Virus record (IMG/VR): IMGVR_UViG_3300031774_004146
Coordinates: 1-34,873 of that record
Direction: 5' to 3' (one strand)
Origin: a virus
Length of the DNA stretch: 34,873 bases
The notes beneath the pieces are model-generated. The model was not told the origin of the DNA. It saw only the letters and a program-made list of their open reading frames with translations, and ran no database searches. Shown in pieces: positions 1 through 34,873 of the stretch (position 1 is its first letter; each line of letters starts with the position of its first letter). The position numbers were made by a program, and so were the translations under genes.

Positions 1-237
1 CCAATTGGAACAATAAGGTCTGATACGAATTCTCAAAACGAAGAGGAGCTTTCCTGGAACATATCCCCAGATCATAGGGGTAAAGGACTAGGAGGATTAA
101 TGTTGTCTTTATTTTTCAAGAATACCCACGGCAAATTTGTGGCTAAAATAAAAAAAGAAAACATCGCCTCTATAAAAATTGCAGAAAGTAATGGTTTCGC
201 ATATAGCTCTCCAGGGGTGTATATAAAAACATTATGA
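1..237 (+). CDS. GNAT-family N-acetyltransferase, C-terminal part (5' truncated by window edge)
   Basis: The reading frame is open from base 1 and ends in TGA at 235-237, giving 78 residues. It contains the GNAT acetyl-CoA pyrophosphate loop as RGKGLGG after a beta-strand reading ELSWNISPDH, then the usual second half, KKENIASIKIAESNGF, where GNAT proteins read N-x-x-S/A-x-K-h-x-x-x-x-G-F. These proteins move acetyl from acetyl-CoA to an amine. The ATGA overlap with the next gene and the CMP-sugar cytidylyltransferase downstream suggest it acetylates an amino sugar on the way to a nonulosonic acid (a PseH-like role). That substrate is inferred only. The N-terminus is outside the window. Confidence 0.8.
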   Translation, partial: PIGTIRSDTNSQNEEELSWNISPDHRGKGLGGLMLSLFFKNTHGKFVAKIKKENIASIKIAESNGFAYSSPGVYIKTL

Positions 238-419
238 CAGATTCAGAAATTATTGATGAAATACAAAAAGTTCGCACCAAGAATAATAAAAACTGGATGG
301 ACATCTTAAGGATTGCATTCAAGTATGCCCCAGAAGAGGCTCGTTCAATATTATCGGAAATCAACAAAAGTGACGGCAAGATTAGTGGACTATTAGATCA
401 GTTATCTAAAAACGGATGA
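234..419 (+). CDS. Small conserved-looking protein (61 aa) between acetyltransferase and cytidylyltransferase
   Basis: The ATG at 234 overlaps the stop of the acetyltransferase as ATGA, so translation is probably coupled. The product is a small, soluble, charged and apparently helical protein with a WMDILRIAFKYAPEEAR core and a SEINKSDGKIS segment. There is no membrane segment, signal peptide or metal-binding cysteine. From memory, proteins of this size and pattern occur beside sialic or legionaminic acid genes in marine bacteria, which fits its position, but I cannot name a function. An antisense frame covering part of this region is a shadow: it crosses the end of the acetyltransferase gene. 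Confidence 0.7.
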   Translation: MTDSEIIDEIQKVRTKNNKNWMDILRIAFKYAPEEARSILSEINKSDGKISGLLDQLSKNG

Positions 420-457
420 TTTAATACATAAGCATTTTTAGTTTAGTAGCCTAGTAT

Positions 458-2089
458 ATGAAAAACATAGAAGATGTATGTTTTATTGTTCAAGCTAGAT
501 TAAACTCAGAGCGTGTCCCTAGGAAAATGTTAAAAAGTTTTGCTAATTCTACGTTACTAGATATATGTTTATCTAAACTATCAAAGTCGTCAGTTATACC
601 AAAAGATAATATCTTTTTATCTTGTTATGAGCCCGAGATAAAGGCATGCGGAATACGGCATGGAATTAATATTTTCCCTAGATCCAAACAGTCGGCTAAT
701 GAAGAAACTAAAATGGGGGTAATTTATGAATGGCATAACAAATTAAACATAATCTTTAAAAAGGACTATAAATATGCAGTGTTAATTAGTGCATGCAATC
801 CACTATTATCCATATCTACTATAGATAATTTTGTGAAAGATTTTTTGCTGTCCAACAGAAAAGGGGCTTTTGGTGTATTTTTAAATAGAAACTATTTTTG
901 GAGCAAAAGTGGAAAACCGATTACTAACTGGAAAAAACTACCCATTATGAATACAAAGATAGTTGACCCAGTTTATGAAGCTGCACACTGTTTATATGCC
1001 ACACCTATTGGGATTATAAAAGACGGCTTCTTTATGGATGATAAAAGTCCGGCCGACCCTCATTTATTTTGCATGGAAGAGCTGGAATCTTTTGATATTG
1101 ATTACCCCTGGCAGTTTGATGTAGCGGAAATTCTTTACGAAAAATTTAAAAAAAATACTCTTAAACCTTCTAATGTTTCGATCCCAAAACCTTTAAATCC
1201 AAAATGCTACAGCAACCCCATACCTAAACCAAAACCCACATCAGAGCCTAAAGGGGAACCTGCACTAGAACCTAAACAAGAGCCCCATATCCGACCAAAG
1301 CCAAAACCCAAGGCAAGCCTAAAGATAAAAAAAATCCCAAATACAAAAATTCTATTACTAGGTCCAGTCCTTGATAAACAGATAAGTAAAAAATTTCTAG
1401 AAAGAAAACGTAAAGAAGGTTTTGCTATTTTATCCTTCTCCTCGTCTTCTTTGGTATTCTTATATGACATAGGATTTTGTCCTGATTTTCATACATTTAT
1501 TGACCCACAATCCTACTGTCATGTAATTGAACAAACCGGCTCAGAATTTTTAAGAAAAATTATATTTATAGGTCAAGATTTCATGACATATGAATCTGTT
1601 CTTAAAACTAATTCAACCTTATTCGATAAAGAGGGTGCGGGCATATCAAACTTTCTTTCTAATTCGCATTACCTTAATATTTATAAAAAAAATCCACCTA
1701 TTAAAACCTATAAACAATGCTTTGCTTTTAATCCGTTCTTAATAGATATTTTAACCGAAACTGATTTTACAGATATTAACTTCCAATCAAATTTATATAG
1801 GTTACTTAATGGTAGATTCGAGATAGAGAAATTCTCATACTACCTCTTGCCTTTGATTTTGTTTTGGTTTAATAACTTATCTCGCCTAGACATCATAGGT
1901 TTTGGTCATTTTGATAAAGACAGGTACTTTGGTGGAAACAGAAGATCTTATGATGCATACCAAAATGCATACGAACCAGTAGTTCAATTTTACAGTAGAA
2001 TTAAGTTTAATAAAAAAATAACAATATCAATTGATAAATCTAGTTTGCTTTATAGCTTAGCAAAACTAATAAACAATTCAAAAATTTAA
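458..2089 (+). CDS. Fusion: CMP-sugar (acylneuraminate-type) cytidylyltransferase + Pro/Lys linker + DUF115/Maf-like domain
   Basis: Residues 1 to about 235 look like an SpsF/NeuA-type cytidylyltransferase: the nucleotide-binding start is IVQARLNSERVPRKML (residues 10-25) and the domain ends with the DIDYPWQFDVAE pattern (about 213-224) typical of the family. Residues about 242-286 are a low-complexity Pro/Lys/Glu linker. Residues about 295-543 open with KILLLGP and then LYDIGFCPDFHTFIDP, resembling the DUF115/Maf proteins that transfer pseudaminic or legionaminic acid to flagellin. If both calls hold, one chain would activate a nonulosonic acid with CTP and transfer it. The N-terminal call is firm, the C-terminal one tentative. 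There is no signal peptide. A 38-base gap separates it from the previous gene, and there is no clear Shine-Dalgarno sequence. Confidence 0.7.
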   Translation: MKNIEDVCFIVQARLNSERVPRKMLKSFANSTLLDICLSKLSKSSVIPKDNIFLSCYEPEIKACGIRHGINIFPRSKQSANEETKMGVIYEWHNKLNIIFKKDYKYAVLISACNPLLSISTIDNFVKDFLLSNRKGAFGVFLNRNYFWSKSGKPITNWKKLPIMNTKIVDPVYEAAHCLYATPIGIIKDGFFMDDKSPADPHLFCMEELESFDIDYPWQFDVAEILYEKFKKNTLKPSNVSIPKPLNPKCYSNPIPKPKPTSEPKGEPALEPKQEPHIRPKPKPKASLKIKKIPNTKILLLGPVLDKQISKKFLERKRKEGFAILSFSSSSLVFLYDIGFCPDFHTFIDPQSYCHVIEQTGSEFLRKIIFIGQDFMTYESVLKTNSTLFDKEGAGISNFLSNSHYLNIYKKNPPIKTYKQCFAFNPFLIDILTETDFTDINFQSNLYRLLNGRFEIEKFSYYLLPLILFWFNNLSRLDIIGFGHFDKDRYFGGNRRSYDAYQNAYEPVVQFYSRIKFNKKITISIDKSSLLYSLAKLINNSKI

Positions 2090-2108
2090 ACTTTTTAATC
2101 TTTATTAA

Positions 2109-2136
2109 TTGAAGTATTTTATGTAAAACTTATAAT
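2109..2136 (+). promoter_or_regulatory. Sigma70-type promoter for the nucleotide-sugar genes
   Basis: TTGAAG at 2109-2114 and a perfect TATAAT at 2131-2136 are separated by 16 bases. Transcription would begin near 2143, leaving a leader of about a dozen bases before the ATG at 2156. The 66-base gap between the fusion gene and gmd holds no other evident signal. Confidence 0.55.
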
Positions 2137-2155
2137 CTCTTGTGTATTGATTATT

Positions 2156-3193
2156 ATGGATATAAAAAAAGTTATTGTAACAGGAATTACAGGCCAAGAC
2201 GGAAGTCATATGGTTGACTATTTATTAAAAAACACGGATGTAAAAGTTTACGGAACCATACGTCGTCTTAGTGTTAAAAACCACGAAAATATCCTTCACC
2301 TAAAAGAGTCTGATAGGTTTAAAATTATTAACCTGGACTTAAACGATGCCCATAGTATTAGAGATGTGGTTATTGATATACAGCCTGATTATTTTATAAA
2401 TTTTGCCGCACAATCTTTTGTCGCGGGTAGCTGGGACTTCCCAATCCAAACATGGGACACCGACTCAAACTCTGTACTTCATATACTAGAATCAATTCGT
2501 AGGTTTACTCCTCATTGCAGGTTTTATAATGCCGGTTCTTCAGAAGAGTTTGGGGATGTAATTAAAAATCCACAAAATGAAGAACACCCACTTCGCCCTC
2601 AATCCCCTTATGGCGCTGCAAAATGTGCAGCAAGACACCTAGTAAGAGTTTATCGAGAATCATACGATCTTTATGCCGTTCAGGGTTGGTTATTTAACCA
2701 CGAGGGCACACGTCGTGGGCTTGATTTTGTGACCAGAAAAATCAGTCATGGAATAGCTAGCATAAAAAAAGCACTAGAGCATGGCTCAGAAATACCTATC
2801 CTGGAGCTCGGCAACCTTGATGCTCAAAGAGACTGGAGTGATGCGGAAGACTTCATGCCTGGTGTTTGGTTAATGCTTAACCAGGCCACTCCTAAAAACT
2901 ATGTACTTGGTAGTGGAGAAATGCATACTGTTAGAGAATTTCTAAATGAAAGTTTAAAGTGTGCTGGAATTAAATACAAGTCCTCAGGATCAGAAGATAC
3001 CGAGCAGTACCACACCTTAGACGGGGAGCTTATTTTTCAAATTAGTTCTAAATTTTATCGACCTGCAGAAGTTCATGAGCTTTGCGGGGATTGCAGTTTG
3101 GCTGAAAAAGAAATCGGCTGGTCACGTAAGACTGATTTTTATGGTCTTGTTAAAAAAATGTACGAAAACGATTACGCTATTTTATCTCGGTGA
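2156..3193 (+). CDS. gmd: GDP-mannose 4,6-dehydratase
   Basis: Converts GDP-D-mannose to GDP-4-keto-6-deoxy-D-mannose, the first step of GDP-L-fucose synthesis, in the cytoplasm. It is an extended short-chain dehydrogenase: the NADP-binding loop reads TGITGQDGSH near the start, the active site carries SSEEFGD and the YGAAK catalytic Tyr/Lys pair. Family-specific blocks are NHEGTRRGLDFVTRKI and LGNLDAQRDWSDAEDF. Length (345 residues) is normal. I prefer the ATG at 2156 over a TTG at 2147, because the ATG leaves the standard short N-terminus before the Rossmann fold. It overlaps the next gene, fucose synthase, by four bases (GTGA), so the two steps are co-expressed. Confidence 0.95.
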   Translation: MDIKKVIVTGITGQDGSHMVDYLLKNTDVKVYGTIRRLSVKNHENILHLKESDRFKIINLDLNDAHSIRDVVIDIQPDYFINFAAQSFVAGSWDFPIQTWDTDSNSVLHILESIRRFTPHCRFYNAGSSEEFGDVIKNPQNEEHPLRPQSPYGAAKCAARHLVRVYRESYDLYAVQGWLFNHEGTRRGLDFVTRKISHGIASIKKALEHGSEIPILELGNLDAQRDWSDAEDFMPGVWLMLNQATPKNYVLGSGEMHTVREFLNESLKCAGIKYKSSGSEDTEQYHTLDGELIFQISSKFYRPAEVHELCGDCSLAEKEIGWSRKTDFYGLVKKMYENDYAILSR

Positions 3194-4134
3194 AAAGCTC
3201 AAAGATCTTCGTTGCCGGTCATCGAGGTATGGTCGGATCCTCGGTTGTAAGTAAATTACAATCTCATGGCTACCATAACATTGTCACCAAAACAAGGAAT
3301 CAGGTAGATTTATCACATCAAGAAAGTGTGAACAGTCTATTTTCTCAGGAAAGATTTGATTATGTTATTTTATGTGCAGCAAAGGTTGGTGGTATTTTAG
3401 CTAATGACACATATAGGGCCGATTTTATATATGACAATATACAGATATCCTCTAACATTATAAAGGCTAGCCATTCTAGTGGCGTCCAAAAACTAATCAA
3501 CCTAGGGTCTTCTTGTATATACCCGAAGTATGCGGATATACCAATCAAGGAAGAGTACCTGCTTACCGGTGTCCTCGAGAATACTAACGAGCCATACGCA
3601 ATCGCAAAGATAGCGGCTCTTAAAATGTGTGAAGCTTTTTACCAACAATACGGATCTAATTTTTATTCATTAATGCCTTGTAACCTATATGGCCCTGGAG
3701 ATAATTTCGACCTCCAAACATCTCATGTCTTGCCTGCTTTTATTAATAAAGTAAATGCAGCGAAACTATCTAATTCTAATTATGTTGAGGTTTGGGGTAG
3801 TGGCAATCCTTTAAGAGAATTTTTGTATGTTGACGATTTGGCTGATGCAATCGTTTTTTGCTTAGAGAGCATTAATGCTAAATCCATATATTCTTCCGGC
3901 ATATCTCACTTAAACTGTGGATCTGAAGACGAGGTATCCATTAGAGATCTACTTGAGAATATAAAGCAAATCATCGGGTACGAAGGTGAGGTAACATTTG
4001 ACCCATCCAAGCCTGACGGTACATTCAGGAAAAAGATGGATAATTCAAGAATCAAAAACCTAGGGTACTCACAAAAACATACATTAAAAGAAGGCCTTAA
4101 AAAAACTTACAAATGGTATAAAAAAAATGTGTAA
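3190..4134 (+). CDS. fcl: GDP-L-fucose synthase (epimerase/reductase)
   Basis: Takes the Gmd product to GDP-L-fucose by 3,5-epimerisation and NADPH-dependent reduction. Family signatures are all present: the nucleotide-binding AGHRGMVGSS at the N-terminus, CAAKVGGILAN, the catalytic Ser region SSCIYPK, the YAIAK Tyr/Lys pair, NLYGPGDNFD and HVLPAF. Length is 314 residues, as usual. Translation starts at GTG 3190, overlapping the gmd stop. GDP-fucose made here is the expected donor for the NodZ-like protein at 17336 and perhaps the GT11-like protein at 32787. Confidence 0.95.
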   Translation: MKSSKIFVAGHRGMVGSSVVSKLQSHGYHNIVTKTRNQVDLSHQESVNSLFSQERFDYVILCAAKVGGILANDTYRADFIYDNIQISSNIIKASHSSGVQKLINLGSSCIYPKYADIPIKEEYLLTGVLENTNEPYAIAKIAALKMCEAFYQQYGSNFYSLMPCNLYGPGDNFDLQTSHVLPAFINKVNAAKLSNSNYVEVWGSGNPLREFLYVDDLADAIVFCLESINAKSIYSSGISHLNCGSEDEVSIRDLLENIKQIIGYEGEVTFDPSKPDGTFRKKMDNSRIKNLGYSQKHTLKEGLKKTYKWYKKNV

Positions 4135-4143
4135 TAATAAATT

Positions 4144-5055
4144 ATGTTTAAGAAAAAATGTTTAGTTACTGGAGGGGCTGGGTTTATTGGCAGTCACCTT
4201 GTTGAAATATTAATTAATGCTGGTCACGATGTAGTAGTTGTTGACGATGAGTCTTCTACTGCGAATTCACAGTTTAATTGGAGAGATGATACCGAAAACC
4301 ATAAAGTTGATATTTGTGACTTCGAAAAATTAGAACCTTTATTTAAAGGTGTGGATTTAGTATTTCATTTAGCCGCAAGGTCTCGTATTCAAATTTGTGT
4401 ACAAGATCCATCTGATGCCGTTAAAAATAACTCCCTTGGAACCGTAAATGTGTTACAGGCAGCTAGACTAAACAAATGCAAGAGGGTTATGTTTGCTGGT
4501 ACTTCTTCGTGTTATGGCTTAGTAAACCCTATTCCATTAAAAGAAGATATGCCCAATGATTGCTTAAATCCTTATTCGGTTAGTAAAGCTAACTGCGAAG
4601 AATTATGCAAGATGTATACCAAGCTTTTTGGAGTAGAAACTGTTTTATTTCGCTTTTTTAATGTTTATGGTGAGCGTCAACCATTGGCTGGAGATTATGC
4701 TCCAGTCGTTGGTTTATTCTTCAGGCAAAAAGAATCCGGAAAACCAATGACAGTTGTTGGTGATGGCCTACAAACAAGAGACTATACATATGTTAAGGAT
4801 ATTGCGCAGGCTATGTACTTAGCTGGAGAATCAGAAAACAAAGAAATTATCGGGGAAATGTTTAATCTCGGTACTGGCACAAATCATTCAGTTCTTGATA
4901 TTGTTAAACTTGTTGATGGAGATCATGTTCATATCGATTCCAGGCCTGGAGAATCTCGTGAGACATTGGCTGATAACAATAAGGCTAAAAATATGCTCAA
5001 CTGGATCCCTGTTCAAAAATTTGAAGACTGGATAGAGGACAATAAGCCACAATGA
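4144..5055 (+). CDS. NAD-dependent UDP-sugar 4-epimerase (GalE/WbpP-like)
   Basis: An extended short-chain dehydrogenase of 303 residues. The N-terminal NAD loop is TGGAGFIGSHL, followed by the HLAA strand, the catalytic Ser region GTSSCYG, the YSVSK Tyr/Lys pair and the FFNVYGERQ sugar-binding block. The family interconverts the C4 hydroxyl of UDP-glucose/galactose, UDP-GlcNAc/GalNAc, or their uronic acids; the sequence does not settle which. It sits nine bases after fcl and overlaps the UDP-glucose dehydrogenase by four bases (ATGA). It could therefore provide UDP-galactose for the mutase at 19131, or act on UDP-glucuronate made next door. Confidence 0.85.
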   Translation: MFKKKCLVTGGAGFIGSHLVEILINAGHDVVVVDDESSTANSQFNWRDDTENHKVDICDFEKLEPLFKGVDLVFHLAARSRIQICVQDPSDAVKNNSLGTVNVLQAARLNKCKRVMFAGTSSCYGLVNPIPLKEDMPNDCLNPYSVSKANCEELCKMYTKLFGVETVLFRFFNVYGERQPLAGDYAPVVGLFFRQKESGKPMTVVGDGLQTRDYTYVKDIAQAMYLAGESENKEIIGEMFNLGTGTNHSVLDIVKLVDGDHVHIDSRPGESRETLADNNKAKNMLNWIPVQKFEDWIEDNKPQ

Positions 5056-5882
5056 AAATAGGGGTTATTGGAAATGGCTTTGTTGGCTCGGCTATAGCTA
5101 ATGGATTTAATGCTGGTGATGTAAAGGTTTTTGACAAAAACCCAAGCGTCTCCCAAAACACATTAGAAGAGACCCTATATCAAGATTTCGTTTTCATTAG
5201 TGTCCCAACTCCCATGAGAGATGCAATGGGCGCTGACTGCAATTTATCTATTATCGAATCGTGCTTTGACGAGATTGAGTCCATTGGCTCGAAAGCTATC
5301 TTTATTATTAAATCAACAGTGCCAATTGGGACTACTAAATCTCTTCAATCAAAGCATCCCAGCTTAAATATAGTTCATTCCCCTGAATTCCTAACCGCTA
5401 AATTTGCTAAAGAAGACTTCTTAAATGCGGATCGACATATTGTTGGTTATACAAAAAAGAAGAGTGTTGGCAATAAAGTTATTCAATTATTCAATAAAGC
5501 TTTTCCTAATATTCAGACAGTTCTAATGAAAAGTGACGAATCTGAGTCTGTAAAGTATATAGCTAATTGCTTTTTTGCTACAAAAGTTAGTTTCTTTAAC
5601 GAAATTCACATTTTGATTGATAAACTCGGGCTAGACTGGCACTCGATAATTAATGGAGTTATGAGTGATAAAAGAATAGGGCAATCTCATTTTCAAGTTC
5701 CTGGCCATGATGGAGATAAAGGATTCGGAGGGACATGCTTCCCTAAAGATCTTAACGCATTAATTAAAACATTTGAAAAAAATGGTTTAGACCCCAAGCT
5801 TTTAAAATCCGCATGGGATGTTAACCTTAATGTCAGGAGCGATCTAGACTGGTCTAGGTCCGAATCTGCCGTTAAAGAGTAA
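5052..5882 (+). CDS. UDP-glucose 6-dehydrogenase-like protein lacking the C-terminal UDP-binding domain
   Basis: The family oxidises UDP-glucose to UDP-glucuronate with two NAD+. The Rossmann start is VIGNGFVGSA, the catalytic-site Glu block is SPEFL (110-114), the dimer helix reads KYIANCFFATKVSFFNEI, and the nucleophilic cysteine is C229 in GFGGTCFPKD. At 276 residues it stops about 45 residues after that cysteine. Bacterial Ugd proteins run to about 390-440 residues, so the C-terminal domain that completes the UDP-sugar site is missing. The stop is followed by non-coding leader, not a second open domain, so this is a short form and not a visible frameshift. Activity on free UDP-glucose is therefore uncertain. 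Confidence 0.85.
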   Translation: MKIGVIGNGFVGSAIANGFNAGDVKVFDKNPSVSQNTLEETLYQDFVFISVPTPMRDAMGADCNLSIIESCFDEIESIGSKAIFIIKSTVPIGTTKSLQSKHPSLNIVHSPEFLTAKFAKEDFLNADRHIVGYTKKKSVGNKVIQLFNKAFPNIQTVLMKSDESESVKYIANCFFATKVSFFNEIHILIDKLGLDWHSIINGVMSDKRIGQSHFQVPGHDGDKGFGGTCFPKDLNALIKTFEKNGLDPKLLKSAWDVNLNVRSDLDWSRSESAVKE

Positions 5883-5910
5883 ATTGTTAATAACTTAGCA
5901 AGTTTTTTGC

Positions 5911-5939
5911 TTGCCATACGCGGTATTTTATTGTAAAAT
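5911..5939 (+). promoter_or_regulatory. Sigma70-type promoter for nrdA
   Basis: TTGCCA at 5911-5916 and TAAAAT at 5934-5939 are separated by exactly 17 bases. Transcription would begin near 5946, giving a leader of about 60 bases to the nrdA ATG at 6007. The -10 element lies inside the inverted repeat at 5929-5951, so a protein bound to that repeat would block this promoter. Confidence 0.5.
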
Positions 5940-5951
5940 GCTTTTACAATA
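5929..5951. promoter_or_regulatory. Perfect 10-bp inverted repeat over the nrdA promoter (operator candidate)
   Basis: TATTGTAAAA and its exact reverse complement TTTTACAATA flank the three bases TGC. The repeat covers the predicted -10 element and the likely transcription start. That position is typical of a repressor operator. As RNA it could also form a hairpin near the 5' end of the message. No regulator gene is visible in the window. Confidence 0.5.
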
Positions 5952-5968
5952 TCAATATTGTTGATATT
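5948..5968. promoter_or_regulatory. Second inverted repeat in the nrdA leader
   Basis: AATATCAA (5948-5955) pairs exactly with TTGATATT (5961-5968) across a five-base loop. It shares bases 5948-5951 with the preceding inverted repeat, so the two stems could not form at the same time in one RNA. It lies in the transcribed leader predicted from the upstream promoter. Confidence 0.4.
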
Positions 5969-5975
5969 TCATTAT

Positions 5976-5993
5976 ATACAATTACAATTGTGT
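5976..5993. promoter_or_regulatory. Third inverted repeat in the nrdA leader
   Basis: ACAATT (5978-5983) pairs with AATTGT (5986-5991) across two bases, with weaker pairing one to two bases outward. It ends 13 bases before the nrdA start codon. It reuses the ACAAT/ATTGT half-site found in the first repeat, which could mean a second binding site for the same protein. Confidence 0.35.
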
Positions 5994-6006
5994 AAACAAC
6001 TACCTC

Positions 6007-8463
6007 ATGGATATAAAAATAAAAAAAAGAAACGGAAGGTTAGAAGACTTTATAGTAGATAAAATAAATGCGAGTGCGCAAAGAGCATGCGAAGGTATAG
6101 AGGATGTTTCCCCTAGTGAGATAGTTTTAGATGCTCAATTGCAGTTATTTGACAAGATAACATCAAAAGAAATAGATCAAGCTTTGGTCTTTTCGGCAAG
6201 AGAAAAAATAGAAAAAGAGCCAAACTACTCTTACGCTGCTGCTGGTCTACTATTAAACTGCCTATACAAAGAGGTCTTTAAAGAGGGGGTGGACTCAGAT
6301 ACATTTAAATTGCAATACCGTAAAAGCTTTATACAAAATACTAAAAAATTAGTAAAAGAAAACAGGCTAGATAAAAGGTTGCTAGAATTCGACTTATCTC
6401 AACTATCAGAATCATTAAAGATTAGAAGGGATAAAAATTTAAAATATCTTGGTGTACAAATACTCTATGACCGCTACTTTATCAGGCAGGATAATAAAAT
6501 CATGGAGACACCTCAGTCTTTTTGGATGCGGGTTTCTATGGGTCTTGCTATCAACGAAACAGATAAGAACGCTAAAGCTATCGAGTTTTACGACTTATTA
6601 AGTCAACTTCTTTATACATCCTCCACACCAACTTTATTCAATAGTGGAACTACTCACTCTCAGCTTAGCTCCTGCTATCTTAATACTTTCGATGATAGTA
6701 TTGACGGAATTTTTGACGGAGCTTGGCAGGAGGCTCGTAAATCAAAGTACGCTGGTGGTCTTGGCCTTGATGTTACCCCTTTTCGCTCTACAGGTTCTCA
6801 TATTGAGGGAACTAATGGTATTTCTAGTGGAATTGTTCCTTGGTTAAAGATTTATAACGATTTACTTGTGGCTGTAAATCAAGGAGGTAAGCGTCCAGGT
6901 GCAGGCTGCGCATACCTTGAACCCTGGCACTTGGACTTTGAGGATTTCCTTAATCTCCGTAGAAACACAGGGGATGACAGGTTGCGTTGTCACGATATGA
7001 ATACTGCATCCTGGATTCCTGATGAATTTATGCGTAGAGTTCAAAATGAAGATGCATGGTATTACTTTGACCCTAAAGATACAGCGCTCGAAGATGGCAC
7101 AACTCTTCATGATCTTTTCGGGCAAGAATTCGACAATCGATACAACGAACTTTGCGACCAAGCGGAAAAAGGATTAATTAAAAATTATAGAATAATTCCA
7201 GCTAAAGAATTATGGAAAAAAATGCTCAAGGTATTATTTGAGACATCTCACCCATGGTGTACATTTAAAGACCCCTGTAATATTCGATACACAAATCAAC
7301 ATGAAGGGGTGGTTCATAGCAGTAACCTTTGTACTGAAATCACATTGCACACAAAAGCCTCCGAATATTCCTCAGGCAAGAAAACTAAAACTGGAGAAAC
7401 TGCTGTTTGTAATTTGGGTTCTATTAATTTATTAAACCACCTAAAAGAAAACAACACTATAGATTATGACAAACTTCAATCCACAATCAATACTGCGGTA
7501 AGGATGCTGGACAACGTTATAGATATTAATTTTTACCCAACAGAAGAAGCTAGTAATTCTAACTTAAGGAACCGACCAATTGGTCTAGGTATGATGGCCT
7601 TGCACGACATATGCCATAAGATGAACATTAACATTGATAGCGACGAAGCTATAAAATTAAATGATGATTTATTTGAGTTTTATTCCTATCATGCGATTTC
7701 AGCCAGTAGTAAACTTGCAAAAGAAAAAGGTAGGTACAAGACATATGAAGGCTCTTTATGGAGTCAAAACATTTTGCCAATTGACTCTTACAGTGTTTTA
7801 TCTGAGTATAAAAAGAGTCCATTCTTAGGTAGGGGAGAAAGTTTTAAAAATGACTGGAAATCCCTAAGGTCTCATATTGCTAAACACGGAATGCGTAATA
7901 GTAATGTTATGGCTATCGCCCCTACAGCTACTATTGGATATATTAATGGTGTTGAGCAAAGCATCGAACCGAACTTCTCTGTTCTTTTTGTTTACGAAAA
8001 TAAAAGCGGCAACTTTTATATTACAAATCCTCACTTTGTTGATGATATGAAGTCCGCAGGTTTATGGAGCGCCGAGATGGCCTCTATAGTTAAAGACTCA
8101 GACGGGGATCTTTCCCTTTTAAATGGCTCTATACCAGAAGAAATTATAAATAAGTACAAAACGGCATTTGACCGTGATATGTTTAAGCTTATCGAGGTTA
8201 ATGCGGTTCGTCAAAAATGGATAGATCAAGCAGTTAGCTTTAACTTGTATAATAAATCTACATCTTTAAAGTATTTAAACGACATATATATGTCGTGCTG
8301 GGAATCTGGTTTAAAAACTACATATTATTTAAGAAACAGGGCTGCAAGTAAAATCGAGAAGTCAACATCTAGTGACAACAATGAAGGTTCAAAAGAAAAT
8401 GATCCATCTGCCTGCAGTTTAGAGGCTATGCAAAATGGCGGAACATGTGAAAGTTGCCAATAA
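6007..8463 (+). CDS. nrdA: Class I ribonucleotide reductase, alpha (large) subunit
   Basis: Reduces ribonucleotides to deoxyribonucleotides with the NrdB partner at 10839; phages use this to feed genome replication. Residues 1 to about 90 form one ATP-cone, the allosteric activity site. The catalytic core shows the first redox cysteine C223 (SSCYLNTFDD), the NLCTE block (N440, C442, E444) for radical chemistry, and the second redox cysteine C468 in VCNLGSINL. The C-terminus ends CESCQ, the thioredoxin/glutaredoxin-reduced pair (C814, C817). It has 818 residues and no intein or frameshift is visible. Its leader holds a promoter and three inverted repeats. It is unusual in being parted from nrdB by four small-to-medium genes. 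Confidence 0.97.
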   Translation: MDIKIKKRNGRLEDFIVDKINASAQRACEGIEDVSPSEIVLDAQLQLFDKITSKEIDQALVFSAREKIEKEPNYSYAAAGLLLNCLYKEVFKEGVDSDTFKLQYRKSFIQNTKKLVKENRLDKRLLEFDLSQLSESLKIRRDKNLKYLGVQILYDRYFIRQDNKIMETPQSFWMRVSMGLAINETDKNAKAIEFYDLLSQLLYTSSTPTLFNSGTTHSQLSSCYLNTFDDSIDGIFDGAWQEARKSKYAGGLGLDVTPFRSTGSHIEGTNGISSGIVPWLKIYNDLLVAVNQGGKRPGAGCAYLEPWHLDFEDFLNLRRNTGDDRLRCHDMNTASWIPDEFMRRVQNEDAWYYFDPKDTALEDGTTLHDLFGQEFDNRYNELCDQAEKGLIKNYRIIPAKELWKKMLKVLFETSHPWCTFKDPCNIRYTNQHEGVVHSSNLCTEITLHTKASEYSSGKKTKTGETAVCNLGSINLLNHLKENNTIDYDKLQSTINTAVRMLDNVIDINFYPTEEASNSNLRNRPIGLGMMALHDICHKMNINIDSDEAIKLNDDLFEFYSYHAISASSKLAKEKGRYKTYEGSLWSQNILPIDSYSVLSEYKKSPFLGRGESFKNDWKSLRSHIAKHGMRNSNVMAIAPTATIGYINGVEQSIEPNFSVLFVYENKSGNFYITNPHFVDDMKSAGLWSAEMASIVKDSDGDLSLLNGSIPEEIINKYKTAFDRDMFKLIEVNAVRQKWIDQAVSFNLYNKSTSLKYLNDIYMSCWESGLKTTYYLRNRAASKIEKSTSSDNNEGSKENDPSACSLEAMQNGGTCESCQ

Positions 8464-8481
8464 ATTATTATTATATAATAT

Positions 8482-9777
8482 ATGAGTGATGAATTCAAAC
8501 TCCCGCCCATCAAGGTAGAAGAGGTATTATCTACTTTTTCTCAAACAACGGACTGGGGCTTAAGTCAATTAAATATTCCTAAAATATGGGAGACTACAAC
8601 TGGAAAAGGTATCACCATAGGTGTTATAGATACCGGAATGCCAAACCATAAAGATATTGGGGATAATGCTATTGAGGGTAAAAGCTTCATAGATGGAGAA
8701 ACAATCGAAGATAAGCATGGGCACCAAACACATTGTGTTGGAATCATTTCAGCTAAAAATAATTCCGAAGGAATGGTTGGGGTTGCTCCAGACTCTAAGT
8801 GTCTTTGCGTCAAAGGGTTAAGTAACTCCGGCTCAGGCAGTTCAAGCTCCGTAGCATCCGCAATTAACTATTGTATTGACTCAAAAGTTGATATCATTAG
8901 TATGTCTTTAGGTTCTTCAAGCCCAAAAGAATCTATATCTTTAGCTGTAAAAAGAGCCTACGATGCCAATATAGCAGTTATATGTGCCGCTGGTAATTCT
9001 GGGATAGCTGGCGTTAATTACCCGGCTGCATTTCAGGAGTGTATAGCTGTTGGGGCTTTTAGTAAAAGTAAAAAAATAGCATACTTCTCCTCAAGGGGCC
9101 ATCAAGTCGAAATAGCTGCGCCAGGAGTTAATATACTAAGTACATATACTAATCAATCTTATTCTAAATTAAGCGGGACATCCATGGCTTGTCCGTTTGT
9201 AGCCGGAGTCGTTGCCTTGTTAATGTCAAAGTTAAAATCAGAAGGTAAGAGTTATACCGTATCTGAAATCAGGGATTTATTAAAAACTCATGCCGACGAC
9301 GCGGGACCCGAAGGCAAGGACTGGTCTTTTGGTTATGGAATAGTTGATGCGGACGGCATGATTACTGGCACCCCTGATCCTAAAAAACCCGAGCCCAAAC
9401 CTAAACCCACACCTAAGCCCGATCCCAAACCTAAGCCCGATCCCAAACCTAAGCCCGATCCCAAACCTAAGCCCGAGCCTAAACCTAAGCCCGAGCCTAA
9501 ACCTAAGCCCACACCTACGCCCCAGCCGACTCCCAAGCCTACTCCCGACCCTGAACCCACACCTAAACCTAGGCCTGTAATAAAAGATTTCTTTCTTAAA
9601 AATTTAGCATGGATTTTTTGCTCAATAGCTTTTGTTATCATATGTGTCTTAGGTTTCTTTGTTTATTTTTCCGAAGAAGAAGAAGGAGATAGCCCCGAAT
9701 GGTTAAATGAAAACGGTGAGGTTGATTGGGATATGAAGTTTGAATTAGAGTCTAAAACAAAAAGTGGGCAGCAGTAA
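8482..9777 (+). CDS. Subtilisin-like (S8) serine protease with Pro-Lys stalk and C-terminal membrane segment
   Basis: The catalytic triad is complete: D50 (VIDTGM), H81 (GHQTHCVG) and S234 ([11 protein letters not shown]), with oxyanion N172 (AAGNSG). There is no signal peptide and no large prodomain. The short start [10 protein letters not shown] resembles the N-terminus of intracellular subtilisins. Residues about 298-365 are a rod-like Pro-Lys-Pro-x repeat, residues about 376-396 are one hydrophobic helix, and the last 35 residues are acidic. Basic residues before the helix and acidic ones after predict the protease on the cytoplasmic side, tethered to the inner membrane. Substrate unknown; a maturation or host-targeting role is possible. 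It starts 18 bases after nrdA. Confidence 0.9.
9418..9507 (+). repeat. Five tandem 18-base repeats encoding the protease stalk
   Basis: Three identical copies of an 18-base unit, beginning CCCGATCCCAAACCTAAG at 9418, 9436 and 9454, are followed by two copies of a two-base variant at 9472 and 9490. Each copy encodes six residues of the Pro-Asp/Glu-Pro-Lys-Pro-Lys pattern. Near-identical units imply recent copy-number change by slippage or recombination. The less regular Pro-Lys stretch continues to about 9576. Confidence 0.9.
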
Positions 9778-10177
9778 TGTATGTGATTATGCCGGTGTTG
9801 CGGTTTTGCATGGTAGATCTATTTTATTATCTAAAAGAATAGAGACCCACTTCGGGGAAAAAGTTTCTTTTGGCGGGTATTGGTCTATTTTCGCAGGGGC
9901 CTTAGACCCAAATGAAGATCACAAGACTTGTGCGGTAAGAGAATTATTTGAAGAAAGTGGAATAGTTTCCCCTATTGAGGATTTGCATTTTTTAAAATCA
10001 ATACCCCAAAAAAAATCTTTATTTCATGTATATTACTATAAAGTTGAAGAACTTGTCATACCTAAACTAAATTTTGAACATACAGAATCTGGATGGTTTG
10101 ATATTGACTCGCTAGATATCTTTACAGATAAGATAGATCTAAAACTAATGAATTTAATTAAGAATCACGTGCGCTGA
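9764..10177 (+). CDS. Nudix hydrolase
   Basis: A 137-residue protein with a complete Nudix box: G at the start of GALDPNE, then seven residues, then REL-x-EE-x-GI, matching G-x5-E-x7-REU-x-EE-x-GU. The upstream [15 protein letters not shown] and [11 protein letters not shown] strands fit the fold. Such enzymes cleave nucleoside diphosphates linked to another group, using Mg2+. Candidate substrates here are oxidised or excess nucleotides, given nrdA/nrdB, or nucleotide sugars; the sequence does not decide. The start is GTG at 9764, overlapping the protease end by 14 bases; the ATG at 9777 is out of frame. Confidence 0.9.
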
Positions 10178-10200
10178 GTAAGTTGGTGTAATGTTTCTTA

Positions 10201-10518
10201 GTGAACCTAATAATAGACTGTAGTTTATCTGAGCCTCCTAGTGAGGTTTCTTGCTTTAGAGATATAACACTATTTGGTAAAATATATTGCTTTGATGATA
10301 TATTACTATCTTGCCCTAAAGGCACTAGGTCCATATACTGGAACTGGCTAAAATCTCACGGTGCCCATGATTACATAACATATTTAATATTATATCATGA
10401 GGTTGAGCCGGGTATATTAATGCATCCAAAAGATGGAGATATAAGAGTAAAGAAAATAGATTCATTTAACCTGAATAATATATTAAGTGTAATAAATAAA
10501 TACAGAAAAAATGATTAA
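10201..10518 (+). CDS. Hypothetical protein (105 aa)
   Basis: I do not recognise this protein. It starts at GTG 10201 after a 23-base gap and its end overlaps the next start by eight bases. It is soluble, with no signal peptide or membrane helix, and contains six-residue stretches rich in Ile/Leu typical of a small alpha/beta fold. Features that may help a search are SIYWNWLKSHGAHDY and ILYHEVEPGILMHP. Coding is supported by its position between real genes with tight spacing and by the lack of a competing frame. Confidence 0.6.
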   Translation: MNLIIDCSLSEPPSEVSCFRDITLFGKIYCFDDILLSCPKGTRSIYWNWLKSHGAHDYITYLILYHEVEPGILMHPKDGDIRVKKIDSFNLNNILSVINKYRKND

Positions 10519-10792
10519 ATACTTACTATATATTAGTTTTATACTTTGCTCTGGTTGCTTTAGGAGGCTTCCATCAAAACCTACACCTATTACTAATGAT
10601 AACTTCAACTCACCCCCACAGGGAAGTTTTACCCAAAAAACTATAGCCGGTAATCCTAACATTGACTACAGTGAGCCGTTATTTATTTTTATTTTAATAT
10701 GTAGTGTCGTTTTTATTATTTCATTTTTTCCTTTATTTACTTTTGCCTGTAAGTGGCTTTATAAAAAAATCTTGACTTTATTTAAAAAGTGA
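10511..10792 (+). CDS. Small membrane protein with lipoprotein-like N-terminus and C-terminal membrane helix (93 aa)
   Basis: The start MIKYLLYISFILCSGC is a short hydrophobic signal ending in Ser-Gly-Cys, close to a lipobox although the -3 residue is Cys and not Leu. A Pro/Asn/Thr-rich stretch of about 40 residues follows, then a strong hydrophobic helix (about residues 56-78) and a basic tail ending LTLFKK. A lipoprotein signal plus a C-terminal membrane helix is the layout of phage unimolecular spanins. The linker is short for that role and there is no holin or endolysin beside it, so this is only a possibility. The nrdB promoter lies in its last codons. Confidence 0.6.
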   Translation: MIKYLLYISFILCSGCFRRLPSKPTPITNDNFNSPPQGSFTQKTIAGNPNIDYSEPLFIFILICSVVFIISFFPLFTFACKWLYKKILTLFKK

Positions 10793-10800
10793 CATATAAT
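10772..10800 (+). promoter_or_regulatory. Near-consensus sigma70 promoter for nrdB
   Basis: TTGACT at 10772-10777 and a perfect TATAAT at 10795-10800 are 17 bases apart, one mismatch from the ideal promoter. Transcription would begin near 10807, about 32 bases ahead of the nrdB ATG. It overlaps the end of the preceding gene. It suggests that nrdB is read by the unmodified host polymerase and separately from nrdA. Confidence 0.65.
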
Positions 10801-10838
10801 TAAGATCTTTTAATATAGATCAATCGTTATATACTTAT

Positions 10839-11852
10839 ATGGATACAAAAACTGGAGAACTTCTTACTGATAATATTGCTGGCGTCAACCGAATTTTACC
10901 GCATAAACATAAATACGCATGGGATCTATTCCTTAAAAGTTGTGCCAACAATTGGATGCCGACAGAAATTTCAATGCAAAACGACATCAAACAATGGAAG
11001 AATAATGAAATCACAGAAGATGAAAAACTCCTCGTCAAACGATGTTTGGGATTCTTTGCTGGAAGTGAGTCTTTGGTTGGTAATAACCTGCTCCTTTCTG
11101 CTTTCCGATTTATTACGGATGCTGAGTGTCGTCAGTATATTTTGCGTCAAGCTTTTGAAGAAAGTCTTCACAATCTTACGGTAGTATATATATGCGATAG
11201 TTTGGATCTTGAGATCGAAGAGGTTTTTGCGGCTTATGAAAACATCCCTAGCATTAAGGCAAAGGATGACTTTTTAATGAGTATTACTGATGATATTAGC
11301 CGTCAAGATTTTGACTCTACTTCAAAAGAAGGTAAGCAACAAATTCTTCGTAACTTTTTAACCTACTGGATTGTTTGCGAAGGTACATTTTTCTTTAGTG
11401 GCTTTGCGATGCTATTGGCTCTTGGCAGACAAAACAAACTACAAGGCATTTCTGATCAAATTAAATATACATTACGAGATGAAAGCTCTCATATTGCATT
11501 TGGTACGTATTTAATCAATACCTTAATTGAACAAAACCCAGATATTTGGACTAAAGAGATTCAAGACGAGTTTGTTTCTCATATTAAAAAAGCCGTAGAA
11601 CTTGAAATAGAATATGCTAATGATGTTCTACCTACCGGTATACTTGGTTTAAACGCTGAGATGTTTGTAGATTATATGCACTACATAGGGAACCGAAGGC
11701 TTGAGGCTATTGGTCTTGATTACCGTTTCCCTAGCGATAAAAACCCATTTCCTTGGCTTGGTGAGGTTGTCGATGTGCAGGCTATGGGTAACTTCTTCGA
11801 AAGAAGGGTCAGGGAGTACCAGCAAAGCGGTTCGCTGGAAGACGACTTTTAG
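10839..11852 (+). CDS. nrdB: Ribonucleotide reductase beta (small) subunit, class Ic-type by sequence
   Basis: Makes the oxidising metal cofactor that starts catalysis in NrdA. The six metal ligands align as E77, E108, H111, E181, E215 and H218 (GSESLVGNN, EESLHN, CEGTFFF, RDESSH). In class Ia the first ligand is Asp and a Tyr follows the first His by four residues; here the first ligand is Glu and that position is Val115. This is the pattern known from Chlamydia trachomatis R2, which uses Mn(IV)/Fe(III) in place of a tyrosyl radical. The C-terminal tail has Y327 and ends SLEDDF, as expected for docking to NrdA. Length (337) is normal. Confidence 0.95.
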   Translation: MDTKTGELLTDNIAGVNRILPHKHKYAWDLFLKSCANNWMPTEISMQNDIKQWKNNEITEDEKLLVKRCLGFFAGSESLVGNNLLLSAFRFITDAECRQYILRQAFEESLHNLTVVYICDSLDLEIEEVFAAYENIPSIKAKDDFLMSITDDISRQDFDSTSKEGKQQILRNFLTYWIVCEGTFFFSGFAMLLALGRQNKLQGISDQIKYTLRDESSHIAFGTYLINTLIEQNPDIWTKEIQDEFVSHIKKAVELEIEYANDVLPTGILGLNAEMFVDYMHYIGNRRLEAIGLDYRFPSDKNPFPWLGEVVDVQAMGNFFERRVREYQQSGSLEDDF

Positions 11853-11889
11853 GTTAAATTTTACCTTGCTTTTTTTATAATAATTTACT

Positions 11890-12429
11890 TTGGATTATTA
11901 TAAAAAGAAATTAATACATAAATTAAAAGCTAAGTCCTCCGAAGTTCAGGATGAACTTAGTGACGTTGAATCTATATTTAACCAAGCAACTCCATTATTT
12001 TGTGAGGCCGTATGTTCTTTTTGCTCTAATTCCTCAAGGCAAAACCCTCTAGAGGACCTTAATGATGAACCCACAAAGGATGAGGATGTTATTACCGATG
12101 GTATAAAATCTATTTTCAGGAAGATAGCGGTAAAAACTCATCCTGACAAAGTTGACGACATAGAATCATCAATCGATCAATACCGGGACGTCACTACTGC
12201 TAAAAAAGATCAAGATATTAATAAGATTATATCCATCGCTAAAGACTTAAAGATCGACATGAATGACATATCTTATTCTGATATAAAAGTCATTGAAAAT
12301 AGTATTAAGAAAACTAAACTAAAAATTGAAAAAATAATGAATAGCTACCCATGGGTTTGGTTCTATTCTGATGAAAATAAAAGGGTTGATATAATCACTG
12401 AATTCGTAACTAACAAGTGTAATACATAA
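11890..12429 (+). CDS. J-domain-like protein with HPD motif (179 aa)
   Basis: The central segment IFRKIAVKTHPDKVDD (about residues 94-109) is helix II and the HPD loop of a DnaJ-type domain, which stimulates the ATPase of Hsp70. The region before it carries Cys-x2-Cys-x5-type spacing (FCEAVCSFCSNSS) and many acidic residues, and the tail is helical and basic. Phages use J-like proteins to divert host DnaK for virion or replication-complex assembly; that role here is inferred. No ATG lies near the start, so the likely start is TTG at 11890, 37 bases after nrdB. The domain is divergent and the full J fold is not certain. Confidence 0.7.
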   Translation: MDYYKKKLIHKLKAKSSEVQDELSDVESIFNQATPLFCEAVCSFCSNSSRQNPLEDLNDEPTKDEDVITDGIKSIFRKIAVKTHPDKVDDIESSIDQYRDVTTAKKDQDINKIISIAKDLKIDMNDISYSDIKVIENSIKKTKLKIEKIMNSYPWVWFYSDENKRVDIITEFVTNKCNT

Positions 12430-12475
12430 TTTATGGACTGTATTCTTTTATTTCTTGTGTTTATTTCTAAAAATT

Positions 12476-12643
12476 ATGGGTTTTTTAACGGAAAAAAAAG
12501 ATACTATCATGGTTAAAATTCATTCAAGGTATAAGGAAATAAATGGCAAAGCTAATTATAAAAAAGACAGCTACCCTCTTGATGAGGAAGTTATCAAGGT
12601 TAGTTGTCAAGCTACCCCCACCACCTCCACCAACTTAATATGA
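12476..12643 (+). CDS. Hypothetical small protein (55 aa)
   Basis: I do not recognise it. I take the ATG at 12476, because the upstream TTG at 12455 would only add a hydrophobic stub. The product is small and basic, with no membrane helix, and ends in a Thr-rich tail, ATPTTSTNLI. Support for coding is the ATGA overlap of its stop with the next start at 12640 and its place in an otherwise gap-free gene string. The 46 bases before it are AT-rich with no clear promoter. Confidence 0.5.
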   Translation: MGFLTEKKDTIMVKIHSRYKEINGKANYKKDSYPLDEEVIKVSCQATPTTSTNLI

Positions 12644-13281
12644 TTTGTTTTATTAAAAAATCCATCAAATCTATTTCTGATGTGTACCAGGATAAGAGTC
12701 AAGAAATAATAAACTTCTTAGACCGCGAACTTTTGTACGAACAATCATTAAAATACTACACGGATCAGCAAAAAATAACAAAATTAAAAATGGAATATAA
12801 AGAATATGCATTCTCAGACGAAATTCATAGTTTAAGTTCTATGCCAGAGCCAGCTATTGAAGAAATCATTAGGATAAATAAACGAATTACCGACAAAACA
12901 TGGGGTGTAATACTTGAATCAGAAAAAGTTCAAAACCTTAATGTTTATATTGCTCAGATGAATAAAGTGCAGATCAACTCTCGCAAGTCTAACTTTTTTG
13001 TGGTAACTGATTCTCATGATATAATGTTAGAATTAAATGATGTATTTAATTGGATGAATAAAATATTTTATATTGTACCAAATACTTATGACTTAAATAT
13101 TGAAAAGGAGTACAGGCCTAGTATTAACTTTCACTGCCTCAAACATCTCGAGAAGCATATATCTACGCCTGGATCATCTTACTCTGATATGCTTAAATCT
13201 ATAGGTGGTATACAGGTTACAGTCCCTAATTCCAAGAGAGTGTTTTCTTTTAATTGTAAACGATTAGTTCCTCAAGGATGA
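12640..13281 (+). CDS. Hypothetical protein (213 aa)
   Basis: I do not recognise this protein. ATG 12640 overlaps the previous stop as ATGA; a TTG at 12604 would add 12 residues of the neighbour's antiframe and is less likely. The N-terminal third is helical and charged, the rest mixed alpha/beta with a FFVVTDSHDIMLEL strand-turn and a C-terminal GGIQVTVPNSKRVFSFNC segment. No signal peptide or membrane helix. Its stop overlaps the first glycosyltransferase start as ATGA, so it may belong to the glycan operon, although nothing in its sequence says so. Confidence 0.65.
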   Translation: MICFIKKSIKSISDVYQDKSQEIINFLDRELLYEQSLKYYTDQQKITKLKMEYKEYAFSDEIHSLSSMPEPAIEEIIRINKRITDKTWGVILESEKVQNLNVYIAQMNKVQINSRKSNFFVVTDSHDIMLELNDVFNWMNKIFYIVPNTYDLNIEKEYRPSINFHCLKHLEKHISTPGSSYSDMLKSIGGIQVTVPNSKRVFSFNCKRLVPQG

Positions 13282-14207
13282 AAAGAATATCTTATATCTT
13301 AGTTTCTCGCAACGATAATTACAATGGAGATTCCGTTGGTCGTTGTCTTAATACCGTCAACCATACTTGTGAAATAATTCGCAAAAACAATGTGGTCGAT
13401 GAATCTGAAGTGATTCTTGTTGACTGGTGCTCCAGAAGTGGCTCGCTTAAAGAATCCCTATCTTCTCGCTTTGCTCCAGAGACACAGGGCTTACTTAAAA
13501 TAGTTACGGTTCCGCCTGATATTGCAGACAAGCACCAAGGAGACTCTCCGTTTTCAGAAGTTCATGCAATGAATGTTGGCTTCCGGCATCAAGAGGGCAA
13601 GCATTTTGCTCGTATCGATCAAGATACACTAGTTGGCCAGAGATTTATGGATTGGTTCTATCATGAATATGAAGTGAAAGATTATGGCTGGCCTTGGCCT
13701 CGTGCGGCTTTCTCTAGTCGCAGGAATCTTAATGAAGAGCAATCCCATCATTCTGTATTTAGGGATTTCATATACGACCAAGAGTTGTCTCAAAAAGTAG
13801 ACATTTGCCACGAGCACAATCACTATAGCCGCTTAATGCCTAATGAAGAAATTTTTCCTTTTTACGGCGGGGCTGTTGGGGTTATGATGGTGGACAGAGA
13901 TTGCTACTTAGAGCATAAGGGTTTCAACGAAGATCTTGTTTACATGAATAGCATGGATACTGAATTTTTAAATCGAATCGCCCAGCACGAAGATATATAT
14001 AACTTATGTTTAGCTGTCGATGGAGACTTTTACCACCAATATCATGAAAGAAATGAAGGTGCATCTAATGACTCAACACAGCCACATGCCCAACATCAAG
14101 GAGAAAGAAAAGTAAACTCTCTTGATATAAGAAATAAGATAATAGATAACCCTAACCCCGACAACTGGGGTTTACTAGACGAAGATTTGGAGGTAACAAA
14201 ATTATGA
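13278..14207 (+). CDS. GT-A fold glycosyltransferase (GT2 / galactosyltransferase-like)
   Basis: A 309-residue protein with a GT2-like start (SYILVSRNDNYNGDSVGRCL), a VILVDWCSRSG strand, an FARIDQDTLVG block whose DQD would bind the metal and nucleotide sugar, and a later YGGAVGVMMVDRDCYLEHKGFNEDL. That last block resembles the acceptor-side region of GT7-type galactosyltransferases. It ends with histidine-rich YHQYHERNEG. No signal peptide or membrane helix, so it should act in the cytoplasm. It is the first recognisable gene of the long glycan operon and overlaps its neighbours by four bases on both sides. The donor is not deducible. Confidence 0.8.
   Translation: MKRISYILVSRNDNYNGDSVGRCLNTVNHTCEIIRKNNVVDESEVILVDWCSRSGSLKESLSSRFAPETQGLLKIVTVPPDIADKHQGDSPFSEVHAMNVGFRHQEGKHFARIDQDTLVGQRFMDWFYHEYEVKDYGWPWPRAAFSSRRNLNEEQSHHSVFRDFIYDQELSQKVDICHEHNHYSRLMPNEEIFPFYGGAVGVMMVDRDCYLEHKGFNEDLVYMNSMDTEFLNRIAQHEDIYNLCLAVDGDFYHQYHERNEGASNDSTQPHAQHQGERKVNSLDIRNKIIDNPNPDNWGLLDEDLEVTKL
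14189..14194 (+). promoter_or_regulatory. Strong Shine-Dalgarno site for the GT8-like gene
   Basis: GGAGGT lies nine bases before the ATG at 14204. Most starts in this window have weak or no purine-rich site, so this one stands out. It supports translation by bacterial ribosomes and strong initiation at this gene. Confidence 0.7.
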
Positions 14208-15055
14208 GTAATGTAATATATGTGATTAACGACCTACCCAAGGATACTGATTTTGCTAATCCTGGGTATAAAGATGTAGCTTGGGTTCCCCATTGTTTGG
14301 GTTCGCTTGAAAAGTATGCCGAGAAAATCGGATGTGATTTAAAAATCATTTCCATGAATGATTTTCCTGGGTACCAAGAGATACATCAATATGATTTCAC
14401 TCATTACCAAAAAAGCACTTTTGTTAAGATTCTTTTTCTTCATGAGTTCATGAAGACGGATTATGATAAATTCGCGCTGCTTGATCTAGATATGGTTGTT
14501 AGTAAGGACGCTGTTGATATTTTTGAATTTCACAAAGATGATGATTTCATGATGCAATACGGATTCAATGAAGCTGTTGTGGCTAAAAATGAAACCTTCA
14601 TGAAAGATTACCTTAAAGTGATACCTAAAGATGAAGATGTTTATTGGTTAAATGAAAAAACAAACCGTAAAATCCCAAAATATAATCTTAATCTTGGCTG
14701 CTATATTATGAGTAGAAGAATAGTAGAAAAAATGGTATCAGTCTTACCTGACCAATATAACATAGTTCAATTCCTAAAGGATCATAACTTAATAGATAAT
14801 CCAGTCCTTCAAGTTTTCGGCGAGCCCAAAGACTTTATAGATCAAGATATGTATGGTTATGCTTATGCTAAAACCGATGTTACAGATTACCATAAGCCAC
14901 TTCAGTGGGAATGGAATGCTAACTACCAGGCTTGTTTTCAAAAAGGAGATGCCAATAAAAAATTCTACCTTTGTCACCTTTGTGGTGAGGACGGAAAGCA
15001 ATTTTTACTCGACAATTTAGATAACCCAGAAGTGATGGATAAGATCGATGTATAG
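14204..15055 (+). CDS. GT8-like glycosyltransferase
   Basis: A 283-residue GT-A fold enzyme. The YDKFALLDLDMVV strand carries the D-x-D metal site, NLGCYIMSRR fits the GT8 mid-region, DQDMYGYAYA matches the conserved second metal-side block, and FYLCHLCGEDGK is the C-terminal H-x-x-G-x-x-K pattern. GT8 enzymes transfer glucose, galactose, xylose, galacturonate or similar from UDP-sugars with retention. The donor here cannot be chosen. It has no membrane segment, an unusually good ribosome site, and overlaps the next gene, a sulfotransferase, by eight bases. Confidence 0.8.
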   Translation: MSNVIYVINDLPKDTDFANPGYKDVAWVPHCLGSLEKYAEKIGCDLKIISMNDFPGYQEIHQYDFTHYQKSTFVKILFLHEFMKTDYDKFALLDLDMVVSKDAVDIFEFHKDDDFMMQYGFNEAVVAKNETFMKDYLKVIPKDEDVYWLNEKTNRKIPKYNLNLGCYIMSRRIVEKMVSVLPDQYNIVQFLKDHNLIDNPVLQVFGEPKDFIDQDMYGYAYAKTDVTDYHKPLQWEWNANYQACFQKGDANKKFYLCHLCGEDGKQFLLDNLDNPEVMDKIDV

Positions 15056-15734
15056 TCACGAACACAAATTCATTTATGTACATATCCCCAAGTCTGCGGG
15101 AACCTTTATTAAACATTACCTATTATCTAATATAGAGCCTGGATACGAAAGTAATCAAAACCAGCAAGACTATGATAACAAATACAGGACAACTTGCGAA
15201 AGGGCTCTTTCTGGCATAGTAAAAGATGTACCAGAATATAAAGATTACTTTAAGTTTACTATAGTAAGGAATCCATTTGACCGAGTCGTATCAATGTATA
15301 CATATTTAGGCGGTTGGAAATTTGATTATTTTGTCGAAAACAACATTGACTCCCCAATGATGCCTTATGTTCAAAAGTTTCATGATTATTATATCAGAGA
15401 TGACTTTGAGGGGTTTATAGATTATGCTTATAACCAAGGTAATATCAAAAAATTTCATGCAGGTTATTACGATCCTTACGTCGACCGGATTAAGATTGGT
15501 CAAACCATTAGCCTGGATCAATTTTACAAGATTGAAGACATGAAAACTTGCCTGCAAGACTTGTCAAAGCATTTTGGCTTTCCGAAAGATACTGGATTTA
15601 ATGATTGGCGGCAAAACAGCAGTAGTCAATACAAGAAGAAAAAAAGCTACAAAGACTACTATACAGCAGATACTAGAGATATAGTATCTAGTCATTTCGT
15701 AGAAGATTTAAATTATTTTAATTATGGATTCTAA
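15048..15734 (+). CDS. Sulfotransferase, HNK-1/type-2 carbohydrate sulfotransferase-like
   Basis: Transfers sulfate from PAPS to a sugar. The 5'-phosphosulfate loop is HIPKSAGTF (12-20) and the 3'-phosphate site is VRNPFDRVVSMY with R74 and S82, both in the standard places for the Sulfotransfer_2 family. It ends in DLNYFNYGF, the D-I/L-x-x-F-x-Y-x-F tail shared with the four sister genes at 20123, 26621, 30944 and 34182. Soluble, 228 residues. No PAPS-making gene is in the window, so host PAPS or a gene elsewhere is needed. The acceptor is presumably the glycan made by the flanking transferases. Confidence 0.85.
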   Translation: MYSHEHKFIYVHIPKSAGTFIKHYLLSNIEPGYESNQNQQDYDNKYRTTCERALSGIVKDVPEYKDYFKFTIVRNPFDRVVSMYTYLGGWKFDYFVENNIDSPMMPYVQKFHDYYIRDDFEGFIDYAYNQGNIKKFHAGYYDPYVDRIKIGQTISLDQFYKIEDMKTCLQDLSKHFGFPKDTGFNDWRQNSSSQYKKKKSYKDYYTADTRDIVSSHFVEDLNYFNYGF

Positions 15735-16524
15735 ATTTATTATATTCGGGCAAGAAAGGGCTGGTACAACTAGCTTAATTTCCGCCCTTAACAAGAACGA
15801 CAGAATTGTTCACGAGCCTCTTTCTTGCTTAACAGGAGACCTTGAGCACAATTCAAGGTATGCCAATATAATAGAGAGCCATAACATGGACCCCAATAAT
15901 TTAGCAGACTCTAAAAACATTCCTTATTTTAATAAATTCAATAATATTTCTGAAGACCGTGATTTACTCTGGCCTTTCCTCGACTCCCTGTTTGAAGAAT
16001 TTGACGGGGTCAAGCACGTATGGTGCACTGTGTCTGAGCCAGGCAATGAACACTTCTTAGAATATTGCGTCGCTCACGGTATTAAAATTATTTTTCAATA
16101 TAGAGAAAGTGCTTTTTATCCCGCTATTTCCTGGCAGCTTGCAAATCAAGTTCAAGTTTGGCAGTTGGGTGAAGAAAAAGAGCACAAGTCGAAAGTCGAC
16201 TCGTTTGACTACCAAGAGCTTGAAGAGCCCCCCATCAAGCGTCGTACCGCTTGGTATAAAAAATATATACCTCACTACCATTCATTGTTACCTCCTAACT
16301 CATATATATCTAAATACGAAGATCTTTACGGCTTAGAAACTTACGATGAAAGGCTAGCAAAATTTAATGAATTAATTAATTATCTTGGCATAGAAGTAGA
16401 TTATGGTAATGTCGAAAATTTCTTAGGAACAGACAGAAGAGTATTTGGCAAAAAAGCATACGATAAAATTTCTAATTACCAAGAAATGTTTGATAAGTAT
16501 GGCGACGAAAAAGTGCTTTTATGA
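15724..16524 (+). CDS. Sulfotransferase-like P-loop protein
   Basis: A 266-residue protein of a different subgroup from its upstream neighbour. The nucleotide loop is FIIFGQERAGTTSLISAL at the extreme N-terminus. A second site, IFQYRESAFYPAISWQLA with R127 and S136, stands where sulfotransferases bind the 3'-phosphate of PAPS, although the usual R-N/D-P is altered to R-E-S. The distal KRRTAWYKKYIPHYH segment is common in Stf0/Sulfotransfer_1-like proteins. Substrate unknown. It overlaps the flanking genes by 11 and 4 bases. A role other than PAPS-dependent sulfation is possible because of the altered motif. Confidence 0.7.
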   Translation: MDSKFIIFGQERAGTTSLISALNKNDRIVHEPLSCLTGDLEHNSRYANIIESHNMDPNNLADSKNIPYFNKFNNISEDRDLLWPFLDSLFEEFDGVKHVWCTVSEPGNEHFLEYCVAHGIKIIFQYRESAFYPAISWQLANQVQVWQLGEEKEHKSKVDSFDYQELEEPPIKRRTAWYKKYIPHYHSLLPPNSYISKYEDLYGLETYDERLAKFNELINYLGIEVDYGNVENFLGTDRRVFGKKAYDKISNYQEMFDKYGDEKVLL

Positions 16525-17336
16525 AGATTGCATTTTTATTTCTCATTTATGATGAAATAGCTCACGAAGAATTATGGGTTAAGTTCTTTGAGGGGATCGA
16601 CCCATCTTTATATAATATATATATCCATTACAAAACTAATAAAAAACTAAAGCACCTTGAACAATATAAGCTTAAATCTACATCGGAAACAAAATTTGGC
16701 GACATAAGTTTGATTCATGCAAACAACCTAATGCTTCAAGAGGCCTTAAAGGATAAAGATAATAAAAAGTTCATAAATGTAAGTCAATCTTGCATACCTT
16801 TAAAAAACTTTAAATATGTATATGAATTCTTAACTCGAGATGATAATGCTCATTTCTTTAGGGCCGCTAAAAGACACAAGTGCTTTCCGAGATGCAATGA
16901 CCTATTAGAGTATATACCTAGGCATAAGATAGACAAATCCAACCAATGGTTTATATTAAATAGAACTATAGCAGAAAGAGCATCTGCTCCAAATTCTTTT
17001 TATTTAAATCATTTATATAAAGATATCTTCGCACCCGAAGAGCATTACTATATCACATTAGTCAATGAACTAGGACTGCAAGATTATACTCATTATACAG
17101 AAACCCACATGGACCAGGCTACTACTTTCGTAAACTGGAATACACCTGGATTAAAATATAAATATAAGTCGTCGGAACCCACAAAAGAGCACCCAAAAGA
17201 ATACACTGAAATAAAAGAGGAAGAGCTATTACATCTATTAAACTCACCATGCTTATTTGGAAGAAAATTTAGCAAGGATTGCTTTATAATAGATAAAGAA
17301 GAATTTCTGGACGATTACCTAATAGATAAAATATAA
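16521..17336 (+). CDS. GT14-like (core-2/I-branching, DUF266-type) glycosyltransferase
   Basis: The order of motifs matches GT14: KIAFLFLIYDE at the N-terminus, FINVSQSCIPLKNFKYVY (the S-x-S-C-I-P-L block), NQWFILNRTIAERA, APEEHYYITL (the D/E-E-H-Y motif), and a later FVNWN. GT14 includes the eukaryotic I-branching GlcNAc transferases, peptide O-xylosyltransferases, and plant DUF266 proteins. All are inverting and need no D-x-D. The donor could be UDP-GlcNAc, UDP-xylose or UDP-glucuronate. It has 271 residues and no membrane anchor, unlike the eukaryotic Golgi forms. Its ATG overlaps the previous stop by four bases, and its TAA shares one base with the next ATG. Confidence 0.75.
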   Translation: MKIAFLFLIYDEIAHEELWVKFFEGIDPSLYNIYIHYKTNKKLKHLEQYKLKSTSETKFGDISLIHANNLMLQEALKDKDNKKFINVSQSCIPLKNFKYVYEFLTRDDNAHFFRAAKRHKCFPRCNDLLEYIPRHKIDKSNQWFILNRTIAERASAPNSFYLNHLYKDIFAPEEHYYITLVNELGLQDYTHYTETHMDQATTFVNWNTPGLKYKYKSSEPTKEHPKEYTEIKEEELLHLLNSPCLFGRKFSKDCFIIDKEEFLDDYLIDKI

Positions 17337-18223
17337 TGAACAACTACTATTATTTTTCTCGTGATACTGGTTGGGGTGACACCTTGTGGCATCTTACTAA
17401 TGCATTAATGTATTGCGAGCAGAATAAAAAAGATATACTTATTGACATGCGTGGGCACTGGGCTAGCAAAGGCGATCAGAATTTATTTGGGGAATATTTT
17501 CAAAGCATAGATACAGATATCGAAGTTATTTTAAATAAAGAATGTATAGATCAATACCGAAAAGAAGCAGAACCTCATTCAGATTCAAGGCTAGTTATTA
17601 AAAATCCACTCAAATCAAAAGAGGAGTCGAAGAAATTTTATGACACATTTAATCGGATTAATGTGCATGGAGCTATTGCCGCCGAAATTAATGAAGTTCG
17701 CGAGAAATACTTTACCGGAAATTATGTAGTTGGAGTTCATGCCAGAACATCTAACGGGGAGGCTTTGCCGCCAAAAACCGGAAACTCAAATCGCTTTCAG
17801 GGAGAAAGAAACGCAATAGAAACTATCTTTAATATATTTAAAGAGAAGATGGATCATATTCTATTTGGCTCTCCTAGGGCATTCTTAAAGGCTTGCAATA
17901 ACTATAAGTTTTTTCTTGCAACCGACTCAAGGCAATTTGCTGATTTATTTGAAAAAGAATATGGAAACACTATTATAACAGAGAGGTACTTCGCGCCCCC
18001 AGGTTGTGGCACTGGACACGAAAAAGGCGAAAAATCTACAGACATAGAATTAAAGATGGAAGAAGCATACGGCAGAACAAAGATAGCTAAAGAAGCATTA
18101 GTGGACTTCTACCTATTACAGCACACAAACTTCCTATTTAAAAACTTTAGCAGGTTTAATGAGTTTTGTTTATACAAAGGTATACCAAATTTTCATATTA
18201 ATTTTCAGGAGAAGTGCTATTAA
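17336..18223 (+). CDS. NodZ/FUT8-like fucosyltransferase (GT23-type)
   Basis: A 295-residue GT-B type protein. It opens FSRDTGWGDTLWHL, like the sugar-chain start of fucosyltransferases, and carries VVGVHARTSNGE (131-142), which closely follows the GVH-x-R-x-x-N-G-E nucleotide-binding block of rhizobial NodZ. Farther on it has FFLATDSRQFADLFE and a RYFAPPGCGTGHEKGE segment in the positions of the NodZ C-terminal motifs. NodZ and FUT8 transfer L-fucose from GDP-fucose to the 6-position of GlcNAc. GDP-fucose is expected from gmd/fcl at 2156-4134. The link is inferred, but the pairing is strong evidence that the fucose is used here. Confidence 0.75.
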   Translation: MNNYYYFSRDTGWGDTLWHLTNALMYCEQNKKDILIDMRGHWASKGDQNLFGEYFQSIDTDIEVILNKECIDQYRKEAEPHSDSRLVIKNPLKSKEESKKFYDTFNRINVHGAIAAEINEVREKYFTGNYVVGVHARTSNGEALPPKTGNSNRFQGERNAIETIFNIFKEKMDHILFGSPRAFLKACNNYKFFLATDSRQFADLFEKEYGNTIITERYFAPPGCGTGHEKGEKSTDIELKMEEAYGRTKIAKEALVDFYLLQHTNFLFKNFSRFNEFCLYKGIPNFHINFQEKCY

Positions 18224-19141
18224 ATGAAAAAGCTCGGAAGTCCAGAAATTTTTGATAACAACTCAGAGTGCCCCGAAACTTCTTGGGGGAAGAAGTTTAG
18301 AAATACTAGGTTAGTTTTCAGAAAACAAGATGGCAAATTAGAGTTTCATACATATGGCGGAGACCACAGGCCACATGCTTTTATTTCTCAAATTAAAAGG
18401 GCCGACAAAGATGCTATGTTTAACGACTTTGACTATGTAAGATTGTACACAACAGACAACAACCCCGGCTACAACATGGTTGAATGTAGCACGGAACCTG
18501 TTTTTTCTCAATGTTACATCGATAAAGAAGTTGAGTGCTATCCAGACACCTTCAAACAGGAACAATATCATAAAGATTTAGTTTGTTGCCCCGACTTTAA
18601 TTTCTCTAATTGGTTAAATTTTAATCATGCTAAAATGTATGACGATCTTTTAGATTTAAAACTTCAAGATGATGTAATGCCTAAAATTTGCTGGAGAGGT
18701 GCGGCGAGAATGGAAAGCAGGAGGAATCTTTGTAAATTAACCCAAAAATACCCAGACTATATTGATGCTTATCACGTTGGAGGCGAAAACCAACAACATA
18801 GAATGAGCCTTTTTGATACCTTTAAAAATTATAAGTATGTAATAGACACTCAAGCTTTTGGTTTCAGTGGAAGATTGAAGTATCTACTGCTTAGCGGGAG
18901 GTTGCTGTTTCTACAATGCCATTATCATAAATGTTTTTTTGAAAAGAGCCTTGATCCGTGGGTTCACTATATTCCAGTAGCTTATGACTTTTCTGATATT
19001 ATTGAAAAAATTAAATGGGCTAAATCAAACGAAGAAGAGTGCAAGCAAATTATAGATAATACCCTTAAGTTCGCTCGCTTAACTTTTTCGGTACCAAACA
19101 TAAATCAAATCTGGAAAAAACTTTTAAATAATGAAAGTTAA
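18224..19141 (+). CDS. GT90-family (CAP10/POGLUT-like) glycosyltransferase, copy 1
   Basis: The central CWRGAARMESRRNL and the later KYVIDTQAFGFSGRLKYLLL, then FFEKSLDPWVHYIPV and DFSDIIEKIKWA, are the run of motifs that defines the CAP10/GT90 family. Eukaryotic members are protein O-glucosyl- or O-xylosyltransferases and capsule xylosyltransferases. 305 residues, soluble, without the ER signal of eukaryotic forms. It starts directly after the previous stop and overlaps the mutase gene by 11 bases. A second, diverged copy lies at 25020. The donor is likely UDP-glucose or UDP-xylose but cannot be fixed. Confidence 0.88.
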   Translation: MKKLGSPEIFDNNSECPETSWGKKFRNTRLVFRKQDGKLEFHTYGGDHRPHAFISQIKRADKDAMFNDFDYVRLYTTDNNPGYNMVECSTEPVFSQCYIDKEVECYPDTFKQEQYHKDLVCCPDFNFSNWLNFNHAKMYDDLLDLKLQDDVMPKICWRGAARMESRRNLCKLTQKYPDYIDAYHVGGENQQHRMSLFDTFKNYKYVIDTQAFGFSGRLKYLLLSGRLLFLQCHYHKCFFEKSLDPWVHYIPVAYDFSDIIEKIKWAKSNEEECKQIIDNTLKFARLTFSVPNINQIWKKLLNNES

Positions 19142-20126
19142 TGTTATAGGGTGCGGTCTCTCAGGTGTTACTGCGGCGATTTTATTGAAAGAGCAAGGGC
19201 ATGATGTAGAAATATTTGAAACCAGAAATCATATAGCAGGTAATTGCTATGATGAGAAACAAGACGGCGTCACTGTTCACAAGTATGGGTCTCATATATT
19301 TCACACAAACGATAGAGATGTTTGGGGGTTTTTAAATAGGTATACTAAATTTAATGATTATAAGCATAAGGTAAGAGCGAATACCAAAGAAGGTTTACTC
19401 TCAATACCTTTTAGTAAAAAAACAGAAGAGCAACTAGGCAGGGATTTGACTCCAGAAGAAATTAAAGACTTGCTATTTGTAGACTACTCAGAGAGACACT
19501 GGGGAATACCTTGGGCAGATTTACCCAGAAGCATAAGCCGCAGAGTTCCAAACAAAAGAGATAACTATGATGACCGCTACTTTACAGACAAATACCAAGG
19601 AATACCTGAAAATGGGTATACTGAAATGTTTAAGTCAATGCTCGACGGCATAAAAGTAAACCTTGGCGTCGATAAAGAACATTATAAAAATGTGAAGGGA
19701 GATATGATGGTTTGGACAGGAACTATATCTCAATATTTCAATGACTCATTTGGCCACTTGCCCTATAGATCGCTTAGATTTGAGCATACAAAAACCAAAA
19801 GAGACGAGTCAAAGTTTTCATATGAATTAGGTGCAGTCATAAATGAGTGCAACAGACAGCCTTTTAATAGAACAATGGATAGTGCTGCCTATTTAAATGA
19901 AAAGCCTAAGCACACTATACTAACTAAAGATTACCCAGAAGAGTACAGAGAAGGCCAGAATGAACCCATTTATCCAAAGCCTTTCAACGGAGGCACCGAA
20001 ACATATACTAAATATAAAAAGGCTGCGAATTCAGAAAATAATGTAATATTTCTTGGGAGGCTTGCAACATATAAATACTTAGATATGTGGATGGCAGTAA
20101 AACAAGTAATGGAAAAATTAAAATGA
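19131..20126 (+). CDS. glf: UDP-galactopyranose mutase
   Basis: Interconverts UDP-galactopyranose and UDP-galactofuranose with reduced FAD. The FAD loop is VIGCGLSGVTAAILL at the start, followed by GSHIFHTND and GRLATYKYLDMWMAV near the C-terminus; all are diagnostic for Glf. Length is 331 residues, a little short of bacterial Glf (about 365-390). It needs UDP-galactose, which the 4-epimerase at 4144 could make, and implies that one of the nearby transferases uses galactofuranose. The ATG at 19131 overlaps the GT90 gene, and the stop overlaps the next sulfotransferase start as ATGA. Confidence 0.93.
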   Translation: MKVNVIGCGLSGVTAAILLKEQGHDVEIFETRNHIAGNCYDEKQDGVTVHKYGSHIFHTNDRDVWGFLNRYTKFNDYKHKVRANTKEGLLSIPFSKKTEEQLGRDLTPEEIKDLLFVDYSERHWGIPWADLPRSISRRVPNKRDNYDDRYFTDKYQGIPENGYTEMFKSMLDGIKVNLGVDKEHYKNVKGDMMVWTGTISQYFNDSFGHLPYRSLRFEHTKTKRDESKFSYELGAVINECNRQPFNRTMDSAAYLNEKPKHTILTKDYPEEYREGQNEPIYPKPFNGGTETYTKYKKAANSENNVIFLGRLATYKYLDMWMAVKQVMEKLK

Positions 20127-20761
20127 TCAGTCATAAACATAAGTGTGTATTCATTCATATCCCTAAAGCCGCCGGAACTTCTGTGGAAAAATTTTTAAGG
20201 CAGGTCGACCCAGAAATACCATCTAAGGTTTTAAGAAAGAGGGGCTTTAGTAAATTCTTTAACGACCATTTAGATTATTATGTATTCTCTTTTGTTCGCG
20301 ATCCATATGATCGTTTTGTCTCTGCATGGAAATGGGGCGAGTTACAGTATCGAGTACATCCAGATATAGAATTTTATCAAAAAAAGAGGTCTGTATCTTT
20401 TGAAGAGTATGTCCAATTAACGGTGGATGATGAGTACAGAATGTTCAACAAAGATCTTTGGAGTGAGTATGATAGTTATCACACTCTACCTCAGTTTGAG
20501 TTTTTCCCCGATCTAAATGGCGGTCACTATTTTACAGATAAAATTAATTCTGACTTCACTTGTGATTTTATTGGTAGATTCGAAAACTTGCACGAAGATT
20601 TCAATAAAGTCTGCAGCAACATAGGCATCAAGGAATTAAATCTTCCACACGCATACAATTCAAAAAACTTCAAGGAAGAATTTGAATGGAGTGACTTGTC
20701 AAGAGGCAAAATATACAACTACTATAAAAAAGATTTTGAATTATTTGGCTATGAAGTATAA
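20123..20761 (+). CDS. Sulfotransferase, HNK-1/type-2-like (paralogue 2)
   Basis: The start MISHKHKCVF leads directly into HIPKAAGTS (12-20), the PAPS 5' loop; VRDPYDRFVS with R59 and S67 is the 3' site. I take the ATG at 20123, which overlaps the Glf stop as ATGA; an upstream in-frame ATG at 20087 lies inside glf and would add 12 unrelated residues. The C-terminus, DFELFGYEV, follows the shared tail. 212 residues. It lies between UDP-galactofuranose production and a GT25 enzyme, so a galactose-containing acceptor is plausible but unproven. Confidence 0.85.
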   Translation: MISHKHKCVFIHIPKAAGTSVEKFLRQVDPEIPSKVLRKRGFSKFFNDHLDYYVFSFVRDPYDRFVSAWKWGELQYRVHPDIEFYQKKRSVSFEEYVQLTVDDEYRMFNKDLWSEYDSYHTLPQFEFFPDLNGGHYFTDKINSDFTCDFIGRFENLHEDFNKVCSNIGIKELNLPHAYNSKNFKEEFEWSDLSRGKIYNYYKKDFELFGYEV

Positions 20762-21371
20762 GGCCTACATCTTATCCTTATTAACCGAAGAGCGCGAGGT
20801 ATATGTAAAAAAAGCAATTAATTCATTTCCCTTTATCGAAATTTTTAACTCTGTAAATGGTTACAATAAACAAGAAACAATAAAAGAGTTCTTAGATTTA
20901 AATGTCGATTTTTATAAGTTAAAAGTAGGTCCAAAAAATGACTTCAATAACTACGGAACTCTTGCTTGTTGGATTACCAAGGTTAAATTTTTACAATTTC
21001 AAGTATCGAACCAAATACCTTATGCTCTCTTTATAGAAGATGATGTCAATCTTTTACCGGGTTTTTTTGAAGAGCTTGATGAAAAAATGAGCGGTAAATG
21101 GAAAAGCCTAGATAATGATGTTAATATTATTAGGCTCTTTACATGGGGAGAGGCTTACATTACATCAATTTCTAGCGCGAAAAGATTACTTGATATCCTA
21201 AAAAACACTGGAGTTATTGATAATATTGATAATCAACTCAGGGAAAAATCTGGCCCAGAATTGAAATTAAACTTTAATAATTTTTACAGAAAATGGGTAA
21301 GAACAAATGAAGGCGACATATTAAAGACCCAGTCTCTTGATAAATATTTTTTTGATTCAATTAAAAAATGA
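20751..21371 (+). CDS. GT25-like glycosyltransferase (LPS/collagen-type), copy 1
   Basis: Opens MKYKAYILSLLTEERE, the GT25 pattern of an h-x-h-x-S/N-L strand followed by a charged helix. It keeps the TLACWITKVKFLQF helix and the YALFIEDDVNLLPGFF metal-binding strand (E-D-D). GT25 includes LOS galactosyltransferases and eukaryotic collagen galactosyltransferases. Length is 206 residues from the ATG at 20751; a longer frame from 20682 would lie inside the sulfotransferase gene and is rejected. It overlaps both neighbours. Another GT25-like gene is at 33418. Confidence 0.8.
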   Translation: MKYKAYILSLLTEEREVYVKKAINSFPFIEIFNSVNGYNKQETIKEFLDLNVDFYKLKVGPKNDFNNYGTLACWITKVKFLQFQVSNQIPYALFIEDDVNLLPGFFEELDEKMSGKWKSLDNDVNIIRLFTWGEAYITSISSAKRLLDILKNTGVIDNIDNQLREKSGPELKLNFNNFYRKWVRTNEGDILKTQSLDKYFFDSIKK

Positions 21372-22060
21372 TCACTAGACTTATACATCAAACATTCCCC
21401 AGTAAGGAGTTACCATTTGATTTGATGGAGTTAGTTGATCGCTTAAAATTCAACAACCCAGAATATAAGCACAAACTTTACAGCGATTATGATATAGAAA
21501 ATTTTATATCTTTACATTACGGAGAAGAAGTAAACCGTGCTTATTACAAAATTAATCCAGAATACGGCCCAGCAAGATCTGATTTTTTTAGATATCTTGT
21601 CCTTTATAAATTTGGAGGAATCTATATAGATATTAAGACTGGTTTCAAAAGACCCCTTAGGGAAATCATCTCCGATGATGATGAATATTTGATTTCGTCT
21701 TGGCCTGATGCATATTGGGAGCCAAGACTCAAGACAGGCTATGGTGAATATCAAAATTTATTCATTGGATGCGCACCAAATCATCCTTTTTTATTAGCTG
21801 TAATCAATCAATGTATAAAAAATATAAATACCGCAAATCCTCAAGCTGCTGGCAAATTTGATGTTACAAAAATTACCGGGCCATTAATGTATACTTCCGT
21901 TATACATCCCATGATAAAAAGCGGTAACTATAAATTCACCTTTAAACCTAAAAATTATAATGGAGACCTTAAGCCTTCTTTGTTGAAAAATTTAAGTTCT
22001 CATAAGAAATATTATAAAACTCATTATAGTGAACTAAAATCACCAATTATTTTGCAATGA
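21368..22060 (+). CDS. GT32-like glycosyltransferase (DXD sugar-binding, OCH1-type)
   Basis: The signature is RLIHQTFPSKELP at the N-terminus, then the PARSDFFRYLVLYKFGGIYID helix-strand, in which R-x-D-x-x-R-Y-x-x-L-x-x-x-G-G-x-Y-x-D is the classic GT32 sugar-binding motif, and FIGCAPNHPF downstream. GT32 enzymes transfer mannose, galactose or GalNAc with retention. 230 residues, soluble, lacking the membrane anchor of yeast relatives. It overlaps the genes on each side by four bases (ATGA). The donor is not predictable. Confidence 0.9.
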   Translation: MITRLIHQTFPSKELPFDLMELVDRLKFNNPEYKHKLYSDYDIENFISLHYGEEVNRAYYKINPEYGPARSDFFRYLVLYKFGGIYIDIKTGFKRPLREIISDDDEYLISSWPDAYWEPRLKTGYGEYQNLFIGCAPNHPFLLAVINQCIKNINTANPQAAGKFDVTKITGPLMYTSVIHPMIKSGNYKFTFKPKNYNGDLKPSLLKNLSSHKKYYKTHYSELKSPIILQ

Positions 22061-22803
22061 ATCTTAAAATTATATCATTTTGTAATTATCCATATAGAGA
22101 AATAGCTCTTAACTGGGTTAAGCACTTAGAAGAATTATCCATAGACAATTATGAAGTTTTATGCCTTGATGCTAAATCGGATCAATATTTAAAATCCCAC
22201 GGCTGTCACTCCAGAGTACTAGAAGAATTCAACGATGACTGGATTTCTGGCTGCAAACATACCATGCGTAGAACCTTTATATTTAAAAAGTATCTCGAGG
22301 AAGGGTATGATATTATTCACTCAGATACTGATGCACTTTGGCTGAAGAATCCAATCCCAGAGTTAATAGAAGCAAACAATCAAGACGTTATTTTTTCTAC
22401 TGTTCGCCATAGCTATGCCTTCCCCCCTGAAGTTCGTGAGGCATTTGGCTTTACATGCTGTATGGGATGGATATTCTTTCGCAGCAACCACAAAACCATA
22501 AATTATTTAGATAAATTCCTAAATACTCGAGAGATCAAAGGATCTGATCAAAAGAACTTCAATCAATTCTTATTAAAAAACAACCCCATTTGCCAAACTC
22601 ATGATCTTGGCGATGAATTAATTTTAGATAATACAGCCGATCAAGATTATAATTATAATGAGTTATCTTTACTAGCTTTAAGTAAACCGCTAATCAAAAG
22701 AGGTCCGGCTGAAGATTCTACCTATGTTTGGCATCCAAACACAAAAAAAGAAGCTGAGCATAAAAAACAATCATTTATCGATAGAAGAGCATGGAAAATT
22801 TAA
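22057..22803 (+). CDS. GT77-like nucleotide-diphospho-sugar transferase
   Basis: The central YDIIHSDTDALWLKNPIPEL is the D-x-D-x-x-W-x-x-x-P core of the GT77 (Nucleotid_trans) family, and FTCCMGWIFFRSN plus KGSDQKNFNQFL match the following acceptor-side blocks. Plant members are xylosyl- and arabinosyltransferases of cell-wall rhamnogalacturonan II and extensin; protist members modify a cytoplasmic protein. 248 residues, no membrane segment. The C-terminal 13 bases overlap the degenerate FkbM-like gene. A pentose or galactose donor is likely for the family but not shown here. Confidence 0.82.
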   Translation: MNLKIISFCNYPYREIALNWVKHLEELSIDNYEVLCLDAKSDQYLKSHGCHSRVLEEFNDDWISGCKHTMRRTFIFKKYLEEGYDIIHSDTDALWLKNPIPELIEANNQDVIFSTVRHSYAFPPEVREAFGFTCCMGWIFFRSNHKTINYLDKFLNTREIKGSDQKNFNQFLLKNNPICQTHDLGDELILDNTADQDYNYNELSLLALSKPLIKRGPAEDSTYVWHPNTKKEAEHKKQSFIDRRAWKI

Positions 22804-23264
22804 TTCAGCATATCTCTGGCCCGAACCAAACACTCGTAGGTTTTGTGAAATTACCTTCTGGAGCTATAGTATCCTCTACGAGCAGATGGTTGAGTGATCG
22901 TTGGTTTTTGAGTGAAACAAATTTTGCAAAAGATTTAACATGTATCGAAATTAGTCCCTATAAAAACACAAAAGATTCTAATGTGTTTGTTGGTGAAAAA
23001 TATTTGAGCCATAAAGTTTATGCATCTCTTTCCAACATACCACCATCCATAGATTTCTTATCTATAATTGATGCCGATAGGGCCTTAAAAGTCTTACAGT
23101 CCATTAACTTTTCAAAATATTCTATCAAGCATTTTTGCATAGCAATTAATCCGCTTAAAGATAAAAACTTTAAACAAAACAGGTGTCAAATACAAGACTT
23201 CATGAAAGAAAAAGCTGTTTTCGTGAAACAAAACAGGGGTGAGCTTTTATATAGTGTAATATAA
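22791..23264 (+). CDS. FkbM methyltransferase-like protein, degenerate or repurposed (157 aa)
   Basis: The C-terminal half, IDFLSIIDADRALKVLQSIN followed by YSIKHFCIAINPLKD, follows FkbM methyltransferases, in which that strand reads h-D-x-L-K/S-I-D-x-E-G-x-E-x-x-V-L and the next ends in E. Here E-G-x-E has become D-A-D-R-A and the final Glu is Asn. The N-terminal part lacks the usual glycine-rich SAM-binding loop. It is therefore likely inactive as a methyltransferase or a remnant kept for another role. The frame itself is intact and tightly spaced, so it is still translated. The family assignment is from pattern only. Confidence 0.55.
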   Translation: MENLIQHISGPNQTLVGFVKLPSGAIVSSTSRWLSDRWFLSETNFAKDLTCIEISPYKNTKDSNVFVGEKYLSHKVYASLSNIPPSIDFLSIIDADRALKVLQSINFSKYSIKHFCIAINPLKDKNFKQNRCQIQDFMKEKAVFVKQNRGELLYSVI

Positions 23265-23269
23265 ATATT

Positions 23270-25030
23270 ATGAGTAATATAGAAATTAAAACAGGGGCGA
23301 ACCTTAGCCGATTGCTTCAATCTACAGTTAATATCCCTCAAGCCTTTACTGAGCTTGTTAAAAATTCAATTCAAAATTTTTCAACATCTTGCTCTATTGA
23401 ACTGAAGCATCCTTTTTACGGCGACGAATCCTGTCAAGCTGTGATTACCGATGATGGGCAGGGGTTTGATCATGAAAAAGATGAAAATGGAATGAATGCT
23501 TTTGATAAATATTTTGTTTTCGGTAATTCTTATGATACCACCAATGGGCACGGGTTGCGCTTGGGTCAAATGGGAATTGGTGGCAAACTTGCAAATGACA
23601 AGCTCTCTAACGAAGTAGATATTCACTGGATAATTGAAACAAAAAATATTCACGGCAAATGTTTTTTAATAGAATACAAACCATCCGGAGTTTCATTTTT
23701 GAATGAATATTCCCCATCAATGAAAGAGATTTCTCCAGAAGAATCATCAATTCAAACTCAAACTGGCACAAAGATCACAATTGTCTCAACTAAAAGACGA
23801 ATACAAATCAATAGTTGGAATATAAAAATTATTAAAAATGAGCTAAGAACTTTCTTTGGTCATTTGATACCCCAGCTAGAAAAAGAAGGCAAAAAGTTTT
23901 CATTGATCTTGAATGGTGAAAGCTTAGAATTTATATACAAACTCCCTGGATCAAATATTCCAGTTATCAGCCGCCAATTTGAATATGATTATTATGGTGA
24001 AAAGAAAAAGGCTAATATTGAATTTAGGCTGTCTTTAGTTTACAGCCGGTCTTTATTGAAAAATCACCCCCTTAAAAATATTGATATTATTTCAAAAGTT
24101 AAAATATGCCCACTTCACTTGTCAGACCAAGATTTACTTGAGTCAACGATAAGCTGGGTCGAATCTAAAAACAAAGAAGAATTTTTGGATCACGATAAAA
24201 TACATAATGTGTTTAATAAGTTAGTTGGGTTTGTTTCCTGCAATGCTCTTTCTGAAGTTCTTGACGACACGGGTATGCCCGCTAAAGATTTATCTCACCA
24301 TAGTTTAAGAAATGACCACCCAATTACTAAGCCCTTTCTTGAGAAATGTTACAGGGTATTGGTTGAATGGATTATTGAATATATTAAATTAAATCAAGAG
24401 GAAAAAATGAACATACTCGATGCTTTAGCTAACGAAGTATCAACTATGCTTGCTGAATATTTTGACGAAGAAGATTTTTCAGATCTTTGGGAAAATGACG
24501 AAGGCGAAGACGAAGAAGAAGAGGAAGATCTAACAGAAGAAGAGGAGCAAGAGGAAAAAGAAAAAGAAGAGCTTAAAGAGCTTGCTGAAATTGTCTCTAG
24601 AAGAGAATTTGATTTTCAACCGGAAGAAGAGGAAGAGCCCGAAGAAGAGGAAGAAGAGGAAGAAGAGGAAGAGCCTGAATCAGAAAACAACATCCCTCCC
24701 TTGTGGGATAGATTTAAAAATCAAAAACTTAAGAAATCCAAGAGGATTCGATATATAATTATCGATTTCGGCGAAGAAGAGAAAAACCTAATGTCAAGAG
24801 TTGATGATAATGAAAATTTCACTATATTAATCAACGAAGGTAATCCGAAGTTTTCAAGATTAAAAGAAGAGAATTCTCCTTTTTTATTAGCTCTTCACAT
24901 TTCTGAGCTTTTAATTAGAGAGATTACGGTATACAAAAACCCCCTGGCTTCCCCATGTGATTTAGATGAAGCTATCAGTAATTTTTATAACGATAAATAT
25001 TCCCAAGTGAAAGATAAAAGTGAAGTCTAA
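23270..25030 (+). CDS. GHKL-fold ATPase (HSP90/MORC/MutL-like) with long acidic region
   Basis: The N-terminal 110 residues carry the Bergerat ATP site: the N-box helix AFTELVKNSIQNF (E28, N32), the G1 loop DDGQGF (61-66) and the G2 loop GQMGIGGKLAN (99-109). Next comes a transducer-like domain to about 330, then residues about 408-473, which are almost all Glu/Asp, and a final folded segment of about 100 residues starting RIRYIIIDF. Such proteins dimerise on ATP and act as clamps or chaperones. The function in a glycan operon is unknown. It is 586 residues, far larger than its neighbours. The gene starts five bases after the previous stop. Confidence 0.8.
   Translation: MSNIEIKTGANLSRLLQSTVNIPQAFTELVKNSIQNFSTSCSIELKHPFYGDESCQAVITDDGQGFDHEKDENGMNAFDKYFVFGNSYDTTNGHGLRLGQMGIGGKLANDKLSNEVDIHWIIETKNIHGKCFLIEYKPSGVSFLNEYSPSMKEISPEESSIQTQTGTKITIVSTKRRIQINSWNIKIIKNELRTFFGHLIPQLEKEGKKFSLILNGESLEFIYKLPGSNIPVISRQFEYDYYGEKKKANIEFRLSLVYSRSLLKNHPLKNIDIISKVKICPLHLSDQDLLESTISWVESKNKEEFLDHDKIHNVFNKLVGFVSCNALSEVLDDTGMPAKDLSHHSLRNDHPITKPFLEKCYRVLVEWIIEYIKLNQEEKMNILDALANEVSTMLAEYFDEEDFSDLWENDEGEDEEEEEDLTEEEEQEEKEKEELKELAEIVSRREFDFQPEEEEEPEEEEEEEEEEEPESENNIPPLWDRFKNQKLKKSKRIRYIIIDFGEEEKNLMSRVDDNENFTILINEGNPKFSRLKEENSPFLLALHISELLIREITVYKNPLASPCDLDEAISNFYNDKYSQVKDKSEV
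24622..24672 (+). repeat. Purine-only GAA/GAG microsatellite-like tract coding poly-Glu
   Basis: A run of GAA and GAG codons, interrupted once by CCC, encodes the most acidic part of the GHKL ATPase. Shorter stretches of the same kind begin at about 24500. Replication slippage in such a tract changes length without breaking the frame, so its length probably varies between relatives. Confidence 0.75.
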
Positions 25031-25964
25031 TTTCGCACCCTATAGAATTATTGGTGAACCCCAAAGGTTCGATTTATCCTTTGAGGAAGATAGATTTAAA
25101 TTTGGCAAAGTCGTTGTTGAAAAAAAATTAGGTCAATTAAAATGTCATTATTATGATCACTCTCCCTGGAAATTCGAGGCGGACAATAGTAAAGCTTTTG
25201 GTTTTTTCAAGCAGCTAGAGAGGGCAGATAAATCCTTAAATTTTCCTGATTTTAATCCAGTTAAAATTTATTTTATTGATGTACCGCCTAAGGCGAAAAT
25301 AATAAATGAATCGAAGGAGCCCATTTTATTTCAATCCTATATTGATAAGAACGAACCAGAGTGCCCCCCAAACTTAAGAAGGCATCCTGATTTTATTTGT
25401 TGCCCTGATTTCACTTTCTGGGATTGGTGCGGCATGAAATACGAGAAATATTACCCAAGGATTCGTTCGGTCGGAGATCTACAACCAAAATCCAGCAAAA
25501 TGTTTTGGCGAGGCACAAAATATCCAAAACTTCGAGGCCCCTTAGTCAATTTAAGCAAACAATATCCAGATTTAATTGATGCTGAGTTTTCAAAACCTAA
25601 TACAAATGACCCAAATTTTATTTCCCTTGAAGATGCTGTTTCTCAATATAGTTATTTTATTGATCTTCAAGCCTCCGGCTGGAGCCCTAGGGTTAAATAT
25701 TTTCTTCAATCTCATCGGCTCACTTTCTTGCAGGAGCGTTTTCATAAAGCTTACTACGAAGAATACCTAACTCCAATGGAGCATTATATTCCAATTAAAA
25801 AAGATCTTTCTGATTTAGTTGATAAGATTAATTGGGCAAACCAAAATCCAAAAGAAGTCAATCGCATTACGGATAATGCTTTCGGTTTTAGCTTAGAGTA
25901 TTTTTCAATTGATGCAGTAAACCAAAAGTGGCTAGAAGTTATTAATAAATCTCAAAATGTTTGA
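25020..25964 (+). CDS. GT90-family (CAP10/POGLUT-like) glycosyltransferase, copy 2
   Basis: A paralogue of the gene at 18224 with the same order of blocks: MFWRGTKYPKLRGPL, YFIDLQASGWSPRVKYFLQ, YYEEYLTPMEHYIPI and DLSDLVDKINWANQN. The motif R-V/L-K-Y is kept, so it is probably active. Identity to the first copy looks moderate, which argues for an old duplication or separate capture with different acceptors. It starts at GTG 25020 inside the end of the ATPase gene (11-base overlap). 314 residues, no signal peptide or membrane helix. Confidence 0.87.
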   Translation: MKSNFAPYRIIGEPQRFDLSFEEDRFKFGKVVVEKKLGQLKCHYYDHSPWKFEADNSKAFGFFKQLERADKSLNFPDFNPVKIYFIDVPPKAKIINESKEPILFQSYIDKNEPECPPNLRRHPDFICCPDFTFWDWCGMKYEKYYPRIRSVGDLQPKSSKMFWRGTKYPKLRGPLVNLSKQYPDLIDAEFSKPNTNDPNFISLEDAVSQYSYFIDLQASGWSPRVKYFLQSHRLTFLQERFHKAYYEEYLTPMEHYIPIKKDLSDLVDKINWANQNPKEVNRITDNAFGFSLEYFSIDAVNQKWLEVINKSQNV

Positions 25965-26643
25965 TTTATATATATTAACTACGGCTATTTGTCGCTCAGA
26001 GCTACATAGCGAATGCCTGTCCAGCTTCGCAAATGATTTACGGAGTCAAGGCGTCAAGGCTCACTGGCTCATTAATATTGACCCTGCTCTTGGTGATCAA
26101 AAAAAAACCTATGAAAACTTCTTAAATCTTACGAGTAAAATTGGCTCTACTATCATTTACCAGCCAACGAAACCTTGTTTTTTTACTGCGGCCAATCTAC
26201 TTATTAACGAATGTTATTCTAATATAGATAAATTAAGTGACAACGGTTATGTTTTTTGGCTTGAAGATGATAAAAAGCATGATATTAGCTATAACATACA
26301 AGAATTAATAGATAGCGATTACGATTATATAGGTTTTCACCCTAATCATCTTTTCGAGTTCTCATTTCACCCCTCTATGTGGAGCAAGAAGTTCTTCATC
26401 GATCAAGTCTACCACCCTTATTCTATTAACGAAACAAAACAAGACCCAGAACAGTTGTTGATTGACTACCACCGGAATAAACGAAAAGAAGATCATAATC
26501 ATTTTAAAAATGTTAAACGGGTCCATTTCAATGGCATATTCAATCATGTGGGCAGAGAATGGAACGAGAAAAATAACATTAAAAAATGGAATAAATCAAA
26601 ACAAGATTCATCTATTAGCTATGAGAATATCCCACAAGCATAA
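25957..26643 (+). CDS. Putative GT-A fold glycosyltransferase, family not recognised
   Basis: I cannot place it in a numbered family, but the layout suggests a GT-A enzyme. The start DLYILTTAICRSELHSECLSSF resembles a nucleotide-binding strand and helix, GYVFWLEDDKKHD has an E-D-D metal-site strand, and FNGIFNHVGREWNEKNN is a C-terminal block with a Gly-Arg-Glu-Trp pattern. 228 residues, soluble. Its 3' end overlaps the next sulfotransferase by 23 bases, one of the larger overlaps in the operon. It could be something else with a similar fold. Confidence 0.6.
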   Translation: MFDLYILTTAICRSELHSECLSSFANDLRSQGVKAHWLINIDPALGDQKKTYENFLNLTSKIGSTIIYQPTKPCFFTAANLLINECYSNIDKLSDNGYVFWLEDDKKHDISYNIQELIDSDYDYIGFHPNHLFEFSFHPSMWSKKFFIDQVYHPYSINETKQDPEQLLIDYHRNKRKEDHNHFKNVKRVHFNGIFNHVGREWNEKNNIKKWNKSKQDSSISYENIPQA

Positions 26644-27184
26644 ATTTGTTTTTATAGCCGTCCCTAAAACTGGCAGCACTTCAGTTAGGTCGATTATTGA
26701 TCCATACAGTGACATTACGAGTGTTAATAACAGAAATTCACCGTACAAACATCACACTACAGCACTCAATCTAAAAAAACATTTTGAATCTGAAGGCTGG
26801 AATTGGGGCGATTATTATAAATTTTCAGTAGTAAGAAATCCTTGGGAAAGAAGGGTGTCGTCGTGGGCTTACAGGTTAAAAAAGGGTCAACATAATTATA
26901 CTGAATTCAAAGATTTTGTTATGCATTACCCAGCAAACCCTCAAGTCAGCTGGCTTTTTGATGAATCGGGTAATTCACTTATGGATTACATTTTTAAACT
27001 TGAAGATCTTGATGGTATGGATAAAGTTTTTGAATATTTAAATATCCCTAAAGTAAAGTTGCCTCGCAAAAACAAAAACAACCACAAGCATTATACTGAA
27101 TATTACGACGACGAAACTCGTGAAATTGTTGCAGAAAAATATGCAAAAGATATTGAGTATTTTGATTATAAATTTTCACAATAA
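26621..27184 (+). CDS. Sulfotransferase, HNK-1/type-2-like (paralogue 3)
   Basis: The start MRISHKHKFVF is followed by AVPKTGSTS (13-21), the PAPS 5' loop, and VVRNPWERRVSSW with R72 and S80 is the 3' site. The ATG at 26621 is chosen by alignment with the sister genes; an in-frame ATG at 26462 would place 53 unrelated residues inside the preceding gene. It is the shortest of the five, at 187 residues. It ends DIEYFDYKFSQ. A 16-base gap follows before the epimerase. Confidence 0.85.
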   Translation: MRISHKHKFVFIAVPKTGSTSVRSIIDPYSDITSVNNRNSPYKHHTTALNLKKHFESEGWNWGDYYKFSVVRNPWERRVSSWAYRLKKGQHNYTEFKDFVMHYPANPQVSWLFDESGNSLMDYIFKLEDLDGMDKVFEYLNIPKVKLPRKNKNNHKHYTEYYDDETREIVAEKYAKDIEYFDYKFSQ

Positions 27185-27200
27185 AGTGTATATATAAAAT

Positions 27201-28190
27201 ATGAACATACTTATTACTGGTGTTGCTGGCCTTATTGGAAGTAGATTAGCCGACTGGCTTCTTAAAAACATTTCTGGCATAAAAGTCATAGGCATTGATG
27301 ACTTAAGTGGTGGGTATATAGAAAACCTTGATGAAAGAGTTGTTTTTTATCAAGCTAATTTACATCAAGATGATATCAATGAAATTTTTGAGAATCATAG
27401 CATAGATTATGTTTTCCATTTAGCGGCTTATGCTGCAGAAGGACTAAGTCCTTTTATCAGGAAGTTCAATTACATGAACAATACTGTCTCTACTGCTGCA
27501 GTTATCAATGCATGCATTACTTATAATGTCAAAAGATTAGTTTTCACATCCTCTTTGGCTGTATACGGGCATGGAAATGGAGGCATCTTTAAAGAAGACC
27601 AAACCCCAGCCCCAATTGATCCATACGGTGTCGCGAAATATGCTTGTGAAATGGATATTGAAATTGCTGGGCAACAGCATGGATTAGATTGGTGCATTAT
27701 AAGACCTCATAATGTATATGGTGCAAAGCAAAATATTTGGGATAGATACAGAAATGTTTTAGGAATATGGATGTTCCAACACATAAATGGACTACCAATG
27801 TCTATTTTTGGAGACGGCAAACAAACACGTGCATTTAGCTGTGTTGATGATATTTTGCAACCGCTATATAATGCTGCAATTAAACCAGAATCCTCAAAGG
27901 AAATTATAAACCTTGGTGGAGTTGAAGAGCACTCTATTAATGAAGCTAATCAAATTTTACTTGATATCATTAAAGACGGGGACCTTACGTACAAAGAGGC
28001 TCGCCACGAAGTTAAACATTCTATACCTACATATCAAAAATCTGTGGACATATTAGGCTTTGAGCATACCATTTCACTGCGAGACGGCTTATCGCAAATG
28101 TGGGCATGGGCACAAAAACAACCAGTGCGCGAAATTTTTAAGTGGGAAAAGTACGAGGTCGACAAAGGGATATATGATTTCTGGAAATGA
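27201..28190 (+). CDS. NAD-dependent nucleotide-sugar epimerase/dehydratase (GalE-like)
   Basis: An extended short-chain dehydrogenase of 329 residues: TGVAGLIGSRL is the NAD loop, HLAAYAAEG the strand after it, FTSSLAVYG and YGVAK hold the catalytic Ser and Tyr/Lys, and RPHNVYGAKQNIWDRYRNV is the substrate block. The NIWDRYRNVLGIW version of the last block is one I associate with a UDP-glucose 4-epimerase-like subgroup found in glycan clusters. The exact substrate is not determined. It is the second epimerase in the window and lies inside the transferase operon, not with the nucleotide-sugar genes upstream, so it likely serves one particular neighbour. Confidence 0.82.
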   Translation: MNILITGVAGLIGSRLADWLLKNISGIKVIGIDDLSGGYIENLDERVVFYQANLHQDDINEIFENHSIDYVFHLAAYAAEGLSPFIRKFNYMNNTVSTAAVINACITYNVKRLVFTSSLAVYGHGNGGIFKEDQTPAPIDPYGVAKYACEMDIEIAGQQHGLDWCIIRPHNVYGAKQNIWDRYRNVLGIWMFQHINGLPMSIFGDGKQTRAFSCVDDILQPLYNAAIKPESSKEIINLGGVEEHSINEANQILLDIIKDGDLTYKEARHEVKHSIPTYQKSVDILGFEHTISLRDGLSQMWAWAQKQPVREIFKWEKYEVDKGIYDFWK

Positions 28191-28804
28191 AAAGATATAA
28201 TATAATTAATAGTTTTATATCAAAGTATAATCTAGCAAGATACCTAGAAATTGGTGTTTTCAAAGGTGAATGTATAGAAAAAATCAACGTTAAACATAAA
28301 GATGGTGTTGACCCTGGCCATGAAAACGAAATGCACCACATGGTTAATTACAACACTACTTCTTGTTCGTTTTTTGCTGGTTTTTTTCATGGCATGTCAG
28401 TTGAAAAATATGATATAGTTTTTATAGATGGCTTACATGAATCAGATCAGGTAGATAAAGACATAAAGAATTCCTTATCGTCAACAGTAGATAACGGTTT
28501 TGTATTAATGCATGACTGCAGCCCTCCAACTAAAAAACATACTCAAGTTCCTCGTGGATCTCAAGTCGACTGGATGGGGGATGTTTATAAATCATTCCTG
28601 CGTTCAAGACTCATCAACCCACAGCATAAACATTTCGTGGTTGATACTGACTGGGGTGTAGGTGTAATTTTAAAAAACCAACAAGACGAAAAACTCGACA
28701 AAGACTTCATTCAAAAAGGTATCGATTCTTGGGATTTCTTTTGCAAAAATAGGGCCGAGTTACTTTCATTGATTTCTGTAGATGATTTTAAAAAGCATTA
28801 TTAA
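28187..28804 (+). CDS. Class I SAM-dependent methyltransferase (Methyltransf_24 type)
   Basis: Motif I reads YLEIGVFKGECIEKI, a SAM-binding loop of the E-I-G-x-x-x-G form, and YDIVFIDGLHESDQVDKDI followed by LMHDCSPP is the acidic strand and loop typical of Methyltransf_24 enzymes. Many relatives O-methylate sugars in capsule and O-antigen clusters, and that is the likely role here. 205 residues, soluble. It overlaps the epimerase by four bases. A similar gene begins at 34775. The acceptor hydroxyl is unknown. Confidence 0.82.
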   Translation: MKRYNIINSFISKYNLARYLEIGVFKGECIEKINVKHKDGVDPGHENEMHHMVNYNTTSCSFFAGFFHGMSVEKYDIVFIDGLHESDQVDKDIKNSLSSTVDNGFVLMHDCSPPTKKHTQVPRGSQVDWMGDVYKSFLRSRLINPQHKHFVVDTDWGVGVILKNQQDEKLDKDFIQKGIDSWDFFCKNRAELLSLISVDDFKKHY

Positions 28805-29585
28805 TGAGAGTTGGTTCTTATCAAATGGTTATATAGATTCAGATTCATCTATAGATTTACTTGAGGAAAAATACATCCAGTACAATTTACCTGTCTTAAG
28901 TCAATTTAAGCATATTGCGATAGCCACGACTTATTCGAATTTTTGCAACTCCCTGGTCAAAAAGAATGAGGCTTTATGGAAGAAGTACTTTCCAGATTGT
29001 GATGTTATTAGTATAGAAAAGAATCGCGGGCATGGCTTCGGGATTGCCGATAGCGAAAATGCATTAATTAACTTATGCAAATCAAAAGGTGGAAAATGGG
29101 CATTAAAAAGCTCAAATGACGTTATATTTAACGAGTCAATACTAGACATCAATGTTCCTGATGTAGATTTTATTTATTTAAATGGATTCAAGGTAGAAGA
29201 TTTAAAAACCTATAATTTCAATTATACCAGGCATTATAATAATCACTTCTACCCTCAAACAAATTTTTATTTTATTCGTGCCGACAAGATTGATTATTTA
29301 TATAATGAAGACTACATAGATGAAAGCTATGAATATATAAAAACAATCAAAGATTACAATAATTGTACATGGGACTATATTGATGGATGGTCTTGCGAGA
29401 ATTTTCTAAAACAATGTGTCGAGAGAAACGACCTAAACAAGTATTATTTATTAGACCCCGAATATCATATAAAATTGTGTAAATTTATAAGAGGAAGACG
29501 AATACTTGATCCATCCCATAAAAATATAATGATATCAGATATTTGCCACTTTCAGTTTCCAGAACAAAAAATACACTACATATGA
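28782..29585 (+). CDS. Putative GT-A fold glycosyltransferase, family not recognised
   Basis: A 267-residue protein with features of a GT-A enzyme. FKHIAIATTYSNF is a first strand, ISIEKNRGHGFGIADSENAL resembles the N-x-G-x-G-x-x-x-x-x-N block of GT2-like proteins, and WALKSSNDVIF stands where a D-x-D strand would be, although only one Asp remains. TWDYIDGWSCENFLKQC and HIKLCKFIRG lie in the acceptor half. I cannot name the family. It overlaps the methyltransferase by 23 bases and the next GT2 gene by four (ATGA). The weak metal site leaves activity open. Confidence 0.55.
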   Translation: MILKSIINESWFLSNGYIDSDSSIDLLEEKYIQYNLPVLSQFKHIAIATTYSNFCNSLVKKNEALWKKYFPDCDVISIEKNRGHGFGIADSENALINLCKSKGGKWALKSSNDVIFNESILDINVPDVDFIYLNGFKVEDLKTYNFNYTRHYNNHFYPQTNFYFIRADKIDYLYNEDYIDESYEYIKTIKDYNNCTWDYIDGWSCENFLKQCVERNDLNKYYLLDPEYHIKLCKFIRGRRILDPSHKNIMISDICHFQFPEQKIHYI

Positions 29586-30313
29586 AAGCATCCATAATAT
29601 TATCATCTTTTAATAATTTACCTGCATTAAAATTAAGTATTGAAACATTAAAAGTTCAAACCGAAAAAGATTTTGAAACAATCATCGCAGATGATGGCTC
29701 AACAGATGGAACTGTAGAATGGCTGCAACAAGAAAACATCAAGCATTTTTCAAGACCCAATGAAGGTTATAGACTTGCATATATTTGGAATCGAGGTGCT
29801 AATTTAGCCTGCGGAGACCGTTATATTTTTGGAAACTCTGATGTTGTTTGGTCCCCTGATTTCGTAGCTGAACATTTAAAATATGGTGATAAATTAATTT
29901 CAGGACTTTGTTTATCAATAGCAATCGATGATGTGCCAAAGGTTACTGTTGAAAAAATACAACATGATTTCGATTTTGTCGACTCCTTGAAATATGGTGA
30001 CCGCCGCCAAGATTTTCTCGACAAACTTAAACGTCCTTATTTAATTCATGAAAAGCCGATACCTCCTCGATATATGTATGGAGGTAATTGGTCCTGTCCT
30101 GCTCATGTGTTCAAACAGATCGAAGGACTAGACGAAGGGTTCAAAGGCTGGGGTGGTGAAGATTTTGACTTTGCCAGGCGAGCAAAAAATGCCGGCAATG
30201 AAATCATCATTAACACCAATTGCAAAGGCTACCACCTAGATCACGAAAAAGTTAATAGAGATAATACTCGATCAACAGGCAAAGGTTATTTTAATGAAAA
30301 GTGGAGTTCTTAA
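29582..30313 (+). CDS. GT2-family glycosyltransferase with galactosyltransferase (GT7C-like) C-terminus
   Basis: The clearest GT2 in the window: SIILSSFNNLPALKLSIETL, the IIADDGSTDGT loop, the RPNEGYRLAYIWNRGA helix, and FGNSDVVW as the D-x-D-like strand. The second half carries GWGGEDFDFARRAKNAG, the W-G-x-E-D-x-D-x-x-x-R block of GT7-type galactosyl- and GalNAc transferases and of chondroitin/heparosan-type synthases. 243 residues from the ATG at 29582, which overlaps the previous stop as ATGA; an ATG 39 bases upstream lies inside the previous gene. UDP-Gal, UDP-GalNAc or UDP-GlcNAc is a likely donor. Confidence 0.9.
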   Translation: MKASIILSSFNNLPALKLSIETLKVQTEKDFETIIADDGSTDGTVEWLQQENIKHFSRPNEGYRLAYIWNRGANLACGDRYIFGNSDVVWSPDFVAEHLKYGDKLISGLCLSIAIDDVPKVTVEKIQHDFDFVDSLKYGDRRQDFLDKLKRPYLIHEKPIPPRYMYGGNWSCPAHVFKQIEGLDEGFKGWGGEDFDFARRAKNAGNEIIINTNCKGYHLDHEKVNRDNTRSTGKGYFNEKWSS

Positions 30314-30947
30314 AGTTTTTGTATGCTGTCAAAAGTATATTCATCGAGTTGAAGAAATAAAATCTCGTGTTAATAAATGGAACTTGGGTGATTACCTAAT
30401 TTTTATTGGCGGAGAAAAAGAACAGATATTAGAGGAAAATGTCATACAATTAAAGTGTCGTGATTTATATGAAGATCTTCCAGAAAAAATGTTCGCTATT
30501 TATAAATATTTGGCAAACAATAATTATTCAGAAAAATATAACTATTTCTGGAAGATAGATGACGATATTGATTGGCTAAGATGGAATACGAGCAGGGAAT
30601 ATGACTTAATCAAGTCTCTTGAAGGATATGATTATGCAGGTTTTCAAATTAAAACCAAAGAAGGCAAGAGAGGCTGGCATATTGGTAGAGTACAAGAGGA
30701 CTCGCCTTGGTATAATAAAAGATATAATGGAAGTTTTGTAAATTGGGCGGCAGGCGGAGCTACCTACTTCTTAAGCTCTAAAGCAATCAATGAATGGAAG
30801 AACTTCAATAAGCTTTCTGAAATTAGATATCATGAGATATATGAAGATTTAGCTGTTGCAAAATTTTTAAAAAAATCCTCAATCACCCCAACGGAAATTA
30901 ATCCTTGGCCAGACAGGCCAGTATTAAAATTAGATATAAACAAATGA
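30294..30947 (+). CDS. GT31-like (beta-1,3-galactosyltransferase-type) glycosyltransferase
   Basis: The motif order fits GT31: KMFAIYKYLANN helix, the YFWKIDDDIDWLRW strand holding the D-D-D metal site, AAGGATYFLSSKAINEW (the G-G-x-x-Y-h-h-S block), and YEDLAVAKFL (the E-D-h-x-h-G/A motif). Eukaryotic GT31 enzymes add galactose, GalNAc or GlcNAc by beta-1,3 links in glycosaminoglycans and mucins. 217 residues without the usual membrane anchor. It overlaps its neighbours by 20 and 4 bases. Family level is fairly secure; the donor is open. Confidence 0.78.
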   Translation: MKSGVLKVFVCCQKYIHRVEEIKSRVNKWNLGDYLIFIGGEKEQILEENVIQLKCRDLYEDLPEKMFAIYKYLANNNYSEKYNYFWKIDDDIDWLRWNTSREYDLIKSLEGYDYAGFQIKTKEGKRGWHIGRVQEDSPWYNKRYNGSFVNWAAGGATYFLSSKAINEWKNFNKLSEIRYHEIYEDLAVAKFLKKSSITPTEINPWPDRPVLKLDINK

Positions 30948-31516
30948 TTAATCACAAATATAAATGTATTTTTGTTCATATTATTAAAACTGGCGGGGTT
31001 TCTATTTGCCGGGCCTTGCGCATGAAAGATGACCAGCTTCATATCCCGGCATCAAAAATTAAATCTATCACACAAGACAAATGGGATAAGTATTTCTCTT
31101 TCTCGTTCACCAGAAACCCCTGGGACAAGATGGTTTCTCAGTATTTTTATAACGGCCAATGCTATACAAGAGATTTTAATAAATATATCGACCGTTGGTA
31201 TAATGACAAAGAATTTGTTACAAGCCACAGCTGTATTCATAATGACTATCTTGATATTGATATTGATTTCATTGGCAGGTTCGAGAACCTACAGGATGAT
31301 TTTGATTTTATTTGTAATAAAGTCGGCAAGCCCAAAACTATACTGCCACACAAAAACTCTAAACCTATAACTACTGGGCCAGACGGAGAAAAAGTTTTCC
31401 CCAAACCTAAAGGCTTGCATTACTCTTCTTTTTATAATGATAGCAGTGTAAATATGGTTGCAGAAAAATTCTCAAAAGACATAGATTTGTTTAATTATGA
31501 GTTTGATAAAAGTTAA
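30944..31516 (+). CDS. Sulfotransferase, HNK-1/type-2-like (paralogue 4)
   Basis: The ATG at 30944 overlaps the previous stop as ATGA and gives the sister-like start MINHKYKCIFVHI. The 5' loop reads HIIKTGGVS, with Ile in place of the usual Pro and Val for Thr near its end; the 3' site, FTRNPWDKMVSQY with R57, is normal. It ends DIDLFNYEFDKS. 190 residues. The altered 5' loop could lower activity or change the sulfate-donor geometry, a difference from the other four. It lies between a GT31-like and a GT61-like enzyme. Confidence 0.82.
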   Translation: MINHKYKCIFVHIIKTGGVSICRALRMKDDQLHIPASKIKSITQDKWDKYFSFSFTRNPWDKMVSQYFYNGQCYTRDFNKYIDRWYNDKEFVTSHSCIHNDYLDIDIDFIGRFENLQDDFDFICNKVGKPKTILPHKNSKPITTGPDGEKVFPKPKGLHYSSFYNDSSVNMVAEKFSKDIDLFNYEFDKS

Positions 31517-32288
31517 AAACAAAAGGAGGGGCGGCAATTTGTTTCATTATGCTCATTTTATTTGCGACTGCCTGTTTCCAGAGGTTTTGGCTAATATATA
31601 TGAATTTAATAGAGTCTTCAGGGTTAAAAACCTAGATCAAACGCTAGGTAATTTCGAAAAGTTTCATCAAGAGATATTTAATTGCTCAAATATAGAGGTT
31701 AATGAAGCAGACTTCGACGATATCAGCTGCCAAGAGAAACTCATAGAAAGACTACCCTCTCACGAAAATATCAAAGACTTCAGGATATTTACAGACTTTA
31801 TTTTTGATTCTTTGAATTTTAATAAATCTCCCGACCCTTCTTACCCAGAGGTTATTTTGATAAAAAGAGGAGAAAGAGTTGAACTAATTTCTGACCCGGA
31901 TTTAAGGGGCCAAAATGAAAACCTCACAAATGGTAAAGAACGTCGCGAAATCAAAGGCATCGAAAGGGCAGAAAGAAGATTATCTGAAAAGTATGAAGAT
32001 AAATTTCAATCTATATGCCTAGAAGGTATGAGCTTCAAGGACCAAGTATCTTATTTTTATAATGCTAAAATTATTGTGTGTGCCCATGGGGCATGCATGG
32101 CTAATTTATTTTTTTGTCAGGCTGGAACTTCAGTTATTGAAGTTAATGCACAAACTCCTGAAGACAAGAGAATGGGTGCCGGAAACTATCCTTTTTTTGA
32201 TACAATTTGCCGTGTTTTAAATTTAAATCAACATAAGATTGATAGAAATAATGGTTTTAATTTATTAAAATATATAGATTCTTTATAA
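31497..32288 (+). CDS. GT61-family glycosyltransferase (EOGT/XylT-like)
   Basis: The family's hallmarks are here: GGNLFHYAHFICDCLFP near the N-terminus (the G-x-x-x-H-x-h-x-D core), an ERRLSEKYEDKFQSICLEGMSFKDQV stretch, which in the family leads into the key region, and VCAHGACMANLFFCQAGTSVIEV, the H-G-A-x-h-x-N block before the final strand ending V-I-E. GT61 includes EGF-domain O-GlcNAc transferase and plant beta-1,2-xylosyl- and arabinosyltransferases. 263 residues, soluble. ATG 31497 overlaps the sulfotransferase end by 20 bases. The donor is not determined. Confidence 0.85.
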   Translation: MSLIKVKNKRRGGNLFHYAHFICDCLFPEVLANIYEFNRVFRVKNLDQTLGNFEKFHQEIFNCSNIEVNEADFDDISCQEKLIERLPSHENIKDFRIFTDFIFDSLNFNKSPDPSYPEVILIKRGERVELISDPDLRGQNENLTNGKERREIKGIERAERRLSEKYEDKFQSICLEGMSFKDQVSYFYNAKIIVCAHGACMANLFFCQAGTSVIEVNAQTPEDKRMGAGNYPFFDTICRVLNLNQHKIDRNNGFNLLKYIDSL

Positions 32289-32289
32289 A

Positions 32290-32790
32290 ATGAAATTCGT
32301 AATTTGCACATACGCCAGAACAGGAAGTACCTTGCTCTCTAATATTATTGCTGGCCTTTTTTATCCGAAGGAGCCGATAGGGTTTATTGACCATCCCGAA
32401 TTGAATATTAAAGATTTTCATGATTCAGATTTTAATGTTATTAAATCGCATCTTGTTGATCGTCTTGTTTGTGAAGAAGAATCTGAAGATCTTTTTTTTA
32501 TAACATCTCACCGTCTTGATGTAAAACACAGATTAAATTACCCCAATCATTGGGTGGTGTTCGATTATCAAAATTTTTTAATTGATGAGGACCTAAAGCA
32601 GTCTGTAAATTTTGTTGCAAATAAATTAAAGGATCTCTTAGGGATTAAACTTTCACAGTTAAATATCAAAAATTGCATCGGAAGACTTGAACTTATGAAT
32701 AATAGAGTTAATGAGTTAAAAAAACATGCCTTTGAAACCTATGACCCCTTCTTTCATATACACGGCGGTCATCGGAATAGAAAATCATGA
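32290..32790 (+). CDS. Short sulfotransferase-like protein (166 aa)
   Basis: The N-terminal FVICTYARTGSTLLSNIIAGL holds a PAPS-type loop (R-T-G-S-T) as in Sulfotransfer_1/Stf0 proteins. The C-terminus ends FFHIHGGHRNRKS, like the final His/Gly/Arg block after the last helix of such enzymes. In between I see no clear R-x-P-x-x-x-x-S 3'-phosphate site, and at 166 residues it is well short of the 230-300 usual for the family. It may be a minimal, altered or inactive member. The ATG lies one base after the previous stop, and its own stop overlaps the next start as ATGA. Confidence 0.6.
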   Translation: MKFVICTYARTGSTLLSNIIAGLFYPKEPIGFIDHPELNIKDFHDSDFNVIKSHLVDRLVCEEESEDLFFITSHRLDVKHRLNYPNHWVVFDYQNFLIDEDLKQSVNFVANKLKDLLGIKLSQLNIKNCIGRLELMNNRVNELKKHAFETYDPFFHIHGGHRNRKS

Positions 32791-33416
32791 AACAATCATT
32801 AATCGATAAAATCTTATCAAATGCAGACTTGTTTAAGGGTTATAGACTGTGGGACTGCATTCACAACCCCAATACAAAGCATTATCCTGACGGTTTTGAA
32901 AATCTTATTGATTTTACATATAAAACTTGGCCCAATTCTATTGCTGGAGAATATTGCAAAAAAAATAATTTTGATACATCTTTCAACCCTGAACTATTCA
33001 ATCGAATTGTATCATCAAGAATTGAAAATCAAGATCCAATAGCAAGAATTTGTATTCATCTTAGAATAGGTGATGTCATTAAATATAAAAACAGAAAAGA
33101 GGAATCGAAAAGATACTTAGATACTGATTTTTATGCTAAAATAATATCAAAAATTTCTCATCATAATAATCTTCCTTGTTTTCTTGTATTCGGGATGCAT
33201 TATAGTGTGGGCTTAGATGAATCAATAAAATACATAGAGCATATCAAAAAAATATTTAATGATTCTGGTTTTAATCCAGAGCTCAGGACATCAACTCCTG
33301 ATAATGATTTTTTATTTTTATGCCAATCAAAAATTTTGCTAGCATCGAAAAGTAATTTTTTCTCCACCCAAAAACCTTTGGTACGGTCTTGCTTTAAAGG
33401 CCTGAATATATATTGA
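32787..33416 (+). CDS. Fucosyltransferase-superfamily protein (GT11/GT23-like), tentative
   Basis: The core ARICIHLRIGDVIKYKN holds the H-x-R-x-G-D nucleotide-binding motif shared by alpha-1,2- and alpha-1,6-fucosyltransferases and protein O-fucosyltransferases. A later STPDNDFLFLCQSKILLASKSNFF fits their C-terminal D-x-x-x-h-x-x-C/A-x-x-h-h-x-S-x-S-x-F-S pattern. 209 residues, which is short for GT11 (about 290), so the N-terminal domain is reduced. If it is active, GDP-fucose from gmd/fcl is the obvious donor. It overlaps the previous gene by four bases and is one base ahead of the next. Confidence 0.65.
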   Translation: MKQSLIDKILSNADLFKGYRLWDCIHNPNTKHYPDGFENLIDFTYKTWPNSIAGEYCKKNNFDTSFNPELFNRIVSSRIENQDPIARICIHLRIGDVIKYKNRKEESKRYLDTDFYAKIISKISHHNNLPCFLVFGMHYSVGLDESIKYIEHIKKIFNDSGFNPELRTSTPDNDFLFLCQSKILLASKSNFFSTQKPLVRSCFKGLNIY

Positions 33417-33417
33417 A

Positions 33418-34185
33418 ATGAACTTTAAATCTTACATGATAACATTCACAAAAGATGAACGTCGTCTTTCTAATTTTAACGATGCAAAATCTAAATTAAA
33501 TGGCTTGCAGTTATTTGAGGCTACTAATGCAATCGACGACTACGACTATCTTGATTCAATGGACAGAAAGTTCGGGTTTCATACTAAAAAATATTTAGAC
33601 GAATGGAAGTGGCTTCCGGGAAAACTTGGCTGCAATTTATCTTGGTTGGTTTTATTCAAAAAAATACAATTAAATTACTCTTTTAATTCTGATTTCCCTA
33701 AATGGTTTTTAATATTGGAGGATGACACCGAATTATTAGAGGAGAATATCGAGCATAAGATTTCGGAAATTATTCAACAAGCAGAAGCCCTGGATAGTTA
33801 TTTTGTAAAATTTTTAGTTGGCGCCGGGAAAGAAAAATTAAAAAACGGAATCGTTAAATTTTCGCCAGACATTCAGTTCTCAGAACAGCATCATATAAAA
33901 GATAATTTTTATAAACTTATTCCGTCCTGGGGTAATTGGGCTCAGATATTTCACATAGAAGCTATTGAAGCTATTTTATCTGTGATTCCATGGGACGATC
34001 ATTTAGATTTATTATTGATGGATTCTCCAGTATTTGAAAAGCTAAACGGGGTCGCTTACAGACAAGACTTTTTCACATATAGTGGCGCGACTAGACTAGA
34101 AGAAGCAGACAAGAATTTTGGAAGCTTAATATACAAAAATTCAACTACAGGAAAGGTTGATTGGAGGAAATTAACAAGGTTATGA
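33418..34185 (+). CDS. GT25-like glycosyltransferase, copy 2
   Basis: Opens SYMITFTKDERRLSNFNDA, matching the GT25 start, then LGCNLSWLVLFKKI (the L-G-C-x-x-S-H-x-x-h helix, with Leu-Ser-Trp for the usual Ser-His) and WFLILEDDTELLEENI, the E-D-D metal strand. A WGNWAQIFHIEAIEAIL block matches the acceptor loop, and LDLLLMDSPVF is where the family has its second acidic site. 255 residues, longer than copy 1 at 20751. It overlaps the last complete sulfotransferase gene by four bases. A galactosyl role is usual for the family but unproven here. Confidence 0.82.
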   Translation: MNFKSYMITFTKDERRLSNFNDAKSKLNGLQLFEATNAIDDYDYLDSMDRKFGFHTKKYLDEWKWLPGKLGCNLSWLVLFKKIQLNYSFNSDFPKWFLILEDDTELLEENIEHKISEIIQQAEALDSYFVKFLVGAGKEKLKNGIVKFSPDIQFSEQHHIKDNFYKLIPSWGNWAQIFHIEAIEAILSVIPWDDHLDLLLMDSPVFEKLNGVAYRQDFFTYSGATRLEEADKNFGSLIYKNSTTGKVDWRKLTRL

Positions 34186-34772
34186 TATCTCACGATTTAA
34201 AATGTGTTTTCATTCATATACCCAAGTGTGCGGGCACTTCAGTTTATAAGACATTAAAACTAAATTTCTTAGGCTCAGGCCACACACCAGCATCTAAACG
34301 TTCTGAGTTTCTGGATAAAGGTTACTTTTCTTTTTCCTTTGTTCGTAATCCATGGGACCGTATAGCCTCCTCTTATCGATATTTCAGATCCATGCAACCT
34401 GAAGATAGATGGTACAAAGGCAATGAGAAACTTTCTAATTTTGCCAAAGAACTTTCTTTTAATGATTTTGTTCACATGGTGCCTGAATTCCAAAAAATGA
34501 TGACCAGAGAAAAAGGTTCGGTTCGATCCGGAATTCATTTTCAACCTTTTTCTTATTTTTTAGATAGGCCAGTTGATTTTATTGGTAAAATGGAAAACAT
34601 TAATAGAGATTACATTAAAATATGTAGCAAGCTTAATACAAGGATTAAACCCCTCAAAAAGGTCAATACTACCAATTCTTTTAACTATCAAGATCATTAC
34701 ACAAAAGAATCAAGAAATTTAGTGTATAATCTTTATTATAAAGACATAGAACAATATAATTATAAATTTTAA
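34182..34772 (+). CDS. Sulfotransferase, HNK-1/type-2-like (paralogue 5)
   Basis: The start MISHDLKCVF precedes HIPKCAGTS (12-20), the PAPS 5' loop; FVRNPWDRIASSY with R55 is the 3' site, and the chain ends DIEQYNYKF. The ATG at 34182 overlaps the previous stop as ATGA and matches the sister starts; an upstream in-frame ATG at 34161 would add seven residues. A purine-rich GGAGG sits 14 bases upstream. 196 residues. Together with paralogue 2 it is the one closest to the family consensus. Confidence 0.87.
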   Translation: MISHDLKCVFIHIPKCAGTSVYKTLKLNFLGSGHTPASKRSEFLDKGYFSFSFVRNPWDRIASSYRYFRSMQPEDRWYKGNEKLSNFAKELSFNDFVHMVPEFQKMMTREKGSVRSGIHFQPFSYFLDRPVDFIGKMENINRDYIKICSKLNTRIKPLKKVNTTNSFNYQDHYTKESRNLVYNLYYKDIEQYNYKF

Positions 34773-34774
34773 TC

Positions 34775-34873
34775 ATGGACCCTTATATATTTGATAATTC
34801 TTTTTCACGTTTATGTGTGTTGGATAAAATACCCACGAATGGTGTTTGTGCTGAGATTGGAGTATTAAAAGGC
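34775..34873 (+). CDS. SAM-dependent methyltransferase (Methyltransf_24 type), N-terminal part (3' truncated by window edge)
   Basis: An ATG two bases after the previous stop opens 33 codons that run off the window. They end GVCAEIGVLKG, a SAM-binding motif I almost the same as LEIGVFKG in the methyltransferase at 28187. The start MDPYIFDNSFSRLCVL fits the helix that usually precedes it. It probably continues the operon as a second sugar O-methyltransferase; the rest must be read from the adjoining sequence. Confidence 0.7.
   Translation, partial: MDPYIFDNSFSRLCVLDKIPTNGVCAEIGVLKG

Follow-up and report, generated by a model that had tools for sequence, protein, structure and literature searches.

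There are few transferases for Pse- and Leg-type sugars, and they are difficult to recognise. ST8SiaIII, CstII and Maf are CMP-sialate or nonulosonate transferases; Pfam family PF01973 (MptE-like/DUF115/Maf_flag10) includes MptE, and the DUF115 fold is found in pterin diphosphokinases (MptE) as well. According to a 2020 paper, a bacterial enzyme that moves Leg to a cell surface had not yet been reported (PMC7439481). The Maf_flag10 domain has been reported to resemble Cst-II (PMC11339370), and the family GT29 is regarded as related to GT42 (PMC5811610).

The stretch of DNA analysed here, which we call the window, comes from IMG/VR as a virus record of 34.9 kb; it carries genes for ribonucleotide reductase as well as a long glycosyltransferase/sulfotransferase array. 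The product of one gene near its left end is probably a marine-phage CMP-nonulosonate synthetase and transferase in a single chain, as judged from sequence comparisons and structural models. Its N-terminal domain shares the domain type, the conserved motifs and the genomic link to NeuB with the NeuA/PseF/SpsF-type cytidylyltransferases (PF02348; 1QWJ), but represents a distant viral subfamily and carries a second domain. The predicted fold of this C-terminal domain may resemble that of the central Maf_flag10 domain of the Maf flagellin transferases (PF01973; 5MU5), with which it has the CMP-nonulosonate context in common. However, in contrast to the three-domain Maf proteins, it comprises about 250 aa equivalent to the central domain only, has a cytidylyltransferase in front, falls below the Pfam cut-off and occurs in a window without flagellin. 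The component parts are of known kinds. In the literature searched, largely papers available without subscription, we found no description of the fusion or of a phage DUF115-like family tied to CMP-nonulosonate synthesis, and no direct precedent for phage nonulosonate pathways or natural CMP-synthetase/sialyltransferase fusions.

Two domains share one reading frame

The left end of the window contains the following features, in the order GNAT (cut), 61-aa ORF, cytidylyltransferase with C-terminal domain, Gmd:

1–237, + strand: GNAT acetyltransferase, C-terminal part, cut by the contig end (Acetyltransf_3, 29.9 bits > 25.4)
234–419, + strand: small conserved 61-aa ORF, no Pfam match, homologues in viral nonulosonate clusters
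458–2089, + strand: fusion ORF, ATG start, 543 aa
458–1147, + strand: predicted CMP-nonulosonate synthetase (cytidylyltransferase) domain, aa 1–230 (CTP_transf_3, alignment A1, 1QWJ, tree)
1148–1333, + strand: Pro/Lys-rich linker, aa 231–292 (composition; no internal in-frame start before aa 332)
1334–2086, + strand: DUF115/Maf_flag10-like domain, probable nonulosonate transferase domain, aa 293–543 (PF01973, L033 homologue, hhalign to D9, AlphaFold2 and Foldseek)
2147–3193, + strand: GDP-mannose 4,6-dehydratase, Gmd (PF16363, 1.5e-100), with the same downstream position in L033

The ORF at 458–2089 is a single reading frame with no interruption. The initial annotation had described it as a cytidylyltransferase joined through a Pro-Lys linker to a Maf/DUF115-like domain, and this two-domain reading is borne out by a CTP_transf_3 domain and a PF01973-like domain on either side of a 62-aa linker with 15 Pro and 15 Lys. 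No in-frame ATG, GTG or TTG occurs among the fusion codons from the linker to aa 332, so the C-terminal domain, with its first strand, would be made solely as part of the fusion. Among the window's other ORFs, only the subtilase at 8482–9777 has a comparable Pro/Lys stretch, a long linker accompanied by a hydrophobic, probably membrane-spanning C-terminal stretch. An origin of the fusion linker by copying from the subtilase is unsupported, as the matches between them are short and of low complexity.

The N-terminal domain belongs to a NeuB-linked viral family

By sequence, the N-terminal domain is a member of the cytidylyltransferase family PF02348: CTP_transf_3 matches aa 9–132 (E = 3.2e-12; 47.2 bits against a curated cut-off of 22.6), and the CMP-sugar synthetase domain extends over aa 9–230. 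Its motifs include QARLNSERVPRKM and FDIDYPWQF. The conserved QARxxSxRxxxKM and the acidic FDID are presumably the nucleotide-binding and metal-binding motifs, as in CMP-sialate synthetases, and R14, S17, R19, K23, D213 and D215 are invariant in the family alignment A1 (8 sequences). The domain scores below the equivalog cut-offs for PseF (TIGR03584; 31.6 bits against 205.7, E = 1.2e-7) and KdsB, and its family profile matches CMP-Neu5Ac synthetase 1QWJ in the PDB (E = 7.8e-12).

Searching with aa 1–236 retrieved eight viral contigs at 39–55% identity, and an alignment of the relatives used as query reached 39 viral and 5 genome loci. A NeuB-type synthase lies within 6 kb of the cytidylyltransferase in 31 of 33 distinct viral loci; the remaining two (L010 and L038) are cut by a contig end near the cytidylyltransferase. 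All full-length viral relatives are unfused, stand-alone proteins of 224–244 aa. In a maximum-likelihood tree, the window domain falls together with L002, L009–L013, L033, L065, L068 and L071 in a group of 11 (support 99/98), most of whose members sit in dehydratase–aminotransferase–NeuB clusters.

The C-terminal domain shows a weak likeness to Maf in sequence and predicted fold

PF01973 matches aa 302–386 with E-values of 6e-4 for the full protein and 1.8e-4 for the domain alone, at 20.0–21.8 bits against a gathering score of 34.6. The protein is therefore not a Maf by membership, and is a Maf-like transferase by likeness only. Its C-terminal domain has a GP near the start, followed by PDFHTFIDP. 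A stand-alone homologue occurs in the viral contig L033 (26% identity, E = 4e-15, about 213 residues aligned), in one gene run with PseB-like, DegT, NeuB, GNAT and cytidylyltransferase genes; repeated scans with the C-terminal domain gave this contig alone. A profile built from the window and L033 sequences reached proteins in L037 (1.5e-5), L045 (3e-4) and, weakly, L009 (0.05).

Scans with sequences related to the C-terminal domain gathered a family of ten aligned stand-alone proteins, here called D9. Aligned by hhalign, the window/L033 profile matches D9 with 96.4% probability and an E-value of 1.2e-9, over the first ~80 residues only. Five of the ten members match PF01973 (best 4.5e-6). All D9 contigs contain NeuB genes and all except one contain PseB-like genes; in five of them (L060, L063, L065, L068 and L070) the D9 and cytidylyltransferase genes overlap. 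The D9 gene of L071 (5989–6630) is broken across several frames, by sequencing error or because the gene has decayed.

The AlphaFold2 model of the window domain, based on five sequences, has a mean pLDDT of 57 (middle below 50) and a pTM of 0.65. In a Foldseek search of the PDB, this low-confidence model matched Maf 5MU5 with a probability of 0.99 over 84 columns (rmsd 2.8), the next best of the matches listed reaching at most 0.38. The D9 model, from ten sequences, has a pLDDT of 79.8 and a pTM of 0.83; among the PDB matches listed, only ST8SiaIII, CstII and Maf had probabilities of at least 0.96, with Maf at 0.96. Against viral structure predictions, its best matches were phage MptE-like/DUF115 proteins. 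Because the E-values for both models exceed 1e-3 and TM-scores are about 0.2–0.4, the predicted structures support a common fold class rather than close kinship. The proposed resemblance to Maf/DUF115 proteins is upheld to this extent, by a sub-cut-off PF01973 match and a favourable, if weakly modelled, structural comparison.

The likeness to GT42 CstII and GT29 ST8SiaIII lies in the Foldseek matches of D9. Profiles of the C-terminal domain have no GT42 match, and its assignment as a GT42 enzyme was dropped; by contrast, a neighbouring protein family of the same viruses, D6 (alignment A3: L006 8644–9720 and 14 other proteins), does match CstII among PDB profiles (4e-7). D9 is distinct from this CstII-like family, though both occur in the same clusters. 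In many viral contigs, D6 has NeuB-type and cytidylyltransferase genes as neighbours. L060 and L063 have two complete-looking nonulosonate routes next to each other, and each route has a synthase, a cytidylyltransferase and a transferase-like gene to itself: one runs PseB-like, aminotransferase, NeuB, formyltransferase, cytidylyltransferase and D9, the other NeuB, D6 and cytidylyltransferase.

Gene order suggests a truncated nonulosonate cluster

The closest counterpart of the window, L033 (IMGVR_UViG_3300031519_007812), has both domains, the same gene types and Gmd after the cytidylyltransferase, but encodes the domains in two genes about 3.5 kb apart that flank the dehydratase–aminotransferase–NeuB–GNAT genes. 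Its order is RNR, glycosyltransferase-like, C-terminal domain homologue, PseB-like, DegT, NeuB, GNAT, cytidylyltransferase and Gmd. L071 reads PseB-like, aminotransferase, NeuB, GNAT fused to the 61-aa protein, D9 and cytidylyltransferase. In L009 and L012 the 61-aa ORF stands immediately 5′ of the cytidylyltransferase, with the same nonulosonate pathway upstream. As in the window, GNAT precedes the cytidylyltransferase module in L033 and L071. A GNAT gene just upstream of the fusion, as first noted, is indeed there as a partial gene, but the 61-aa ORF intervenes.

The window's 34.9 kb contain no NeuB gene, and on the left the contig ends within GNAT. From the gene order of L033, L071, L009 and L012, the contig end most likely falls just after the nonulosonate-forming genes. 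The NeuB-type synthase of this virus must be encoded left of the window or by the host. The expectation of NeuB/Pse-type genes on this side agrees with their position in these relatives, which have the same gene types. Since Gmd directly follows in both the window and L033, the nonulosonate module and the fucose/sulfate genes may form one locus, rather than the module being the second, separate glycosylation route suggested in the initial annotation.

The 61-aa protein (window 234–419; L009 7118–7303) is conserved and accompanies nonulosonate clusters of viruses. Its homologues adjoin or lie near the cytidylyltransferase in L009–L012, L065 and L068, and it is fused to GNAT in L071 (5372–5986) and to a methyltransferase in L069 (6970–7839).

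Proposed function and alternative explanations

As the fusion joins activation and transferase-like parts that relatives keep as separate neighbouring genes, a single protein probably carries out both steps. From CTP and a nonulosonic acid, the N-terminal domain would form CMP-nonulosonate. Judging from the linked genes, the acid would be a Pse/Leg-type sugar rather than sialic acid in the strict sense, and its dehydratase, aminotransferase, GNAT and NeuB genes would most likely lie beyond the left end of the contig. The flexible Pro/Lys linker would tether the C-terminal domain and keep both domains close, so that the CMP-sugar might be handed over between them. The C-terminal domain, with a predicted Rossmann-like fold of the class common to GT29, GT42 and Maf CMP-sialate transferases, would then move the sugar from CMP-nonulosonate to an acceptor, which could be a virion or host protein, or a glycan built by the downstream glycosyltransferases. 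The initial annotation had suggested such a two-step enzyme, activating and attaching a sialic-type acid; its architecture holds, both domain families cluster with NeuB and the predicted fold may be like that of Maf, while the activities stand as predictions.

The case for a synthetase/transferase rests on the single frame, on the homologies of the two domains, on the occurrence of both families in clusters with NeuB and on the fold resemblance. Against it count the weak window model, the D9 link over ~80 residues, the sub-cut-off PF01973 match, a window without NeuB and the DUF115 fold shared by MptE. The last point leads to a different reading, in which an ordinary CMP-sugar synthetase carries another DUF115-fold activity (pterin diphosphokinase-like) or a binding or regulatory domain. 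We consider this improbable: although MptE is a PF01973 member, the match falls short of the cut-off and the middle of the domain was modelled without confidence, the stand-alone relatives are all in nonulosonate clusters, the D9 model prefers CMP-sialate transferases, and no pterin genes were seen. It is more improbable still, to the point of being scarcely credible, that assembly or sequencing artificially joined two genes which the virus keeps apart. Such an artefact would fit the lack of a second fused copy in all collections searched. Scans of viral contigs, phages and plasmids with the full protein and the C-terminal domain gave no useful match, and weak plasmid matches covered the N-terminal domain alone; fused copies were likewise absent from 292 Cyanobacteriota genomes, where matches were separate frames of 225–236 aa, and from 398 Pseudomonadota genomes, in a search that says little because it had no positive control. 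However, a composition-biased linker of 62 aa replaces the short overlap junction of the relatives, no internal start precedes the C-terminal domain, and loss of a stop codon would not produce such a Pro/Lys linker.

A narrower form of the bifunctional synthetase/transferase, which would modify specifically proteins (virion or host) in the manner of Maf on flagellin, is tenable but on balance doubtful. By probability, the window domain matches best to Maf, which transfers to protein, and D9 is separate from the GT42/CstII-like D6 of the same clusters, which could serve a glycan acceptor. On the other hand, the N- and C-terminal domains of Maf are absent, neither flagellin nor a known acceptor is encoded in the window, the matches of D9 also include CstII and ST8SiaIII, whose acceptors are glycans, and about 20 downstream glycosyltransferase/sulfotransferase genes suggest a glycan. 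Only tentatively do we suggest that the fusion represents an undescribed nonulosonate transferase family, comprising the C-terminal domain and D9, by which phages decorate their own virion proteins with a Pse/Leg-type sugar.

In a phage, a transferase tied to the maker of its CMP-sugar names its donor class directly, and the fusion points to the whole stand-alone D9 family, which is open to expression and assay. With a virion protein as acceptor, marine phages would sialylate themselves, whereas transfer to a glycan would mean that they remodel host surfaces or their own coats.

Other features of the window

Positions 12604–34772 hold a dense array of GT90, NodZ-like, GT25, GT2, GT61 and galactosyltransferase-like genes, together with a UDP-galactopyranose mutase and at least five sulfotransferases. 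Within this region, 23270–25030 encodes a 586-aa protein with a HATPase_c_3 (GHKL) domain, a strongly acidic tract and no PHROG match.
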